Position numbers and translations under genes: made by a program. From Terrabacter aerolatus (GTDB lineage Bacteria > Actinomycetota > Actinomycetes > Actinomycetales > Dermatophilaceae): DNA of 64,000 nt. Position 1 is the stretch's first letter. The number at the start of each line of letters is the position of its first letter. The stretch covers positions 124,001 to 188,000 of the forward strand of contig NZ_BJYX01000005.1 in assembly GCF_007991735.1 (NCBI RefSeq). The letters run 5' to 3'. The notes under the pieces are model-generated. The model was not told the DNA's origin, did not search any database, and saw only the letters and a program-made list of their open reading frames with translations. Below are positions 1 to 64,000 of the stretch, piece after piece.

Positions 1-2379
1 GGCGTAGCCCGGCGAGCTCCACCGCGCGACCCAGCCGCCGTCGCGGTACTGCTGCACGAAGCCGTCGGCGATCTCGGCCGCCACCTCCGGGTAGAGCAGG
101 CTGTAGGCCGGCCACACGGTGCGGTAGGTGTCCCAGAAGCCGTTGTTGACGTAGATCTTGCCGTCCTTGACCGCGGCGTTGGTCGTCGTCGCGGTGGGCG
201 AACCGGCCTTGCCCGCCACAGGGCTCGCGTACTGGTAGTGCGGAGCCGTTGCCGTGCCGGTGTTCTCGAACTGGCTGTTGGGGTAGAGGTTGAGGCGGTA
301 GAGGTTCGAGTAGAGCGTCGTGCGCTCGGAGTCGTTGGCTCCCTTGACGCTGACGACGCCGAGACGGGCGTTCCAGGCGGCCTTGGCGGCCGCGCGCACG
401 GCGTCGAAGTCACGGCCCGCCAGCTCGAGGGCGTGGTTCTTCCTCGCCTGGTCGAGCGAGATGAACGACGTCGAGAGCTTGAGCGTGACCTGCTTGTCGG
501 CGCTCGTGTCGAAGGTCGCGTAGCGGGTGCCGGCGTGACCGTTCGGTGCGGTGCCGACCGCGGTGGCGGGTCGGTCGAAGGTGCCGTAGACGAACATCCG
601 GCTGCGGCCGGCGGACAGGCCGCTGCCGTTGTCGACCCAACCGGTCATGGTGCCGGTGGCCGGGTCGACGGTGAAGGTCCCGTTGTCGTCGATGGTGTCG
701 ACGACGAGGTGACCCTTGCTCGCGGACGCCGGAAAGGTGAAGCGGTAGACACCGCCGTGGTCGGCCGGTGCCGTCTCGGCCGTGAGACCGCCGGCGAGGG
801 AGACCTTGTAGTAGTCGGGGTGAGCCACCTCGGTCGCGTGGTCGAAGGCGAGCCCACGACCGGACGCGCTGCCCGTCGGGGTGCCCGTCGCGACGGACGG
901 CATCACCGACATCTGGTTGCGGTCACCCATCCAGGGGCTCGGCTCGTGGGAGATCGCGAGCCCTTGCAGCACCGGGAGGTTCGCTGCGTTGTTGGCGGAC
1001 TGGTAGTAGTACTCCCACGACTGCGAGTTGGCGTTCGTCACCGGCGTGAAGAACGTGAAGCCGTTGGGCAGCGCACTGATCGGGAGGTTGTTGCCGCGCG
1101 AGAAGCTGCCCGAGGCGTTGGTGCCGCGCCGCACGTCGACGTAGTTCGTCAGGTCCGCGCCGTCGACGGCCGCCGGACTCGCCTGCACCGAGACGTCGTC
1201 GATCCAGCCGCCGAACCGGGTGTCCTTCGTGGCCCCACCGGTGTTGTCGTAGCCGACGAGGACGCGGTCGATGGTCTTGCCCGCGGCGACCTTGCCGACG
1301 TCGACCGAGACGGCGTTCCACTGGTTGGCGTAGAGGATCTTGCCCTTGCCCTGGCCGCTCGGGCTCGCTGCGACGCCGTGCTGGTCGTCGGCGCCGAGGT
1401 CGGACAGGTAGGTGCCGTCCGTGAACCGGACGTCGAGAGCGGCATACGTCGAGGGGTACTTCAGGTCCCCGGCGACCATGTCGGGGAAGATCTTGTAGCT
1501 GAGGCGCGTCGTCGACGTGACCGGCAGGTCGACGTCGAAGAGCCGGTTCCACGCGTAGCCGCGACCGTCGGCCGTGTGGCCACCGGAGTAGCGCAGGGCC
1601 TTGACACCGGTCCAGCCGACGAGCGGCTTGATGTTGAAGCCGGAGATCGGGCCGGACCCGACGACCGTGCGCATCGGCGTCGCCGGGCCGGACCCGGTGC
1701 TGCCGTCCGAGAGGTCCCAGTCGGCGAGCTGGACGATGCCGCCGGAGTGGACGGCGGTCACGTTGAGCCGGTAGTACGCGTAGGTCGCCGGGGTCGTCAC
1801 GTCGAAGGTGCGCTTGGCGAAACGACCCGAGAAGTCGATGCCGGTCCGGCGGTCGAGGTCGGTCCACGTCGTGCCGTCGGTCGAGCCCTGCAGGGTGAAG
1901 TCCCTGGGGTCGCGCTCGGGTGAGTCGTTGGCCGACGTCAACGAGTAGCGCACGGCCTTGGCCGGGGTGCCGAGCTGGTAGCGCACCCATCCGCTCGAGG
2001 CGAAGGCGAGCCACTTGGTGTCGGGGTTGGCGTCGGCGAGGTTGGCCGCGACCTCGCCCGGGGTGTTCTCCGCGCTCGCCGTGACTCCGACGACCGAGCC
2101 GAGCAGGCTGCCGTCCGAGCTCGCGGTGCCCGAGACGTTCTGCTGGCGGGGCGCGCCGCCCGCGACCTCGACGGTCGAGAGCTGGGGCTGGGGCTGACCG
2201 GCCTCGAACGAGGTCGAGAAGTCACCCGCGCCGGCATCGGCTGCGGGCGCCGAGAGCGGCGCCGCGGCCGTGCTGCCGAGGGCTGTCGCGTGGGCGGGAC
2301 CGGCGACCGCGCCTGCGGTCGACGTGGCCAGGACTGCCAGGGCGATGACGCCTCTGTGGATCCCGGATCTCATGGACAT
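1..2379 (-). CDS. GH92 family alpha-mannosidase, secreted (partial, N-terminal part)
   Basis: The gene runs off the left edge; 793 codons of its N-terminal part are present. Residues 1-35 form a Sec signal peptide (basic start, Ala/Val/Leu core, ending near AHA), so the enzyme is exported. Residues about 85-210 look like an F5/8 type C (discoidin) carbohydrate-binding module (NLADANPDTKWLAF, then a Tyr/Trp-rich beta region). The GH92 part starts near residue 400 (YVDVRRGTNASG) and continues with LAISHEPSPWMGDRNQM and NGFWDTYRTVWPAY, all typical of this family. GH92 enzymes are calcium-dependent exo-mannosidases that trim alpha-mannosides from glycoproteins or mannans. The start ATG at 2379 follows GGAGG at 5-base spacing; ATG 2373 is an in-frame alternative. 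A LacI regulator is divergent and a mannose-6-phosphate isomerase follows it, which fits mannose release and use. The catalytic C-terminal half lies outside the window. Confidence 0.87.
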   Translation of the reverse strand, partial: MSMRSGIHRGVIALAVLATSTAGAVAGPAHATALGSTAAAPLSAPAADAGAGDFSTSFEAGQPQPQLSTVEVAGGAPRQQNVSGTASSDGSLLGSVVGVTASAENTPGEVAANLADANPDTKWLAFASSGWVRYQLGTPAKAVRYSLTSANDSPERDPRDFTLQGSTDGTTWTDLDRRTGIDFSGRFAKRTFDVTTPATYAYYRLNVTAVHSGGIVQLADWDLSDGSTGSGPATPMRTVVGSGPISGFNIKPLVGWTGVKALRYSGGHTADGRGYAWNRLFDVDLPVTSTTRLSYKIFPDMVAGDLKYPSTYAALDVRFTDGTYLSDLGADDQHGVAASPSGQGKGKILYANQWNAVSVDVGKVAAGKTIDRVLVGYDNTGGATKDTRFGGWIDDVSVQASPAAVDGADLTNYVDVRRGTNASGSFSRGNNLPISALPNGFTFFTPVTNANSQSWEYYYQSANNAANLPVLQGLAISHEPSPWMGDRNQMSVMPSVATGTPTGSASGRGLAFDHATEVAHPDYYKVSLAGGLTAETAPADHGGVYRFTFPASASKGHLVVDTIDDNGTFTVDPATGTMTGWVDNGSGLSAGRSRMFVYGTFDRPATAVGTAPNGHAGTRYATFDTSADKQVTLKLSTSFISLDQARKNHALELAGRDFDAVRAAAKAAWNARLGVVSVKGANDSERTTLYSNLYRLNLYPNSQFENTGTATAPHYQYASPVAGKAGSPTATTTNAAVKDGKIYVNNGFWDTYRTVWPAYSLLYPEVAAEIADGFVQQYRDGGWVARWSSPGYA

Positions 2380-2525
2380 GGGTGCCTCCGTGCTCGTCGT
2401 TGAGCCGTGCTGAAGTGAGCTGGTGCCGTGGGGTGAGCAGGTCGGTGCGAGCGACCCCCGAGCCGCGACCGACGTGGCGAGACTCGCCGCCGGGGACAAA
2501 CGGCGTCAACAGCCCGAACCGATCC

Positions 2526-2565
2526 TGTCCAGTCCGGACATCAGATCGGACAGAACGGGTCGTCC
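2526..2565. promoter_or_regulatory. Candidate LacI-family operator region
   Basis: This lies between the divergent mannosidase and LacI genes. The half-site CTGTCC/GGACAG recurs: CTGTCC at about 2526, an 8-bp palindrome GTCCGGAC at about 2533, and GGACAG near 2555, with a further GGACAG at about 2648. LacI-family operators are CG-centred palindromes, so the GTCCGGAC centre is a sensible candidate. The assignment is inference from position and symmetry only. Confidence 0.35.
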
Positions 2566-2608
2566 CGGTCGCTCTCGTGACCTCTCGCGTTGCACTCGCC
2601 AGCGCGCT

Positions 2609-2646
2609 GTGGTCAGACTGCGGGAATGACAGCGTTGTCTGACCAC
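2609..2646. repeat. Perfect 10-bp inverted repeat over the lacI-type gene start
   Basis: GTGGTCAGAC (2609-2618) and GTCTGACCAC (2637-2646) are exact inverted copies 18 bases apart. They bracket the ATG at 2626. The repeat could be an autoregulatory operator or, in RNA, a hairpin that occludes the start. If translation begins at ATG 2668 the repeat lies wholly in the leader. Confidence 0.6.
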
Positions 2647-3657
2647 CGGACAGCCGTGCGCCCGACCATGGCTGACGTCGCCGCCGAGGCCCACGTCTCG
2701 GTCAAGACCGTCTCGCGCGTGGTCAACCACGAGCCGGGCGTGCGCCCCGACACCGCGGAGCGCGTCCGAGCCGTCATCGAGCGCCTCGGCTTCCGCCGGC
2801 ACGACGGGGCCCGCCTCATGCGCCAGGGCCGCACCTTCACCATCGCCCTCGTCGTCGAGGACCTCGCCAACCCCTTCTACTCCCAGATCGGGGCGGCGGT
2901 CGAGCGCGAGGCCCGCATCCGGCAGCACCAGCTGATCACCGCGTCCGCCGAGGGGTCGCCGTCACGCGAGCGCGCCGTCATCGAGGCCCTGGTGGGCCGC
3001 CGCGTCGACGGCATCGTCGTCGTCCCCGCCGACGAGAGCGCCTCGTCCGACGCCGTCCTCGAGGCGAGCCACACCCCCATCGTCTACATGGACCGTCCGG
3101 TGCGCGGCACGCCCCGCGACACGGTGCTCAGCGACAACCAGGGCGGCATCCGGAGCGCGGTCGAGCACCTCGTCGCCCACGGTCACCGCAACATCGCCTT
3201 CTACGGCGACGACCCGGCGTTCTGGACGGCGCGGCAGCGCCGTGACGCGTTCGTCGCGACGCACGAGGGCCTCGGGCTCCCGAGCAGCCCCCGCGTCTCG
3301 ATGGGACCGCACACCGTCGGGTCCGTGCGGGAGACCCTGATCCCGTGGTCCGCCGGTCCGGAGCCGATCAGCGCGGTCATCACGGGCAACAACCGGATCA
3401 CCCTGGCCGTCCTGCTCGCCCTGCGCGAGCTGCGACTGCCCCTGTCGCTCGTCGGCTTCGACGACTTCGAGCTGGCCGCCCTCATCGACCCTCCCGTCAC
3501 CGTCGTGCACCAGGACCCGGCGGCCATGGGACAGAAGGCCGCCCAGCAGCTCTTCGCCCGCCTGCTCGGCGACGAGTCCCCGGCCCAGACCGTCGTCATG
3601 CCGACCCGGCTCATCGTCCGCGCCTCAGGCCTCCGGCGAGCTCCCCTGGGCCGTTGA
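2626..3657 (+). CDS. LacI family transcriptional regulator
   Basis: A 343-residue DNA-binding repressor of sugar use. The N-terminal HTH is canonical: TMADVAAEAHVSVKTVSRVV at residues about 14-34, followed by NHEPGVRPDTAERV and the hinge helix. The remainder is a periplasmic-binding-protein-like effector domain (IALVVEDLANPFYSQIG, VDGIVVVPA, VGFDDFELA, PTRLIVRASG). Length is normal for the family. The start is uncertain: ATG 2626 lies inside an inverted repeat and has only a weak ribosome site; ATG 2668 would begin directly at the HTH and may be the real start. The gene is divergent from the GH92 mannosidase and 80 bases upstream of the mannose-6-phosphate isomerase gene, so control of mannoside use is likely. 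The effector is unknown. Confidence 0.9.
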   Translation: MTALSDHRTAVRPTMADVAAEAHVSVKTVSRVVNHEPGVRPDTAERVRAVIERLGFRRHDGARLMRQGRTFTIALVVEDLANPFYSQIGAAVEREARIRQHQLITASAEGSPSRERAVIEALVGRRVDGIVVVPADESASSDAVLEASHTPIVYMDRPVRGTPRDTVLSDNQGGIRSAVEHLVAHGHRNIAFYGDDPAFWTARQRRDAFVATHEGLGLPSSPRVSMGPHTVGSVRETLIPWSAGPEPISAVITGNNRITLAVLLALRELRLPLSLVGFDDFELAALIDPPVTVVHQDPAAMGQKAAQQLFARLLGDESPAQTVVMPTRLIVRASGLRRAPLGR

Positions 3658-3737
3658 CGTCACCCCCGACCGCTTGCCCCTCCCCCAGCACCCCGAGCGC
3701 CGCACCTCTCCCGCACCCACCCAAGGAGCTCCCGCCC

Positions 3738-4799
3738 GTGTCAGAGACGACCGTGCCCGACGAGACCAGCCACGCCGCCCGTGTCATGAGCCGCCTGCCG
3801 CTCAACACCCCGCACCGCTTCTACCGCGGGGGCGAGCGCATCCTCGCCTTCCGCGGGCTGGAGGTTCCGCCGGACTTCGACGGGCACCGCCCGGAGGACT
3901 GGCTCGCGTCGACCACCCGGCTCTTCGCCGAGGGCGGCGACGGCGTCACCGTCCTCGACGACGGCACGCGGCTGCCCGATGCCCTCGCCGCCGACCCGGA
4001 GCACTGGCTCGGCGCCGCGCACCTCGCTGCCCACGGTGTCGAGCCGGGCCTGCTGACCAAGCTGCTCGACGCGGGCGAACGCCTGCCCGTGCACTCTCAC
4101 CCCGACCGCACCTTCGCGGCCGCCCACCTCGACTGCGCGCACGGCAAGACCGAGGCGTGGATCGTGCTCGATGCCGCACCCGGCGCGTGCGTCTGGCTCG
4201 GCTTCCGCGACGAGCTGCCGGCCGACGAGCTCGCAGATCTGGTGGAGGCCCAGGACCATCGGCTCCTCACGGCCCTCAACCGGATCGAGGTCTCCGCGGG
4301 CGACGCCCTGCTCGTGCCCGGCGGACAGCCCCACGCCATCGGTGAGGGCGTCTTCGTGCTCGAGCTGCAGGAGCCGACCGACCTGTCGGTCATGCTCGAG
4401 CACCGACGGTTCGGCCTCGAGCAGGCGCACGCCTTCCTCGGCCTGGACATCCCCCGTGCGCTCGAGAGCGTCGACCGTGGCCCCCTGACCGCCGAGGGAC
4501 TGACGGCCCTGCGCCGGCGGTGGACCGACGTCGGCGGCACCGGACACGCGCTGCCCGAGGATGCTGCGGAGTTCTTCCGCGCCGAGGTGCTGCGGGCGAG
4601 GCCCGACGCGCCCGCCACCGGTGCGGCGGCCTTCGCCGTCGCCGTCGTCGTCGAGGGCCACGGCACGTTGACGACGGGAACGGGCCCGCCCCGCACCACC
4701 GAGGTGGGGCGGGGCGACGTCCTGCTCGTGCCCCACGGCGCCGGCGACGTGCGCCTCGAGGGCGAGCTCACCGTCATCCGCTGTATGCCGTCGGCCTGA
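3738..4799 (+). CDS. manA: Mannose-6-phosphate isomerase, class I-like
   Basis: A 353-residue cupin enzyme that interconverts mannose 6-phosphate and fructose 6-phosphate in the cytoplasm. The zinc-site segment LPVHSHPDRTFAAAHLDCAHGKTEAWIVLD (residues about 118-147 here) contains the expected HSHPD and KTE..W residues. The second cupin face, LVPGGQPHAIGEGVFVLELQEPTD, follows. The start is GTG 3738, preceded by AAGGAG with 9-base spacing. The next in-frame ATG lies 17 codons further in and has no ribosome site. The gene probably shares a transcript with the LacI gene 80 bases upstream and would process mannose released by the GH92 enzyme. The C-terminal 100 residues are a variable cupin-like extension, so phosphosugar specificity could differ, but an isomerase role is well supported. 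Confidence 0.87.
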   Translation: MSETTVPDETSHAARVMSRLPLNTPHRFYRGGERILAFRGLEVPPDFDGHRPEDWLASTTRLFAEGGDGVTVLDDGTRLPDALAADPEHWLGAAHLAAHGVEPGLLTKLLDAGERLPVHSHPDRTFAAAHLDCAHGKTEAWIVLDAAPGACVWLGFRDELPADELADLVEAQDHRLLTALNRIEVSAGDALLVPGGQPHAIGEGVFVLELQEPTDLSVMLEHRRFGLEQAHAFLGLDIPRALESVDRGPLTAEGLTALRRRWTDVGGTGHALPEDAAEFFRAEVLRARPDAPATGAAAFAVAVVVEGHGTLTTGTGPPRTTEVGRGDVLLVPHGAGDVRLEGELTVIRCMPSA

Positions 4800-4827
4800 G
4801 CCGGCAGGCCCGCCGGGTCGCGCCGGG

Positions 4828-5685
4828 TCAGTCGGTCGTCCGGCGCACGAAGGCCCGGACGGCGAGCGGCGCCACGACGGCGGTGATGAGCACCGACCAG
4901 ATGAGGGTGGTCAGGACGGGGTGCTGGAGCGGCAGGGCCGCGTCGGCCGGCGCGGGCGGCACGTTGCCCCACAGCTCACGCATCGCCTGGACGAGCGAGC
5001 TGATCGGGTTCCACTCGGCCACGGTGCGCAGCCACGACACCATCCCCTCGGTCGGCGCGAAGGTGTTGGCCAGGAAGGTGACGGGGAAGATGGTCGTGAA
5101 CATCAGCCCGTTGACCGCCTCGGGTGACCGCATCGAGGACCCGACGAGCACACCGATCCAGATCATGGCGAAGCCGAAGAGCAGCAGCAGGCCGAACGCG
5201 AGCAGCGCCGGCCCTACGCCGCCCCGGATGCGCCATCCGATGGCGAGACCGGTCACCGACATGACGAAGATGCCGATGCTCGAGTGGATGAGGCTGTAGA
5301 TGCTGCGTCCGACGAGCACCGACGACCGGGCGATGGGCAGCGACCGGAACCGGTCGATGATGCCCTTGCCGAGATCCATGTTGAGGCCGATGGCGACGAT
5401 GAACGAGGAGAAGGCCATCGTCTGGGCCATGATGCCGGGCAGCAGCCACTCGCGGTAGGAGCCGCTGTCGGTCCGGATCGACCCGCCGAAGACGAACGCG
5501 AAGAGCAGGACGAACATCACGGGCTGGATGGTGACGTCGGTGAGCATCTCGGGCTGGCGCTTGATGTGCTTGAGGTTGCGCCAGACCATGGTCGCGATCT
5601 GTCGGGGGCGACCGGGCGGCTCGTAGTCGTGCGGGCCGGGCCGGGTGCTGACCCGGGCGGTGGTGGTGAGGGTGCGGTCGGTCAT
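4828..5685 (-). CDS. ABC-2 type transporter permease (DrrB-like)
   Basis: A 285-residue membrane subunit of an export-type ABC transporter. About six membrane segments follow a cytoplasmic start (MVWRNLKHIKRQPEMLTDVTI at residues about 34-53), including PVMFVLLFAFVFGGSI and LLAFGLLLLFGFAMIWIG. The ABC-2 signature region reads NGLMFTTIFPVTFLANTFAP, and WNPISSLVQAMRELW is near the C-terminus, as in daunorubicin-resistance DrrB proteins. The start ATG 5685 overlaps the stop of the upstream ATPase gene (ATGA) and has GAGGAG 5 bases upstream, so the two subunits are translationally coupled. The substrate is unknown; family members export drugs, lipids or secondary metabolites. The stop is 29 bases from that of the convergent manA gene. 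Confidence 0.9.
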   Translation of the reverse strand: MTDRTLTTTARVSTRPGPHDYEPPGRPRQIATMVWRNLKHIKRQPEMLTDVTIQPVMFVLLFAFVFGGSIRTDSGSYREWLLPGIMAQTMAFSSFIVAIGLNMDLGKGIIDRFRSLPIARSSVLVGRSIYSLIHSSIGIFVMSVTGLAIGWRIRGGVGPALLAFGLLLLFGFAMIWIGVLVGSSMRSPEAVNGLMFTTIFPVTFLANTFAPTEGMVSWLRTVAEWNPISSLVQAMRELWGNVPPAPADAALPLQHPVLTTLIWSVLITAVVAPLAVRAFVRRTTD

Positions 5686-6779
5686 CGGGACTCCTCGGCG
5701 GTGGAGCTGGTGTCGGCGGGGTCGCGGGTGTCGCGGGTGTCGCGGGTGTCGCGGGTGTCGCGGGTGTCGCCGGTGTCGCCGGGGTCCCCGGACGCGGTGT
5801 CCGACTCGGCGCGATGCCCGGTGAGGCTGAGGAAGACGTCGTCGAGGCTGGGTCGTTGCAGGCCGAGGTCGTCGAGGACGATCTCGCTGCGCTCGAAGAC
5901 CGCCGCGACGCGGGTCATGTCGTGCAGCCCCTCGGCCGGGGCGGTGAGTCGCCGGGCCGCGACGTCGACGTGGACCCCCTCGACGTGGGCCGAGAGCAGG
6001 GCGCGAGCCGCCTCGACCTGGTCGGCGTGCGAGACCGTGAGGACGATCGCTGCCTGGCCGGACTGGTCCTTGAGCTCGAGCGGCGTGCCCTCGGCGATGA
6101 TCCGGCCGTGGTCGATGACGACGATCCGGTCCGCGAGCTGGTCGGCCTCCTCGAGGTACTGGGTCGTCAGCAGCAGGGTGGTGCCGTCGCGGACGAGCCC
6201 GCGCAGGACGTCCCACAGCTCCACGCGGCTGCGCGGGTCGAGGCCCGTTGTCGGCTCGTCGAGGAAGAGGACCGGCGGGGTCGCGATGAGGCTGACGGCC
6301 AGGTCGAGGCGGCGGCGCATGCCCCCGCTGTAGTCCTTGACGACCTTGTGGCCCGCGTCGGTGAGCGAGAAGCGCTCGAGCAGCTCGTCGGAGAGGCGGC
6401 GCACCTCGCCCTTGGGCAGCCCGTAGAGCGAGCCCATGAGCCGGAGGTTCTCCCGACCGGTCAGCAGCTCGTCGACCGTGGCGGCCTGGCCGGTGAGCCC
6501 CATGCTGCGGCGCACGAGCTCGGGCTCGCGGGCGACGTCGTGCCCGGCGACGCGGGCGGACCCGCTCGTCGGACGGCTCAGGGTCGTCATCATGCGGACG
6601 GTGGTGGTCTTGCCGGCGCCGTTGGGCCCGAGCAGACCGAGAACCGTGCCCTGCGGCACGGAGAAGCTGACGTCGTCGACGGCGGTCGTGTCGCCGAAGC
6701 GTTTGACGAGGTGCTCGGCCTCGATGGCCGGTCCCGTGAACCGGTCGCGCACGACGCGCGCGTCGGTGGTGATGGTCAT
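5682..6779 (-). CDS. ABC transporter ATP-binding protein (DrrA-like)
   Basis: A 365-residue ATPase partner of the overlapping permease. Walker A is GPNGAGKTTT, the signature is YSGGMRRRLDLA, Walker B is VLFLDEPTTGLDP, and the switch region is LLTTQYLEEADQLADR. The C-terminal regulatory domain of DrrA-type ATPases follows (PSLDDVFLSLTGH). The start ATG 6779 has GGGGAG 8 bases upstream. The last 40 residues are unusual: seven tandem three-residue units of the GDT/RDT type, encoded by a 9-bp tandem DNA repeat just before the overlap with the permease gene. Such a tail is not part of the family fold and its length may vary between strains. The divergent neighbour is a ClgR-like regulator, which could control the exporter. 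Confidence 0.92.
   Translation of the reverse strand: MTITTDARVVRDRFTGPAIEAEHLVKRFGDTTAVDDVSFSVPQGTVLGLLGPNGAGKTTTVRMMTTLSRPTSGSARVAGHDVAREPELVRRSMGLTGQAATVDELLTGRENLRLMGSLYGLPKGEVRRLSDELLERFSLTDAGHKVVKDYSGGMRRRLDLAVSLIATPPVLFLDEPTTGLDPRSRVELWDVLRGLVRDGTTLLLTTQYLEEADQLADRIVVIDHGRIIAEGTPLELKDQSGQAAIVLTVSHADQVEAARALLSAHVEGVHVDVAARRLTAPAEGLHDMTRVAAVFERSEIVLDDLGLQRPSLDDVFLSLTGHRAESDTASGDPGDTGDTRDTRDTRDTRDTRDPADTSSTAEESR
5721..5783 (-). repeat. 9-bp tandem repeat (7 units) in the ATPase gene tail
   Basis: The + strand reads GTCGCGGGT five times in succession (5721-5765), then GTCGCCGGT and GTCGCCGGG. On the coding (-) strand each unit encodes Arg-Asp-Thr or Gly-Asp-Thr/Pro. The unit is a multiple of three, so copy-number change keeps the reading frame. 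Confidence 0.9.
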
Positions 6780-6824
6780 GTGAAGGCTCCCCGGTGGTGC
6801 GTCGGCGACACGTGGGTCATTCGT

Positions 6825-6873
6825 GGGTGTGAGGGTGTGAGGGGTGTGAGGGTGCGAGGGTGTGGGCGTGAGG
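6825..6873. repeat. Low-complexity GGGTGTGAG-like repeats upstream of the exporter
   Basis: This part of the 6780-7075 intergenic region has several imperfect copies of GGTGTGAGG/GGGTGCGAGG. It lies in the leader or promoter of the ABC exporter genes. No promoter could be assigned. Confidence 0.5.
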
Positions 6874-6902
6874 TGCTGCGTGCGACGACCGTAGACGTCG
6901 TC

Positions 6903-6917
6903 ACCGACAGCGTCGGT
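6903..6917. promoter_or_regulatory. AGC-centred dyad, candidate ClgR-like operator (site B)
   Basis: ACCGAC-AGC-GTCGGT is a perfect 6-bp dyad around AGC. Together with its flanks it matches 16 of 21 positions at the clpP promoter (site A, 13041-13055). It sits between the divergent exporter genes and the XRE/ClgR-like gene. Actinobacterial ClgR boxes have CGC/GCG arms, so the match to the known box is only partial. Confidence 0.45.
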
Positions 6918-6987
6918 CACGAAGTGAACGCCGTCAACATTTTTCTCCTCAACCACCCGCGTCCCGACGGGATCGGCCGGATTTCGC

Positions 6988-7013
6988 CCACGGCATACGC
7001 CGTCGGTGGGCTG
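6988..7013. promoter_or_regulatory. Hairpin upstream of the ClgR-like gene
   Basis: ACGGC-ATAC-GCCGT forms a perfect 5-bp stem with a 4-base loop, flanked by GCCCAC and GTGGGC that extend the stem imperfectly. It lies 63 bases before the ATG at 7076. It also contains one copy of the window-wide GGCATAC motif. Confidence 0.4.
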
Positions 7014-7075
7014 ACCGGGCACGATCCGGACGCTCCCGTGCGACGCTGGAGGCACCACCCAGATCGGAGACGGCC

Positions 7076-7483
7076 ATGACCCAGATCGCCCCGCGTCCGC
7101 GCCCCGGCGTCCGCACCCCGCTGCTGCGTGAGGTCTACGGGCGGCTGCTCCGCGGCCTGCGCACCCGGCAGGCCCGCACCCTCGCCGAGGTCGCCGCCCG
7201 GGCCGGCATCTCGGTCGCCTACCTCTCCGAGGTCGAGCGCGGCCTCAAGGAACCGTCGTCCGAGGTGCTCGAGGCGGTCTGCGTCGCCCTCGGGTCGAGC
7301 ATCACCGGGCTCGTCGGCGCGGCCCACCGGGAGCTGCGCGACCTGACGACCGACGGCGCCACCGGCGGTCGCGTCCTCGACCTCACCTCGCGGGTCGGCA
7401 CGAGCATCGCCTCCCCCGCGGCGGCGCCCGCCCCGACCGGCACGCTCTCCGACGCGGCCGGGTCGGTGCTGCTCGTCGCCTGA
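7076..7483 (+). CDS. XRE family regulator, ClgR-like
   Basis: A 135-residue HTH_3/XRE DNA-binding protein. The region [52 protein letters not shown] (residues about 18-77) follows the layout of ClgR, the actinobacterial activator of clpP and clpC genes, whose core reads YLSEIERGxKExSSELL. The C-terminal half is low-complexity and ends in LLVA; in known ClgR proteins the C-terminus makes the protein a ClpP substrate. The start ATG 7076 has GGAG 6 bases upstream. A clpP pair lies 5 kb downstream with a related dyad in its promoter, so control of that pair is plausible. The gene's last codons and stop lie in a long terminator-type hairpin. It could instead be a ClgR paralogue with another target, such as the divergent exporter. 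Confidence 0.8.
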
Positions 7484-7500
7484 GCAGCACCGACCCGGCC
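7456..7500. terminator. Bidirectional terminator-type hairpin, 19-bp perfect stem
   Basis: GGCCGGGTCGGTGCTGCTC (7456-7474) and GAGCAGCACCGACCCGGCC (7482-7500) are exact inverted copies with a 7-base loop. The stem contains the last six codons and the stop codon of the ClgR-like gene and lies 23 bases from the stop of the convergent lysozyme gene. There is no T tract, which is common for actinobacterial terminators. Confidence 0.8.
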
Positions 7501-7523
7501 GGGACCGGACGAGCGGTCCCACC

Positions 7524-8477
7524 TCAGTCGACGAGGCTGCCCCACGTGTTGTTGCCGACGACTCCGTCGACGACGAGACCCGTCTTCGACTGGTAGTCCC
7601 GCACGGCCGAGTCCGTCGCGGGGCCGAACGACCCGTCGACCGTCAGCGCGTAGCCGGCGTCGACGAGCTCGCGCTGGAGGCCCGTGACGGCGTCGCCGCT
7701 CGCACCCTGACGCAGCACGGGCAGGAGCGAGTACCACGTGGTGTCGCCCACGACCCCGTCGACGGTGAGGCCGTGCGCCGACTGGTAGCTGCGCACGGCG
7801 GAATCCGTTGCCGCGCCGAATGATCCGTCAGCGGTGACGCTGCGCCCGGAGGCCCGGAGGAGGTACTGGAGCGTGCGCACCGCGGTCCCGCTGCTTCCGC
7901 TGCGCAGCACCGGGAGACTCGTCTCCGTCGTGCCCCCGCCGGTGCCCCCCGTGCCGTACCGGGCGAGGACGTCGTCGGCATAGGCGATGCGTTGGGTCGT
8001 CGCGCACGTGCCGCACCGCTCGAACTTCTGCATGAAGACGGTCGTCGCCGAGTCGACCGACGTCGAGGCCCTGAGGTCCGCGAGGCCGTAGCCGCTGAAC
8101 GTCGACAGCTCGTACCAGGTGAAGTCGAGCTGGGCGCTCAGGCTGTAGCGGCTGCTGCCACTCAGGCCGGCGTGCCAGACGAGGTTGTCCCGCGAGTCGG
8201 TGTCCCAGCGGCCTCCCTCGCTCCACTGCGCGATGCCCATGCCCGGACCGCCGGGCTGGTCGGCGTAGGGGTTGATCGGGCTGCCCGACTCCTGGATGAG
8301 GTTGCCGACGATGCCGGCGGACTGGCGCTCGGTGAGGCCCTTGCCGACGAAGTAGTCGAAGGCGATCTCGTCGTTCGAGGCGGCGAGGGCGCTCGGCGCC
8401 GCGACGACGCCGAGGACGGCGACGGCCACACCGACGAGCAGGCCCGCCACGGCGCGCCGGGGGGTGGTGGGCGTCAT
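7524..8477 (-). CDS. Secreted peptidoglycan hydrolase with phage-type lysozyme and two PG-binding domains
   Basis: A 317-residue exported protein. Residues 1-33 are a signal peptide (RRAVAGLLVGVAVAVLGVVA, cleavage near ALA). Residues about 35-165 resemble the phage tail lysozyme family (FDYFVGKGLTERQSAGIVGN, LIQESG, PGGPGMGIAQWSEGGRWD), with a Glu suited to glycoside cleavage. Two peptidoglycan-binding type 1 domains follow (LRSGSSGTAVRTLQYLLR, DGSFGAATDSAVRSYQ; then LRQGASGDAVTGLQRELV, DGSFGPATDSAVRDYQ). The start ATG 8477 has a weak GAGGG upstream. It lies 34 bases downstream of a secreted M15 peptidase gene in the same direction, so the two wall enzymes probably form an operon that cuts both glycan and peptide. 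Confidence 0.87.
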   Translation of the reverse strand: MTPTTPRRAVAGLLVGVAVAVLGVVAAPSALAASNDEIAFDYFVGKGLTERQSAGIVGNLIQESGSPINPYADQPGGPGMGIAQWSEGGRWDTDSRDNLVWHAGLSGSSRYSLSAQLDFTWYELSTFSGYGLADLRASTSVDSATTVFMQKFERCGTCATTQRIAYADDVLARYGTGGTGGGTTETSLPVLRSGSSGTAVRTLQYLLRASGRSVTADGSFGAATDSAVRSYQSAHGLTVDGVVGDTTWYSLLPVLRQGASGDAVTGLQRELVDAGYALTVDGSFGPATDSAVRDYQSKTGLVVDGVVGNNTWGSLVD

Positions 8478-8511
8478 CGGACGGACCCTCTCTCTCCGGC
8501 TCCGCACGGGG

Positions 8512-9261
8512 TCACCAGCCCGCGCACACGTCGGCGTCCCACGTGATCGTGGTGCGGATGTCGACGTGGGCGTGGTCGTCGTGGGCCGGGTAGCCCGGAC
8601 CGAAGATCCCGCCGAAGCCGGCGGAGCGAGCCTGCTTGGCGATGCTGCAGATCGAGGTGGCGCCGTCACCGGGCACGAGGTCGAGCGCCCCACCGCTCAG
8701 GTGCACGCTGTTGCTCGCACCTCCGACCGAGGCGTTGCAGGCAGCATCGCGGAACCCGGAGGTGACCCGGAGCGGGTGGTCGCCGAGCTGGTGGCGCAAC
8801 GCCTCCGCGCGCCAGAGCGCCCGCTTCATGTTCTCCCTGTTGGCCGCCGTGCCGGTGAAGCCCTTGCCGCAGTTCTCGCTCGCCTCGGCGTAGCTGAAGT
8901 GGGCCGGGGAGCAGTCGGGGTCCTGCAGGGCGTAGATGGTGGAGAACGTCGCGGGGCCCGCGACGCCGTCCGCGGTGAGGCCGTATGCCTTCTGGAAGTT
9001 CGTGACGGCCGCCGTGGTCTGTGCCCCGTAGGAGCCGTCGACGGCCATGACCTGGCCACGGGGGACCCAACCGGCGACGCGGACCTGCAGCTCGGTGACG
9101 TCCGAGCCGGAGGCGCCGGACGCGAGGGTGCGGGGCCACGAGTAGCACTCGTCGGCGTGGGCAGCGGGGGCCGTCGCGGTGACGGTCGCGGTGGCGACGC
9201 CGAGTCCACCGAGGACGAGGGCGACGGCGGCGAAGGCGTGGGTGAGTGTGCTCCTGCGCAT
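8512..9261 (-). CDS. Secreted M15 family D-Ala-D-Ala carboxypeptidase-like protein with PG-binding domain
   Basis: A 249-residue exported zinc peptidase. Residues 1-36 are a signal peptide ending near AHA. A peptidoglycan-binding type 1 domain comes first (GASGSDVTELQVRVAGW, DGSYGAQTTAAVTNFQ). The M15 domain follows: VTSGFRDAACNASVGG, SNSVHLSGGALDL and DDHAHVDI carry the expected zinc ligands (His and Asp of HxxGxAxD, and the distal His). The start ATG 9261 is preceded by AAAGGA at 6-base spacing. It is the first gene of the wall-hydrolase pair and probably trims stem peptides outside the membrane. The family includes VanX/VanY and L-alanyl-D-glutamate endopeptidases, so the exact bond cut is unknown. 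Confidence 0.86.
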   Translation of the reverse strand: MRRSTLTHAFAAVALVLGGLGVATATVTATAPAAHADECYSWPRTLASGASGSDVTELQVRVAGWVPRGQVMAVDGSYGAQTTAAVTNFQKAYGLTADGVAGPATFSTIYALQDPDCSPAHFSYAEASENCGKGFTGTAANRENMKRALWRAEALRHQLGDHPLRVTSGFRDAACNASVGGASNSVHLSGGALDLVPGDGATSICSIAKQARSAGFGGIFGPGYPAHDDHAHVDIRTTITWDADVCAGW

Positions 9262-9331
9262 GCTGGTTCCTTTCGCGTGGTGCGTGGACCTACCTGCCGA
9301 GCGTGTCCGATTCGTCACGGTTTCGCGCGTC

Positions 9332-9361
9332 GAGCGCATGGGGAGAACTCCCCATGCGCTC
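9332..9361. terminator. Perfect 30-bp palindrome, probable terminator
   Basis: GAGCGCATGGGGAG, AA, CTCCCCATGCGCTC is an uninterrupted inverted repeat with 14-bp arms. It lies 95 bases after the stop of the left-going secreted-protein gene and 70 bases before the M15 peptidase start. A terminator for the former is the simplest reading. An operator for the peptidase gene is possible, since no T tract follows. Confidence 0.65.
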
Positions 9362-9455
9362 GTCGGCAGGTCAGGGTCACGCGGTCGACGCGGGCGGACG
9401 GCAGGTGGCGATGGCGCCTCCCTGCGCCACCGCCACCCCCTCCCCGGGGACGCCG

Positions 9456-11552
9456 CTAGGGCGTCACCTGGCTCACTCGGGTCGACCAGTTGCCCAGTGC
9501 CGCACGGGTGCCCGCCGCTCCGGGCGACGCCGCGCACGTACCGAGCTTGTTGTCACCCGTGGTCGCGCCGAGGAAACGGCCACCCCACGTCGCGTAGTCG
9601 CACGCGTGGGCGACGTACTCGCTCGCGATCCAGATCGAGCTGCCGTCGACGGCGGCCGCGCTGTAGTCGCCCCACCGGGTGCGAGGCGGGCTGCCGACCT
9701 GGGCCTTGTAGCTCGTGAACCCGTCGTCGGTGGCCTGCCCCTCGGCCGCGATCGAGATCGGGCCGGTCCCGACGAGGGCGTCGATGGCCGCGTAGCCGGC
9801 GCTCGGGAACTGCGTGTCGCCGGTGGCGCTGAAGGCCATGACGCCTCGACCACTCGCGGTGACCCCGATCGCCGGGTAGGTCAGGTCGTGCCCGGCCTGG
9901 CCGAGGTAGCCCTGCAGCGCCATCTTGGCCGACAGGGACCCGGAGGTCGTCGACGGCTTGACGATGAACCAGGCGATGCCGGCTCGCTGCGCCCCGGCGT
10001 CAGGGTTGAGCGCGGTGTCGAGCGCACCCCAGAGCTTGCCGTTGGCATACATGACCTGCTGCATGCGGGTGTCGTTCGAGTCGGGCGTGGAGACGACCTC
10101 GTCGTGCGCCGGCTGGCCACCGAAGAGGAGCCGCCAGCAGCCGACACCTGCGATCGTCGGCGTCGTCGTGTCGTTGATGCAGTAGCCCTGCGGGGTGTCG
10201 GTCGTGGGCGTCGTGCCGGCACCCTTCTGGTGCGCCTTCGGCGGGATGGCATACGTCTCCGACGGCAGGACCCTGTTGCTGAGGGACAGGGCCGGGGTCG
10301 ACGTGCCGAGCGACGCCGTGTTGGTCAGGGCCCACACGACGACCGTGCTCGAGACGTAGTTGCCGCCGGTCCCGGCGACCGGGTGCGTGGCCTCGTCGGC
10401 CGCGGTGGAGCTCATGAAGTACTCCGTGCCGTTCGCCGCCGTCTCGAAGGAGCCGGTGCCGGGCGACTGTGCGGGCCAGACCGTGAACCCGGGCTGCGTG
10501 GCGCCGGCGTCGCTCGGGAGCGCGACGGTGCCGGACGTGTCGATGTGCCGCGTCGTCACGGTCGCTGCACCGGCGGCGAGCTGGGACTTCGAGAGCGCGT
10601 AGATCTGCGCCCCGGCGAAGCCGCCAGAGTTCCACGGGTAGGCGTTCGTCGTCAGGTAGATCCCGTTCGCGTCGGCACCGATGTGCGGGTAGTCGCCGAG
10701 GTAGGGGCCGGGGTTGGCGCCACCGGTGTTCGTGCCGTCGTTGGTGACGTCGAGCTTGTAGATGTTCCACGAGCCGGTCGGGTTCGCCGTCTGGCTGACC
10801 GCGACGTCGAGGTGGTTCACCAGCGTGAGCGACCCGTTGGGCCTGGACTCCAGGGTGAGCACGGCGACGTAGAAGCGCTGCGTGGCCGCGTCGAAGAGGC
10901 AGACCGGGTCGGTGATGCTCTGGGCTCGCACGCCGGTAGACCGGTTGATCGCGGGGGCGTAGCCGAAGAAGGAGTTGAGGTCGACGGCGTGGCCGACGTC
11001 GGTGGGGAACCCCGAGACGATGTTGGTCGCGGTGTTGTCGGGCAGCTGCGAGGCACCGTTCTTGTCATAGACGTTGAGGACGTCGTTGACGGCCTCGAGG
11101 ACGAAGCCGTTGCCGACGCAGAGGGCCTGGTCCGGGGGCTCGACCGTGAACTGGTTGCCGCCGCGGGCATACCTCTGCTGGAAGAGGTTGAGCCCCTCGA
11201 AGGAGCTGCCGAGCTGGGGTTTGGACTTGGCCTTCTGCCCGCTGTGGACGCTGACCGACTTCCCCGAGGTGTGCCCGTTGGAGAGGCCGCGATCGGTGAT
11301 GGTGCCGGGATACGTCGGGGTGGCGGCCTGGTCGTCGGTCTCGCCGACGAACTCGGTCTGGGTCGCGTCGTTGCTGCCGGACGGGGTGAACGCCCCCGTC
11401 GTCGCGGTGGAGGTGCCCACGAGTCAGGCAGAGGCACCGGGGTCGGCGTGGGCGGCGGTCTGGGTCATGGAGAGTCCCAGGGCCGCTGCCGCGAGGACCG
11501 GGACGGAGATGGCACTGATGCGCCTGCGGCGCGACGTACGAGAACCAGCCAT
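9456..11552 (-). pseudogene. Secreted protein of unknown function, interrupted by one in-frame TGA
   Basis: The reading frame starts at ATG 11552 and codes for a clear signal peptide (MAGSRTSRRRRISAIS, then VPVLAAAALGLSM, ending AHADPGASA). Codon 43 is TGA (11424-11426). The same frame then stays open for 655 codons to 9456. The downstream part looks fully preserved: GLNLFQQRYARGGNQFTVEP, PDQALCVGNGFVLEAVNDVL, DYPHIGADANGIYLTTNAYP, RTRWGDYSAAAVDG, with four-plus Cys and no further stops. Its repeats of short beta-like segments suggest a propeller-type extracellular protein, but I do not recognise a function. As read, the signal peptide is cut from the mature domain. It may be a nonsense mutation, a sequence error or TGA readthrough; restart at GTG 11420 would give a non-secreted protein. 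Confidence 0.75.
11424..11426 (-). other. In-frame TGA between signal peptide and mature domain
   Basis: On the coding strand the context is GCC TGA CTC GTG. The TGA follows 42 sense codons and is followed in frame by the complete mature domain. A GTG lies two codons later without a ribosome site. Confidence 0.9.
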
Positions 11553-11737
11553 GAGCTCCCCTTCGAGGAAGTGGAGCCCGTCCGGGGCAGGTCCGGTCGA
11601 TGGACGAGGGGGCGCGCCGGGGGCGGGCGAGGATGGACGAACAGGTGAGGGCCCTCGGCGCCGGGTCGCTCAGACGTGCACCTCGAACTCTGGCACCGCC
11701 CGTCAGGGCGTGTCCACAGAATCGGTGAAGACGGGGT

Positions 11738-12376
11738 TCAGGCACCGTCCAGCCGTGCCTCCACGGCACGCTCGACGACGTGGTCGACGATGCCGAAGTC
11801 GACCGCCTGCTGCGCGGTCATCACCGCGTCGCGGTCGGTGTCGAGACGCAGCTGCGCCACGGACCGTCCGGTGTGCTGGCTCAGCACCTCCTCGACCTGG
11901 GCGCGCACGCGCAGCAGCTCGTCCGCCTGGAGCGCGAGGTCGCTGACGGTCCCCTGTCCGCCCGCAGACGGCTGGTGGAGCAGCACGCGCTAGTGCCGGA
12001 GGGCGAAACGCCGTCCCGGCTCCCCTGCCGCGAGGAGCACGGCCGCAGCCGAGGCGGCCTGCCCGAGGCAGTACGTCGCGACGGGCGACGGCACGAACTG
12101 CATCGTGTCGTAGACGGCCATGAGTGCCGTGAACGAGCCGCCGGGGCTGTTGACGTAGAGCGAGACCTCCCGGTCGGGTGCGATGTCGGCGAGGTGGAGC
12201 AGCTGCGCCATGACGACGTTCGCGACGCCGTCGTCGATCTCGCTGCCCACGAAGATGATCCGCTCCTGCAGCAGCCGGCTGTAGATGTCGAGGCTGCGCT
12301 CCCCTGCCGGGGTGCGCTCGATGACGTAGGGGATCGTGTAGCTGCTCGCCACGGGTTGCGACCGTGACCCGTTCAC
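11738..12376 (-). pseudogene. ATP-dependent Clp protease proteolytic subunit (second copy), interrupted by in-frame TAG
   Basis: The frame from GTG 12376 to the stop at 11738 encodes a complete ClpP of 213 codons except for TAG at codon 129. Before it: [40 protein letters not shown] and [14 protein letters not shown] with catalytic Ser109. After it: [13 protein letters not shown] with His134, and LDTDRD with Asp183. Counting TAG as one residue gives the same Ser-His-Asp spacing (25 and 49) as the intact upstream copy, so nothing has been inserted or lost. The stop replaces the Ala/Ser of the family motif FALPN(A/S)R; a TCG to TAG change is the simplest origin. The start overlaps the stop of the first clpP (GTGA). 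As read, the product would lack two catalytic residues. Confidence 0.85.
11990..11992 (-). other. In-frame TAG inside clpP copy 2
   Basis: The coding-strand context is CGG CAC TAG CGC GTG CTG. It falls five codons before the catalytic His codon. Both flanks align without gap to ClpP. Confidence 0.92.
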
Positions 12377-12981
12377 CGCAGTCCGACCTTGCGCTCGACG
12401 CCGACCGGGCGCACGTCGGTCAGCGACGTGACGACGTGGTCGACGATCCCGTATGCCGCAGCCTCCTCGGCGCTGAACCAGCGGTCGCGCTCGCTGTCGT
12501 GGGTGACCTGCTCGACGGTCTGGCCGGTGTGCTCGGCCTGCAGCTCGTTGACGCGGCGCTTGACGGCCTTGAGGTTGGCGGCCTGGACCTCGACGTCGGC
12601 CGCGGTGCCCTGGATGCCGGCGGACGGCTGGTGCATCATGATCCGCGCGTTGGGCAGCGCGAAGCGCTTGCCGGGAGTTCCCGCGCCGAGCAGGAACTGG
12701 CCCATGGAGGCCGCGAACCCGACGGCGAGGGTGGAGACGTCGTTGGGGATGACCCGCATCGTGTCGTAGATGGCGAGCCCGGCGGTGACGGAGCCGCCGG
12801 GGCTGTTGACGTAGAGGCTGATGTCGGAACGCGGGTCGCGCGCCGAGAGCAGGAGCAGCTGGGCCGTGATCCGGTTGGCGATCGGGTCGTCGACCTCCGC
12901 CCCGAGGACGATGATCCGCTGGTGGAGCAGCTGCATCGAGAGCTGGTCGTCCAGGGCGGCGGGGATGGGCATGTCGGTCAT
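12373..12981 (-). CDS. clpP: ATP-dependent Clp protease proteolytic subunit (first copy)
   Basis: A 202-residue serine peptidase that forms the barrel of the Clp protease with ATPases ClpX or ClpC. The catalytic triad is visible: Ser92 ([10 protein letters not shown]), His117 ([11 protein letters not shown]) and Asp166 (HDSERDRW). [20 protein letters not shown] is also conserved. The start is ATG 12981 or ATG 12972; both lie close to GGGTGG. The second clpP overlaps the stop by four bases. Neither tig nor clpX, which usually adjoin the main actinobacterial clpP1P2 operon, is nearby, so this looks like an accessory pair of the type seen in Streptomyces (clpP3P4). An AGC-centred dyad abuts its -10 region, matching one near the ClgR-like gene. 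Confidence 0.92.
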
Positions 12982-13034
12982 CCACCCAGCATCGGGACTG
13001 CGGTCCAGGTCCGGGATCCCGCTCCGCCACGGGC

Positions 13035-13055
13035 AGATTAGCCGACAGCGTAGGC
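13035..13055 (-). promoter_or_regulatory. clpP promoter with AGC-centred dyad (site A)
   Basis: On the - strand, TAATCT (13040-13035) makes a good -10. Directly upstream is GCCTACGCTGTCGGC, an imperfect dyad around GCT/AGC (13041-13055) related to site B at 6903-6917. No -35 consensus is seen 17 bases upstream, as expected for an activator-dependent promoter. The predicted start point is near 13028, about 47 bases before the clpP ATG. Confidence 0.5.
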
Positions 13056-13101
13056 CACCCTGCCGATATCCCGCTGGCGCGTCGGCTCGCCGGGCACGAC
13101 G

Positions 13102-13659
13102 ATGGGTCGCATGGCCGGAGACACGTATCCCGACATGTGGGTCGACCCCGAGGACGACCCACGGTCGCAGGAGGCGCTCCTCGGCGACGAGCGGACGACC
13201 CTGCTCGACTACCTGGCCAACTACCGGCTGACGTTGGAGCTGAAGTGCTCCGGGCTCGAGCCGGAGCAGCTCGCCATGCGGTCGGTGCCACCGTCGACGA
13301 TGTCGCTGCTGGGACTCGTGCGCCATCTCGCGCAGGTCGAGCAGACGTGGTGGCGGCGCGTCATGGCCGGGGACGACACGCCCTACCTCTACCGCCGGCC
13401 CGACGACCGCGACGCCGACTTCACCGGGGCCGTCGGCGAGGAGTCCGTCGTCACCGAGGCGTGGACACGGTGGCGCGAGGAGACGGCACACGGCGACGCG
13501 TTCGTCGCGGCGGCCGAGTCGCTCGACCTCGTCAGCCTCGACCCGGCCAACCCGATCAACCTGCGCGAGGTCCTCGTCCACCTCATCGAGGAGTACGCAC
13601 GACACTGCGGCCACGCGGACCTGCTCCGGGAGTGCGTCGACGGCGCGACCGGCCAGTGA
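13102..13659 (+). CDS. DinB/DUF664 family protein
   Basis: A 185-residue four-helix protein of the DinB-like metal-dependent thiol transferase superfamily. Markers are [19 protein letters not shown] (residues about 38-56), [20 protein letters not shown] with the first metal-type His (about 74-93), and [20 protein letters not shown] near the C-terminus with paired His residues. These HxxxE and HxxGHxD-type positions match the DUF664 branch, in which many actinobacterial members are thought to use mycothiol or bacillithiol. The substrate is unknown. The start may be ATG 13102 or ATG 13111; no clear ribosome site distinguishes them. It is divergent from clpP and 25 bases upstream of an FAD dehydrogenase gene. 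A second DUF664 gene lies at 37852-38394. Confidence 0.83.
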
Positions 13660-13684
13660 CCGCCCGGATGACATGATCGGACCC

Positions 13685-15331
<1,647 letters not shown>

Positions 15332-15346
15332 CCTCCCCCCTTCTTG

Positions 15347-15400
15347 CCGGTCGAGGTGACCCCGGCGGCCACGGGCCTGTCGGGATCACCTCGAACGGGG
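15347..15400. repeat. REP-like 54-bp palindromic element, copy A (also a likely terminator)
   Basis: CCGGTCGAGGTGAC, 25 GC-rich bases, then TCACCTCGA followed by ACGGGG. The arms TCGAGGTGA/TCACCTCGA are exact. It separates the convergent FAD dehydrogenase and MFS genes and could terminate both. Its two ends differ slightly (GGTCGAGG versus GTTCGAGG in reverse), and copy B at 37596-37649 has the same ends in swapped order with the same 25-base core length. Confidence 0.7.
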
Positions 15401-15411
15401 ACGCGGGCACG

Positions 15412-16644
15412 TCAGCCGATGACGACCGGCTCGTCGTGCACGCTCGGGGCGGGGACCGGGGCCGTCCGGCGCTCAGCCGAGGTGGCGACGAGGAGGACGA
15501 CCAGCCCCAGGGTCGCGAAGGCCGCGCCGACCCAGAGCGGTGAGGTCCAGCCGAGGCCGGCGCTGATCGCGAGGCCGGAGATCCACACGCCGAGGAAGTT
15601 GCCGACGTTGAAGGCGGCGATGTTGGCCGAGGACGCCATGGTCGGGGCGCCGGACGCGTGACCGAGGACGCGCATCTGCAGGCCGGGCACGGTGGCGAAG
15701 CCGAAGAAGCCCATGGCCAGCAGCATCGCCGCCGAACCGACCTTGCTGCCCGAGAGCAGCGCGAACCCGACGAGCGAGACCGCCAGCGCGAGCGTCAGCA
15801 CCACGAGCGTTCGGGCGAGGGCCCGGTCGGCCCAGCGGCCGCCGAGGAGGTTGCCGACGAAGAGCCCGACGCCGAAGAGGACGAGCAGCCACGGCACGGC
15901 CGACTCGCCGAAGCCGGTGACGCGGGTCAGGAGCGGCTCGACGTACATGAACGCACCGAACATGCCGCCGAAGACGAGGACGGTCATGGCGAGCGAGAGC
16001 CAGACCTGGCGGTTGCGGAACGCCGCGAGCTCGGCACGCAGGGTCGCGGCGCGTCCGACGGGCTGGGCCGGCTCACCCGGCTCACCGTCCCTCGTCTCGG
16101 CAGTGTCCGGGACGAGGACCGCGATGCCTGCCGCGGCGACGACGCCGACCAGGGCGATGACGGCGAAGGTCGCTCGCCAGCCCCACTGCTGCCCGACGAA
16201 GGTGCCGAGTGGGACGCCGAGCACGTTGGCGAGCGTCAGGCCGCCGAACATGATCGAGATGGCGCCGGCCTTGCGGTCCGCGGGCACGAGCGAGGCGGCG
16301 AGCACCGAGCCGATGCCGAAGAACGCGCCGTGGGCCAGCGCCGCGACGACGCGTCCGGCGAGCAGCATGCCGTAGCCGGTGGCGACCGCCGAGAGCGTGT
16401 TGCCCACGACGAAGAGCACCATGAGCGCCAGGAGCGCGCGCTTGGGCCGCCAGGCACCGAGCACCGGCGTGAGGCCGAGCGCCCCGACGACGACGGCGAG
16501 GGCGTAGCCGCTGATGAGGTAGCCGGCCGTGGGGATGCTGACCCCCATGTCGGTGGCGACTGTGCTGATGAGGCCGGCGATGACGAACTCCGTCAGGCCG
16601 ATGCCGAAGCCCCCGAGGGCGAGGGCGATGAGACCGAGTGGCAT
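15412..16644 (-). CDS. MFS transporter, DHA1 (AraJ/drug efflux-like)
   Basis: A 410-residue protein with 12 predicted membrane helices of the major facilitator superfamily, acting as a proton-driven exporter in the membrane. Markers are LGGFGIGLTEFVIAGLISTV (helix 1), GYALAVVVGALGLTPVLGAW with RPKRALL (helix 2 and loop), the helix-5 antiporter-type segment FGGLTLANVLGVPLGTFVGQ, and a C-terminal half beginning QVWLSLAMTVLVFGG. The start ATG 16644 is preceded by GGAG at 6-base spacing. It is divergent from a MarR regulator across a 137-bp gap that holds a long inverted repeat, the usual arrangement for a MarR-repressed efflux pump. The substrate is unknown. Confidence 0.9.
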   Translation of the reverse strand: MPLGLIALALGGFGIGLTEFVIAGLISTVATDMGVSIPTAGYLISGYALAVVVGALGLTPVLGAWRPKRALLALMVLFVVGNTLSAVATGYGMLLAGRVVAALAHGAFFGIGSVLAASLVPADRKAGAISIMFGGLTLANVLGVPLGTFVGQQWGWRATFAVIALVGVVAAAGIAVLVPDTAETRDGEPGEPAQPVGRAATLRAELAAFRNRQVWLSLAMTVLVFGGMFGAFMYVEPLLTRVTGFGESAVPWLLVLFGVGLFVGNLLGGRWADRALARTLVVLTLALAVSLVGFALLSGSKVGSAAMLLAMGFFGFATVPGLQMRVLGHASGAPTMASSANIAAFNVGNFLGVWISGLAISAGLGWTSPLWVGAAFATLGLVVLLVATSAERRTAPVPAPSVHDEPVVIG

Positions 16645-16708
16645 GGGTTCTCCGAGTCCTTCCGGGCGGGACGCGATCGTCCGGGCCGAGCCTCTCTGCT
16701 TTCGCCGG

Positions 16709-16774
16709 TATGCCGCGTGTGCAACCAATTGACGTCGGCGACGTTAGTTGCACACGCGGCATATTGCAAACGCG
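16709..16774. promoter_or_regulatory. 17-bp inverted repeat and direct repeat, MarR operator candidate
   Basis: TATGCCGCGTGTGCAAC (16709-16725) and GTTGCACACGCGGCATA (16747-16763) are exact inverted copies 21 bases apart. A further partial copy, TTGCAAACGCG (16764-16774), repeats TTGCACACGCG (16748-16758) in direct orientation and ends just before the MarR start. The layout suits binding of several MarR dimers that block both divergent promoters. Confidence 0.75.
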
Positions 16775-16781
16775 CGTTATG

Positions 16782-17243
16782 ATGGGACGCATGGGTATCG
16801 CTGACTCCGCCGTCGAGGTGCGCGCCTCCGGGTGGCGCACCCTCGCCGCCCTGCACGGGCACATCGAGGGCGCCCTCGAGCGTGAACTCGTCCGGCGCCA
16901 CGAGCTGTCCGTCGTCGAGTTCACGGTCCTCGACGCCCTGTCCCGCCAGGACGGCTGGCATATGCGCATGAGCCAGCTCGCGCGAGCCGCGGCCCTGTCG
17001 TCGTCGGCCACCACGCGGCTCGTCAACCGGCTCGAGGACCGTGGCCTGCTGACCCGGGTGCTCTGCGCCGACGACCGCCGCGGCATCTACACCGAGCTGA
17101 CGGACCGCGGCTGGGCGCTCTACCGCGAGACCGCACCCACCCACGACGAGGTGCTCGAGGCGTCGCTCCAGACCGCGGGCGACGTGCCCGAGCTGGCCTC
17201 GCTCGTCGAGTTCCTGCACCGCGCGGAGCCCGCGCGGACCTGA
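16782..17243 (+). CDS. MarR family transcriptional regulator
   Basis: A protein of about 153 residues with a winged helix. Residues about 45-110 include LSVVEFTVLDALSRQDGWHM, RMSQLARAAALSSSATTRLV (recognition helix), NRLEDRGLLTRVLCADDRRG and the wing IYTELTDRGWALY. This is the standard MarR fold with an N-terminal dimer helix (WRTLAALHGHIEGALERELV). Starts at ATG 16782 or ATG 16791 are both possible; neither has a strong ribosome site, so the transcript may have almost no leader. The inverted repeat directly upstream and the divergent MFS gene make it the likely repressor of that pump. The stop is 9 bases from that of the convergent PAP2 gene. Confidence 0.9.
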   Translation: MGRMGIADSAVEVRASGWRTLAALHGHIEGALERELVRRHELSVVEFTVLDALSRQDGWHMRMSQLARAAALSSSATTRLVNRLEDRGLLTRVLCADDRRGIYTELTDRGWALYRETAPTHDEVLEASLQTAGDVPELASLVEFLHRAEPART

Positions 17244-17252
17244 CCCGCCGCG

Positions 17253-18050
17253 TCAGCGCGCCGGGGGTCCGCCGGGCTGTCCGGAACCCTCGCCCTCGGG
17301 GTCCGCACCGGCCTCGGCGAGGTCGGGTGCGGCATACCGCGGCGTGTAGCCCTGCCCGAGGACGCGGCGCCACCGCGACGGCCCGGACGCCACCGACCGC
17401 TGGAGCAGACGGTGGCCCGTCGGCGCGAGCGCCCACGTGCCGAACCACACGACGACCACCCCGACGACGAAGCCGGCCAGCACGTCGTGCCAGTAGTGCG
17501 CGCCGGTCAACACCCGCGAGGCCCCGACGGCCAGGGTGAGCGGCACGGCGAGGCGCCACCAGACGGGCGCCAGGATGACGACGGCGGTGGCGAGGGCGGC
17601 CGCGATCGTCGCGTGGTTGCTCGGCCACGACCAGTCACCGGGCGCGGGGCAAGCCGCGACGGTGTGGACCGAGAGCGTGCGACAGGGACGGTCCTCCCGG
17701 ACGAAACCCTTGACGACCTCGCTGAGCACGTATGCCGCCACCGTCGAGACCGCGGCCACCGCGGCCACGGCCAGGTGCTCGAGACCGCGCGAGCGCGCCC
17801 GCCAGGTGAGCCACGCCGCGACACCGGCGAGCACGACGAGCCCGAGCTCGCCGACGACCTCGAAGAAGCCACCGACGACCGACGGCAGCGCCACGGCACC
17901 GGACGCCGTCGCACGGTAGGCGGCGTCACGGACGACGAAGAGCAGGATGCCGAGGACGACGACGGCGACCCCTACCGGCAGGACGCCCGCCACGGGGCCG
18001 CCACCGAAGCGTCGCCGGACGTCCACGGCACCGTCATCTGGAGAAGGCAT
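17253..18050 (-). CDS. PAP2 superfamily phosphatase (membrane)
   Basis: A 265-residue integral membrane phosphatase with five or six helices. The three PAP2 motifs are present in order: KGFVREDRP (KxxxxxxRP), WPSNHATIA (PSxH) and SRVLTGAHYWHDVLAG (SRxxxxxHxxxD). Members remove phosphate from lipid pyrophosphates such as undecaprenyl pyrophosphate or phosphatidic acid on the outer face. The C-terminal 50 residues are a polar Pro/Gly-rich tail. ATG 18050 is preferred; GTG 18056 is an in-frame alternative. It is one of two PAP2 genes here (the other is 51103-51876) and has no regulator next to it. Confidence 0.9.
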   Translation of the reverse strand: MPSPDDGAVDVRRRFGGGPVAGVLPVGVAVVVLGILLFVVRDAAYRATASGAVALPSVVGGFFEVVGELGLVVLAGVAAWLTWRARSRGLEHLAVAAVAAVSTVAAYVLSEVVKGFVREDRPCRTLSVHTVAACPAPGDWSWPSNHATIAAALATAVVILAPVWWRLAVPLTLAVGASRVLTGAHYWHDVLAGFVVGVVVVWFGTWALAPTGHRLLQRSVASGPSRWRRVLGQGYTPRYAAPDLAEAGADPEGEGSGQPGGPPAR

Positions 18051-18094
18051 GGGCACGACCGTAGGCGATGAAGATGAGAGCCGCTGCAGGCCCG

Positions 18095-19177
18095 TCAGAG
18101 ACGTCCCCGGACCGGGGTGCGCGGCGTCGGGTCGCCGCCGTCGGGCATGACCATCTCGGCGCGGACCCCGAGCAGCCGCACCTCACGATCGGGGTCGAGG
18201 GTCTCGGCCAGGGCGACCGCGGCCGCGACGACCACATCCCGGTCGACCGTGGGCCCGGGCAGCTTGCGGGCCTTGGTCGTGGTGAAGAACGGGGCGTAGC
18301 GCACCTTGAGGGTGACACGGAAGACCGGACGCCCGTCCTCGACGGTGTCGTCGAAGGCCAGGGAGGCGAGCGCGCGGACGGCGTCACGCACCTCGTCAGG
18401 CGTCGTGAGGTTGCGCTGGAAGGTGGTCTCGCGGCTGTGCCCCCGCGCGATCCACGGGGAGTCGTCGACGACGGCCGACCCGATGCCGCGACCGAGCTCG
18501 GAGTACCAGACCCCCATGCGGGGCCCGAACTCACCGACGAGGACGGACTCGTCGGCGCCGGCGAGGTCGCGCACCGTGACGATCCCGTGGGTGGCCAGGC
18601 GCTTGGACACCTTGGACCCGACACCCCACAGGTCGATGGTCGGTCGCTCGCCCATGACCTCGAACCAGTTGTGCCGCGTCAGCCGGAAGACACCGCGCGG
18701 CTTGCCGAACCCCGTCGCGATCTTGGCCCGCACCTTGTTGTCGCCGATGCCGACGGAGCAGTGCAGTCCGGTCGCCTCGAGCACCGCGGCCCGCACCTGC
18801 CCGGCGAACGCCTCGGGGTCGTCGACGTCGACCCCGAGGAAGGCCTCGTCCCAGCCGAGCACCTCGACGACGACACCGAGTCGGCGCAGGGTCCCCATGA
18901 CCTGCTCGGACGCCTCGGTGTAGGCCGGGGCGTCGACCGGGAGGATCACCGCGTCCGGGACCTTTCGCGCGGCCAGGCGCAGCGGCATGCCGGAGCCCAC
19001 GCCGAAGGCGCGGGCCTCGTAACTGGCCGTGGAGACGACGGCACGCTCGGTCGGGTCGCCGTGACCGCCGACGATGACAGGAAAGCCTGCGAGCTCAGGA
19101 CGACGCAGCACCTCGACCGCAGCGATGAACTGGTCGAGGTCGACGTGCAGCACCCAGGGGTCGCGGCCGGCGCTCAT
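18095..19177 (-). CDS. dinB: DNA polymerase IV (Y family)
   Basis: A 360-residue translesion polymerase. The first catalytic motif is VLHVDLDQFIAAVE (Asp13 and Asp15). The second is GWDEAFLGVDVDD near residue 108, where most family members have S(I/V/T)DEAYLD, so the Ser is replaced by Trp while Asp and Glu remain. The helix-hairpin region WGVGSKVSKRLATHGI and the little-finger domain (GHSRETTFQRNLTT) are intact. No C-terminal beta-clamp motif of the QLSLF type is obvious: the protein ends with a polar PTPRTPVRGRL, so clamp binding may be weak. The gene stands alone, 38 bases from the next gene in the same direction. Confidence 0.9.
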   Translation of the reverse strand: MSAGRDPWVLHVDLDQFIAAVEVLRRPELAGFPVIVGGHGDPTERAVVSTASYEARAFGVGSGMPLRLAARKVPDAVILPVDAPAYTEASEQVMGTLRRLGVVVEVLGWDEAFLGVDVDDPEAFAGQVRAAVLEATGLHCSVGIGDNKVRAKIATGFGKPRGVFRLTRHNWFEVMGERPTIDLWGVGSKVSKRLATHGIVTVRDLAGADESVLVGEFGPRMGVWYSELGRGIGSAVVDDSPWIARGHSRETTFQRNLTTPDEVRDAVRALASLAFDDTVEDGRPVFRVTLKVRYAPFFTTTKARKLPGPTVDRDVVVAAAVALAETLDPDREVRLLGVRAEMVMPDGGDPTPRTPVRGRL

Positions 19178-19216
19178 CCCGCCATTGTGCCCGGCGGGTG
19201 CGACACCGCCCCGGCG

Positions 19217-19807
19217 TCAGCCCTGCGACGGCCGGTTGCGGCGCGAGGGTCGGGGCGCCCGCTCGGTGATCGGCTTGCCGCCCCGGAAGGTGTAGACGTC
19301 CGGCCCTTCAACGGGCGCCCAGCGGTCGTCGCCGTCCTCGTGGCCGTGGGCGTGGCCCTGGCCGTCGGGACCCTCGGCGCGGTCGTGGCCGTCGTGGTGT
19401 CCGCGCTCGTCCGTCGCGTCGGCCGCGCCGTCGGCGTCGTGGCCGTCGGCGTCATCGCCGTCGTCGAGCCCGTCGTCAAGGCCTTCGTCGGTGCCGTCGT
19501 CGGGGCCGTCGTCGACCGGGAAGGTGCGTCCGTCTCCGGCGACAGCCCGGGGGTCGTACGGCTCCCGCCCGTCCTGCTCATCGAGAGCCCGCGGCGCGGG
19601 CCCGGCGGCAGTGTCCTGCTCGCGCGCCGCGACGACGACGCCGTGGAAGAGCATCGCGGCCGCGAGGGCGGTCAGACCGAACGCGGACACGGCGAGCGGC
19701 GTTCCGGTGTGCGCGCCACCGATGGTGGAGCGGAGCAGGTGCAGGCCCCCGGCGACGGCCCCCACGATCGCGGCTCCGACGAACCAGATGACCGTGGTCC
19801 GGGTCAT
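19217..19807 (-). CDS. Small membrane protein with acidic His/Asp-rich tail, unknown function
   Basis: A 196-residue protein. Residues 1-65 contain two likely membrane helices (VIWFVGAAIVGAVAGGLHLL and AVSAFGLTALAAAMLFHGVV). The rest is hydrophilic, rich in Asp and Gly with a His-containing stretch (DERGHHDGHDRAEG, QGHAHGHEDGDDRW) that could bind metal, and ends in a basic PSRRNRPSQG. ATG 19807 is chosen; GTG 19819 is an in-frame alternative. I do not recognise the family. It lies 39 bases before the polymerase IV gene in the same direction and 123 bases after a Pro/Lys-rich membrane protein gene. Confidence 0.7.
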   Translation of the reverse strand: MTRTTVIWFVGAAIVGAVAGGLHLLRSTIGGAHTGTPLAVSAFGLTALAAAMLFHGVVVAAREQDTAAGPAPRALDEQDGREPYDPRAVAGDGRTFPVDDGPDDGTDEGLDDGLDDGDDADGHDADGAADATDERGHHDGHDRAEGPDGQGHAHGHEDGDDRWAPVEGPDVYTFRGGKPITERAPRPSRRNRPSQG

Positions 19808-19930
19808 AGATTTACCCACGGGGTCACTGTGGCACAGGTGATCGCCGACGGACGGCAGCCGCGACGAACGCGCAGCGACGGGTCGGGACTGGCGTCCCAG
19901 CGGCCGGCGCCGGGCGCCGCGTCACCGGTC

Positions 19931-21388
19931 TCAGCGGCGGGCGGGTACCGACGCCGCTGCCGAGGCCTTGGCAGAGGTTGCCGCCTTGCTCACCTTGCTC
20001 GCCTTGCTCACCTTGCCCGCCTTGCTCACCTTGCCCGCCTTGCTCACCTTGCTCACCTTGCTCACCTTGGCTGCCTTCGCCGAGGCCTGGGCGCCGTGTG
20101 ACGCGGAGGTGGCCGACTTCGCCGAGGGATCGCTCGCCGCGGTGCCGATCCGGAACGGCTTGGCGGACGTGGCGGACTTCGGGTTCTTCGGCTTCGGCTT
20201 CGGCCCGACGGGTGCGGGCTTCGGCCCGACGGGTGCCGGCTTCGGGCTCAGCGCGTCGGGCGACAGGGTGAGGCTCGCCCCGAGCTGGGTGAGTCCGGAG
20301 ACGGCGGCCGACACGCCGGATCCGGGCTTCGCCGGCTTGGCAGCCGCGGCGGGCTGCGCCGGAGTGGCGGGCGTCGCCGGCATCGCGGCCGATCCCGACG
20401 TCCCGGGCCGGGCCGGCGTGGCGGGCGTCGCCGGCGTGGCGCGGGTGGCGCGGGTCGCGCGGACGGTCGGGCTCGGCGGTGTCGTGGCCTCGTCGGTCAG
20501 CGACGCCACCGACTCGTCGGTGCCGTCGGCGACCGCCGCGGGAGGCGTGCCCGTCGACCGGGTCGCAGCGGGCGCAGGACGCACCGCGACGGACGACGGA
20601 GGCGTGACGGCATACGACGTCCTGGTCTGCGACACCGCGGGGGTGCGTGCCGCGCCGCCCGTGCCGTTGGAGCTGACCGGGACGAGTGCGGCGACGCCGG
20701 GCGCCTCGTCCGGGCGGTCGTGGGCGGCCACCGAGCCGGTGATGAGGGCCACGACGGCTGCGCCGAGCAGCATTCCCGCCCCACGCTGCCCGCCGACGCG
20801 GGTCAGCGACAGATGCCCCTGCACGAGCGCGGCGCTGGCCGCGAGCAGGGTCGAGACGCCCAGGACGATGAGGCCGCCCGTCAGGCCGCCGGCGAGGCAG
20901 CTGACGAGCAGGAGCACCGCGAGGACCACGAAGCCACGCACCGTCCCCTCGGGAGCGGCGCCGCGCGCCCGGTGGTCGGCGAGGAGGTCGACTCGCTCCT
21001 GCTCGAACCACGCCTCGTCGACGAAGGCCGTCGGGCGGGCCGGGAGTGTGAACGAGGCATCCTCGAGCGCGGTCAATCGGGGCATTTCGGACAACACATC
21101 GTCAGTGTGCTGCATGGAGGCCTCGGTGTGCACGTGGGACGGGTGCGACTTCTGGGACTCGCGTCCCTCGAGGGGCTGCCGCCGATCCGTGCCGCCGAGC
21201 TCGCGGGACTCCGTGCGGCCCCCGCCCGTGGACCCGGAGCCGGCACCGGCTGCCGCCCAGAGCTGCCACCCGCGTGGGGGGACCGGCCAGGACGGGTCGG
21301 GCAGCCAGCGGTCCGTGTCGGCGTCGCGACGGGGCAGGGCGCCCTTGGCGTCGCGCGGCGAGTTCGAGTCGCCGTGCAGGGGCGTCAT
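19931..21388 (-). CDS. Membrane protein with WP.PP.GWQ motif and long Ala/Pro/Lys-rich tail
   Basis: About 485 residues from ATG 21388; starts at ATG 21412 or ATG 21115 are possible. The N-terminal region carries the short motif [14 protein letters not shown], common near the start of actinobacterial membrane proteins. Residues about 140-210 hold two or three membrane helices ([37 protein letters not shown]). The outer or C-terminal 270 residues are low-complexity: Thr/Pro/Ala repeats, two KPAPVGP units, then a lysine-rich tail of VSK/AGK triplets. The Lys-rich tail resembles those of nucleoid or wall-binding proteins, but no function can be assigned. Its gene is divergent from a GH68-like hydrolase across an AT-rich gap. 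Confidence 0.7.
19986..20075 (-). repeat. 9-bp tandem repeat (10 units) encoding the VSK/AGK tail
   Basis: The + strand unit TTGCTCACC is repeated ten times with small changes (TTGCTCGCC, TTGCCCGCC, TTGGCTGCC). On the coding strand it gives Lys-Val-Ser or Lys-Ala-Gly triplets. The period keeps the frame. Confidence 0.9.
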
Positions 21389-21461
21389 GCTCGTCGTCAC
21401 CAGACTCACCATTCCTGCGATCGCACGAGGCACCGGAAAGAGGACGGTGCTGCTACAGGAC

Positions 21462-21527
21462 GAGAGTACGGGCAAAGTCAGGTTTTGTACCGTAAATAGT
21501 AAAGGAAAGGCAAAATTCGTCATCTGT
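21462..21527. promoter_or_regulatory. AT-rich intergenic island with short inverted repeat
   Basis: This stretch is far lower in GC than the rest of the window. It contains TACGG and CCGTA 18 bases apart and the run GTAAATAGTAAAGGAAAGG. It probably holds the promoters of the divergent genes at 21388 and 21558. I could not assign a confident -35/-10 pair. Confidence 0.4.
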
Positions 21528-21528
21528 C

Positions 21529-21546
21529 CACCCCGATGGGGGTGGC
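21529..21546 (+). promoter_or_regulatory. Hairpin just before the GH68-like start
   Basis: CCACCCC-GAT-GGGGGTGG can fold into a 7-bp stem 11 bases before ATG 21558. The 3' arm is also the only purine-rich ribosome-site candidate, so the hairpin could limit translation. Confidence 0.4.
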
Positions 21547-21557
21547 AGACTTCGACC

Positions 21558-22532
21558 ATGTTGCGCCTCGAGGACCGCTGGATCTGGGACGCCTGGACCG
21601 TCGACGACGGCGAGCGTACCCATCTCTTCTACCTCCAGGCGCCGCGCTCGCTCGGCGACGCGGGGCTCCGGCACGTCAACGCGACGATCGGCCACGCCGT
21701 CTCGAGCGACTGCGTCGACTGGGAGGTGCTCGGCGACACCTTCGGACCCGCCGAGCGCGGCTTCGACGACCTCGCGATCTGGACCGGGTCGACGATCCGC
21801 GACGGCGACCGGTGGAGGATGTTCTACACGGCCATCTCGCGCGCCGGCCACCACATCTACGACCAGCGCATCGGCACGGCCGTCTCGGACGACCTGCACC
21901 ACTGGACCCGCGTGTCGGACCAGCCCGCCCTGCGCGTCGACCCGCGTCACTACAAGACGCTCGCCTCGCACCCCGGCCCGACCAAGGGGCCGGACCGCGA
22001 GGGCAGCAGCGAGACGTGGCGCGACCCGCTCGTGCTGCGCGACCCGGACGGGGATGGCTGGCACCTGCTCGTGACCGCTCGGGCCCGCGACGCCGCGACG
22101 AACGACGACGGCGTCATCGCCCATGCCTGGAGCCGCGACCTCCACCGCGGGGAGGTCCGCGAGCCGCTGTGCGCGCCCGGCGCCGGCTTCGGGCAGCTCG
22201 AGGTGCTGCGCAGCCTCGAGGTCGACGGCCGACCGGTCCTCGTGTTCACCTGCCACCCCGACGAGATGACCCCCGAGCGGCAGGCCACGGCGCACGGCTG
22301 CTGCACGTGGTCGGTGCCCTCACCCGGCCTGCTCGGTCCGTGGGACCTGACCCGGGCGCGGCCCTTCACCGCCGACCCGACGCTCTTCGCCGCGCCCGTC
22401 GTCACGCGCCGAGACGGCAGCACCGTCATCTTCGGCTTCCACCACGACGGCGCCGACGGGTCCCTGTGGATCGGGGACCCGACCCCGGTGACCGTCGACG
22501 CCGAGGGCTACCTCGTGCCGTCCGCCGGCTGA
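21558..22532 (+). CDS. Glycoside hydrolase, GH68/GH32-like beta-propeller
   Basis: A 324-residue predicted cytoplasmic five-bladed propeller hydrolase of the GH32/43/68 fold. The nucleophile region is DRWIWDAWTVDDG (residues 5-17, WDxW type). The RDP-type stabiliser is ETWRDPLVLRDPDGDGW. The acid/base Glu is probably in FGQLEVLRSLEVDG. AIWTGSTIRDGDRWRMFYTA and VIFGFHHDGADGSLWIGDP are further conserved blade segments. There is no signal peptide, so it would act on an imported sugar such as a fructoside, but the substrate is not proven. The start is the first Met of the recognised domain. The stop overlaps the end of the convergent acylase gene by 25 bases. Confidence 0.8.
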   Translation: MLRLEDRWIWDAWTVDDGERTHLFYLQAPRSLGDAGLRHVNATIGHAVSSDCVDWEVLGDTFGPAERGFDDLAIWTGSTIRDGDRWRMFYTAISRAGHHIYDQRIGTAVSDDLHHWTRVSDQPALRVDPRHYKTLASHPGPTKGPDREGSSETWRDPLVLRDPDGDGWHLLVTARARDAATNDDGVIAHAWSRDLHRGEVREPLCAPGAGFGQLEVLRSLEVDGRPVLVFTCHPDEMTPERQATAHGCCTWSVPSPGLLGPWDLTRARPFTADPTLFAAPVVTRRDGSTVIFGFHHDGADGSLWIGDPTPVTVDAEGYLVPSAG

Positions 22533-24685
22533 CGCGCCGCGACGTCGGCGAGTCGCACCGGGTGCAGCTCGCCGGCGAGCCAGGCGCGGGTCTGGTCGGC
22601 GAAGTGCGGGTCGCGCGCGTCACCGCTCGCACCGAACGGCACGACCCACCCGCTCGCGTCCCGGTCGGCGAGGTCCCACACGTAGCGCGCCACGGGGCCG
22701 CCGTAGCAGTGGTCGGTGACCCCGGGCGCGCTGGCTGCCGCGAGGACGCAGCCCTTGTCGCCGCCGACGGGGTCCCCCGGCACCCGTGGCCCGCGACCGG
22801 AGGCGTCGAGCGCGTGGACGGGGTCGAGCCAGTGCCGCTCGCCCCACGTCGTCGGCGGGCCGGCCTGTGCGGCAACGCGTTCGAGGGCGACGCGCACGCC
22901 CTCGCCGACGTCGATGCCGTGCTGCGGGCCGAGTCGGGCCACCGAGTGCCAGGCCGCCCCGACCTGCGTCACCACGTCGGTCCAGGCAAGGAAGAGGCGC
23001 GAGTGCCCGCTGGCCTCGTGCAGCACGGCGAGGACCGGGTGCTCGGAGAACCAGCGCACGAGGGCGGTGCGCCAGGCGGCGAAGAGCGCGGCGCCGGCGC
23101 TGTCGGCATCGCTGTGCCCGTCCCACGCGAGCAGTCGCGACCGCACGTCGGCGGCAGCACCGGCGACGTCGGCCGCCCCGACCAGCTCGCGCATGAGCAC
23201 CGCCTGGCCGTTGAGCGTGTCGACGTGGACGGCCGCGCAGTCGTGGGCCGTCAGGCCCTCCCCCGCCTCGACGAGCGAGCGGATGCGGTCGGCCCGGAAC
23301 GGCGTGGCGTACTCGACGCCCAGCCCGCCACCGCTGGACCGGTCGTTCGCGCTGACCATGACCTCCGGAACGTCCCGTGCGGGGCCGCGCCGGTAGCCGC
23401 GCCACACGTGCCTCGGGTCCCACGCGGCCACCGGCAGCACCGCGCCGACGTCGTCACGTCGCGGGACCCGGCCGGCCACGACGTGCCGCATGCGTCCGCT
23501 GACGTCGGCCACGAGGGCGCTGTTGACCGGCTCGACCCAGCGCGACAGGGCCTCCTCGACGTCGGCGACCGTGCGCGAGCGCAGGAGCGGCAGGAAGGCC
23601 CCGAAACCGAGGTCCTCCTCCACCTGCGTCGGCGTGCGCAGGCTGTGCAGGGCGGGGTGCGCCCGCCGCGGCTGCACGCTCTCGTCGGTCCACTGCGGCG
23701 GCGCCTCGGCCTCCGCGTCGAGCCGTTCGAGCTCCGCCTCGAGCCCGGTGACCACGGGCCCCCGGGCGGTGACGACGACCGGCACGGTCACGTCCGCCGC
23801 ACCGCGCACCCGCACGGTCTCGGTGCTCGCGCTCACCGGCTCCCATCCGTCGATCCCCCTGGCCTTGAGGACCGGTGAGCCGTCCGGGGCGTGTCCGACG
23901 TGACCGAGCGACTCGAGCGTCAGGTCCTGGTAGTCGGCCATCGCGTTCGTGATGCCCCACGCGACCGTGCCGGTGTGCGCGAAGTGCTGCACGCCGGGGA
24001 CACCGGGGAAGGTGAAGCCGACGACGTCGAACTCCGGGCACGCCAACGCGACCTGCTGGTAGCAACCGGGCAGCTCGATCGTGCGGTGCGGGTCACCCGC
24101 GACGAGCGGGAGTCCGCTCGCGGTGCGCGCGCCGCCGACGACCCACGCGTTGCTGCCCGAGGCCTCGGCCCGCTCGACCCCCTCCCCGTCGAGCATCGCC
24201 AGCGCCTCGACGCCGAGCCGCTCGGCGACGTGGGCGTTGAAGAGCTTGGCGGGGAACGTCCCGAAGAGCAGGTGGATGCCCCAGAAGATGCCGAGCGGCG
24301 TCCACGGCTGCCACGGCCGGGGCGACGCGGCATACGACTCCAGCCCGAGCCGGGCGACCTCCGGAGTGCCCGCGAGGCCCTCGGAGAGGGTGGCGTTGAC
24401 CCCGTCGACGTATGCCGTGAGCCACGTCCGCGTCTCCGGGTCGAGCCGCTCGTAGCAGCGCCGCACCGTCGGCTCGAGCCGCACCTGGCGGGCGAAGCGG
24501 TCCCAGGCGAGCCCGTCGGCCCCGACGTACTCGGCGGTGCGGCCCTCCATGCGCCAGCGGTGGTGCTCGACCTGCCACGCGCGGTCGAGGGCGGTGACGC
24601 GGCCCTGGAGGCGGGCCAGCTCCATGACGTCGTCGGCGCGCAGGTGTGGGATGCCGAGGGCGTCGCGGCGCACCGCCCCCGTCAC
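22508..24685 (-). CDS. Penicillin acylase family protein (Ntn hydrolase)
   Basis: A 725-residue precursor of an N-terminal-nucleophile amidase. The self-cleavage site with the catalytic Ser is EASGSNAWVVGG near residue 200, followed by GLPLVAGDPH and the Asn/Arg-containing segments VMVSANDRSSGGG and GEGLTAHDCAAVHVD of the beta subunit. The spacer and the A-chain (LGIPHLRADDVMELARLQG at the N-terminus) are in the usual order. Relatives hydrolyse acyl side chains from beta-lactams, acyl-homoserine lactones or lipopeptides; which applies is unknown. No signal peptide is visible at the GTG 24685 start, which is unusual for this family and suggests a cytoplasmic enzyme. The start overlaps the stop of the upstream PPOX gene (GTGA), indicating an operon. 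Confidence 0.9.
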   Translation of the reverse strand: MTGAVRRDALGIPHLRADDVMELARLQGRVTALDRAWQVEHHRWRMEGRTAEYVGADGLAWDRFARQVRLEPTVRRCYERLDPETRTWLTAYVDGVNATLSEGLAGTPEVARLGLESYAASPRPWQPWTPLGIFWGIHLLFGTFPAKLFNAHVAERLGVEALAMLDGEGVERAEASGSNAWVVGGARTASGLPLVAGDPHRTIELPGCYQQVALACPEFDVVGFTFPGVPGVQHFAHTGTVAWGITNAMADYQDLTLESLGHVGHAPDGSPVLKARGIDGWEPVSASTETVRVRGAADVTVPVVVTARGPVVTGLEAELERLDAEAEAPPQWTDESVQPRRAHPALHSLRTPTQVEEDLGFGAFLPLLRSRTVADVEEALSRWVEPVNSALVADVSGRMRHVVAGRVPRRDDVGAVLPVAAWDPRHVWRGYRRGPARDVPEVMVSANDRSSGGGLGVEYATPFRADRIRSLVEAGEGLTAHDCAAVHVDTLNGQAVLMRELVGAADVAGAAADVRSRLLAWDGHSDADSAGAALFAAWRTALVRWFSEHPVLAVLHEASGHSRLFLAWTDVVTQVGAAWHSVARLGPQHGIDVGEGVRVALERVAAQAGPPTTWGERHWLDPVHALDASGRGPRVPGDPVGGDKGCVLAAASAPGVTDHCYGGPVARYVWDLADRDASGWVVPFGASGDARDPHFADQTRAWLAGELHPVRLADVAARQPADGTR

Positions 24686-25092
24686 GTGGCGTCCTGCAAC
24701 CGGCCCCAGCCGTGCCACCGGTCGACAGCGATGCGGGCCGTGACGCGGGGCCGGTCGCGCACCCGGTAGGGCCGACCCGTGTAGTGCGTGGCGAGGCGGT
24801 CGATGTCGGCGAGCGCCGGGTCCTCGACGAGCTCGACCACGCGGCCCTGGAGGCTGACGTGGGTGATCCAGTCGACGGGGTCCATGGCGCTGAGGCTGAC
24901 GCGGGGGTCGGCGCGCAGCCACTCGAGGCGCTTGCGCCCGGCATCCATGTTGACGACGACCTGACCGTCCTCGAGCAGGTACCACGTCGGCACCGAGACG
25001 GGCGAGCCGTCGGGGCGCAGGCAGCTGATGGTGGCGTGGTTCGGTCGGCTCAGGAACTCGACCACCTGGGCGGGCATCGGGGCGCGGGGCAC
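24682..25092 (-). CDS. PPOX-class (pyridoxamine 5'-phosphate oxidase-like) flavin/F420-binding protein
   Basis: A 136-residue split beta-barrel protein. Characteristic parts are FLSRPNHATISCLRPDGSPV, PTWYLLEDGQVVVNMDAGRK, RLEWLRADPRVSLSAMD and the C-terminal RVTARIAVDRWHGWG. This fits the F420- or FMN-dependent PPOX group abundant in actinobacteria, which carries out redox reactions on diverse small molecules. Without a structure comparison the cofactor cannot be decided. The start is GTG 25092, with GGAG 7 bases upstream. It is followed by the penicillin acylase gene with a 4-base overlap and preceded by a hypothetical gene 71 bases away in the same direction. Confidence 0.85.
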   Translation of the reverse strand: MPRAPMPAQVVEFLSRPNHATISCLRPDGSPVSVPTWYLLEDGQVVVNMDAGRKRLEWLRADPRVSLSAMDPVDWITHVSLQGRVVELVEDPALADIDRLATHYTGRPYRVRDRPRVTARIAVDRWHGWGRLQDAT

Positions 25093-25163
25093 TGCGGATC
25101 TCCTTCGACCTCGGGGTTGCTCGGACTGTCGGGCGGGTGCGTCGTGGGACAGGGCGGTCGGCC

Positions 25164-25616
25164 TCAGTCCTGCGTGGCGGACGACCGGCGCTCGATCTCG
25201 CGCAGGAACGCGTCGGAGATCCGGCGGTACTGCTGCAGGGTCAGGGTCACCGGCGCGCCGACCTCGAGCCCGAGAACGCTGCGCGTCGGGTCGAGGGGCA
25301 CGGCCGGGTCGGCCAGGACGGTCCCACCGTTCGCGGTCAGGGAGCGGGCGAGCACCCGGACCTCGTCGAGCGCGCCGCCGTCTGCGGCGGCACCGGTGGT
25401 ACGGCGACGCTCGGCGAAACAGCCGTCGAGCACGATGAGCATGTTGTTGAAGTACTCGTACTCCAGCGACTCGAGGGCACTCTCGAGGGCCGAGACGTCG
25501 GCGTCGCCGTGGTCGCGCGCGGACCGGGCGACCTCCTGGAACACCGCGACCTGGGACTCGATGCGCGACCGGCAGGCGTCGATGTAGTCCTGCTCGTACT
25601 CCGTCGGACCCGGCAT
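25164..25616 (-). CDS. Hypothetical cytoplasmic protein
   Basis: A 150-residue soluble protein with no signal peptide or membrane helix. The N-terminal half is helical and charged (EYEQDYIDACRSRIESQVAV, ALESALESLEYEYFNNMLIV). The C-terminal half has short hydrophobic strands (RSVLGLEVGAPVTLTLQQYR) and ends in RRSSATQD. I recognise no domain. Its base composition and codon use match the neighbours, so it is a real gene. It lies upstream of the PPOX and acylase genes in the same direction with a 71-base gap and is divergent from the DUF2237 gene. Confidence 0.65.
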   Translation of the reverse strand: MPGPTEYEQDYIDACRSRIESQVAVFQEVARSARDHGDADVSALESALESLEYEYFNNMLIVLDGCFAERRRTTGAAADGGALDEVRVLARSLTANGGTVLADPAVPLDPTRSVLGLEVGAPVTLTLQQYRRISDAFLREIERRSSATQD

Positions 25617-25697
25617 GACCTCAGCCTAGCGATCCGCGCCCCGGCGGACTCCTCGTCGAGCGGCGTGAGGCGCCCGGTCGACCACTAGGTTTGGGCC

Positions 25698-26093
25698 ATG
25701 GCAGCGCGTGAACGGAACGTGCTCGGCACCGAGCTCGAGGCGTGCGGCACCGACCCGGTGACGGGCTTCTACCGCGACGGCTACTGCACCACCGGCCCCG
25801 AGGACCGGGGCAGCCACACCATCTGCGTCGTCGTCACCGGCGAGTTCCTCGCCCACCAGCTGGGCGTCGGCAACGACCTCGTGACCCCGCGCCCCGAGTG
25901 GCGCTTCCCCGGCCTGACGCCCGGCGACCGCTGGTGCGTCGTGGCCGGCCGCTGGCTCGAGGCGCACCGGGACGGCGCCGCGGCGCCCGTCCTGCTCGTC
26001 GCCACCCACGAGCGCGCGCTCGAGGTGGTGCCGCTCCAGCTGCTGCAGTCGTATGCCGCCGACGTGCCCGACGACCCGAGCTCGCTGCTCTGA
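25698..26093 (+). CDS. DUF2237 family protein
   Basis: A 131-residue protein. The family hallmarks are RNVLGTELEACGTDPVTGFY, RDGYCTTGPEDRGSHTICVV and TGEFLAHQLGVGNDLVTPRP, with PGLTPGDRWCVVAGRW and LQSYAADVP towards the end. Length is usual for the family. DUF2237 proteins are widespread, often small and cytoplasmic, with conserved Cys residues (here Cys16, Cys32 and Cys43) but no known activity. The start ATG 25698 is chosen because the conserved region begins seven residues later. The next gene (pentapeptide protein) begins 14 bases after the stop, so the two are probably co-transcribed. Confidence 0.85.
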   Translation: MAARERNVLGTELEACGTDPVTGFYRDGYCTTGPEDRGSHTICVVVTGEFLAHQLGVGNDLVTPRPEWRFPGLTPGDRWCVVAGRWLEAHRDGAAAPVLLVATHERALEVVPLQLLQSYAADVPDDPSSLL

Positions 26094-26107
26094 CCGATAC
26101 TGGCCCG

Positions 26108-26890
26108 ATGGGTGCCGCACCGATCCCTCACCTCGAGGCGGACTGCTCCCGGTGCTTCGGACTCTGCTGCGTCGCGCTGCCGTTCGCGCGGTCGGCCGAC
26201 TTCCCCGTCGACAAGGCCGCCGGGGTGCCGTGCCGCAACCTGCTCGCCGACCACCGGTGCGGCATCCACGACCACCTGCTCGACGGCGGCTGGCGCGGCT
26301 GCGTGACGTTCGACTGCTTCGGCGCGGGACAGCAGGTGTCCCAGGCGACGTTCGGGGGCGTCTCGTGGCGCGACGCCCCCACGACCGCGCCGACGATGTA
26401 TGCCGTCCTGCCCGTCATGCGCCAGCTGCACGAGATGCTCGCCCACCTGCGCGACGCCATGGCGCTCGAGTCGGACGAGGTGACGCGGTCGGCGCTCGCG
26501 GCGACGACCGCGACGGTCTCGGCGACGACCGCCGGGAGGCCGGACGAGCTCCTCGCCGTCGACCTGCCGGCCCTGCGGTCGCGCGTCGGCGGCCTGCTCG
26601 CGGCGGTCAGCGCGAACGCGCGTGCGCACCGGCGGGCACGACACGGCATACCGAAGCCTCCCCGTCGGGTCCGCGCGGGAGCCGACCTCGTGGCCGCGGA
26701 CCTGCGGGGACGCGACCTGCGCGCGGCCGACCTGCGGGGTGCGCTGCTCATCGCGGCCGACCTGCGTGGTGCCGACCTGCGCTGGGCCGACCTGCTGGGC
26801 GCGGACCTCAGGGACGCCGACCTGCGCGGCGCCCGACTCGACGGCGCGCTGTTCCTCACGCGGCCGCAGCTCGCCGCGGCGCGCACCTGA
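26108..26890 (+). CDS. Pentapeptide-repeat protein with N-terminal Cys-rich domain
   Basis: A 260-residue protein in two parts. Residues 1-85 are a Cys-rich module: DCSRCFGLCCVALPF, DKAAGVPCRNL, RCGIHDHLL, GCVTFDCFGAGQ. The eight or so Cys residues suggest a bound metal or Fe-S cluster. Residues about 197-250 are pentapeptide repeats (ADLRGRDLRAADLRGALLIA, then ADLRGADLRWADLLGADLRD), which form a right-handed beta-helix. Pentapeptide proteins such as Qnr/MfpA can mimic DNA and protect gyrase, but the Cys-rich group has no proven role. The middle is helical. The start ATG 26108 follows the DUF2237 stop by 14 bases. Confidence 0.87.
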   Translation: MGAAPIPHLEADCSRCFGLCCVALPFARSADFPVDKAAGVPCRNLLADHRCGIHDHLLDGGWRGCVTFDCFGAGQQVSQATFGGVSWRDAPTTAPTMYAVLPVMRQLHEMLAHLRDAMALESDEVTRSALAATTATVSATTAGRPDELLAVDLPALRSRVGGLLAAVSANARAHRRARHGIPKPPRRVRAGADLVAADLRGRDLRAADLRGALLIAADLRGADLRWADLLGADLRDADLRGARLDGALFLTRPQLAAART

Positions 26891-26915
26891 GCCCGACGGT
26901 TCCCCCGGACTCGCA

Positions 26916-26933
26916 CCCGACGGCCCCGTCGGG
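26916..26933. terminator. Terminator-type hairpin
   Basis: CCCGACGG-CC-CCGTCGGG, an 8-bp perfect stem 26 bases after the stop of the pentapeptide-protein gene. No T tract is seen. Confidence 0.6.
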
Positions 26934-27013
26934 GACGATTCGCGCATTCGCTTCCGCGGGGGCCACCCAGAGATGACAATCGACGCACCATCACGTCGAG
27001 CATCGGAGTGGCT

Positions 27014-27652
27014 GTGCACCGAGCCAGGGTTGCAGCAGCAGTCTTGCTCTCGGGCGCCGTCGTCCTGGGCGGGTGCTCGTCCGGCAGGCCCTCGATCGAG
27101 CTGAGCCAGGTCGCGGGGCCCTCCGGGACCCCGGTGCCGACGCAGACGGTGACGGTCACCGAGGTCGACACCCACACGGTGACCGCCACGACGACCGTGG
27201 TGACGACGGCGACCGTCGTGGCGACGCCGACCGTCACGGTCACGGCGCTCCCGCACCCGAGCCTGACGACGAGCACCGTCTTCAACCGCCCGGTCGCGCT
27301 CGCGGACTACGCGAACCTCGTCGTCGACGTGCGGCTGCTCGACGGGATGTCGTTGGCGGGCAACGCCGCCGCCCTCCAGCTCGACCTCATGTCCCAGCAC
27401 CTCGCGCGGCTCGGGGCCAACGGCCCACCTCCCGGGCTCGACGCCCCCAGCTACTACGGCCGGCTCGGCTCGCTCGGGCTCTTCGCCACCGCCGCGTCGA
27501 ACGAGGCCCAGGCGAACTCGCCCGTGGCCCAGAGCCGCTACGCCGTCATCCGCCACGAGACCGGCGTGCTGCTGACGCTCGTCAACGGTGCCCTCAAGAC
27601 GACGTTCGCCCTGCCGACCCCCACACCGCAGCCGACACCGACGACATCCTGA
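27014..27652 (+). CDS. Secreted lipoprotein, unknown function
   Basis: A 212-residue exported lipoprotein. The signal sequence (HRARVAAAVLLSGAVVLGGC) ends in the lipobox LGGC, so Cys is lipidated and the protein is anchored outside the membrane. A Thr/Val-rich linker follows (VTVTEVDTHTVTATTTVVTT), likely extended or glycosylated. The folded domain (residues about 95-195) is helical, and the protein ends in a Pro/Thr tail. No family is recognised. GTG 27014 is preferred over GTG 27008 because GGAG lies 5 bases before it. The stop is 12 bases from that of the convergent DUF389 gene. Confidence 0.8.
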   Translation: MHRARVAAAVLLSGAVVLGGCSSGRPSIELSQVAGPSGTPVPTQTVTVTEVDTHTVTATTTVVTTATVVATPTVTVTALPHPSLTTSTVFNRPVALADYANLVVDVRLLDGMSLAGNAAALQLDLMSQHLARLGANGPPPGLDAPSYYGRLGSLGLFATAASNEAQANSPVAQSRYAVIRHETGVLLTLVNGALKTTFALPTPTPQPTPTTS

Positions 27653-27663
27653 GGGCGACGCCG

Positions 27664-28644
27664 TCAGCGGGGCGGCGGGGGCTCGGCGTGGATGCGCCGG
27701 CTGAGGCGCGAGTGGGACCGAGGCGCCGGCACCCGCGACCAGACGGCCTGCTGCAGGGCCAGGGTCAGCCAGCCGGCGAGCGCCATGCCGACGATGTTGA
27801 GGACGAGCTGCAGCCCGCTGCCGCGCACCTCGTCCCAGGCACCGAAGGCGAGCCCGAGACCGACGTTGCCCGCGGCGGGGATCGTCGTCACCGAGATGAA
27901 GACACCGCTGAGGCCTCCGACCTTGGCCGACGTCAGCGACAGCACCCCGGCCGCCGCCGCGAGGACCGCGACGATGAACGACCACTTGTCGGGCGAGTAG
28001 ATGAAGCCGGTCGCCGGCCGCGTGCCGGTGATGTCGTCGAGCGTCACCCAGCCGAGCGCGCGCCCGACGAGGCCGGCGAGGCACGTGACGACGATGGCCA
28101 CGAGGAAGCCGACGACGAGGGCGCGGGCGGCCACGGCGAGCAGGAGCGTGCGCCGTCGCACGAGGGCGACTCCGAGCGCGGCGATGGCCCCGAACTCGGG
28201 TCCGAGCACCATGGCGCCGATGACGAGGATCTGCGAGTCGAGCACGATGGCGACCCCCGCGATGAGGGTCGCGAGCGACATGAACGACAGGTAGGTCCAG
28301 TTGAGCTCGCTGTCGTCGTACGACCGCTGGGCGACCTGGGCCCACACGACGGCGTCCGCGCTGCTGCCCGGCGTCTCCTCCTCGGCCTCGAAGCCGGTCC
28401 GCGAGACCCACGTCGTGACCGGCTCGATCTGGAGCGTCCCGTCCTCGTGGACCCCGAGCTCGCGCAGCCGGTCGACGAGCACGTTGGCGCCCTCGCGTGC
28501 CACGTCCGCCTGGACGACGTCGCCGACCGGGCGCACGGCCGCCCCGCGCAGGACCGAGAGCGTGCTCACCGCGCTCGAGTCGGACAGGACCCGGGTGACC
28601 TGCTCGGTCAGGTGGCTCGGGATCGTGGCCGTGAGTCTCAGCAT
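27664..28644 (-). CDS. DUF389 family membrane protein
   Basis: A 326-residue protein. The first 125 residues are a soluble ACT-like region (MLRLTATIPSHLTEQVTRVL). Five or six membrane helices follow with the family core: NWTYLSFMSLATLIAGVAIV, LDSQILVIGAMVLGPEFGAI, AALGVALVRRR. DUF389 proteins (formerly TIGR00341/TIGR00271) are widespread and uncharacterised. A second conserved block is LSLTSAKVGGLSGVFISVTT, IPAAGNVGLGLAFG. The C-terminal tail is basic and cytoplasmic. The start ATG 28644 was chosen from the ACT-like strand. Three 25-bp tandem repeats lie just upstream in the gap shared with the divergent MFS gene. Confidence 0.87.
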   Translation of the reverse strand: MLRLTATIPSHLTEQVTRVLSDSSAVSTLSVLRGAAVRPVGDVVQADVAREGANVLVDRLRELGVHEDGTLQIEPVTTWVSRTGFEAEEETPGSSADAVVWAQVAQRSYDDSELNWTYLSFMSLATLIAGVAIVLDSQILVIGAMVLGPEFGAIAALGVALVRRRTLLLAVAARALVVGFLVAIVVTCLAGLVGRALGWVTLDDITGTRPATGFIYSPDKWSFIVAVLAAAAGVLSLTSAKVGGLSGVFISVTTIPAAGNVGLGLAFGAWDEVRGSGLQLVLNIVGMALAGWLTLALQQAVWSRVPAPRSHSRLSRRIHAEPPPPR

Positions 28645-28677
28645 GTCCGACAGTCTGCCGGTCGGGCCGCGCGACGG

Positions 28678-28752
28678 CCCGGCGCCTGACCCGGCGACCC
28701 GGCCCGGCGCCTGACCCGGTGACCCGGCCCGGCGCCTGACCCGGTGACCGGA
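28678..28752. repeat. 25-bp tandem repeat, three copies, intergenic
   Basis: The unit CCCGGCGCCTGACCCGGYGACCCGG begins at 28678, 28703 and 28728; the last copy is slightly degenerate. It lies between the divergent DUF389 and MFS genes, 34 bases from one start and 60 from the other. It may carry operator sites (GGTGACCCGG) or be a replication-slippage product. Confidence 0.85.
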
Positions 28753-28811
28753 CCCGCCGTCCGAACGCGATCCCTTGACGACGTGATCGCCGACCGACAG
28801 TGTGACCAACC

Positions 28812-30005
28812 GTGACACTCCAGGCCGAGTCCTCGTCCCTGCTGCGCTCGCGCCTCGCCGCCGGCACCGCCTTCTTCGTGCAGGGTCTGCTCTTCATCTC
28901 GCTGACGACCCGCCTCCCCCAGGTCCAGCAGAAGTGGTCCCTCGACGAGCTCGCCGTCAGCGGGCTCCTCCTCATGGTCGTGCTGCTCGCCGGAGTCGGC
29001 TCGGTCGTCGCCGAGGTCGTCGCGGCACGCTCCTCGAGTGCCGTCGTGGTCCGGGTGGGGCTCGTGGTCGCGACCATCGGCTTCGCCGTGCTCCTCGTCG
29101 CGCCGGCGTTCGGCGTCTTCGTGGCCTGGCTCGCGACCTACGGCCTCGCGCTGGGCCTCGTCGACGCGTCGTCGAACATGCAGGCGGTCACCGTCGAGCA
29201 CCTCTACCGGCGACCCATCCTGCCGTCGTTCCACGCCTTCTGGACAGCCGGCGGCATCCTCGGCACGGTCGTGACGCTGGCGACCTCGGGCCTGCACCTC
29301 GGCCCGGCGCTCCTGCCGCTGCTCGTGTTCCCCGTCGCCGCCCTCGCCGCCCCCTACGCCCGGCGCGACCGGATCGCCGGGACGGAGGCGACCGTCGACG
29401 TGCCGTGGCGCCGCATCGCCCTCCTCGGGGTCGCGATGGTGCTCTTCTACATGGTCGACACGGCCGCGACGACGTGGGGACCGGTCTACCTCGACGGCAC
29501 GCTCCGCGCCCCGACCGGCCTCACCGCGCTCGCGACCCTGCCCTACCTCGTCGCGACGCTGCTCGCGCGCGCCGTCGGCGACCGCCTCGTCGACCGCCAC
29601 GGTGCCGTGTGGCTCCTGAGGATCAGCGGGGTCGTGGCCGCCCTGTCGCTCGCGGTCATCGTCTTCGCCCCGACGTGGGTCATCGCCGTCGTCGGCTTCA
29701 CGGTCCTCGGCGGGGCCGTCGCGACCATCGCTCCGCTCAGCTTCTCGGCCGCAGGCGCGATAGCCGGTGGCGACGACGCCGGCTCCGCCGGTGAGCGCAT
29801 CGACAAGGTCGACCAGGTGGTCGCGCGCTTCAACCAGTTCAACTACGTGGGAGCCCTCCTCGGCGCGGTGCTCACGGGAGCGGTCGGGTCGGACAACCTG
29901 CGCCTCGGCTTCGCCGTGCCGATGGTCCTCATCCTCGGGATCATCCCGCTCGCGACGCAGTTCGCGATCATCCGGCGCCGGGGCGTCACCGCCGGCCCGA
30001 GCTGA
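28812..30005 (+). CDS. MFS transporter (YbjJ/fucose permease-like)
   Basis: A 397-residue, 12-helix major facilitator. Early segments are GTAFFVQGLLFISLTTRLPQ (helix 1), LAVSGLLLMVVLLAGVGSVV (helix 2), and LATYGLALGLVDASSNMQAV, a signature of the YbjJ-type sugar/drug branch with the conserved Asn (SSNMQ). FHAFWTAGGILGTV and DTAATTWGPVYLDG support this placement. The start is GTG 28812; helix 1 begins about 15 residues in. The substrate is unknown. The 3' end overlaps the end of the convergent MocR-type gene by 20 bases, so transcription of one may interfere with the other. Confidence 0.88.
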   Translation: MTLQAESSSLLRSRLAAGTAFFVQGLLFISLTTRLPQVQQKWSLDELAVSGLLLMVVLLAGVGSVVAEVVAARSSSAVVVRVGLVVATIGFAVLLVAPAFGVFVAWLATYGLALGLVDASSNMQAVTVEHLYRRPILPSFHAFWTAGGILGTVVTLATSGLHLGPALLPLLVFPVAALAAPYARRDRIAGTEATVDVPWRRIALLGVAMVLFYMVDTAATTWGPVYLDGTLRAPTGLTALATLPYLVATLLARAVGDRLVDRHGAVWLLRISGVVAALSLAVIVFAPTWVIAVVGFTVLGGAVATIAPLSFSAAGAIAGGDDAGSAGERIDKVDQVVARFNQFNYVGALLGAVLTGAVGSDNLRLGFAVPMVLILGIIPLATQFAIIRRRGVTAGPS

Positions 30006-31431
30006 GGACACCCCGCAGCGCGGTGAGCGCCGGGGCGATGCCCTCGAGGGGTATGCCGCCGACGCCGAACGCGAGCCCGTGACGGGGAGGCTGCTCGAGG
30101 TGCCGGACCGACAGGGGCTCGACGAGGACCCCTGCGGCGAGGGCCTGCTCGGCGACCGTCACGTCGTCGAGGTCCGGGTCGCGCAGCAGCGTGCACACGT
30201 GCAGCCCGGCCGCCGACGGGATGACCTCGAGCCAGTCGCCGAGGCCGTCGCCGCCCGTCAGCCCGGCGAGCAGGGCGTCACGGCGGGCCCGGTAGACCTT
30301 CGTCGCCCGCCGGACGTGCGCCGCGTGGTGGCCCTCGGCCAGGAAGTCGGCCAGGGCGCCCTGGGTGACGGCGTCCCCGTCCCAGACGGTGACCAGCTTG
30401 GCCTCACGCAGGGCGGCCGTGACCGTGGCCGGTGCGATGGCGTAGCCGACCCGCAGGGCCGGGAGCAGCGACTTGGAGAACGACCCGACGTAGACCACCC
30501 GGCCGTCACGGTCGAGGCTCTGCAGGGGCTCGAGGGGGCGGTCGGCGAAGCGGAACTCGCTGTCGTAGTCGTCCTCGACGACGACGGCCCCGTGCCGGAC
30601 CGCCCACTCCAGCAGGGCGATCCGCCGGGCATGGGACATCGCCACCCCGGTGGGGTGCTGGTGCGAGGGGGTCACGTAGACGAGCCGGGCCGCGTCCGGC
30701 AGCGCCTCGACGACGATCCCCTCGCCGTCGACGGGCACACCGCGCACGACGGCGCGGTGCGTCTCGAACAGCCGCGCCGCCGCGGTGTAGCCCGGGTCCT
30801 CGAGCGCGACGACGTCGCCCGGCTCGAGCAGCACCCGCGCCACGAGGTCGAGCGCCTGCTGCGCCCCGGCGGTCGTCACCACGTCGGCGGCGGAGGCGAC
30901 GACGGAACGGGAGCGGCCGGCATACCTCGCGATCTCGGCCTCGAGCCGGCTCCCGCCGGCCGCACTCCCCGGGCCGTCGTAGGTGCCGACCGACAGGCGG
31001 CCTCGGCGCAGCGTGCCGCTGACGAGCCGGCGCCACGTGGCGAGCGGGAAGAGGGACGGGTCGGGCACTCCCACGGAGAAGTCGTGCCGCGCACCGACCG
31101 GCGTGGGCACCGCGCCGCCGGACGCCATCCAGAGGGAGGTCGGTGCCACGGAACCCGGGCGGGCGCGCCGCGAGGTCTGGACGGGCGGGACGCAGCCCCT
31201 CGCGACGAAGGTGCCGGCACCCCGGCGACTCTCGAGCAGCTCCTCGGCCAGCAGCCGGTCGTAGGCGGCGGTGACCGTGCCGCGCGAGACGCCGAGAGTC
31301 GCGGCGAGGTCGCGCGACGCCGGGAGGCGGTCGCCGCCGGCCAGGCGACCGTCGAGGACGGCGGAGCGCACCTGCGCGTAGATCTGGGCGGTGAGGTCGC
31401 CGGAACCGGCGAGCGTGACATGGAGCTCCAC
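29986..31431 (-). CDS. MocR-type regulator (GntR HTH fused to PLP aminotransferase-like domain)
   Basis: A 481-residue fusion. The winged helix is at residues about 14-80 (IYAQVRSAVLDGRLAGGDRL, PASRDLAATLGVSRGTVTAA). The fold-type I aminotransferase domain contains AGAQQALDLVARVLLEPGDV, VTPSHQHPTGVAMS and the PLP-lysine loop YVGSFSKSLLPALRVGY. MocR proteins such as GabR and PdxR sense an amino-compound or PLP and act on a neighbouring gene. Here the divergent gene is an APC-type amino-acid/amine permease, the likely target. Short direct repeats in the gap fit MocR operators. GTG 31431 is the preferred start (GGATGGGG upstream); other GTG codons lie next to it. Confidence 0.9.
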   Translation of the reverse strand: MELHVTLAGSGDLTAQIYAQVRSAVLDGRLAGGDRLPASRDLAATLGVSRGTVTAAYDRLLAEELLESRRGAGTFVARGCVPPVQTSRRARPGSVAPTSLWMASGGAVPTPVGARHDFSVGVPDPSLFPLATWRRLVSGTLRRGRLSVGTYDGPGSAAGGSRLEAEIARYAGRSRSVVASAADVVTTAGAQQALDLVARVLLEPGDVVALEDPGYTAAARLFETHRAVVRGVPVDGEGIVVEALPDAARLVYVTPSHQHPTGVAMSHARRIALLEWAVRHGAVVVEDDYDSEFRFADRPLEPLQSLDRDGRVVYVGSFSKSLLPALRVGYAIAPATVTAALREAKLVTVWDGDAVTQGALADFLAEGHHAAHVRRATKVYRARRDALLAGLTGGDGLGDWLEVIPSAAGLHVCTLLRDPDLDDVTVAEQALAAGVLVEPLSVRHLEQPPRHGLAFGVGGIPLEGIAPALTALRGVLSSGRR

Positions 31432-31456
31432 CACCCCATCCTGGATTGGCCCAAAC

Positions 31457-31475
31457 GAGGTGGCAAGAGGTGGCA
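31457..31475. promoter_or_regulatory. Direct repeat, MocR operator candidate
   Basis: GAGGTGGCA occurs at 31457-31465 and again at 31467-31475, a 10-bp period, so both copies lie on the same DNA face. It is in the 80-bp gap between the MocR gene and the permease gene. Direct repeats of this type are known for GabR-like regulators. Confidence 0.55.
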
Positions 31476-31511
31476 CTTCCGACCGGTCCACTCGCACCCG
31501 ATGCTGGAACC

Positions 31512-32789
31512 ATGGCGACGACGGCAGGCCTGGCCCGGACCCACCCCACCCGAGCCGGCGGGACGCTCACGGTCGCGCAGGGCACCGCCCTCTCCGTGGG
31601 CGCGGTGCTCGGCACCGGCGTCATCACCCTGCCCGCCCTCGCGGCCGAGGTCGCCGGCCCCGCCTCGCTCGTCGCCTGGGCCGCGCTCGTGCCGCTGTCG
31701 ATCCCTCTCGCCAGCACCTTCGCCGCCCTCGGCGCGCGCCACCCCGACGGCGGCGGGGTCTCCACCTACGTCCGTCGCGCCTTCGGCGGGCGGGCCGCCG
31801 GCGCCGTCGGGTGGTGCTTCTACCTCGCGATCCCCGTCGGGGCTCCACCGGCGTCGATGATGGCCGGCGCCTACGTCGCCGACGTCGTCGGCGGCGGCCG
31901 CACCACGACCGTCGTCGTCGCCGGCACCCTCATCGTCGGAACGGGCGCGATGAACCTCGCCGGCCTGCGCCTCTCCGGTCGGGTCCAGCTCGTGCTCGCC
32001 TCGGTGCTGGCGGTCCTCATGACCGCGACGATGGCGGTGGCCCTGCCGCACGCGAGCACGGCGTCGCTCACGCCCTTCGCGCCGCACGGCTGGGGAGCCG
32101 TCGGCACCGCCGCTGCCGTCCTCGTCTGGGGCTTCGCCGGCTGGGAGGCCGTGGCCTCGCTCGCCGGGGACTACCGCGATCCCCGCCGGGACGTGCCCCG
32201 AGCGACCGGCATCGCGGTGGCCGTCGTCGGCGTGCTCTACCTCGGGCTCGCGGCCACGAGCGTCCTCGTGCTCGGGCCGGCGACGGGGAGCAGCCAGGCG
32301 CCGCTCTCGGACCTCATGGCCATCTCCCTCGGTGAGCAGGCTCGCGTCGTCACCGCCGTCGTCGCGGTCCTGCTCACCGTCGGTGCCATGAACGCCTACT
32401 ACGCCGGCGGCTCCCGCCTCGGCGCCGCCCTGGCCCGCGACGGAGCCCTGCCGCGGTGGCTGGCCCCGGGCGCCGAGACCGGCCAGGTCCCGCGGCGCAG
32501 CACGCTCCTCATCACGACCGCCTCGCTCCTGGCACTCGGGGCGGCCGTCGTGCTCGACCTGGGCCTGACGCCGCTCATGCTCCTCGCCACCGGCTGCTTC
32601 ACGGTCGTCTACGTGCTCGGGACGGCCGCGGCCCTGCGCCTGCTGCCGCGACGGACGACGGCGTGGTGGACCGCCGTCGTCGCGTTCGTGTCGGTCGTCG
32701 TCCTGCTCGTCGCCAACGGCGCCCACGCCCTCTGGGCCCTCGGCCTCGTCGCGCTGTCCCTCGGCTACCAGGCGCGCTCGCGCCGGTAG
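31512..32789 (+). CDS. APC family amino acid/amine permease
   Basis: A 425-residue membrane protein with about 12 helices. Helix 1 carries the substrate-binding GTGVI-type motif ([20 protein letters not shown], residues about 27-47). Further features are [40 protein letters not shown] (helix 6 with the loop Arg/Asp typical of APC exchangers), and [20 protein letters not shown]. It resembles the YjeH-type subgroup that exports or exchanges neutral amino acids. The start is ATG 31512. The divergent MocR regulator and the direct repeats indicate control by a PLP-binding sensor, so an amino acid or amine substrate is likely. Confidence 0.87.
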
Positions 32790-32848
32790 GGCCCCGCGGC
32801 CGTCGTGGGGGCGAGCGCTACCAGCGCCGACCCCTAGACTTCGCCGCC

Positions 32849-34801
<1,953 letters not shown>

Positions 34802-34838
34802 CCCGGCCGCACGGCATACCTCGGCGAGGCCGTCCGGC

Positions 34839-34862
34839 CACCCGGGTGTGCTCGTCCGGGTG
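34839..34862. terminator. Terminator-type hairpin
   Basis: CACCCGG, a 10-base loop, then CCGGGTG, 38 bases after the stop of the large permease gene. It has a 7-bp stem and no T tract, so support is moderate. Confidence 0.4.
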
Positions 34863-34960
34863 AGGTGTGCTCGGGTGGGCAGCCGTCCACGAGACCGGAC
34901 GCCGAAGCCCGGAGACAGACGCGGTCGCCGCCCGGGCCGGGGGCACGGCAGGATGGCCGC

Positions 34961-36019
34961 ATGTCCGACAGGGATGACAGGGAAGACGCAGGGGCCCACG
35001 CCGTCACGACCGACGGGGCCGGCCACCCACCGACCGAGGTCAACGAGGCCGCGACCGCCTACGCCGCGGTGCGGCCGGAGGTCGAGGCGGCGACCGCGCT
35101 CTTCGTCGAGATGGTCACCGGCCTGCTCGACGACGCCGGGATCAACTACCTCAGCGTCAGCGGCCGCACCAAGTCCGTCGCGTCGTTCGCGTCCAAGGCG
35201 GAGCGGCGCGACGACCACGGGCTGCTCTACCCGGACCCCCTCGTCGACATCACCGACCAGATCGGCGTGCGCGTCATCACCTACGTCCACGACGACGTCG
35301 CCGCCGTCGCGGAGCTGCTGGCGGAGGAGCTCGCCGTCCTCGACGACCGCGACATGGGTCTCGAGACGGCTCGGGCCGGGCGCTTCGGCTACGCCAGCCG
35401 CCACCAGCTCGTCTCCGTCGACGCGAGCCGCACCGTGCCGGCCGCCTACGAGTCGCTGCGCCGGCGCAGCGCGTCGGTGCAGATCCGCACGGTGCTGCAG
35501 CACGCGTGGGCCGAGTTCGAGCACGACATCCGCTACAAGGGCACCGTGCCCGAGGAGCACGCGCACGAGCTCGACCGCCGCTTCACCCTGGCCGCCGGGC
35601 TCATCGAGCTCGCCGACCGAGAGTTCTCGGCCATCCGCGACCGCCTCCAGATGGCCCTGCCCGCGGTGGCCCCCGGACCGGACGAGCGGGACGAGCGGAT
35701 CAGCTCGCAGGACCTCGCCAAGTTCCTCGCCTCGAAGTACGCCGGGGCCGGGTGGGCCCGCACCGACCACTACACGTGGGTCTCGGGCCTGCTCCTCGAG
35801 CTCGGCATCACCGACGTCGACGCGCTCGCCGAGGTCATCGCGCCCGTCGACGGCGCCGACCTCATCGAGCGGATGGGCTACACGTACCCGCCCGGGGCGG
35901 TCCGCCGCCTCGACGACGCCCTCCTCGCGACCTTCGGCACGCGCTACCTCGACCTCGAGGGCAACGCCCACCGCCGCCCCTCCCTCGAGGCGCGCCTCGA
36001 ACGCCTCGCGGCGGGCTGA
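34961..36019 (+). CDS. RelA/SpoT-domain protein, stand-alone nucleotide pyrophosphokinase-like
   Basis: A 352-residue protein with a (p)ppGpp-synthetase-type domain at residues about 45-200. Motifs in order: GRTKSVASFASKAER (ATP-binding Arg/Lys), VDITDQIGVRVITYV, FGYASRHQLVSVD, and VQIRTVLQHAWAEFEHDIRY (catalytic Glu/His motif). There is no HD hydrolase, TGS or ACT domain, so it is not the long RelA/SpoT; length and layout recall M. tuberculosis Rv1366. The C-terminal 130 residues are unassigned (SSQDLAKFLASKYAGAGWAR). GYRSIH of canonical synthetases is GYASRH here, so product and activity are uncertain; some such proteins are toxins that act on tRNA or ATP. ATG 34961 has AGGATGG 5 bases upstream. 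No antitoxin-like neighbour is obvious. Confidence 0.82.
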   Translation: MSDRDDREDAGAHAVTTDGAGHPPTEVNEAATAYAAVRPEVEAATALFVEMVTGLLDDAGINYLSVSGRTKSVASFASKAERRDDHGLLYPDPLVDITDQIGVRVITYVHDDVAAVAELLAEELAVLDDRDMGLETARAGRFGYASRHQLVSVDASRTVPAAYESLRRRSASVQIRTVLQHAWAEFEHDIRYKGTVPEEHAHELDRRFTLAAGLIELADREFSAIRDRLQMALPAVAPGPDERDERISSQDLAKFLASKYAGAGWARTDHYTWVSGLLLELGITDVDALAEVIAPVDGADLIERMGYTYPPGAVRRLDDALLATFGTRYLDLEGNAHRRPSLEARLERLAAG

Positions 36020-36040
36020 CCGGAGAAAGTTCGGCCGTCA

Positions 36041-36067
36041 TGTCGATTCCGCCGGCCGGAGTTCGTC
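36041..36067 (+). promoter_or_regulatory. ECF42-type promoter upstream of YCII-1
   Basis: TGTCGA (36041-36046), 17 bases, then CGTC (36064-36067). This matches the reported ECF42 promoter pattern (TGTCGA at -35, CGT/A-C-like -10). A near-identical site with the same 17-base spacer precedes the second YCII gene. It is 62 bases before the ATG at 36129. Confidence 0.65.
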
Positions 36068-36128
36068 AGGATGATGTGGCGAGGGTCGCCACCTGCGCAC
36101 TGCGCACCTGTCCGAGAAGGAGCCGGCC

Positions 36129-36560
36129 ATGGCCGACACGTACGCCTACCTGATCCACGAGCGCGACTGGGACTCCGACGCCTACCTCGGCGGCCGGCCG
36201 GAGGCGGCCCCCGAGGGCCGGGACCCCGGGGCTCCCGGCGCCGACGCCCCGAACGACATGAACGCCACCTTCCCGGAGCACCAGGCCTTCCAGCGGGCCG
36301 TCGCCGACCTCGGCGCGCGCGTCGTCGGGGGCGCCGCGCTGCAGAACAGCCGCCACGGCGGCACGGTGACCCCGGGCGCGAAGGACCGCCTCGTCGAGGA
36401 CGCCGTCTACACCGACGGCCCGTTCCCCGACACGTCCGAGGTCATCACCGGCTTCTACCTCGTCGAGACCGACGACGAGGACACCGCACGCCGCGTCGCC
36501 GCGCTCGTGCCCACCGGCGGCCACATCGAGTGGCGCAGGGTCTTCCCGACGGGGATGTGA
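36129..36560 (+). CDS. YCII/DGPF family protein, partner of ECF42 sigma factor (copy 1)
   Basis: A 143-residue protein of the YCII-related (DGPF) family: MADTYAYLIHERDWDSDAYL at the start, then VVGGAALQNSRHGG and YTDGPFPDTSEVITGFYLVE containing the DGPF motif. These proteins always accompany ECF42 sigma factors; their biochemical role is unknown, though a ligand-binding or enzymatic function is suspected. A 25-residue Pro/Gly-rich insertion (residues 22-46) is unusual. ATG 36129 follows GAAGGAG. The stop TGA abuts the GTG start of the sigma gene, so the two are co-translated. It is one of two such pairs in the window. Confidence 0.85.
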   Translation: MADTYAYLIHERDWDSDAYLGGRPEAAPEGRDPGAPGADAPNDMNATFPEHQAFQRAVADLGARVVGGAALQNSRHGGTVTPGAKDRLVEDAVYTDGPFPDTSEVITGFYLVETDDEDTARRVAALVPTGGHIEWRRVFPTGM

Positions 36561-37865
36561 GTGCCCCTCGGGACGGGTGAGTTCGAGGAGGCGTGGCCGC
36601 GCATCGTGCGCGCCCTCGCCTCCTTCACCGGGAGCCTCGACGACGCCGAGGAGTATGCCGCCGAGGCCGTCGCCCGCGCCGCCGCCCACGAGCGGGACGG
36701 CGGCCGCACCATCGAGTCGTATGCCGCGTGGTGCACGTCGGTGGCCAAGCGGGCCTGGCTCGACGACGCCCGCCGGCGCACCACCCTGCGCCGGCTCGCT
36801 CCCGAGCTCCCCCGTCCCGAGGCGGAGCACGCCGCCATGGACGCCGACGACCTGTCCCCGCACGGACGCGAGGGACTCGACGACCGCCTCGCCCTGCTCT
36901 TCGTGGCCTGCGACGAGGCCATCTCCCCCACGTCCCGGATGGTCCTCGCGCTGCGCGTCGTCTGCGGGCTGACGATCCCCGAGATCGCCAACCACCTGGG
37001 TGTCCAGGAGACGGCCGCGGCAGCTCGCCTCACCCGGGCGAAGCGCGCGCTGGCCGAGGCCCGGGGCGCCTTCCACGTGCCCGACAGGGCCGAGCGCGAG
37101 CGGCGCCTGCCGGTCGTCATCGCCTGCGTCGCGGGCCTGTTCACCGTCGCCCACCGGACCGTCCTCGACCCGGCCGACGCACTGGCCGACACCGGCCGCC
37201 AGGCCCTGTCGATCGCCGACGCGCTCGTGGCCGCGCACCCGGACGACACGGAGGTGCGCGGCCTGCGCGCCGTCATCCGCCTGGGCCTGGCCCGCCGACC
37301 CGGTCGGGTCGACGACGCCGGCACGGGCCTCGCCCTCGACGAGGTGGACCGCTCGCGGTGGGACGCGCGACTGCTGCGGGCCGGGCTCCACGACGCGACG
37401 CTCGCCGCCCGCGGTGACGGCCGCTTCGCCATCGAGGCCGCGATCGCCGGCCTGCACTCGAGCGCGGCGTCGTTCGAGGGCACCGACTGGACGCGCATCG
37501 CCCAGCTCTACGGGGCGCTCGAGGACCGCTGGCCCTCTCCGTCGGTCCACGTCGCCCGCCTCGTCGCGACGGCCCACACGGTCCTGTCGGCCGAGCCGGT
37601 TCGAGGTGACACCGCCACCGGCGACGCTCGCGCGGTCACCTCGACCGGGAGCGTCCTGGCCGAGGTCGAGCGGGAGCTGACCGGGCTCGTGAGGGACGCG
37701 CCGGCATACGCCAGCCGTGACGCGAGCCTGGCCCTCGCGGACCTCGAGTGGCGCACGGGACGGCGGGAGCAGGCGGCGGCGCGCTACCGCGACCTCGCCG
37801 AGGTCATCGCCGTCGAGCCGCTCCGGCGCTTCTGCCTCAGGCGGGCCGGTCTCACTCTCCCGTGA
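36561..37865 (+). CDS. ECF42-like RNA polymerase sigma factor (diverged copy 1)
   Basis: A 434-residue sigma factor: sigma-70 region 2 (residues about 8-70, AWPRIVRALASFTGSLDDAE, WCTSVAKRAWLDDARRRTTL), region 4 (about 110-165, LALRVVCGLTIPEIANHLGV), and the long C-terminal extension diagnostic of ECF42. Compared with copy 2 (55676-56941) several signatures have drifted: CHPAL is CDEAI, and VLYLVFTEGH is CVAGLFTVAH. The segment SAEPVRGDTATGDARAVTST is encoded by a 54-bp palindromic element (copy B) that looks inserted in frame. It may therefore be a specialised or decaying paralogue. GTG 36561 directly follows the YCII-1 stop. The 3' end overlaps the convergent DUF664 gene by 14 bases. Confidence 0.83.
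   Translation: MPLGTGEFEEAWPRIVRALASFTGSLDDAEEYAAEAVARAAAHERDGGRTIESYAAWCTSVAKRAWLDDARRRTTLRRLAPELPRPEAEHAAMDADDLSPHGREGLDDRLALLFVACDEAISPTSRMVLALRVVCGLTIPEIANHLGVQETAAAARLTRAKRALAEARGAFHVPDRAERERRLPVVIACVAGLFTVAHRTVLDPADALADTGRQALSIADALVAAHPDDTEVRGLRAVIRLGLARRPGRVDDAGTGLALDEVDRSRWDARLLRAGLHDATLAARGDGRFAIEAAIAGLHSSAASFEGTDWTRIAQLYGALEDRWPSPSVHVARLVATAHTVLSAEPVRGDTATGDARAVTSTGSVLAEVERELTGLVRDAPAYASRDASLALADLEWRTGRREQAAARYRDLAEVIAVEPLRRFCLRRAGLTLP
37596..37649. repeat. REP-like 54-bp palindromic element, copy B, inside a sigma-factor gene
   Basis: CCGGTTCGAGGTGAC, 25 GC-rich bases, TCACCTCGA, CCGGG. Arms TCGAGGTGAC and GTCACCTCGA are exact when the base before TCACC is included. The ends are those of copy A (15347-15400) in reversed order and the core length is identical (25), but the core sequence is different. 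It lies in frame within the ECF42-like gene. Confidence 0.7.
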
Positions 37866-38394
37866 CGCCGTCGACCGCCTCGCGGAGGAGGTCCGCGTGG
37901 CCGTTGTGCCGGGCGTACTCCTCGATCATGTGGAGCAGGATCCAGCGCAGCGAGAACTCCTGGCCGTCCTTGCGCGACAGCTTCACCGACCGGAACTCGG
38001 GGCCCCCCTCGGCGAGCGCCGCGTCGATGTCGCGACGGGCCTGCCCGACCGACACGTCCATGAGGCGGCGCAGCTCCTCGGGGCTGTCGTCGCGGGCCGA
38101 GGTCAGCTCCCAGTCGCGGTCGGCCTCCCAGTCGGCACTCGCCCACGGCTCGGGCATCGGGCGGCCGTGCAGCACCTCGCCGAACCAGCTCGCCTCGTTG
38201 AGGGCCACGTGCTTGAGCAGACCCCCGAGGGTCAGCGTCGACGGCGCGAGGGGCTGGGCGAGCTGCTCGGCGGTGAGGCCCTCGGTCTTCATCCGCAGGG
38301 TGTCGCGGTGGTAGTCGAGGAAGGCCACGAGGGTGCTCGCCTCGTCTGCCGTCAGGGGCGGGTCGGTGCGCTCGGTGTGCGGGGAGGAGGTCAT
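37852..38394 (-). CDS. DinB/DUF664 family protein (second copy)
   Basis: A 180-residue DinB-like four-helix protein. Features are LVAFLDYHRDTLRMKTEGLT, LTLGGLLKHVALNEASWFGE with the first metal His, and WILLHMIEEYARHNGHADLL near the C-terminus with paired His. It resembles the first DUF664 protein (13102-13659) in all three motifs. A thiol-dependent S-transferase role is likely, with unknown substrate. ATG 38394 is the start. It converges on the ECF42-like gene with a 14-base overlap and is divergent from the LysE gene (72-bp gap). Confidence 0.86.
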   Translation of the reverse strand: MTSSPHTERTDPPLTADEASTLVAFLDYHRDTLRMKTEGLTAEQLAQPLAPSTLTLGGLLKHVALNEASWFGEVLHGRPMPEPWASADWEADRDWELTSARDDSPEELRRLMDVSVGQARRDIDAALAEGGPEFRSVKLSRKDGQEFSLRWILLHMIEEYARHNGHADLLREAVDGVTGE

Positions 38395-38466
38395 GCCGAC
38401 CGACGCTAGTGTCCGAGGCTCGAAAAGCGCCTGCGGATTTCGCCCCGGCGCGAGCAGACTGGTCGG

Positions 38467-39093
38467 GTGCCCTCATCGAGCCAGTGGATCGCCTTCCTCG
38501 TCGCGTCGATCCTCTTCATCCAGGTCCCGGGCCCGAGCCTGCTCTTCACCATCGGCCGCGCGCTGACCGTCGGGCGCCACGAGGCGCTGCTGTCGGTCGT
38601 CGGCAACGCCCTCGGTGTCACGGCCCAGGCCCTCTTCGTCTCCGTCGGCCTCGGCGCCGTCGTGGCCGCGAGCATCACCGCCTACACGGTCATCAAGGTC
38701 GCCGGCGCCGCCTACGTCATCTGGCTCGGCATCCAGGCGATCCGGCACCGGCGAGAGGCACGCGAGGCGCTCGAGGCTCAGGTGTCGGCCGAACGGGGCC
38801 ACGCCCTGCGCATCGGCTTCGTCGTGGGACTGACCAACCCGAAGACGATCCTCTTCTTCGTCGCCTTCCTGCCGCAGTTCACCAACCCCGCCGCGGGGCA
38901 CGTCGGCGTGCAGATGGCCGTGCTCGGCGCGGTCTTCGGCGCCATGGCGGTGTGCAGCGACAGCGTGTGGGCCCTGCTCGCCGCTCGGGCGCGGGAATGG
39001 TTCGCCCGCAAGCCCGCCCGTCTCGACAAGCTCGGCGCCACCGGCGGCGTCATGATGGTCGGTCTCGGCGCTGCGATGCTGGCGCGTGAGTAG
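38467..39093 (+). CDS. LysE/RhtB family amino acid exporter
   Basis: A 208-residue membrane exporter with six helices. The family features are FLVASILFIQVPGPSLLFTI (helix 1 with PGP), LLSVVGNALGVTAQALFVSV, YVIWLGIQAIR, and RIGFVVGLTNPKTILFFVAF with LPQF (helix 4 with NPK). Relatives export homoserine, threonine, lysine or arginine. GTG 38467 is the start. It lies 24 bases before the tmsA-like gene, so it could be co-transcribed with fatty-acid genes, although no functional link is evident. Confidence 0.88.
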   Translation: MPSSSQWIAFLVASILFIQVPGPSLLFTIGRALTVGRHEALLSVVGNALGVTAQALFVSVGLGAVVAASITAYTVIKVAGAAYVIWLGIQAIRHRREAREALEAQVSAERGHALRIGFVVGLTNPKTILFFVAFLPQFTNPAAGHVGVQMAVLGAVFGAMAVCSDSVWALLAARAREWFARKPARLDKLGATGGVMMVGLGAAMLARE

Positions 39094-39117
39094 TTCCCAC
39101 CTCCCCGGGAGATCTGT

Positions 39118-40602
39118 TTGACTGCGATGGTGACACCCCCTCAGGTCTCGTCCCCTGCGGACGAGCACCCACCCGTCGACCGGGTCCGCGAGCACGAGCG
39201 TGCACTCGAGCAGGCGCGGACGGCGTATGCCGCCCTGCCGCCCGACCGGCCGGTCCGCCTCGCCAAGCGCACCTCGAACCTCTTCCGCAACCGGACCGCC
39301 CACGACTCGCCGGGGCTGGACCTGTCAGCGTTCCGCGGCGTCGTGGAGGTCCGCCCCGGCCTCGACGGCGCTCCCGCGACCGCGCTCGTCGGCGGCCTGA
39401 CCACCTACGAGCAGCTCGTCGACGAGCTGCTCCCCCACGGCTACGTCCCCCTCGTCGTCCCGCAGCTGCGGACCATCACCATCGGCGGGGCGGTGACCGG
39501 GCTCGGCATCGAGGCGTCGTCGTTCCGCAACGGGCTGCCGCACGAGTCGGTGCAGCAGCTGCGGATCCTCACCGGCGACGGGCAGGTCGTGACGGCCACC
39601 CCCGACGGCGAGCACGCCGACCTCTTCCGCGCCTTCCCCAACTCCTACGGCTCGCTCGGCTACGCCCTCGACCTCGTCATCGAGCTCGAGCCGGCCCGTC
39701 CGTTCGTCGCGCTGCGCCACGTCCGGTTCGACTCGGTGGCGGCGCTCGCCGACGCGGTCGGCGACGTCATGACGACGCGAGCGTGGGACGGGGACCGGGT
39801 CGACTTCGTCGACGGTGTCGTCTTCGGGCCGACCGAGGCCTACCTCAGCCTCGGCCGCTGGAGCGACCACCTCGAGGGGCAGGCCCGGCCGAGCGACTAC
39901 ACCGGCGAGCACGTCTTCTACCGCTCGATCCAGCAGCGCCGCACCGACGTGCTCACCGCGCACGACTACCTCTGGCGCTGGGACACCGACTGGTTCTGGT
40001 GCAGCCGAGCCTTCGGGGCCCAGAACCCGACGGTCCGCCGCCTGTGGCCCAGCCGCCTGCTGCGCAGCGACGTCTACTGGAAGATCGTCGCGTTCGAGAA
40101 CCGGCACCGCGTCATGGGCCGCCTCGACCGGCTCCGTGGGCTGCCCGACCGCGAACGCGTCGTCCAGGACGTCGAGATCCCGCTCGACCGCACGGCCGAG
40201 TTCGTCGACTGGTTCCTGCGCGAGGTGCCGATCGAGCCGGTCTGGCTGTGCCCGATCCAGCTCCGCGGAAGCGGGTACGGAGCCGAGGGTGATCACCCGA
40301 CCCGGACCGGCGACGCCCCGTGGCCGCTCTACCCGATGCGCCCCGGTGAGCGCTACGTCAACGTCGGCTTCTGGTCGACCGTCGCGATCGAGCCGGGGGC
40401 GCGCGACGGAGACGTCAACCGCCGGATCGAGGCCGAGGTGACCCGGCTCGGCGGCCACAAGTCGCTCTACTCCGACGCGTACTACGACGAGGCCACCTTC
40501 GCCGCCCTCTACGGAGGCACGGCATACGACCCCGTCAAGCGCAGGTACGACCCGAGGGGACGGTTCCCCACTCTCTACGAGAAGGCGGTGCAGGCTCGAT
40601 GA
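39118..40602 (+). CDS. tmsA: FAD-binding oxidoreductase, TmsA/BfaA-like (10-methylene to 10-methyl fatty acyl reduction)
   Basis: A 494-residue FAD-linked oxidoreductase of the VAO/DHCR24-like group. The FAD-binding region is VEVRPGLDGAPATALVGGLT, then VPLVVPQLRTITIGGAVTGL, GIEASSFRNGLPHESVQQLR. The cap and C-terminal parts (WRWDTDWFWCSRAFGAQNP, PMRPGERYVNVGFWS, KSLYSDAYYDEATFAALYGG) match the protein encoded beside the UfaA1/TmsB methyltransferase in mycobacteria and corynebacteria. Its known role is reduction of the 10-methylene intermediate, giving 10-methylstearate (tuberculostearate). It overlaps the methyltransferase gene by four bases (ATGA). TTG 39118 is preferred because GGGAG lies 6 bases before it; ATG 39127 is the alternative. 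Confidence 0.85.
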   Translation: MTAMVTPPQVSSPADEHPPVDRVREHERALEQARTAYAALPPDRPVRLAKRTSNLFRNRTAHDSPGLDLSAFRGVVEVRPGLDGAPATALVGGLTTYEQLVDELLPHGYVPLVVPQLRTITIGGAVTGLGIEASSFRNGLPHESVQQLRILTGDGQVVTATPDGEHADLFRAFPNSYGSLGYALDLVIELEPARPFVALRHVRFDSVAALADAVGDVMTTRAWDGDRVDFVDGVVFGPTEAYLSLGRWSDHLEGQARPSDYTGEHVFYRSIQQRRTDVLTAHDYLWRWDTDWFWCSRAFGAQNPTVRRLWPSRLLRSDVYWKIVAFENRHRVMGRLDRLRGLPDRERVVQDVEIPLDRTAEFVDWFLREVPIEPVWLCPIQLRGSGYGAEGDHPTRTGDAPWPLYPMRPGERYVNVGFWSTVAIEPGARDGDVNRRIEAEVTRLGGHKSLYSDAYYDEATFAALYGGTAYDPVKRRYDPRGRFPTLYEKAVQAR

Positions 40603-41882
40603 CATTGACCGTGGGACAGGCATTCGACCGCGTGTTCGGCCCCGAGGCCCCGGTGCGGGTCGTCGCGTGGGACGGCTCCGAGGGCGGGAGCCCCGACGGG
40701 CTCGTGCTGCGCCTGACCGGCCCCGAGGCGCTCAACCACATCCTCACGGCGCCGGGCGACCTCGGTCTCGCCCGCGCCTACCTGCTCGGTGACCTCGTCA
40801 TCGACGGCATCGACGAGGCGGACCCGTACGAGGTGCTGCGCGTCATCGGCGACGGCCTGACGCCGCGACGGCCGACCCGGCACGACACCGTCGAGCTGGC
40901 CCGGTTCCTCGCCCACCACCGTCCGCACCCGCCGGCCCTCCCGGCCGAGGAGACCCCGAGCCAGCTGCGGCGCATGGCCCAGGGCCTGCGCCACGGCAAG
41001 GCCCGCGACGCCGCCGCGATCAGCCACCACTACGACGTGTCCAACGCCTTCTACGAGCTGGTGCTCGGGCCGTCGATGACCTACACGTGCGCCTGCTTCC
41101 CGACCGACGAGTCCTCGCTCGAGGAGGCGCAGGCCTACAAGTACGACCTCGTCGCGAAGAAGCTCGGGCTGCGTCCCGGCATGCGGCTGCTCGACGTCGG
41201 CTGCGGCTGGGGCGGCATGGTGCGGCACGCCGTCAAGCACTACGGCGTCACGGCGCTCGGCGTGACCCTCTCGCGCGAGCAGGCGACGTGGGCGCAGGCC
41301 GCCATCGAGGCCGACGGCATCGGCGACCGCGCCGAGGTCCGGCACGGCGACTACCGCGACGTCACCGAGCGCGGCTTCGACGCGATCAGCTCGATCGGCC
41401 TGACCGAGCACATCGGCGTCGGCAACTACCCGGCCTACTTCCGGTTCCTGCGCGAGCGGCTGCGCGACGAGGGCCGGCTGCTCAACCACTGCATCACGCG
41501 GCCCGACAACCGGCACGCCGGCCTGCCGCCCCGCGGCTTCATCAACCGCTACGTCTTCCCCGACGGCGAGCTCACCGGCAGCGGCGACATCGTGCGCATC
41601 ATGGAGGACGAGGGCTTCGAGGTGCGCCACCACGAGAACCTCCGCGAGCACTACGCCCGCACGTGCGCCGCGTGGAACGCCAACCTCGCGAAGAACTGGG
41701 AGGAGTGCGTCGAGCTCGCCGGCCTGGGCACGGCGCGGGTGTGGGGCCTCTACCTCGCCGGGTCGCGCCTCGGCTTCGAGCGCAACGGGATCCAGCTGCA
41801 CCAGGTCCTCGCGTCACGCACGAGCACGGAGGGGGTGTCGGGCTTCCCGCTGCGGCCGCGCTTCGAGCCCGCCGACGGCTGA
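40599..41882 (+). CDS. tmsB: S-adenosylmethionine-dependent fatty acid methyltransferase, TmsB/UfaA1-like
   Basis: A 427-residue member of the cyclopropane-fatty-acid synthase family. The SAM site is GMRLLDVGCGWGGMVRHAVK (residues about 195-214). Other features are AISHHYDVSNAFYELVLGPS, MTYTCACFPTDESSLEEAQ, SIGLTEHIGVGNYPAYF and the C-terminal YLAGSRLGFERNGIQLHQVL. An N-terminal 130-residue lipid-binding part (LAYLLGDLVIDGIDE-type region) is present as in TmsB/UfaA1. It would methylate C10 of oleoyl chains in phospholipids. It overlaps tmsA by four bases, indicating a two-gene operon; no third gene tmsC follows. The operon ends at a strong hairpin (41908-41941). Confidence 0.9.
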   Translation: MTLTVGQAFDRVFGPEAPVRVVAWDGSEGGSPDGLVLRLTGPEALNHILTAPGDLGLARAYLLGDLVIDGIDEADPYEVLRVIGDGLTPRRPTRHDTVELARFLAHHRPHPPALPAEETPSQLRRMAQGLRHGKARDAAAISHHYDVSNAFYELVLGPSMTYTCACFPTDESSLEEAQAYKYDLVAKKLGLRPGMRLLDVGCGWGGMVRHAVKHYGVTALGVTLSREQATWAQAAIEADGIGDRAEVRHGDYRDVTERGFDAISSIGLTEHIGVGNYPAYFRFLRERLRDEGRLLNHCITRPDNRHAGLPPRGFINRYVFPDGELTGSGDIVRIMEDEGFEVRHHENLREHYARTCAAWNANLAKNWEECVELAGLGTARVWGLYLAGSRLGFERNGIQLHQVLASRTSTEGVSGFPLRPRFEPADG

Positions 41883-41907
41883 CACCCGCACCCACCGTCC
41901 GACACCG

Positions 41908-41941
41908 GCGCCTGACGGCGAGGTCGTATGCCGTCAGGCGC
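41908..41941. terminator. Bidirectional terminator, 12-bp perfect stem
   Basis: GCGCCTGACGGC (41908-41919) and GCCGTCAGGCGC (41930-41941) are exact inverted copies with a 10-base loop, between the convergent tmsB and COG4705 genes. The loop contains a GTATGCC motif. Confidence 0.8.
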
Positions 41942-41943
41942 GG

Positions 41944-42792
41944 TCAGTCGGCCGACGCGGCCCGGGCGCGCCCGCTGACCACCGCGGCGCCCACGATGAT
42001 GACGATGGCCGCCGCCCACGCGAGCGTGACGGCGCCCGTGCCCAGTCCGAGACCGCCGCGGGCCACCGAGACGCCCATCCAGTCGGCGACCGACGCCCCC
42101 AGGGGACGGGTGATGACGTAGGCGGTCCAGAACGCGGCGACCGCACCGAGGCCGAGGCGCAGGTGCGCCACCGCCGGCACGGCGAACGCCACGGCGAAGA
42201 GCACCGCCGAGCCGAGGTAGCCCAGCCCCAACGTGACCGCGGTGAGGTCGCCGGCCGCGGTGCCGAGGGCGAAGGTCGTCAGCACGGTGGCCCAGTAGAA
42301 GAGCTCGCGGCGGGTCGTGTCGATGCTGTGCACCGACAGCGTGCCCTCGGTGCGGTGCCAGAGCCAGAGCACGAGCGCGAGGGCCACGGCGAACGCGACG
42401 GTCGACACGGCATACGGCACCCCGAGGCCGACGTGGGCGACGTCGGCGGCGACGGTGCCGAAGACGCTCACCATGGCGACCGTCGTCCAGTAGAGCCACG
42501 GCACGTAGCGCCGCGCGGAGAGCTGGCCGGCCAGCGCCGCGACGAGGGCGATGCCGGAGAGGCCGACCGCGATGACCGGGCCGATGGTGTGCGCGAGGTA
42601 GTCCGAGGCCGTCTCGCCCATGCCCGTCGTCAGGATCTTGAGCACCCAGAAGAGGACCGTGAGCTCGGGGACCCGCGCCAGGTGGCCCGGTCGCGCCAGC
42701 GGCGTGGCCGTCGCGGGGTGCGCGGTCGGCTCGGTCTGGGGCTCGGTCTGGGGCTCGGTCTGGGGCTCGGTCTGGGGCTCGGGAGCGGTCAC
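41944..42792 (-). CDS. COG4705-type membrane protein (copy 1)
   Basis: A 282-residue membrane-anchored protein with about eight helices. Conserved segments shared with copy 2 are FWVLKILTTGMGETASDYLA, VPWLYWTTVAMVSVFGTVAA, RRELFYWATVLTTFALGTAA and FWTAYVITRPLGASVADWMG. The paired GE/D and TRPLGAS motifs repeat in two halves. COG4705 proteins are uncharacterised; metal or organic ion transport has been suggested but not shown. The N-terminus is a QTEP tandem repeat encoded by a 12-bp DNA repeat. The start is GTG 42792. No regulator is adjacent. It is not the third tms gene, which belongs to another family. Confidence 0.82.
   Translation of the reverse strand: MTAPEPQTEPQTEPQTEPQTEPTAHPATATPLARPGHLARVPELTVLFWVLKILTTGMGETASDYLAHTIGPVIAVGLSGIALVAALAGQLSARRYVPWLYWTTVAMVSVFGTVAADVAHVGLGVPYAVSTVAFAVALALVLWLWHRTEGTLSVHSIDTTRRELFYWATVLTTFALGTAAGDLTAVTLGLGYLGSAVLFAVAFAVPAVAHLRLGLGAVAAFWTAYVITRPLGASVADWMGVSVARGGLGLGTGAVTLAWAAAIVIIVGAAVVSGRARAASAD
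42730..42777 (-). repeat. 12-bp tandem repeat, four perfect units, at the N-terminus of COG4705 copy 1
   Basis: The + strand unit CTCGGTCTGGGG occurs four times without change. On the coding strand it reads Gln-Thr-Glu-Pro. Copy number can vary without frameshift. Confidence 0.95.
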
Positions 42793-42864
42793 GGCGACGA
42801 TGGTGCCAAGCGCACTTGGACGTTTCCTGACACGGGCGCGGGGTCTGCCGCCCTCGGGGACGGG

Positions 42865-43365
42865 TCAGCCCTGACCGCCGAGGTCGACGTCGTACGCCTC
42901 GTAGACGAGGTCGCCACCCTTCTGCCGGTGCCGGACGAGGCGTCCCAGGAGCACGGTGAGCTCCTCGCGGAAGACGGGCAGGTCGGCCATCGTGCCGCCG
43001 TGCTCGAGGACGGCGAGGTAGCCGTGGATGGCCTCGCGGAGGTCCCGGTGCTCGCCGAGGAGCCGTTCGACCCGCCCCGAGAGGCGCGGTGCGCTGTGCC
43101 GGGCGCGGTCGTAGATGCCGCCGGGGCTCTCGGTCAGCGCGACGTGGTCGTCGAAGTCGTGGGCGAGCTCGGCGAGGGCCGCCCTGACCCGCTCGCGCCA
43201 CATCCCGCCGCGGGCGATGGGGGCCTCGAGCGCGAGGTCGACGGCGGCGACGGACTCGCGCAGCTCGGAGCGGTGCCGACGGACCCGGTCGAGGTGGAGG
43301 GCCAGCTCGAGGGCACTGTCGACCTGGATGGCATCTGGCTCGACGTTCATGGCGCACGCGTTCAT
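42865..43365 (-). CDS. Hemerythrin-like domain protein
   Basis: A 166-residue soluble helical protein. Spaced His/Glu positions recall hemerythrin-type di-iron proteins: LALHLDRVRRHRSELRESV, ELAHDFDDHVAL, LLGEHRDLREAIHGYL, and a C-terminal RLVRHRQKGGDLVYEAYDVD. The last block is typical of small actinobacterial hemerythrin-domain proteins. The metal ligands cannot be mapped with certainty, so this is a moderate call. The start ATG 43365 has GGAGG 7 bases upstream; ATG 43350 is an in-frame alternative. It is divergent from the CoA-disulfide reductase gene and may share its persulfide-responsive control region. Confidence 0.6.
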   Translation of the reverse strand: MNACAMNVEPDAIQVDSALELALHLDRVRRHRSELRESVAAVDLALEAPIARGGMWRERVRAALAELAHDFDDHVALTESPGGIYDRARHSAPRLSGRVERLLGEHRDLREAIHGYLAVLEHGGTMADLPVFREELTVLLGRLVRHRQKGGDLVYEAYDVDLGGQG

Positions 43366-43463
43366 GGCTCGACCTCCGTGCCCTCCATGGTCGCGCTGCG
43401 AGGCCCTGCCCGTCCAGAGCGCGGGAGGTTCCGTCCGATGGTCGTCACGGATTCGGTCGAGCA

Positions 43464-43482
43464 ATACCCCCTGGGGTATACT
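43464..43482 (+). promoter_or_regulatory. CsoR/CstR-type operator over the -10 of the CoA-disulfide reductase gene
   Basis: ATACCCCCTGGGGTAT (43464-43479) is a perfect 16-bp palindrome of the type bound by CsoR/CstR-family repressors. It overlaps a strong -10, TATACT (43477-43482). Seven bases after this comes ATG 43489, so the mRNA is probably leaderless. A related site lies at 45494-45509 before the repressor gene. Confidence 0.85.
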
Positions 43483-43488
43483 CCGAGC

Positions 43489-45147
43489 ATGGACCACATC
43501 ATCATCGGCGGTGTCGCCGGCGGCATGAGCGCGGCCACCCGGCTGCGCCGGCTCGACGAGGACGCCCACATCACCGTCATCGAGCGCAGCGGACACGTGT
43601 CCTTCGCCAACTGCGGCCTGCCCTACCACGTCGGCGGCCTCATCGAGGATCGCGAGTCCCTGCTGCTGCAGACCCCCTCCTCGCTCGGGCGCCGCTTCGG
43701 CCTCGACGTCCGCGTCGGCACCGAGGCCGTCCGGATCGACCGCGAGCGCCGCGTCGTCGTCGTGCGCGAGCTCGCGACGGGCACCGAGTCGGAGCTGCCC
43801 TACGACCACGTGCTGCTCTCTCCGGGAGCCCGGCCGGTGCGGCCTCCGATCCCCGGGATCGAGCGCGCCCTGTCGCTGCGTGACATCGAGGACACCGACG
43901 CCCTCGTCGCGGCCAGCCGACCGGCCCGGACCGCCGTCATCATCGGCGGTGGCTTCATCGGTCTCGAGCTCGCCGAGAACCTCACCCACCGCGGCATCGC
44001 CGTGACCGTCGTCGAGGCCACCGACCAGGTCATGGCGCCCCTCGACCCCGAGATGGTCGCCCCGGTCCACGACCACCTGCGCGCGAGCGGCGTGACCCTG
44101 CGGCTCGGCTCCGCGGTGACCGCCATCGGGCGCGACACCGTGACGCTGTCGACGGGCGACGAGGACGCACCGGTCGAGGAGGTCCGGGCCGACCTCGTCG
44201 TCGCCGCGGTCGGCGTGCGCCCCGACACCCGGCTGGCCGTCGACGCCGGGCTCGACACGGGACCGCTCGGCGGCATCCTCGTCGACAGCCGCTTCCGCAC
44301 GAGCGACCCCCGCATCCTCGCCGTCGGCGACGCCGTCGAGAAGCGCGACGCCCTCGACGGCGAGCAGGTGCTCGTGCCCCTGGCCAACACCGCGAACCGG
44401 CAGGGCCGCATGGCCGCCGACATCATGGCCGGACTGCCGGCCCACGACCGACCGGTGCTCGGCACCGCCATCGTCGGCGTCTTCGGGCTGCAGGTCGCGA
44501 CGACCGGCTGGAACGAGAAGCGCCTGGTCGCCTCGGGCCGTCCGCACCGGGTCATCCACACGCACCCGGCCTCGCACGCCACGTACTACCCGGGAGCCGA
44601 GGGCATGAGCCTCAAGCTGCTCGTCGACCGCGACACCGACGCGATCCTCGGAGCCCAGGGTGTGGGCCGCGAGGGTGTCGACAAGCGCATCGACGTCATC
44701 GCCACGGCCATGGCGGGCGGCATCTCGGCGAGCGCCCTGGCCGACCTCGAGCTCGCCTACGCGCCGCAGTTCGCCTCGGCCAAGGACCCGGTCAACCTGC
44801 TCGGCTACGTCGCGGACAACCTCCGCACCGGGCTCGCCCGCTCGATCCAGTGGCACGAGCTCGACGAGGCCGTCGCCGACGGCGCGGTGCTCGTGGACGT
44901 GCGCACCCGGGAGGAGCACGACTCGGGGGCCATCCCGGGAGCGGTGCTCGTGCCCGTGGACGAGCTGCGCCAGCGCCTCGAGGAGATCCCGGCCGGGCCG
45001 GTCGTCGTGCACTGCGCGGTCGGGCAGCGAGGACACGTCGCGGCGCAGGTGCTCACGCACGCCGGGCGCGAGGTGCGCAACCTCGACGGCGGCTACCGCA
45101 CGTGGCTCGCCGGCACGAGCGCCCGCGAGCTCGTCGCCGTGGCCTGA
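43489..45147 (+). CDS. CoA-disulfide reductase/persulfide reductase with C-terminal rhodanese domain
   Basis: A 552-residue two-part enzyme. Residues 1-450 are a pyridine nucleotide-disulfide oxidoreductase: FAD motif HIIIGGVAGGMSAATRLRRL, active-site Cys42 in FANCGLPYHVGG, NAD site TAVIIGGGFIGLELAENL, and FAD site RILAVGDAVE. Residues about 460-545 are a rhodanese domain with the active Cys in VVVHCAVGQRGHV. Such CoADR-RHD proteins reduce CoA persulfide or polysulfide and handle sulfane sulfur with NAD(P)H. The start ATG 43489 coincides with the predicted transcript start, with no ribosome site. A CstR-type repressor is encoded at its 3' side and matching operators precede both genes, so it is probably induced by sulfide stress. 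Confidence 0.9.
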   Translation: MDHIIIGGVAGGMSAATRLRRLDEDAHITVIERSGHVSFANCGLPYHVGGLIEDRESLLLQTPSSLGRRFGLDVRVGTEAVRIDRERRVVVVRELATGTESELPYDHVLLSPGARPVRPPIPGIERALSLRDIEDTDALVAASRPARTAVIIGGGFIGLELAENLTHRGIAVTVVEATDQVMAPLDPEMVAPVHDHLRASGVTLRLGSAVTAIGRDTVTLSTGDEDAPVEEVRADLVVAAVGVRPDTRLAVDAGLDTGPLGGILVDSRFRTSDPRILAVGDAVEKRDALDGEQVLVPLANTANRQGRMAADIMAGLPAHDRPVLGTAIVGVFGLQVATTGWNEKRLVASGRPHRVIHTHPASHATYYPGAEGMSLKLLVDRDTDAILGAQGVGREGVDKRIDVIATAMAGGISASALADLELAYAPQFASAKDPVNLLGYVADNLRTGLARSIQWHELDEAVADGAVLVDVRTREEHDSGAIPGAVLVPVDELRQRLEEIPAGPVVVHCAVGQRGHVAAQVLTHAGREVRNLDGGYRTWLAGTSARELVAVA

Positions 45148-45148
45148 G

Positions 45149-45196
45149 CCCGGCAGCCCGGCGGCCCGGCGGCCCGGCGGCCCGGCGGCCCGACGG
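45149..45196. repeat. 8-bp tandem repeat, six units
   Basis: The unit CCCGGCGG is repeated six times (first CCCGGCAG, last CCCGACGG) in the 50-bp gap between the two convergent genes of the persulfide module. Its period is not a multiple of three and it lies outside genes. Confidence 0.85.
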
Positions 45197-45197
45197 C

Positions 45198-45488
<291 letters not shown>

Positions 45489-45490
45489 TC

Positions 45491-45509
45491 ATGATACCCC
45501 CTGCCGTAT
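45491..45509 (-). promoter_or_regulatory. CstR operator and -10 upstream of cstR
   Basis: The + strand ATACCCCCTGCCGTAT (45494-45509) is a partly degenerate copy of the operator at 43464. On the - strand TATCAT (45496-45491) is a -10 overlapping it. This supports autoregulation. Confidence 0.7.
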
Positions 45510-45542
45510 GCCGCGTGCTGGCCCCGACCGCACGGCGTGAAC

Positions 45543-45878
45543 TCAGCTCGAGCGGGGGGCGTACATGATGAGGCCGACGCCGACGAGGCACACGAGCGCG
45601 CCCGCGACGTCCCACCGGTCGGGCCGGAAGCCGTCGACGGCCATGCCCCACAGGAGCGAGCCCGCGACGAAGACCCCGCCGTAGGCGGCCAGGATGCGAC
45701 CGAAGCTCGCATCGGGCTGCAGGGTCGCGACGAAGCCGTAGAGGCCGAGGGCCACGACGCCGGCGCCGGCCCACACCCAGCCGCGGTGCTCTCGAACCCC
45801 CTGCCAGATGAGCCAGGCCCCGCCGATCTCGGCGACGGCGGCGAGCACGAAGAGGACGATGGAGCGGGCGACGTTCAC
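45543..45878 (-). CDS. YnfA/UPF0060 family small membrane protein
   Basis: A 111-residue protein with four membrane helices. Family features are [20 protein letters not shown] (helix 1 with AEIGG), [40 protein letters not shown] and a C-terminal [11 protein letters not shown]. Length is typical (108-112). YnfA proteins are related to small multidrug resistance pumps; a cation-efflux role has been proposed for some. GTG 45878 is the start, giving the family's usual N-terminus. It lies 44 bases after a VOC protein gene in the same direction. Confidence 0.88.
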
Positions 45879-45922
45879 GGGCTCATCGTCGCACCGGCCC
45901 CGCACCGGATCGGCGCGAGGCC

Positions 45923-46321
45923 TCAGAGGTCTCCCGCGGCGCGGCGCTCCCGGTCGCTGCGCAGGATGCAGAACTCGTTGCCCTCGGGATCGGCCAGGAC
46001 GACCCATCCCCGTCCGTCCTCGGTCCGGCAGTCCTGCACGACGGCGGCGCCGAGCCCCACCACACGCTCCACCTCGTCGTCGCGCGGGCGGTCCGTCGGT
46101 CGCAGGTCGAGGTGGACGCGGTTGCGCCCCTGCTTGGCGTCCGCGACCTCGATGAAGAGCAGCCGGTGCGACTCGTCGGGCGAGAGGATCATGCACTCCT
46201 CGTGCCCCGGCAGGTTCGGGTCGGCCGGGTCCTCGTGGTAGCCGAGGAGGTCGGCCCACCACAGCGACTGGGCGTGGGCGTCGAGGGCGTTGACGGTCGT
46301 GTGCGAGAGCTCCAGAGCCAT
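45923..46321 (-). CDS. VOC (glyoxalase/bleomycin resistance) family protein
   Basis: A 132-residue protein of two beta-alpha-beta-beta-beta units. Features are [40 protein letters not shown] with DLRP, and [18 protein letters not shown], the usual strands with the metal-type His and Glu. Members bind small molecules or isomerise/cleave them; the function here is unknown. The start ATG 46321 has AGGATG 4 bases upstream. The gene is divergent from the small HTH gene and its leader contains the twin operators of that system at 46425 and 46465, so it may be co-regulated. Confidence 0.82.
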
Positions 46322-46424
46322 GGGGACATCCTGCTGAGCGCAGCCCTGCCACCGCCACCGGGTTGTCGGGTTGTCGGCGCAGCCCGTCCGCGCGGCCGGG
46401 AACAGGCCGCCCCGCAGCGCGAGC

Positions 46425-46440
46425 GTCAACCATGGTTGAC
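46425..46440. promoter_or_regulatory. Operator 1: perfect dyad upstream of the small HTH gene
   Basis: GTCAACCATGGTTGAC is an exact 16-bp palindrome. Its right arm overlaps the -35 of the promoter at 46436. Operator 2 lies 40 bp away centre to centre. Confidence 0.75.
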
Positions 46441-46464
46441 GCAGGCGCATGGGCGGCCTACCGT
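46436..46464 (+). promoter_or_regulatory. Promoter of the small HTH gene
   Basis: TTGACG (46436-46441), a 17-base spacer and TACCGT (46459-46464). The -35 is inside operator 1 and the -10 abuts operator 2, so bound protein should block RNA polymerase. Confidence 0.7.
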
Positions 46465-46480
46465 GTCAACAGAGGTTGAC
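46465..46480. promoter_or_regulatory. Operator 2: dyad upstream of the small HTH gene
   Basis: GTCAAC-AGAG-GTTGAC has the same 6-bp arms and 4-base centre spacing as operator 1. It covers the predicted transcription start. Confidence 0.75.
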
Positions 46481-46498
46481 ATCAGGAGAGGCGCCGCG

Positions 46499-46720
46499 AT
46501 GACCCGGGAGGTCGACGACATGCTGGAGCTGGCCCGCGCCACGGGCGACGACGACCCCCGCGCCGCCCTGGCGGCCGCACGCGAGCTGCGGCGCACGGCC
46601 GACCGCACCGAGGCCGCCGTGGTGCGCCGCGCGCGGCTGCAGGGACTGGCGTGGGCCGAGATCGCCGAGCAGCTCGGCGTCAGCCGCCAGGCCGTGCACC
46701 AGAAGTACGGGCGACGCTAA
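46499..46720 (+). CDS. Small HTH DNA-binding protein (73 residues)
   Basis: A short protein: helical, acidic N-terminus (DDMLELARATGDDDPRAALA) with repeated Ala/Arg (AARELRRTADRTEAAVVRRA), then a C-terminal homeodomain-like HTH, GLAWAEIAEQLGVSRQAVHQ with KYGRR. The layout is common among small actinobacterial HTH proteins with no assigned role. The start ATG 46499 has AGGAGAG 8 bases upstream. Two identical-arm dyads (GTCAAC/GTTGAC) flank its promoter, making it a strong candidate for tight autorepression. A DNA- or partner-binding switch is implied, but no effector domain is present. The stop is 19 bases from that of the convergent methyltransferase gene. Confidence 0.78.
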   Translation: MTREVDDMLELARATGDDDPRAALAAARELRRTADRTEAAVVRRARLQGLAWAEIAEQLGVSRQAVHQKYGRR

Positions 46721-46738
46721 CGCGGGCGTGCCGCGCCC

Positions 46739-47359
46739 TCAGCCCTCGCGACGCAGCACGACGACGGTGTCGAGCGCGACCCGCTCGCCCTCGTCGGTGT
46801 CGACCGGACGCTCCCGGATGCCCGACCGCTCCACGGTGACGGGCAGGCCCTCGGCCCGGTCGACCACCTCCTCGGGGTCGTAGAGGACGGCGCGCTCGCT
46901 CGGGCCGCCCCACCCCTTGGCCAGGTTGCGACCCGCGTGCCCGATGACGACGACGAGGCCTCCGGGGCGCACCGCCTCGACGGCGGCCCGCAGCGCCTGC
47001 CTCCACTCGTCCGGGGGCAGCTGGAGGTAGCAGAGCAGCGCGAGGTCGTAGGCGCCCGGGCCACCGGGCGCCTCCTGCGTGGCGTCCGCGACGAGCGCGG
47101 TGAGGTGACCCGAGTCGTCACCCAACCGGTCGGCCGCGAGCGAGCCCATCCGCTCGACGGCGACCGTCGAGTAGTCCGCGGCGACGACCGTCCAGCCCTG
47201 CTCGACCATCCAGATGGCGTTGCGGCCCTCGCCCGCCGCGAGGTCGACGGCGTGACCCGGCGCGAGCGGGCCGATGATCTCGGCGACGAAGCGGTTCGGC
47301 TCGACCGACCACACGAGGTCGCGCGCGGCATACCTCTCGTCCCAGGCGCTCGCGTCCAC
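46739..47359 (-). CDS. Class I SAM-dependent methyltransferase
   Basis: A 206-residue cytoplasmic enzyme. The SAM-binding features are HAVDLAAGEGRNAIWMVEQG (residues about 35-54), WTVVAADYSTVAVERM, YDLALLCYLQLPPDEWRQAL and AVRPGGLVVVIGHAGRN. The fold is that of the methyltransferase 11/25 group and resembles tellurite-resistance TehB-like and thiopurine-type enzymes. The substrate is unknown. The start is GTG 47359, preceded by GGAG 7 bases upstream. It is divergent from the flavodoxin-like gene. Confidence 0.82.
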   Translation of the reverse strand: MDASAWDERYAARDLVWSVEPNRFVAEIIGPLAPGHAVDLAAGEGRNAIWMVEQGWTVVAADYSTVAVERMGSLAADRLGDDSGHLTALVADATQEAPGGPGAYDLALLCYLQLPPDEWRQALRAAVEAVRPGGLVVVIGHAGRNLAKGWGGPSERAVLYDPEEVVDRAEGLPVTVERSGIRERPVDTDEGERVALDTVVVLRREG

Positions 47360-47501
47360 GGTGGCTCTCCTCGTCTCGGGGCAGGGCGGGGACCGTCGGA
47401 GACGACCCGAATCCCATTGTGTCGTGGCAGGTCTCGTGCGTCACGATCCGTCCACGGTCGCGCGCCGCACGCGTAGCGTGGAGAGCGGAGAGGCACCCGT
47501 C

Positions 47502-48020
47502 ATGAATGTCCTGATCGTCCACGAGTCCATGTTCGGCAACACCCGCCAGATCGCGTCGGCCATCGCCGAGGGGGTGCGCGCGGGCACCACTCCCGGCGGT
47601 GAGGTCCGGGTCGTCCACGTCGACGACGCCCCCACGGCCATCGGTGACGACGTCGACCTGCTGCTCGTCGGCGGGCCCACGCACGGGCTGAGCATGACGC
47701 GTCCGCAGACCCGCGAGGACGCGACGTCCAAGGGAGCCGCGCCGGCTCGCGAGGGCGTTCGTGAGTGGATCGCCGAGGTGACGCCGCGGCGCGGGCTGCC
47801 CGTCGTCACCTTCGACACCCGCGTGCACGTGAAGCTGCTTCCCGGCTCGGCGGCGAACGCTGCCGCTAAGGCCCTGCGGCACCGCGGGTTCGACGGGGCC
47901 GAGCGCGGCGAGACCTTCTGGGTCGAGGGCGTGGCCGGGCCCGTGCTCGAGGGGGAGCTGGAGCGCGCCCGGGAGTGGGGCGCGACCCTGGCGACCCGCG
48001 TCTCGCACGGCGTCGCCTGA
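47502..48020 (+). CDS. Flavodoxin-like protein
   Basis: A 172-residue protein with a flavodoxin fold. The FMN phosphate loop is VHESMFGNTRQIASAI (residues about 5-20). The second FMN loop is LLLVGGPTHGLSMTRPQ. The chain ends with FWVEGVAGPVLEGELERARE. It is a likely single-electron carrier or quinone-type reductase subunit. ATG 47502 was chosen from the motif position, since the FMN loop must lie about 8 residues from the start; GGAGAGG lies upstream. The neighbours (methyltransferase and alpha/beta hydrolase) do not reveal the redox partner. Confidence 0.85.
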   Translation: MNVLIVHESMFGNTRQIASAIAEGVRAGTTPGGEVRVVHVDDAPTAIGDDVDLLLVGGPTHGLSMTRPQTREDATSKGAAPAREGVREWIAEVTPRRGLPVVTFDTRVHVKLLPGSAANAAAKALRHRGFDGAERGETFWVEGVAGPVLEGELERAREWGATLATRVSHGVA

Positions 48021-48026
48021 CGGACG

Positions 48027-49001
48027 TCAGCCGGCCGCGTCGGCCGCGTCGGCCGAGTCGGAGGTGCCCGGACCGTCGAGGGAGTCGAGCCACGGCTGGA
48101 GGTGTCCGAGCACGTCCTCGGGCGCCTCGAGCTGCGGCGTGTGCCCCATCCCGTCGAGGTATGCCGTGCGCCAGGTCGGGTTGAGCCGTGCCGCCCGGCG
48201 GGCGGCCGAGACGGGCACGAGCCGGTCCCGCGTGCCGTGGATGAGCAGGACCGGGGCGCGCAGGTCGCGCATGATCCGGTCGTACTCACGCCGTCCGCGC
48301 AGCACGCGCAGCAGCGAGCGCGCCGCGCCGAGGAACTCGGACTCGGGGTCCGGGAGCGAGCGCCGCCAGGCCGCGAGCTCGATGCCGGCCTCCACGACGT
48401 CCCGGTCGGCCCGCGACGGGTCGGCGAAGCACAGCGCCACGGTGCCGAGCACGCGCTGGCGGTCGCTGAAACGCGAGTTGTAGCGGGTCAGCACCAGCTC
48501 GCCGACCCGCGGCACGGCATACAACGCGAAGGTGGCGGCGACCTGGGGGTCGGGGCGGGCCCCGGGGTTCGGCAGCGCCGGGTCGACGAGCGCGAGGCCG
48601 ACGACCTGCTCGGGGCGGCGGTCGGCGAGCAGCAGGCTCACCATGCCGCCCATCGAGTTGCCGACGAGGACCACGGGCTCACCCACGACCTCGTGGACGA
48701 AGCGGCTCAGCAGGGCCGCGTTGTGGTTGACGCTCGTGTCCCGCCCGAGCGCCGGCGTCAGGCCGAAGCCGGGCAGGTCGAGGGCGACGACGCGGCGGTG
48801 CTCGGCGAGCGCCGGCGCGATGCCGACCCAGTTGAGGTGCGAGCCGCCGAGGCCGTGCACGAGCACGACGGGCGGTGCCGAGGAGGCCTCCGGGCCGCCG
48901 AAGTCGACCCAGTGGACCGGACCGTCGAGGTCGACGGTCCGGTCGACGCCACCCCACGGGGAGGCGAGGGCGACAGGCCTGGTGGACGGCAGCGACGTCA
49001 T
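48027..49001 (-). CDS. Alpha/beta hydrolase
   Basis: A 324-residue hydrolase. The oxyanion strand is PVVLVHGLGGSHLNWVGIAP (residues about 44-63). The nucleophile elbow is VVLVGNSMGGMVSLLL. The acid is in VLLIHGTRDRLVPV, and the His is in YLDGMGHTPQLEAPE. It belongs to the broad esterase/lipase/haloalkane-type family (PF00561/PF12697). No signal peptide is present, so it is cytoplasmic. ATG 49001 is the start. The substrate is unknown. The last residues are low-complexity (SDSADAADAAG), encoded by short repeats, and the stop is 6 bases from that of the convergent flavodoxin gene. Confidence 0.87.
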   Translation of the reverse strand: MTSLPSTRPVALASPWGGVDRTVDLDGPVHWVDFGGPEASSAPPVVLVHGLGGSHLNWVGIAPALAEHRRVVALDLPGFGLTPALGRDTSVNHNAALLSRFVHEVVGEPVVLVGNSMGGMVSLLLADRRPEQVVGLALVDPALPNPGARPDPQVAATFALYAVPRVGELVLTRYNSRFSDRQRVLGTVALCFADPSRADRDVVEAGIELAAWRRSLPDPESEFLGAARSLLRVLRGRREYDRIMRDLRAPVLLIHGTRDRLVPVSAARRAARLNPTWRTAYLDGMGHTPQLEAPEDVLGHLQPWLDSLDGPGTSDSADAADAAG

Positions 49002-49101
49002 GGACGCAGGTTACCGCCGGTCAGGTGGAGCACCGTCTGCCGGATGCACTCGGGCCTCCGGCAGACGGTCGGACGGTCGCACGGCCGGTCAGGCGGCTCG
49101 G

Positions 49102-49932
49102 TCAGGCGTCGCGGCGGCGCAGGCGGATCGCCGCGAGAGCCAGCACCACGGCGGCATACCCGCAGAAGATCGCGAACCCGGTCCACGGCGCGAAACCCGC
49201 CGGGTCGGGGTGCACGTGGGTGACGGTCTGGCCGACCGTGCTGGGGAGGTACCGGTCGATCGGGTCGGACCAGGACGTCGGCAGGAAGCGCACGATGATC
49301 GGAAGGACGAACAGCACCCCGAAGAGGGCGGAGATGCCACCGGCGGTGTTGCGCAGCAGAGCCCCCAGGCCGAGCCCGAGGATCCCGACCACGGTGAGGT
49401 AGAGCGCGGCCCCGACGACGGCTCGCAGCACCCCGGGGTCACCGAGCCCCGCCTGCAGCTGCTTGGCCTGCAGGATCGACTGGCCGATGACGAAGGCACC
49501 GAACACGGCGGGCACCATGACGGCGAGGGTCGCGGCGGCGAAGACGGCGGCCTTGGCCCAGAGCACCGGCAGGCGCGCCGGGACGGCGGCGAGGGTCGCC
49601 CGGATCATGCCCGTGGCGTACTCCCCCGTCATGAGCAGGACACCCAGGACCCCGATGGCCAGCTGCGCGAGGAAGATGCCGGCCAGGCTGCGCGAGGTGG
49701 GGTCGAAGGCGGCTGCCTCGCGCACGTCGCGCGGCGGCCAGTGGGCGACGGTCACCGAGGGCACGAGGACGGCGAGGCCCACGACGAACACGACGGCGGC
49801 GAGGAGGGAGAAGACGGTCGAGCGCAGCGAGCGGAGCTTGGTCCACTCGGAGAGGACGACCCGGGCCTGGGTGACCTTCGTGGGGCTCGAGGTGCGCGGG
49901 GGGACCGCGGCGTTCGTGGTCGCGGCGGTCAT
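49102..49932 (-). CDS. ABC-2 type transporter permease
   Basis: A 276-residue membrane subunit. The N-terminal polar region (QARVVLSEWTKLRSLRSTVF) precedes six helices: FSLLAAVVFVVGLAVLVPSV, AGIFLAQLAIGVLGVLLMTG with EYATGMIRATLAAVPARLPV, FAAATLAVMVPAVFGAFVIG, YLTVVGILGLGLGALLRNTA, ISALFGVLFVLPIIVRFLP and a final helix. EYATGMIR is characteristic of the SNF7-like ABC-2 group. It exports an unknown substrate such as an antimicrobial peptide or lipid. The start ATG 49932 overlaps the ATPase stop (ATGA), so the two are co-translated. Confidence 0.9.
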   Translation of the reverse strand: MTAATTNAAVPPRTSSPTKVTQARVVLSEWTKLRSLRSTVFSLLAAVVFVVGLAVLVPSVTVAHWPPRDVREAAAFDPTSRSLAGIFLAQLAIGVLGVLLMTGEYATGMIRATLAAVPARLPVLWAKAAVFAAATLAVMVPAVFGAFVIGQSILQAKQLQAGLGDPGVLRAVVGAALYLTVVGILGLGLGALLRNTAGGISALFGVLFVLPIIVRFLPTSWSDPIDRYLPSTVGQTVTHVHPDPAGFAPWTGFAIFCGYAAVVLALAAIRLRRRDA

Positions 49933-50879
49933 CGGTTCGCTCCGGCGGTCGTGAGTGCGCTGCGGCTCTCGGGGGTCGTGGTGCCGTGGTACTCGACGGC
50001 GTCCTTGGTCAGGTCCATGAACGCCTCCTCGAGGGAGGTCTGCTGGGCGGCGAGCTCGAGCAGCGTGATGCCGGCGCGGCCGGCGGCGACGCCGATCTGG
50101 TCGGTGCTGAGGCCGCTCACCTCGAGGGCGTCCCCGCCGGTGGCCTCGACGGTCACGTCGGGATCGGCGAGCAGGGTCGCCAGCGCCTCGGGGTCGGTGG
50201 TCCTGACGCGGACCCGGTTGCCGGACGAGCGGGCGATGAAGTCCTGGACGCTCGTGTCGGCGATGAGCCGGCCGCGGCCGACGACGATGAGGTGCTCGGC
50301 CGTCTGGGCCATCTCGCTCATCAGGTGCGAGGAGACGAACACCGTGCGGCCCTCGTCGGCCAGCGACTTGAGCAGCGTCCGGATCCACCGGATGCCGTCG
50401 GGGTCGAGCCCGTTGACCGGCTCGTCGAGGATGATCGTGCGAGGGTCGCCGAGCAGCGCCGAGGCGATGCCGAGCCGCTGCCCCATGCCGAGCGAGAAGG
50501 TCCCGGCCCGCTTCTTCGCGACGTCGCCGAGGCCGACGAGCTCGACGACCTCGTCGACGCGACGCCGCGCGATGCCCGCGGTCTGAGCGAGGGCCAGCAG
50601 GTGGTTGTAGGCGCTGCGCCCCGTGTGGATCGACCTGGCCTCGAGGAGCGCTCCCACCTCGTGCAGCGGTGAGCTGTGCTCGCGGTACGGCTTGCCGTTG
50701 ACGAGGACGCTCCCGGACGTCGGGGCGTCGAGGCCCAGGATCATGCGCATCGTCGTGGACTTGCCGGCACCGTTGGGCCCGAGGAAGCCGGTGACCACCC
50801 CCGGGCGGACCGTGAAGGTCAGGTCGTCGACGGCGGTCTTGTGGCCGTAACGCTTCGTGAGACCCCGGGCCTCGATCAT
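49929..50879 (-). CDS. ABC transporter ATP-binding protein (BcrA-like)
   Basis: A 316-residue ATPase. Walker A GPNGAGKSTTMRMI, signature FSLGMGQRLGIASALL, Walker B TIILDEPVNGLDPDG and switch VFVSSHLMSEMAQT are present. The C-terminal part (RVRVRTTDPEALATLLADPD) is the substrate-linked domain of BcrA/NatA-type ATPases. It works with the overlapping permease. ATG 50879 is preceded by AAGAG. It opens a two-gene operon. No regulator or immunity protein sits next to it; the nearest upstream gene is a PAP2 phosphatase in the same direction 223 bases away, which may be linked to cell-envelope stress. Confidence 0.92.
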   Translation of the reverse strand: MIEARGLTKRYGHKTAVDDLTFTVRPGVVTGFLGPNGAGKSTTMRMILGLDAPTSGSVLVNGKPYREHSSPLHEVGALLEARSIHTGRSAYNHLLALAQTAGIARRRVDEVVELVGLGDVAKKRAGTFSLGMGQRLGIASALLGDPRTIILDEPVNGLDPDGIRWIRTLLKSLADEGRTVFVSSHLMSEMAQTAEHLIVVGRGRLIADTSVQDFIARSSGNRVRVRTTDPEALATLLADPDVTVEATGGDALEVSGLSTDQIGVAAGRAGITLLELAAQQTSLEEAFMDLTKDAVEYHGTTTPESRSALTTAGANR

Positions 50880-51102
50880 GGGCAGCTCTTTCGTCGGTGG
50901 GGGCGAGCGCCGGGAAACCCTGCCGGAACGGACGCGACACGGGGACCGAGGCCCGACCGGGAGCGCAGGTGCGCGTCGAGCGGACAGACCAGTGCAGGAT
51001 GCCGAACGCGCCTGTGCGCCCGCTGGGGCCCACGGTCGCGAGGGCTCCGCGCACGCGCACCGGCTCGCGACGCACGGGCACGGGGCGTGGACGATGCTCG
51101 GC

Positions 51103-51876
51103 TCAGGCCTCGCCCTCGGAGTCCTCCTCACGAGCGGGGGCAGCCACGGAAGCCGCGCGCCGGTGCAGGTCGGCGTGCTGCAGCCGCATCAGCCAGGGTT
51201 GCACGACCGCCACCGCGACCAGGATGGACGCGCCAGCGAAGACCACGGATGCGATGACGTCACTCAGGTAGTGCACCCCGAGGTAGAGCCGCGAGAGCGC
51301 GACGACGGCCACGACGGGCACCCCGATCATCCAGGCGGCGCGCGTGGACCGACCGGCGAGCGCCAGGGCGGCGACCACGGCGAAGAGCGCTCCCGCCGCG
51401 AAGGCGGTGTGGCCGCTCGGGTAGCTGTCGGCGGCGGTCTCGCTCACGAGGGCGTGCACGGCGGTGGCCGGGGGCCGAGTCCGCTGGACGAGGAGCTTGC
51501 CCACCTCGACCGAGAACCACCCCACCGCGGTCAGCATCGCGACGGTCGTCGCCACGAACCTGCTGCGCACCCAGATCGTCGCGCAGACCACCACGAGCAG
51601 CACCGGCGCGACGAGCGTCCCGAGCAGGAGGTTGACGGCCAGGGCGAGATCGGTCAGCGCGGCATCCCGATGGTGCGAGATCGAGACGTCGAGGCCGAGC
51701 TCGCCGGTCCGCGCGGCGCCGAGCTTCGTCACCATCACCCCGACGGCGAGGGCGGCGACCAGAGCGACGAGGCCGGCCAGGGCCGCTGCCAGCCGTCGAG
51801 TGCGACGAGCACGGCCGAGCCCCGTCGTCAGGGGGCCGGTTCCGGGCTCCGTTCCTTCGTGGACCGTCGTGCGCAT
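51103..51876 (-). CDS. PAP2 superfamily phosphatase, response-regulator target candidate
   Basis: A 257-residue membrane phosphatase. The motifs are KLLVQRTRPP (KxxxxxxRP), SYPSGHTAFAAG (PSGH) and SRLYLGVHYLSDVIA (SRxxxxxHxxxD), with six helices. It probably dephosphorylates undecaprenyl pyrophosphate or a related lipid outside the membrane, which affects wall synthesis and bacitracin-type resistance. The promoter region (51907-51939) carries CTCAG-N6-CTCAG followed 11 bases later by a -10, matching the promoters of the divergent response regulator and of the COG4705-kinase operon. It is therefore likely under control of that two-component system. ATG 51876 is the start. Confidence 0.9.
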   Translation of the reverse strand: MRTTVHEGTEPGTGPLTTGLGRARRTRRLAAALAGLVALVAALAVGVMVTKLGAARTGELGLDVSISHHRDAALTDLALAVNLLLGTLVAPVLLVVVCATIWVRSRFVATTVAMLTAVGWFSVEVGKLLVQRTRPPATAVHALVSETAADSYPSGHTAFAAGALFAVVAALALAGRSTRAAWMIGVPVVAVVALSRLYLGVHYLSDVIASVVFAGASILVAVAVVQPWLMRLQHADLHRRAASVAAPAREEDSEGEA

Positions 51877-51906
51877 GAGTCACTTCCTGGAGTCGATCGA
51901 GGCTCC

Positions 51907-51939
51907 ATGGTGACGTCGGGATCCTGAGCACAGGCTGAG
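51907..51939 (-). promoter_or_regulatory. Response-regulator box and -10 of the PAP2 gene
   Basis: On the - strand, CTCAG-CCTGTG-CTCAG (51939-51924), 11 bases, then CACCAT (51912-51907). The 11-bp period of the half-sites is typical for OmpR-type regulators. The same spacing occurs at two other promoters here. Confidence 0.65.
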
Positions 51940-51980
51940 CGACCGCGCCGGTTCCGGCGGGCGCGTCGCGCCGGCCGGCG

Positions 51981-52013
51981 CTCAGCGCCGGCTCAGGCGC
52001 CGAGACCTATCCT
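51981..52013 (+). promoter_or_regulatory. Response-regulator box and -10 of the response regulator gene
   Basis: CTCAG-CGCCGG-CTCAG (51981-51996), 11 bases, then TATCCT (52008-52013). The box covers the -35 position. The predicted start point is near 52020, at the first base of a short leader ORF. Confidence 0.7.
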
Positions 52014-52019
52014 CGGACC

Positions 52020-52043
52020 ATGACGACGACAGGACTGGGATGA
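52020..52043 (+). other. Possible 7-residue leader peptide overlapping the response regulator start
   Basis: ATG at 52020 encodes MTTTGLG and stops at TGA 52041-52043, overlapping the regulator's ATG at 52040 (ATGA). It begins where the transcript is predicted to start, so it could be a leaderless upstream ORF coupled to the regulator. It may be chance. Confidence 0.35.
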
Positions 52044-52720
52044 GGGTTCTGGTGGTGGAGGACGAGAGGGCCCTCGCCGACGTCGTTCGCCGTGGACTGA
52101 CACGCGAGGGCTTTGTCGTCGACGTGGTGCACGACGGTCAGGACGGCCTGTGGGCCGCCAGCGAGACGGTCTACGACGTCATCGTCCTCGACATCATGCT
52201 GCCCAGGCTCGACGGCTACCAGGTCATCGCGCGCCTGCGTCAGGCCGGCGTGTGGACACCGGTGATGATGCTGACGGCCGTCGACGGGGAGCACGACCAG
52301 GCGGAGGCCTTCAACCTCGGGGCCGACGACTACCTGACCAAGCCGTTCAGCTTCGTGGTGCTCGTCGCGCGCCTGCGGGCCCTCATCCGGCGCGGTGCGC
52401 CCGAGCGTCCCGTGGTGATGACGAACGGGTCCCTGTCGCTCGATCCCGTCCGCCGCCGAGTCACGCGCTCCGGGACCGAGATCGCACTGACGCCCAAGGA
52501 GTTCGCCCTGCTGACCTTCCTGATGCGACACCCCGGGGAGGTGGTCACGAAGACGGCGATCCTCGAGGCCGTCTGGGACCCCGCCTACGACGGGGACATG
52601 AACATCGTCGAGGTCTACGTCGGTTACCTGCGGCGCAAGATCGACGTGCCCTTCGGGGTCGCGACCATCGAGACGGTGCGCGGCGCGGGCTACCGGCTGC
52701 TCGAGCCCGACCGCGACTGA
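52040..52720 (+). CDS. OmpR family response regulator
   Basis: A 226-residue regulator. The receiver (residues 1-115) has the acidic pocket Glu7/Asp8, phosphorylation site Asp51 (VIVLDIMLPRLDG), Thr/Ala switch (MMLTAVDG) and Lys (YLTKPFSF). The C-terminal winged helix (about 128-222) includes ALTPKEFALLTFLMRHPGEV, NIVEVYVGYLRRKID and IETVRGAGYRLLEPD. ATG 52040 has AGGA upstream. The partner kinase gene is not in the same operon: it is on the opposite strand, converging 14 bases away, behind a COG4705 gene. Its own promoter and those of the PAP2 and COG4705-kinase genes share a CTCAG direct repeat, so it probably activates all three. Confidence 0.93.
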   Translation: MRVLVVEDERALADVVRRGLTREGFVVDVVHDGQDGLWAASETVYDVIVLDIMLPRLDGYQVIARLRQAGVWTPVMMLTAVDGEHDQAEAFNLGADDYLTKPFSFVVLVARLRALIRRGAPERPVVMTNGSLSLDPVRRRVTRSGTEIALTPKEFALLTFLMRHPGEVVTKTAILEAVWDPAYDGDMNIVEVYVGYLRRKIDVPFGVATIETVRGAGYRLLEPDRD

Positions 52721-52733
52721 GCCTCGGTGGGCG

Positions 52734-54131
52734 TCATTCCCGTCGGTCGCCCTCGGGCAGCGGCAGGGTGAGCCGGAGGCTCGCTCCTCCGAGCGAGGAC
52801 GCACCCGCCTCGAGCGTCCCACCGTGCGCCCGTGCGAGCTCGCGAGCGATCGCGAGGCCGAGGCCCGCACCACCGGAATGGCGCGACCTGCTCTCGTCGA
52901 GCCGGACGAAGCGCTCGAAGACCCGCTCCCGCTCGGGCAGGGGTATGCCGGGTCCGTCGTCGTCGACGCAGACGACCGCGCTACCGTGCCTCCGTGAGAC
53001 CGTGACCGCCACGACGTCTCGTGCATGCCTGGCTGCGTTGTCGAGGAGGTTGCGCAGGACCTGTTGGAGCTGGTGGTCATCGCCCGTCACCCGCAGGGGA
53101 ACGTTCTCGAGGCGGACGGTCAGCGACGTCAGCTGCCGAAGGCGTGCGACCTCCTGGTCGACGAGGTCGTCGAGGTCGACGTCCCCCCGGCTCACCGTGA
53201 GGGCGTGGTCGTCGGCTTGGGACAGCAGCAGGAGGTTCTCGACGAGTCGGCTCATCCGCTCGGTCTCGGACCGCAGGATCGGGTCGAGCTCCTCCCAGGA
53301 CGTGTCCGGGTCGCCGGGGCTGACGACGTCGAGAGACGCGCGGATCGTCGCGAGGGGCGAGCGCAGCTCGTGACTGGCGTCGGAGACGAAGCGCCGTTGG
53401 GCGCGCTGGGAGGCTTCCAGCCGGCCGAGCATGGAGTTCATCGTCACGGCCAGGTGGGCGATCTCGTCCTGGGTGGGAGGTACCGGGACCCGGTCGTCGA
53501 GTCGCGACGCGCTGGTCCGCTCGACCTGGCTGCGGATCGCCTCGACCGAGCCGAGGGCTCGACCGACACGCCACCACGTGGTCATGGCGGTCAGGGCGAC
53601 GAGCATGGGCAGCGCGACGGCCAGCAGGATCGCCGTCGTGCGCACCGCCTCCTCGGGCGCCCCCTGGGACGCCTGCCCGACCACGACGTAGGTGGCCCCC
53701 GCGTGGTCGACGGAGCGGGCGACGACCAGCGGGTCCTGCAGGTCGTCGGGCAGCGGGAACGACGAGCGCCCACTGACGACGGTCTCCCCCACGGCCGGAC
53801 GCGTGGTCGTGAGGGGGAGCGCACGCGAGGGCCTCGAGGTGTAGACCACCCTGGAGACGCCCTGGTCGTGGCTGATGACCTGGACGAGGACGTCCTCGGG
53901 CCGTTCCCCGCGCTCGCTTCCTGCCAGCCCGCTCGCGCCATCCCGGGCCACCACCTGGGCGTCCTCCTCGACCACCGAGGTGACGCTGTCCTGCAGGGTC
54001 CGGGTGAGCGCACCCTGGAGGACCAGGACCAGGACCGCACCGCCGAGGAGCAGGGCGATGGCCACCACCGCTGCGGCGGCGACCGTCGCCTGCCCCCGGA
54101 CTCCGAGCGGTAGGCGGAAGGGTGCCCTCAT
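52734..54131 (-). CDS. Sensor histidine kinase
   Basis: A 465-residue membrane kinase. Residues about 10-37 are helix 1 (QATVAAAAVVAIALLLGGAV, LVLVLQ). An extracellular sensor of about 130 residues follows, then helix 2 (AILLAVALPMLVALTAM). HAMP is VEAIRSQVERTSASRLDDRV, and the H-box is FVSDASHELRSPLATIRASL. The ATPase has N-box LRNLLDNAARHA, G1 DDDGPGIPLPERERVFERFV and G2 GGAGLGLAIAREL. ATG 54131 has GAGGGG upstream and is preferred to GTG 54173. It follows the COG4705 gene by 71 bases in the same direction. The regulator gene converges from the other side, so kinase and regulator are in separate, tail-to-tail transcripts. Confidence 0.93.
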   Translation of the reverse strand: MRAPFRLPLGVRGQATVAAAAVVAIALLLGGAVLVLVLQGALTRTLQDSVTSVVEEDAQVVARDGASGLAGSERGERPEDVLVQVISHDQGVSRVVYTSRPSRALPLTTTRPAVGETVVSGRSSFPLPDDLQDPLVVARSVDHAGATYVVVGQASQGAPEEAVRTTAILLAVALPMLVALTAMTTWWRVGRALGSVEAIRSQVERTSASRLDDRVPVPPTQDEIAHLAVTMNSMLGRLEASQRAQRRFVSDASHELRSPLATIRASLDVVSPGDPDTSWEELDPILRSETERMSRLVENLLLLSQADDHALTVSRGDVDLDDLVDQEVARLRQLTSLTVRLENVPLRVTGDDHQLQQVLRNLLDNAARHARDVVAVTVSRRHGSAVVCVDDDGPGIPLPERERVFERFVRLDESRSRHSGGAGLGLAIARELARAHGGTLEAGASSLGGASLRLTLPLPEGDRRE

Positions 54132-54202
54132 CTGGCCCCTCCCTCGCTCGACGGCATCTTTGACCTGATCCACGACTTGCTCGATTGTGCCCGTCGCCGC
54201 GG

Positions 54203-55471
54203 CTACTGCTTCTTGTCGAGGGCGGCGATCGTCGACTGGAGCGCGTGCAGCGCGGTCAGGCTCGACGCCTGCGACGGCGGGTTGGCGCGCACCGCGGTGA
54301 GGGCTCCGTCGATCGCGGAGTCCATCGTGTGCCAGTCGTCGGGGGAGGCAGGCTTCATGGCAGCCTCACCGTCGTCCCAGGCCACCTCGAGGTCCTTGAT
54401 CCGAGCGGTGGCCCCGGCGAGGTCGTCCTTCTTCGTCTTCGCCGCGACGTCGTCGACGATCACCGCGAAGGGTCGCAGGTCGCCGATGGGAGAGGTCGCG
54501 TCCGCCTCGAGCGGGTCGACCCGGCCAGAGCCCGATCCCGACCGGGTGGCCGGGGTCGCCGCGGCAGGAACCGCCGCGGGAGCGAGGGCCGTGGCCGCCG
54601 CGACGACCGCGACGGCACCGGCGGCCGCCCAGACGTAGTCGCGTCGCGGGCTGACGGCCGGGGTGTCTCCCTTGGCTCGGATCCCGTGACGGTTGACGTT
54701 GACCTGCTCGCGCCCGACGAGCACGACGATGACGGCGAGGAAGAGCAGGCTCGTGACGCTCGCGCCCAGTCCGAAGCCGCCGAAGTCGCGACCCTGGGTC
54801 AGCAGGTCCCCGAGCGAGGCCCCGAGCGGGCGCGTCAGGACGTAGGCGATCCAGAAGGCGAGCACCGTGCTGAGCCCGAGGCGGCGAGCGGCCCAGACGG
54901 CGAGGATGAGCCCCCCGAAGATCAGGGCCCCGTTGCGGAATCCGAGGGAGAGGGCCTCCGTCGCCAGGTCCCCGCCTGCGGTCCCCAGGGCGAAGGTCGT
55001 GAGGATCGCGCCCCAGTAGAAGCGCTCGCGACGGGGCGTGTCGATCGCGGTGATGGCCAGGGTGCGCTCCTGACGCCACCACACGGTGAACACGACGGCG
55101 AGCACGACGGCGAAGACTGCCGTGCTGACGTAGAGGCTCACGCCGAGGATGTCGGTGAAGAAGTCGGTGATCTGGGTGCCGACGATGCTCACGAGGATGA
55201 CCGTCGTCCAGTAGAGCCAGGGCACGAGTCGCCGCGTGCGCAGCTGTGCCACCAGGGCGATGACGAGCAGGGTCGCCATCGCGCCGTCGGTCACCAACGG
55301 ACCGAGGCCGACCTGGACCGTCAGGTAGTCGGCGAAGGTCTCACCGATCGTCGTCGACAGGATCTTGATGACCCAGAACGTGGCAGTGATGGCGGGCACC
55401 TTGTTGAGCAGCCGTGGCGTCACGCTGGTGCGCACCGTGCTGGTCAAGGTCGATGTCGGGGCATCGGGCAT
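54203..55471 (-). CDS. COG4705-type membrane protein with C-terminal helical domain (copy 2)
   Basis: A 422-residue protein. Residues 20-275 have the eight-helix COG4705 core: FWVIKILSTTIGETFADYLT, VPWLYWTTVILVSIVGTQIT, RRERFYWGAILTTFALGTAG, FWIAYVLTRPLGASLGDLLT. Unlike copy 1 it continues through another helix (VWAAAGAVAVVAAATALAPA) into an extracellular helical domain of about 95 residues (AGATARIKDLEVAWDDGEAA, SAIDGALTAVRANPP). That domain resembles regions seen in iron/metal-uptake-linked membrane proteins, but this is weak evidence. It precedes the histidine kinase gene, so it may act with the sensor. ATG 55471 is preferred (AAAGGA 9 bases upstream); ATG 55480 is an alternative. Confidence 0.82.
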   Translation of the reverse strand: MPDAPTSTLTSTVRTSVTPRLLNKVPAITATFWVIKILSTTIGETFADYLTVQVGLGPLVTDGAMATLLVIALVAQLRTRRLVPWLYWTTVILVSIVGTQITDFFTDILGVSLYVSTAVFAVVLAVVFTVWWRQERTLAITAIDTPRRERFYWGAILTTFALGTAGGDLATEALSLGFRNGALIFGGLILAVWAARRLGLSTVLAFWIAYVLTRPLGASLGDLLTQGRDFGGFGLGASVTSLLFLAVIVVLVGREQVNVNRHGIRAKGDTPAVSPRRDYVWAAAGAVAVVAAATALAPAAVPAAATPATRSGSGSGRVDPLEADATSPIGDLRPFAVIVDDVAAKTKKDDLAGATARIKDLEVAWDDGEAAMKPASPDDWHTMDSAIDGALTAVRANPPSQASSLTALHALQSTIAALDKKQ

Positions 55472-55589
55472 GGAGGACATTCCTTTGCGGGTGGGGTCGA
55501 GCGGCCGGTCGTCCACCGGCGGGCGTGAGGTCCGCTCACCGCCCTGACGTGGACACGGGACAGCCACTCAGGGCGTTCCTGCGTCGACG

Positions 55590-55622
55590 ACCCTGTCGCG
55601 TCGACCCTGAGGCCACGCTGAG
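55590..55622 (-). promoter_or_regulatory. Response-regulator box and -10 of the COG4705-kinase operon
   Basis: On the - strand, CTCAG-CGTGGC-CTCAG (55622-55607), 11 bases, then CAGGGT (55595-55590). This is the same layout as the sites at 51924 and 51981. It is 119 bases before the gene start. Confidence 0.65.
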
Positions 55623-55675
55623 AGAGCGTTCCGAAGGGCCGCCTCCCGGCAGGGACACTCGTCCTGGCGTCCGGG

Positions 55676-56941
55676 TCATGACCGGAGGCCGGTGCCCCCG
55701 AGGCCCCCGTCGCCGGTGGCGTCAGCGCGGGCGCGCAGGTGGCGCGCCTGCGCCGCGTTGTCGGTCAGCCGCGCCGCGTGCGCCCAGGCGGCCCTCGCCT
55801 CGTCCCGTCGTCCGAGCCGGTCGAGCAGCTCCGCCCGCACCACGTGGAACGGGGCGTATGCCGTGAGGTCGAGGCCGTCGAGCAGCCCCAGTGCCACGTG
55901 GGGACCGTCGAGCTCGGCCACGGCGACGGCCCGGTTGAGACGCACGACGTCGGTGGGTCTCAGAAGCAGCAGATGGTCGTAGAGCGCGACGACCTGGGAC
56001 CAGTCGGTGTCGGCGGCGTCGGTGGCGTCGGTGTGCACGGCGTTGACCGCGGCCTGCAGCTGGTAGGGTCCGGGAGCGTTGCGCCGCAGGCACCGGCGCA
56101 CGAGCGCCTGCCCCTCCGCGACGAGGTCGGCGTCCCACCGGGACCGGTCCTGGTCCGGGAGCAGCACGAGGTCTCCGACCGCGTCGGTGCGTGCCGGTCG
56201 CCGGGCCTCGGTCAGCAGCATGAGGGCCAGCAGGCCCAGCGCCTCCGGCTCGTCCGGCATGAGCTCGGCGAGCTGCCGGGCCAGCCGGATCGCCTCGGCC
56301 GCGAGGTCGGGGCGGTCGAGACCGTCGCCGGCCGAGGCCGTGTGACCTTCGGTGAAGACGAGGTAGAGCACCGCCAGCACCGACGACAGCCGAGCCGGGA
56401 GGTCCTCGTCGCGGGGCACCCGGTAGGGGATGCCGGCGGTGCGGATCTTGCTCTTGGCCCGCACGATCCGTTGGGCCATCGTCGACTCGGGCACGAGGTA
56501 GGCGTGGGCGATCTCCGCGGTCGTCAGGCCGCCGAGCAGCCGCAGGGTCAGGGCCACCTGGGCCTCGCGGGAGAGCGCCGGGTGGCAGCAGGTGAAGACC
56601 AGTCGTAGACGTTCGTCCTTCACGGGTCCCTCCTCGTCCGGCTCGTGCGTGCCACGGCCCGGGTCGACCGCCTGCAGCGCGACCGCCGCGGCCTGGCGCG
56701 CCTCACGGGTGGACTCGCGCCGGAGGCGGTCGATGGCCCGGCGGCGAGCGGTCGTGATGATCCACCCGGCCGGGCTGGGCGGCATACCTTCTCGGGGCCA
56801 CCGCTCGACGGCCACGGCGAACGCGTCCTGCACGGCGTCCTCGGCGAGGTCGATGTCGCCGAGAGCCCGGATGAGCACGGACACCGCGCGCCCGTGCTCG
56901 GCACGGAAGACGCGCGCGATGTCCGCGCTCGTGACCCTCAT
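55676..56941 (-). CDS. ECF42 RNA polymerase sigma factor (canonical copy 2)
   Basis: A 421-residue ECF42-type sigma factor. Region 2 is RVFRAEHGRAVSVLIRALGD, AEDAVQDAFAVAVERWPREG, PAGWIITTARRRAIDRLRRE. The linker and region 4 are RLRLVFTCCHPALSREAQVA, LTLRLLGGLTTAEIAHAYLV, PESTMAQRIVRAKSKIR. The ECF42 C-terminal extension begins with RLSSVLAVLYLVFTEGH and continues as a TPR-like helical array (PYQLQAAVNAVHTDATDAAD). The extension is needed for activity in characterised members. It follows the YCII-2 gene by 17 bases in the same direction. No anti-sigma factor is present, as usual for this group. ATG 56941 is the start. Confidence 0.9.
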   Translation of the reverse strand: MRVTSADIARVFRAEHGRAVSVLIRALGDIDLAEDAVQDAFAVAVERWPREGMPPSPAGWIITTARRRAIDRLRRESTREARQAAAVALQAVDPGRGTHEPDEEGPVKDERLRLVFTCCHPALSREAQVALTLRLLGGLTTAEIAHAYLVPESTMAQRIVRAKSKIRTAGIPYRVPRDEDLPARLSSVLAVLYLVFTEGHTASAGDGLDRPDLAAEAIRLARQLAELMPDEPEALGLLALMLLTEARRPARTDAVGDLVLLPDQDRSRWDADLVAEGQALVRRCLRRNAPGPYQLQAAVNAVHTDATDAADTDWSQVVALYDHLLLLRPTDVVRLNRAVAVAELDGPHVALGLLDGLDLTAYAPFHVVRAELLDRLGRRDEARAAWAHAARLTDNAAQARHLRARADATGDGGLGGTGLRS

Positions 56942-56958
56942 CGCCCGACCGTCACGGC

Positions 56959-57339
56959 TCAGTGGTCGGTCGGGACCTGGCCCGGGTCGTCCCGGTCGAC
57001 GAAGGGACGCACCTCGACGGGCAGGCCGGTGGCTCCGGCGATCCGCTCGGCCCAGCCGAGCACGACGTCGTAGTCGTCGGAGCGGACGATGGAGAAGCCG
57101 CCGAGGTGCTCCTTCGCCTCCACGAAGGGGCCGTCGGTGAGCACGGCGTCGGCGACGGCGTCGCGCTTGCGGATCGTCGTGGCGCTGGCCTGGTCACCCA
57201 GACCGCCGGCGAACACCCAGCTGCCCGCCGCGCGGATGTCGTCGTTGACGGCCTCGAGGTCGGCCATGATCCGGCCGAGGTCGGCCTCTCCGGGGGGCGG
57301 CCCGTCGGGCGAGAACAGGGAGATGAGGTAGGTCTTCAC
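56959..57339 (-). CDS. YCII/DGPF family protein, partner of ECF42 (copy 2)
   Basis: A 126-residue DGPF-type protein: KTYLISLFSPDGPPPGEADL, AGSWVFAGGLGDQASATTIR and VLTDGPFVEAKEHLGGFSIV, the last containing the diagnostic DGPF. It shares the fold and position of YCII-1 but lacks that protein's Gly-rich insertion. The start is GTG 57339, with GGAGGAG 6 bases upstream. Its promoter region carries the same TGTCGA-N17-CGT pattern as that of YCII-1, so its sigma factor probably activates its own operon. Confidence 0.88.
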   Translation of the reverse strand: MKTYLISLFSPDGPPPGEADLGRIMADLEAVNDDIRAAGSWVFAGGLGDQASATTIRKRDAVADAVLTDGPFVEAKEHLGGFSIVRSDDYDVVLGWAERIAGATGLPVEVRPFVDRDDPGQVPTDH

Positions 57340-57409
57340 GGTGGTCTCCTCCGTGCCGGTGGTCACCGGCGGTTCGGGGGCGCACCGTCCGTGCGCCCTT
57401 CGCCGTCTA

Positions 57410-57436
57410 CACGAACGCCGGGACCCCGGATCGACA
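57410..57436 (-). promoter_or_regulatory. ECF42-type promoter upstream of YCII-2
   Basis: On the - strand, TGTCGA (57436-57431), 17 bases, then CGTG (57413-57410). It matches the YCII-1 site in hexamer, spacer length and -10 trinucleotide, and GTT precedes CGT in both. Confidence 0.65.
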
Positions 57437-57459
57437 CCTCTCCCGAGACGTCTTCGCCG

Positions 57460-57831
57460 TCATCCTCGTGGCCGCCGCTCGACGAGCCCGACGAGGTTGC
57501 CCTCGGAGTCGACGACGAAGGCCATCCACTCGTCGGTGTCGGCAGGCCCGAGGGTGTCGTCGTCGTGGCCGAAGATGACGTGCGGCTCGCTGCGCACCTC
57601 GACTCCGGCGGCCAGGAGCCGCTCGACGGTCGCATCGAGGTCGTCGACGCCGAGGTAGTGCAGGGCGCTCGGCGCCCCTCGGTCGAGGAGCAGCCGGATG
57701 CCGCCGAGGTCGAAGAAGACGAGCCCCGGCGGGTCGTAGGACGCGAGCGGTTCCGTGCCGAGCAGGTCACGGTAGAACGCGGTGGCCCGGCCGAGGTCGT
57801 CGGCGTGCTGGGCGATCTGGACGAGTCCCAT
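57460..57831 (-). CDS. VOC family protein
   Basis: A 123-residue glyoxalase/bleomycin-resistance fold protein: GLVQIAQHADDLGRATAFYR, LLGTEPLASYDPPGLVFFDL, GGIRLLLDRG and MAFVVDSEGNLVGLVERR. The ordered strands and the His/Glu-type positions fit the family; the substrate is unknown. ATG 57831 is preferred; GTG 57840 is an in-frame alternative. It lies between the YCII-2 gene and the ThuA-like gene in the same direction, but spacing suggests separate transcripts. Confidence 0.83.
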   Translation of the reverse strand: MGLVQIAQHADDLGRATAFYRDLLGTEPLASYDPPGLVFFDLGGIRLLLDRGAPSALHYLGVDDLDATVERLLAAGVEVRSEPHVIFGHDDDTLGPADTDEWMAFVVDSEGNLVGLVERRPRG

Positions 57832-57877
57832 GCCCGGCACGCTAGCCCGGCCTGCGAGGCCCGTCGAGACATCGCGT

Positions 57878-59050
57878 TCACATCCCGGCCGAGCGCAGGC
57901 CCGACTGCCACTCGATGAGGTCGCCGATCTTGGACGAGACCTGGTGTCCGTCGACGAGTCCGTTGGCCTTGCCGCGCGCCGTCTGCAGCGCGCGCAGGGC
58001 CGCGTTGCGGTCGCCGGCGTCGGCTGCCGCCTCGGCGGACGCGAGCCGCTCCTCGATCTGGGCCGCCAGCGTCCGGGTGCGGATCGAGCCGTTGTCGGAC
58101 GCGGCGAGCAGCCCCGAGACCTCGGAGAACGTCACACAGTCGCCGCCGCCACTCACCCTGCCGGCGGTCCACTCGATGCCGCCCTTGAGGTGCTCGAGGA
58201 AGTCCGGGTCGGAGTAGGAGGAGTCGACGTGACCGGCCCCCTCGTACCAGGACCGACCGCCCTCGACGTTCTGGCACCACGAGATCGGGTGGTCGGCGCC
58301 CATCCGGCCCCCGCTGTAGGTCGACTCGTCGAGCGTCAGCAGGACGCGAACGGACCCACGCGGGTTCGACGTGAAGTTGTACCACTCGTTTAACCGGACC
58401 CACGTCCGCGGCAGGTGCTCGGTCGAGGGGTGCGTCGGGTCCTCGACCCGCATCGTGGCCGTCTGCTGCGCCGGGTGGTTGACGAACCGGGCCCCGCCGC
58501 CCGAGAGCTTGCTGTACCAGGGCACCGTGTGCATGGTGTCGGTCGCCGCGTGCAACCCGACGTAGCCTCCTCCGCCGCGGATGTAGCCCTGGAACGCCGC
58601 GAGCTCCGAGTCGTCGAGCAGCCGGGGCGTCGACGGGTTCAGGCCGTTCGTGTTGTCGACCGGCGAGGCGAAGACGATCGTCGCGTACTTCGACAGGTTC
58701 TCGCTGCTCGTGAAGGGCGTGCTCGTCATGGTCAGGTCGGGCTGGCCCGGTGAGCCGGGTCCCCACCAGCCGCCGGAGCTGTTGGGCGGGTCCCAGACGT
58801 CGACGGTGAAGCCGCCCTGTCGGCCCAGGTCGATGATGGCGTGCGTCGTCTCGTCGATGTGGGAGTGGCGGAAGCCCAGCGTCTTGCCGACGACGAGCAC
58901 CTGGTACTGGTCGCCCGTGGGGGTCGCGCCGCCGCGTGTCGTGTCGGCGGCGCCGGCAGAGGCTGCGCCGGACCCGAGCACGAGCGCCGCGAGGCCCGTC
59001 AGGGTCCCGAGCAGTCGTCCCGGACCGACACGTCGTCGTGTCGCTGTCAT
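57878..59050 (-). CDS. Secreted ThuA-like protein
   Basis: A 390-residue exported protein. Residues 1-35 are a signal peptide (GPGRLLGTLTGLAALVLGSG, cleavage near ASA). Residues about 48-290 are a ThuA (trehalose-utilisation, class I GATase-like) domain: QVLVVGKTLGFRHSHIDETT, FQGYIRGGGGYVGLHAATDT, WVRLNEWYNFTSNPRGSVRV and HPISWCQNVEGGRSWYEGAG. The last 80 residues are helical (AAQIEERLASAEAAADAGDR), a common C-terminal add-on in secreted actinobacterial sugar-linked proteins. ThuA proteins bind or modify sugars, and secreted forms are often found with sugar isomerases, as here. The start ATG 59050 has GAGGAG upstream. Confidence 0.87.
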   Translation of the reverse strand: MTATRRRVGPGRLLGTLTGLAALVLGSGAASAGAADTTRGGATPTGDQYQVLVVGKTLGFRHSHIDETTHAIIDLGRQGGFTVDVWDPPNSSGGWWGPGSPGQPDLTMTSTPFTSSENLSKYATIVFASPVDNTNGLNPSTPRLLDDSELAAFQGYIRGGGGYVGLHAATDTMHTVPWYSKLSGGGARFVNHPAQQTATMRVEDPTHPSTEHLPRTWVRLNEWYNFTSNPRGSVRVLLTLDESTYSGGRMGADHPISWCQNVEGGRSWYEGAGHVDSSYSDPDFLEHLKGGIEWTAGRVSGGGDCVTFSEVSGLLAASDNGSIRTRTLAAQIEERLASAEAAADAGDRNAALRALQTARGKANGLVDGHQVSSKIGDLIEWQSGLRSAGM

Positions 59051-59106
59051 CGTTGTCTCCTCGTGTGAGTTGCCCTGTCGTGCCCCGGCGGGGTCGCCGA
59101 GGCGTC

Positions 59107-59135
59107 CCCTGAGCCGTGGACCACGGCTGAGGGGA
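59107..59135 (-). terminator. Terminator-type hairpin after the sugar isomerase gene
   Basis: CCCCT, G, AGCCGTGG, A, CCACGGCT, G, AGGGG: an 8-bp perfect inner stem with a 5-bp outer stem. It lies 17 bases after the isomerase stop, separating it from the ThuA gene. Confidence 0.7.
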
Positions 59136-59151
59136 GGCTGGTGCGTCCCGG

Positions 59152-60162
59152 TCAGTCCTTGCTGCTGCTGAAGGCGGCGTCGAACGCCGCGTCCGGCTTG
59201 TCGAAGTTCAGGGCCCGAACGAACTCGAGCGCACCCGGGGCGCCGACGAGGCGGTCCATGCCCGCGTCCTCCCACTCGATGCTGATCGGGCCGTCGTAGC
59301 CGATGGCGTTGAGGGTGCGGAAGCAGTCCTCCCACGGCACGTCGCCGTGGCCGGTCGACACGAAGTCCCAGCCCCGGCGCGGGTCGCCCCACGGCAGGTG
59401 CGAGCCGAGACGACCGTTGCGGCCGTTGCCGATCCGCTTGCGGGTGTCCTTGCAGTCGACGTGGTAGATCCGGTCCTTGAAGTCCCAGATGAAGCCGGCG
59501 GGGTCGAGGTCCTGCCACACCATGTGGCTCGGGTCCCAGTTGAGGCCGAACGCCTCGCGGTGCCCGACGGCCTCGAGCGTCGCCACGGTGCTCCAGTAGT
59601 CGTAGGCGATCTCGCTCGGGTGCACCTCGTGGGCGAACCTCACCCCGACCTCGTCGAAGACGTCGAGGATCGGGTTCCAGCGGCGGGCGAAGTCGGCGTA
59701 GCCGGCCCGGATGACGTCGTCGCCCACCGGCGGGAACATCGCGACGTACTTCCAGATCGCGGAGCCCGTGAAGCCGATGACGGTGTCGACGCCGAGCTTC
59801 GCCGCCGCGCGGGCGGTGTCGGCCATCCGCTCGGCCGCGCGCTGGCGCACGCCTTCCGCGTCGCCGTCGCCCCACACGGACGCCGGCAGGATGTCCTGGT
59901 GCCGCTGGTCGATGGGGTCGTCGCAGACGGCCTGCCCGACGAGGTGGTTGGAGATCGCCCAGACCTCGAGCCCGTGCCGCTGGAGGATCTCGCGCCGCGA
60001 CTCGATGTAGCCGTCCTCGGTGAGGGCCCGGTCGACCTCGAAGTGGTCGCCCCAACACGCGATCTCGAGACCGTCGTAGCCCCACTCCCCCGCGAGGCGA
60101 CACACCTCCTCGAAGGGCAGGTCGGCCCACTGTCCGGTGAAGAGCGTGATCGGTCGTGCCAT
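59152..60162 (-). CDS. Sugar phosphate isomerase/epimerase (xylose isomerase-like TIM barrel)
   Basis: A 336-residue TIM-barrel enzyme. Features are [20 protein letters not shown] with [90 protein letters not shown] and [20 protein letters not shown] with ISIEWEDA. The metal-site Glu, Asp, His and Glu are all visible. Close relatives are annotated as sugar phosphate isomerase/epimerase acting on inositol- or sugar-like substrates. ATG 60162 is the start. It follows the ebo-type genes by 41 bases in the same direction and may be their last member; a hairpin follows its stop. Confidence 0.87.
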
Positions 60163-60203
60163 CGTGGATCTCCTTGCTGCTGTGAGGTGCTGGGGTGTGC
60201 TGT

Positions 60204-61607
60204 TCAGTGGGTCGGGGCAGCGGCGACGGCGATCCCAGCGGCCTCGAGCACGAGGTCGTGGACATCCGCTGCCGCCACCGTCTCACGCCGCAGGCTCGCG
60301 TCGGAGGCGATGACGACGGGGCCGTCCACGGGGTCGGCGGGCAGTCGTCCGTGGCTGCCACGCACCCACCGCGGGTCGAGCGGGACGACCTTCATCGCAT
60401 ACCGCAGGCCGAGCTTCTTGCGCACGAGACCGAGCCCGGCGCGCGCCTTCGCCGACCGGTCGGCGGGGTCGAAGAAGAGCTCGGCGGGGTCGTAGCCCGG
60501 CTTGCGGTGGATCTCCACGCCGCGCGCGAAGTCCGGCGCCCGCTCGTCGTCGAGCCAGTAGTAGTACGTGAACCACGCGCGCGGCTCGGCGACGAGGACG
60601 AGGTCACCACTGCGCTCGTGGTCGAGGCCGAGTTCCGCCTGGGCCGCTCGGTCGAGCACCTGGTCGACGCCGGGCGTCGCCTCGAGCAGGGTACGGACCT
60701 CGTCGAGCCGATCGGCGTCCCTGACGTAGACGTGCGCGACCTGGTGGTCGGCCACGGCGAAGGCCGTCGACGCCCACGGGTCGAGGTACTCCATCCTCGC
60801 CTGGGTGTGGACCTCGAGCAGGCCGGCCCGCCGCAGCACCCGGTTGACGTCGACGGGCTGGTCGACGGCCGTGATGCCGTACTCGCTGACGACGAGGACC
60901 CGGACACCGAGCCGCTCGGCGTCGTCGAGCAGTGGCGCCAGGGCGTCGTCGAGCTCGCGGGCGGCGGCCCGCGCCTCGGGCGACTCGGGGCCGAAGCGCT
61001 GCAGGTCGTAGTCGAGGTGCGGCACGTAGGACAGCGTCAGGTCGTGCTCGGGCAGCAGGATCCGGGTGGCCTCGATGATCCAGCGGGACGAGGCGATCGA
61101 CGCGGTCGGGCCCCAGTAGTGGAAGAGCGGGAAGTCCCCGAGCCGGTCGACGAGCCGGTCGTGCAGGGCCGCCGGACGGGTGTAGCAGTCGGGCGACTTG
61201 CGGCCGTCGGCGTGGTAGACCGGGCGCGGCGTGACGATCGAGTCGACGTCCATGCCCATGGCGTACCACCAGCAGACGTTCGCGACCCGAGCCCCGGGGT
61301 GCGCCCGGCGCAGGGCGTCCCACACCTTCTCGCCCTCGACGAGCGCGTTGTGCTGCCGCCACAGGAAGACCTCGCCGAGGTCGCGGAAGTACCAGCCGTT
61401 GCCGACGGCTCCGTGCTCGGCGACAGGGCGTCCGGTGAGCATCGTCGACTGCACCGAGCACGTGACGGCCGGCAGCACGGTCTCGAGCGAGGCCTGCCAG
61501 CCGGACCCGGCGAGCCGGGAGAGGCGCGGCATGTCCGCGAGGGCGCGTGGCGTCAGGCCGACGACGTCGAGGAGGAGGACCCTGTCGGGTGCTGTGGGCT
61601 GGTTCAT
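60204..61607 (-). CDS. Alkaline phosphatase/nucleotide pyrophosphatase family protein, EboF-like
   Basis: A 467-residue phosphodiesterase-type enzyme. The metal site and nucleophile are [19 protein letters not shown] and [20 protein letters not shown] (Thr/Ser nucleophile segment). Other ligands are [39 protein letters not shown] and [10 protein letters not shown]. This is the type I phosphodiesterase family (PF01663) as found in ebo clusters, where the member is named EboF. ATG 61607 overlaps the EboE stop by four bases. It probably hydrolyses a nucleotide-linked or phospho-polyol intermediate. No signal peptide is evident. Confidence 0.85.
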
Positions 61608-62803
61608 GCGGTCTCCTTGAGTCCGAGGTCGATGAGCGTGTCGCGCAGCCAGGCGAGCTCGCCGGCGATGCTGACCGCGAGGGCTGCGTCGTCGCTCGGG
61701 CGCACCGCCTCCGGGACGACCGTCCACGTGTAGGTCTCGACCTCGAGGTGGTCGGTGAGCGCGGCCTCCCCGCCGACGAGCACGTCGAGGGAGTGGCGAA
61801 GGTCGTCGGTCGTCGCCGCGAGAGGCGCCTCTGGCGCGTGGCCGAGCGGCACGTGGAAGTGGACCCGCCAGGGCTGCTCCGTGCCTCCCGGGCACGGGTC
61901 GAGGGGGCGTATGCCGTCGAGGGCGTCCCCGAGGTCGTCACGGGCGCGCAGCTGCCCGCCCTCACCCTGGTGGCCAGGCGAGCGGGTCTGGTGGAGGAAG
62001 CGCTTCTCGTCGAAGGCGGCGAGCGCGTCGCGGGTGGCGTCGTCGCCGGGGTGCTCGACGTGCAGCGCGGCGGAGACCTGCGCCTTGACGATGCGCCGGC
62101 CGGCCGACGTCAGCCGGGGCACGGCGACGGCGGCGTCCTCGAAACCGACGGCGAGGTGGCACAGGTCGAGGCACGTCCCGAGCACGTCCTCGTCCCGGCC
62201 CTCCATCCGTTCGACGAGGTCGGTCGTCGTCTCGATGACGCAGCCGGGCTCGGGCTCGAGCCCGACGCGGATCTCGCGGCCCGTGCGCTCCCGCTGGGTG
62301 TGCAGGTGGTCCGCCAGGCGGTCGAGCTGCTCGGTGGCGAGCACCTGCCGGTCACCGAACCAGGGGTGGCGCCAGCCGAGCGGGAGCGTCGAGATGCTGC
62401 CGCGGGCCGCGTCGTCCGGCAGCAGGCGGGCCAGCACCTCGATGAGGTCCGTCGTGTAGGCCAACCGGGCCGGCTCGGTCCAGTCGGGGTGGTAGACGCG
62501 GTGCTTGACCACCTTGTCCTGGAAGCCACGGTAGGGGAAGCCGTTGAGGGTGACGACCTCGAGGCCGCGGGCGTCGAGGGCTGCGCGGAGCCGGTCGGTC
62601 TCGCGCGGGTCGTCGGCGAGACCGCGGGCCACCGGGGCGCTGAGCCAGAGTCCCAGCCCGAGCAGGTCGGCGCCGAGGTGGTGGCGCACGGGCAGGGCGA
62701 AGCGGTCGAGCTGGCCGATGATCGTCTCGAGGTCCTCACCCGGGTGGACGTTGGTGCAGTACGCGACGTGGACGGTCTGCCCGTCGGCGTGGAGCAGTCG
62801 CAC
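61604..62803 (-). CDS. eboE: EboE-like metabolite traffic protein (xylose isomerase-like TIM barrel)
   Basis: A 399-residue TIM-barrel protein. Recognisable parts are VHVAYCTNVHPGEDLETIIG, LGLGLWLSAPVARGLADDPR, VVTLNGFPYRGFQDKVVKHR with VYHPDW, LGLEPEPGCVIETTTDLVE-type metal strand, and LCHLAVGFEDAAVAVPRL. TNVHPGE and LNGFPYG-type motifs are distinctive of EboE. It has an insertion with a polar loop (residues about 260-300). GTG 62803 starts just after the TatD gene's stop, with GGGAG upstream. EboE lies between EboB and EboF as in known ebo clusters; its reaction is unknown. Confidence 0.87.
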   Translation of the reverse strand: MRLLHADGQTVHVAYCTNVHPGEDLETIIGQLDRFALPVRHHLGADLLGLGLWLSAPVARGLADDPRETDRLRAALDARGLEVVTLNGFPYRGFQDKVVKHRVYHPDWTEPARLAYTTDLIEVLARLLPDDAARGSISTLPLGWRHPWFGDRQVLATEQLDRLADHLHTQRERTGREIRVGLEPEPGCVIETTTDLVERMEGRDEDVLGTCLDLCHLAVGFEDAAVAVPRLTSAGRRIVKAQVSAALHVEHPGDDATRDALAAFDEKRFLHQTRSPGHQGEGGQLRARDDLGDALDGIRPLDPCPGGTEQPWRVHFHVPLGHAPEAPLAATTDDLRHSLDVLVGGEAALTDHLEVETYTWTVVPEAVRPSDDAALAVSIAGELAWLRDTLIDLGLKETA

Positions 62804-62806
62804 GGC

Positions 62807-63694
62807 TCACTCCCTCGCGCCGCGGAGCACGGAGTTGCCCATGAAGGTGGCCCCTGCACCGACCAGCTCGTGGTCCTGGGCGCCCTCGGGCGCTTCGGTG
62901 TCGGGCAGCTCGAGGCGGCCGCTGCGGCCGTAGAACTCGACGGGGTTGCGCCACAGCACGCGGTCGACGTCGTCGGCGGTGTAGCCCGCGGCGAGCATCG
63001 TCTCGGCGACCCGGCGCGTCTTGAGCGGGTCACTGTTGCCCCAGTCGGCGGCGGAGTTGACGATCATCCGGTCGAGTCCGTAGCGCCGGAGGATCTCGAC
63101 CATGCGTCCCTCGTCCATCTTCGTGTCCGGGTAGACGGAGAAGCCCATCCAGCAGCCGGACTCGGCGACGACACCGACCGTCACCTCGTTGAGGTGGTCG
63201 ACGAGGACCGCCGACGGTTCGAGCGCCGACTCGCGCACGACGTCGAGCGTGCGGCGGGTCCCGGCGAGCTTGTCCCGGTGCGGCGTGTGCACGAGCGCGG
63301 GAAGCTCGTGCTCGGCGGCGAGCGCGAGCTGCGCGGCGAAGACGTCGTCCTCCTCCGGCGTCATCGAGTCGTAGCCGAGCTCACCGACGGCGACGACGCG
63401 GTCCTTGGCGAGGTAGCGGGGCAGCACGTCGAGCACCTCGCGGCAGCGGGCATCGTTGGCCTCCTTGGGATTGAGGCCGATCGTCGCGTGGTGCGCGATG
63501 CCGTACTGCGAGGCCCGGAACGGCTCCCACCCGAGCAGTGCGTCGAAGTAGTCCGTGAACGAGCCGACGCTCGTGCGTGGCTGCCCGAGCCAGAAGGAGG
63601 GCTCGACGACGGCGCGCACACCGGCGGCGTGCATCCGACGGTAGTCGTCGGTGGTGCGGGACGTCATGTGGATGTGGGGGTCGAAGATGCGCAC
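62807..63694 (-). CDS. TatD-like metal-dependent hydrolase, EboB-like
   Basis: A 295-residue amidohydrolase-fold protein. The first metal motif is FDPHIHMTSRTTDDYRRM (HxH). Others are VVAVGELGYDSMTPEEDDVF, LPALVHTPHRDKLAGTRRTL, AVLVDHLNEVTVGVVAESGC and IVNSAADWGNSDPLKTRRVA. In ebo clusters the TatD-type hydrolase is EboB, here directly upstream of EboE. GTG 63694 is preceded by GAGGAG. The EboA gene ends 9 bases before it, so the genes form one operon. The substrate is unknown. Confidence 0.86.
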   Translation of the reverse strand: MRIFDPHIHMTSRTTDDYRRMHAAGVRAVVEPSFWLGQPRTSVGSFTDYFDALLGWEPFRASQYGIAHHATIGLNPKEANDARCREVLDVLPRYLAKDRVVAVGELGYDSMTPEEDDVFAAQLALAAEHELPALVHTPHRDKLAGTRRTLDVVRESALEPSAVLVDHLNEVTVGVVAESGCWMGFSVYPDTKMDEGRMVEILRRYGLDRMIVNSAADWGNSDPLKTRRVAETMLAAGYTADDVDRVLWRNPVEFYGRSGRLELPDTEAPEGAQDHELVGAGATFMGNSVLRGARE

Positions 63695-63703
63695 GGCTGC
63701 TCC

Positions 63704-64000
63704 TCAGTGGGCTCGGTGGGGGCGGGTGTGGGGGTCTCGCCCCTCGGTGACGGCGAGGACGGTGCGAGCGTCCGGGGGCACCACCCGTCCGGCGGCCTCC
63801 CGCTCGGCGGCGTAGTCGCGCACCATCCGGGCGAGCTCGTCGTCGGCGCGGTCGGCGAGGCCGGCGACCTGCTCGACCGGGACTCCGGTGAAGAGCACCT
63901 TGAGCACGGCCTGACGCCACGTGTCGTCGTCGAGGTGGGTGGCGGCATACGGCCCGACGGCTGCTGCGACGAGGCGGGTGTCGTTGGTGCGCAGGGCGTC
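63704..64000 (-). CDS. eboA: EboA domain protein (partial, C-terminal part)
   Basis: Only the last 98 codons are in the window; the start lies beyond the right edge. The segment RTNDTRLVAAAVGPYAATHL, DDDTWRQAVLKVLFTG and VPVEQVAGLADRADDELARM is the characteristic end of EboA, an all-helical protein of unknown activity that marks ebo clusters. The tail is polar (GRDPHTRPHRAH). It lies 9 bases upstream of the EboB-like gene in the same direction. The cluster presumably continues to the right with EboC/EboD-type genes (UbiA-like prenyltransferase, inositol-phosphate or dehydroquinate synthase), which cannot be checked here. Confidence 0.85.
   Translation of the reverse strand, partial: DALRTNDTRLVAAAVGPYAATHLDDDTWRQAVLKVLFTGVPVEQVAGLADRADDELARMVRDYAAEREAAGRVVPPDARTVLAVTEGRDPHTRPHRAH

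What the first reader, a model, noticed from the sequence alone, without database searches (positions are those of the whole stretch)
60204..64000. ebo-type gene cluster in an actinobacterium
EboA (partial), a TatD-type EboB, EboE and an EboF-like phosphodiesterase follow in the same order with 4-9-base overlaps or gaps. Ebo genes are known from cyanobacteria (scytonemin-linked), algal plastids and various bacteria, where they are thought to handle or export a small-molecule precursor. No core biosynthetic gene is within the window, so the metabolite here is unknown. The following sugar isomerase and ThuA-like secreted protein may belong to the same pathway.
Basis: partly seen in the sequence, partly recalled or inferred. 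Interest (0 to 1): 0.62.

Follow-up and report, generated by a model that had tools for sequence, protein, structure and literature searches.

The report
Ebo operon with an inositol-phosphate synthase
This actinobacterial gene cluster is a real relative of the bacterial "ebo" operon, thought to move small molecules across the membrane, but its usual ring-forming enzyme is replaced by a relative of the enzyme that makes inositol, and the same replacement appears to have happened in at least one other bacterial phylum, which hints at what the unknown ebo product contains.

Summary
In detail: EboA (cut by the window end), EboB, EboE and EboF lie at 60204-64000, minus strand, tightly packed. Reading right in the same genome completes a seven-gene unit, MIPS-EboC-TIM2-EboA-EboB-EboE-EboF. 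A UbiA prenyltransferase is there. The cyclase EboD is not; a myo-inositol-1-phosphate synthase homologue (MIPS) leads the unit, beside a housekeeping Ino1 on another contig. In 90 actinobacterial ebo clusters MIPS is found in 84, EboD in none; in 70 clusters from elsewhere EboD in 64, MIPS in one (Gemmatirosa); none of these loci has both. MIPS keeps four catalytic lysines in 92 of 92 sequences. Trees of EboF, EboB and EboC, though not of EboE, reject a single origin of the actinobacterial and Gemmatimonadota MIPS types, so the cyclase was probably exchanged at least twice. Three haloarchaeal plasmids carry a reduced MIPS version. I read this as displacement of EboD by MIPS plus a partner TIM barrel, which supports the published, unproven idea that ebo builds a prenylated cyclitol, here probably inositol-derived. 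No product or activity is shown. The held papers that I searched do not describe this variant.

The parts
63704..64000 (-). EboA, 3' part; whole gene = L008:1704-2309 (-), L008 being G000:C5:186001-206000
   Evidence: NF035938 124 bits for the part, 169 bits whole. AlphaFold model of a homologue (L182): all-helical, mean pLDDT 95.7
62807..63694 (-). EboB, TatD-like hydrolase homologue
   Evidence: PF01026 57 bits; H7, H9, E105, H136, H167, D217, putative metal ligands (roles recalled), conserved in MIPS and EboD types
61604..62803 (-). EboE, xylose-isomerase-like TIM barrel
   Evidence: NF035939 418 bits over cut-off 250; E183, D213, H216, E356 conserved in both types
60204..61607 (-). EboF, type I phosphodiesterase / alkaline-phosphatase-like
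   Evidence: PF01663 212 bits; T49 aligns with a Thr that reads Ala in solved entry 3t02; SEYG where phosphonoacetate hydrolase has ADHG
59152..60162 (-). TIM3, IolE-like TIM barrel, accessory
   Evidence: PF01261 143 bits; this type found in 38 of 84 MIPS-type loci
57878..59050 (-). ThuA-domain protein with a signal-like N-terminus (by eye), accessory
   Evidence: PF06283 207 bits; this type found in 17 of 84 loci

Best explanation
The cluster is a MIPS-type ebo operon. SHOWN BY SEQUENCE: a tightly packed unit MIPS-EboC-TIM2-EboA-EboB-EboE-EboF in which EboD, the sugar-phosphate cyclase of classical ebo operons, is absent, and a second myo-inositol-1-phosphate synthase homologue with intact catalytic lysines stands in the unit with a partner TIM barrel (TIM2). 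INFERRED: MIPS cyclises glucose 6-phosphate to an inositol phosphate, TIM2 (perhaps with dehydrogenases nearby) isomerises or tailors it, and the UbiA-type EboC joins a prenyl chain to it. EboB, EboE and EboF trim or hydrolyse intermediates, EboA is a helical scaffold, and the resulting prenyl-cyclitol serves as a membrane carrier or membrane-bound intermediate that helps a small molecule reach the outside, where secreted-looking enzymes (GSDH protein, Tat-motif TIM barrel, ThuA) may act. That EboD and MIPS+TIM2 alternate in different ebo backbones suggests that the two cyclases fill the same step.
For: Gene content. Survey: 84 MIPS / 0 EboD / 6 neither in 90 actinobacterial clusters; 64 EboD / 1 MIPS / 5 neither in 70 others; none with both. 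Four further loci from outside the class but in the phylum carry the whole unit. TIM2 in 80 of 84 MIPS-type and 0 of 64 EboD-type loci. MIPS and EboC adjacent in 80 of 83 loci measured, median spacing -4 nt. The four lysines invariant in 92 of 92; best solved relative A. fulgidus Ino1, 219 bits, against 52 for 1gr0, the M. tuberculosis enzyme (organism recalled). Separate housekeeping Ino1 at C27, 717 bits; the only EboD-like gene found in the genome is a 119-bit hit on contig 20, presumably AroB. One clade of MIPS types rejected: EboF p 0.0003, EboB p 4e-7, EboC p 0.0095. EboC, EboE and EboF of an EboD-type Gemmatimonadota contig are 61-75% identical to those of MIPS-type Gemmatirosa. MIPS and a TIM2-like gene also sit near each other outside ebo. 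A cyclitol-isoprenoid product and a cyclitol-lipid carrier were proposed for ebo on other grounds (PMC5133447, PMC6282210, passages).
Against: I know of no activity, metabolite or mutant for this variant. The EboE tree does not reject one origin (p 0.136). One Gemmatimonadota MAG (G664) has both types, on different contigs, so they are not exclusive per genome. Four of 84 MIPS-type loci lack a TIM2 hit, two lack EboC, and one (L103) holds only a 52-bit MIPS remnant. Locus L246 (G648) has broken EboC and EboE frames and neither a MIPS nor an EboD hit. One EboD-type cluster (Ketogulonicigenium) also has a neighbouring isomerase/epimerase barrel. MIPS keeps the phosphate and uses a C6 sugar, whereas EboD is posited to act on a C7 sugar and to lose the phosphate (PMC5133447, passages), so the products need not be equal. 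An EboC homologue farnesylates 8-hydroxyquinoline-2-carboxylic acid in vitro (PMC9235831, passages), an aromatic rather than a cyclitol. The three haloarchaeal versions show no EboE or EboA.
Confidence: 0.6

Rival explanations
1. MIPS and TIM2 do not replace EboD. They belong to a sugar or inositol uptake and oxidation pathway that is co-transcribed with ebo, and the ebo genes work without any cyclase.
For: The upstream neighbours are a monosaccharide-type ABC transporter, a Gfo/Idh/MocA dehydrogenase, a Tat-motif TIM barrel and a GSDH protein. Some classical clusters also sit beside sugar genes.
Against: MIPS is a biosynthetic enzyme family and the genome has another Ino1. MIPS directly precedes EboC with a median -4 nt spacing, and its presence is complementary to EboD across 160 clusters, whereas a Gfo gene like the window's neighbour is found in only 9 of 84 loci. 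The transporter was not counted.
Confidence: 0.2
2. MIPS and EboD supply different cyclitols, and the two cluster types make different end products with a shared export or tailoring logic.
For: C6 versus presumed C7 cyclase. The window's EboC is over the cut-off for NF045897 (343 bits) and under it for classical EboC (120 bits). Several positions in EboE, EboB and EboF differ consistently between types.
Against: In Gemmatimonadota related EboC, EboE and EboF proteins go with either cyclase.
Confidence: 0.4
3. The block is a housekeeping cluster for inositol lipids or mycothiol, and the ebo resemblance is loose family similarity.
For: MIPS supplies inositol for mycothiol and phosphatidylinositol in actinobacteria (recalled).
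Against: Specific EboA and EboE models are passed with wide margin; a separate housekeeping Ino1 is over its cut-off; EboE is patchy, in 98 of 394 genomes of the class.
Confidence: 0.04

Closest known systems
ebo operon eboA-F (eustigmatophyte plastids, Bacteroidetes, Cyanobacteria and others; PMC5133447)
   Same: EboA, EboB, EboE, EboF and a UbiA-type EboC, co-directional and clustered
   Different: No EboD; MIPS and an extra TIM barrel (TIM2) in the unit; different gene order. That paper mentions actinobacterial EboA fused to a xylose-isomerase-like domain, not MIPS
Nostoc punctiforme ebo cluster, scytonemin monomer export (PMC6282210)
   Same: Same Ebo proteins; on one Streptomyces plasmid a ScyD/ScyE-family gene stands next to MIPS (L142)
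   Different: Cyclase differs; cargo here unknown; scytonemin core genes were not looked for
EDB cluster of Pseudomonas fluorescens NZI7 (through PMC6282210 and the review PMC9655573, passages)
   Same: Contains ebo genes
   Different: Has an EboD homologue according to PMC6282210; indole products according to the review. The original papers were not seen
SCO3242/SCO3243 of Streptomyces coelicolor, counted in the CDA cluster (PMC3610822, passages)
   Same: Annotated 'putative transferase' and 'myo-inositol phosphate synthase'; SCO3242 names the NCBIfam family that the window's EboC passes
   Different: Not linked to ebo in the passages seen; I did not read the S. coelicolor DNA
Archaeoglobus fulgidus Ino1 (1u1i; organism recalled)
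   Same: Closest solved relative of the cluster MIPS, catalytic lysines kept
   Different: Gene context; activity of the cluster enzyme untested
UbiA-297 prenyltransferase (PMC9235831)
   Same: EboC-type UbiA enzyme in ebo clusters
   Different: From marine Flavobacteria; farnesylates quinolines in vitro. The paper lists an EboD (3-dehydroquinate synthase-like) gene in the cluster

Membership tests
classical six-gene ebo operon | EboA | tested here: met
   NF035938 169 bits over cut-off 50; the narrower NF035937 is below its cut-off, 74 of 320
classical six-gene ebo operon | EboB, TatD-like | tested here: met
   PF01026 57 bits over 27; conserved with EboD-type EboB
classical six-gene ebo operon | EboC by its own NCBIfam model | tested here: not met
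   NF035940 120 bits under cut-off 250; the model NF045897 (SCO3242 family) is met, 343 over 260
classical six-gene ebo operon | EboD sugar-phosphate cyclase | tested here: not met
   Absent from the locus; only a 119-bit hit on another contig; no hit in the stretches read of 90 of 90 actinobacterial ebo clusters, three of which end at a contig end
classical six-gene ebo operon | EboE | tested here: met
   NF035939 418 bits over 250
classical six-gene ebo operon | EboF lineage of PF01663 | tested here: met
   PF01663 212 bits; Thr49 and the SEYG motif shared with EboD-type EboF
classical six-gene ebo operon | Genes form one conserved co-directional unit | tested here: met
   Order MCTABEF in 75 of 84 loci; the window's own locus was cut before EboF in that count. 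Spacing
classical six-gene ebo operon | Role in metabolite export | not testable with these tools
   Needs mutants and metabolite localisation
myo-inositol-1-phosphate synthase | Pfam pair PF07994 and PF01658 | tested here: met
   161 and 109 bits
myo-inositol-1-phosphate synthase | Catalytic lysines | tested here: met
   K264, K268, K296, K357 in 92 of 92. K268 and K357 align with lysines that read Ala in solved entries 3qvw and 3qvx; the catalytic roles are recalled
mycothiol-type housekeeping Ino1 (TIGR03450) | Score over cut-off 638 | tested here: not met
   47.5 bits
myo-inositol-1-phosphate synthase | Cyclisation of glucose 6-phosphate | not testable with these tools
   Needs enzyme assay

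The most novel reading that the evidence does not exclude
The ebo pathway makes a prenylated cyclitol lipid, and nature has shown which step is the cyclitol step by swapping unrelated cyclases into it: EboD in most phyla seen; MIPS with TIM2 in Actinomycetota, independently in Gemmatimonadota, and in haloarchaea. In these lineages the head group is inositol-derived, giving a new class of prenyl-inositol membrane carrier found in Bacteria and Archaea.
Probability: 0.35. Interest if true: 0.82.

Novelty: new variant of a known kind. Interest (0 to 1): 0.66.

Why it matters
The chemistry of ebo is an open question: each of the five Nostoc genes deleted is needed for export of a precursor (PMC6282210, passages), yet the papers seen propose rather than prove what the enzymes make. 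Replacement of the proposed cyclitol-forming enzyme by an unrelated cyclitol-forming enzyme is independent comparative evidence that a cyclitol is made, and inositol labelling gives a direct handle that EboD-type organisms lack. It also suggests that SCO3242/SCO3243 of the model organism S. coelicolor belong to an ebo unit rather than to CDA synthesis.

Tried and rejected
I first took the cluster MIPS as the only one in the genome, because PF07994 found one copy. TIGR03450 then found a housekeeping Ino1, so that reading was dropped. I also thought that EboC subfamily tracks the cyclase, because the first EboC tree needed a single change. With Gemmatimonadota and haloarchaeal rows added it needs three, with Gemmatimonadota alone two, so it was dropped. 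Classical ebo clusters in Actinomycetes: five full-length EboE hits stand without other ebo genes; the four whose surroundings I listed lie among transporter and dehydrogenase-like genes. G664 as a single cluster holding both cyclases: rejected, because its two EboC pieces differ (54% identical over 59 residues) and the contigs share no long match. EboA fold: the model is confident, but Foldseek gave no match at E 0.001 or better; VIA-align gives Z up to 9.3 to HEAT/ARM-like repeats, within the middling range for helical models, so no relationship is claimed. Of 64 plasmid records with a MIPS match I read the surroundings of six beyond Gemmatirosa and Streptomyces; three are ebo-like (haloarchaea), two have MIPS with TIM2 and Gfo genes, one (Halomarina L255) has MIPS among glycosyltransferase and Gfo genes without other ebo genes.

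The counts depend on score limits (EboE over 100, EboD over 100, MIPS over 50 bits, and at least two other core genes). The trees with AU tests used random subsets of the loci (41, 39, 39 and 40 rows); haloarchaeal rows and the long-branched L179 and L154 were left out of all, L173 of EboC and EboE, and the split EboE of L261; the Gemmatimonadota MIPS type is two rows, one for EboE. The classes were named after earlier trees had been seen, which weakens the p values.
Full report
OBSERVATION. The window is G000:C5:124001-188000. Spacing is gap 9, gap 3 and overlap 4.

THE UNIT COMPLETED. Twenty kilobases to the right were fetched (L008; ORFs of the first 14 kb; L008 position p is window position p + 62000). 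In the direction of transcription come an ABC sugar transporter, a Gfo/Idh/MocA dehydrogenase, a TIM barrel with a twin-arginine motif (by eye), a GSDH/PKD protein with a signal-like N-terminus (by eye), and then MIPS (L008:4077-5222), EboC (3184-4080), TIM2 (2306-3187) and EboA (1704-2309), followed by the window genes. From MIPS to EboA neighbouring genes overlap by 4 bases each, so MIPS to EboF looks like one translationally coupled unit. EboC passes the SCO3242 family model (343 bits) and not the EboC model (120 bits, cut-off 250). There is no EboD. A search of the genome with Deinococcus EboD finds only a 119-bit hit on another contig, presumably AroB.

TWO MIPS GENES. The cluster enzyme scores 47 bits against the mycothiol Ino1 model (cut-off 638), whereas another contig has a true housekeeping Ino1 at 717 bits. 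The cluster copy is nearest among solved structures to 1u1i, A. fulgidus Ino1 (219 bits; 1gr0, M. tuberculosis, 52; organisms recalled). Lys264, Lys268, Lys296 and Lys357 match the four catalytic lysines (roles recalled) and are invariant in 92 of 92 ebo-linked sequences aligned, those with stops or under 300 residues left out.

SURVEY. EboE was found in 98 of 394 genomes of the class, in 90 over the cut-off; the seven other genomes of the window's own family that are listed there have none. The 94 over-cut-off places were all read with their surroundings (own genome included), plus 6 of the 15 truncated EboE-like hits and one Streptomyces plasmid, and annotated with phmmer. Of these 101 loci, 90 are ebo clusters: 84 with MIPS, 0 with EboD, 6 with neither; 11 have EboE only. 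Of the 6, three end at or near a contig end and their genomes have a MIPS on another contig (G309, G075, G217), two are second clusters in genomes whose other cluster has MIPS (G057, G301), and one (G028) has a MIPS of another subgroup elsewhere. One of the 84 (L103) holds only a MIPS remnant. Outside the class, 84 loci were annotated (80 from one scan, 4 from plasmids): 70 ebo clusters, 64 with EboD, 1 with MIPS, 5 with neither, and 14 EboE-only loci, 5 of these with EboD. No locus in this count has both. Outside the class but in the phylum, the four loci over the EboC (NF045897) cut-off all have the full unit; a fifth, below the cut-off (G648), has broken EboC and EboE frames and no MIPS or EboD hit. 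TIM2 is in 80 of 84 MIPS-type and 0 of 64 EboD-type loci; EboC and EboF in 82 of 84 each, EboA and EboB in 84.

INDEPENDENT EXCHANGES. In Gemmatimonadota, 3 of 249 genomes have EboE. All three have MIPS-type genes: G744 (its contig has the length of Gemmatirosa plasmid 2 and the same genes), G735, and G664 contig 223, which holds MIPS, TIM2 and an end of EboC; G664 has in addition an EboD-type contig. Gemmatirosa EboB joins those of Herpetosiphon and Deinococcus, whose clusters have EboD and EboG. The MIPS types of the two phyla as one clade are rejected for EboF (p 0.0003), EboB (p 4e-7) and EboC (p 0.0095), but not for EboE (p 0.136). Three of four haloarchaeal plasmid loci read have EboB, two TIM barrels, EboC, MIPS and EboF, without an EboE or EboA hit; the fourth has no other ebo gene. 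The MIPS tree keeps the actinobacterial set as one group (99/99) but, without a root, cannot say how often MIPS was recruited.

WHAT IT DOES. Shown: gene content, order, complementary presence, and conservation of likely active-site residues, including putative metal ligands of EboB, EboE and TIM2 and the NDxxDxxxD motif of EboC. EboF keeps the Thr that aligns with the one mutated in 3t02 but has SEYG where phosphonoacetate hydrolase has ADHG, so its metal site looks unusual in the types compared. Inferred: a cyclitol is made by MIPS or EboD, prenylated by EboC, and used for metabolite traffic. The cyclitol-isoprenoid idea is from PMC5133447 (passages, and section 12 whole) and the carrier model from PMC6282210 (passages). 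The quinoline prenylation by an EboC homologue (PMC9235831, passages) is a caution. A GSDH-type protein is in 53 of 84 MIPS-type loci and 1 of 64 EboD-type loci, but this was scored with the window's own and the Salipiger protein only, and the one EboD-type locus is Salipiger itself.

LITERATURE. Searches listed no paper that I could see to describe MIPS in an ebo cluster. Of the 12 papers that name the ebo cluster or operon, I checked three for 'inositol' (PMC5133447, PMC6282210, PMC9796282: none in the main text), and PMC9235831, also among the 12, has none either; the other eight were seen as listings only. Only open-licence papers are held, so this is a limited negative. NCBI's models and gene names (SCO3242 family; inositol-3-phosphate synthase in the same run as EboA and EboE on a plasmid record) show that annotators have the pieces.

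Noticed in passing
L253 (Methylobacterium bullatum), L254 (Hymenobacter volaticus), L247 (G028): MIPS with a TIM2-like barrel and Gfo/Idh matches outside ebo, in L254 also with an HD-domain gene and a YcaO gene; looks like another cyclitol pathway that uses the same enzyme pair.
   Followed up: partly
L069, L071, L085, L090, L135; also L185 and L213: Full-length EboE homologues without other ebo genes; in the four inspected (L069, L071, L085, L090) the neighbours look like transporter and dehydrogenase genes, so the EboE model name does not always mean metabolite traffic.
   Followed up: partly
L095-L099, L138: A shorter EboE-like family (matches positions 1-242 of 379), without other ebo genes, in genomes of family code f24.
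   Followed up: no
L246 (G648): An ebo cluster from elsewhere in the phylum with broken EboC and EboE reading frames and no MIPS hit.
   Followed up: no
L103 (G191): MIPS remnant of 52 bits beside an otherwise normal ebo unit; a better MIPS match lies on another contig.
   Followed up: partly
window 60204-61607 and relatives: EboF has SEYG in place of the ADHG metal motif of its solved relatives, conserved across the types compared.
   Followed up: partly
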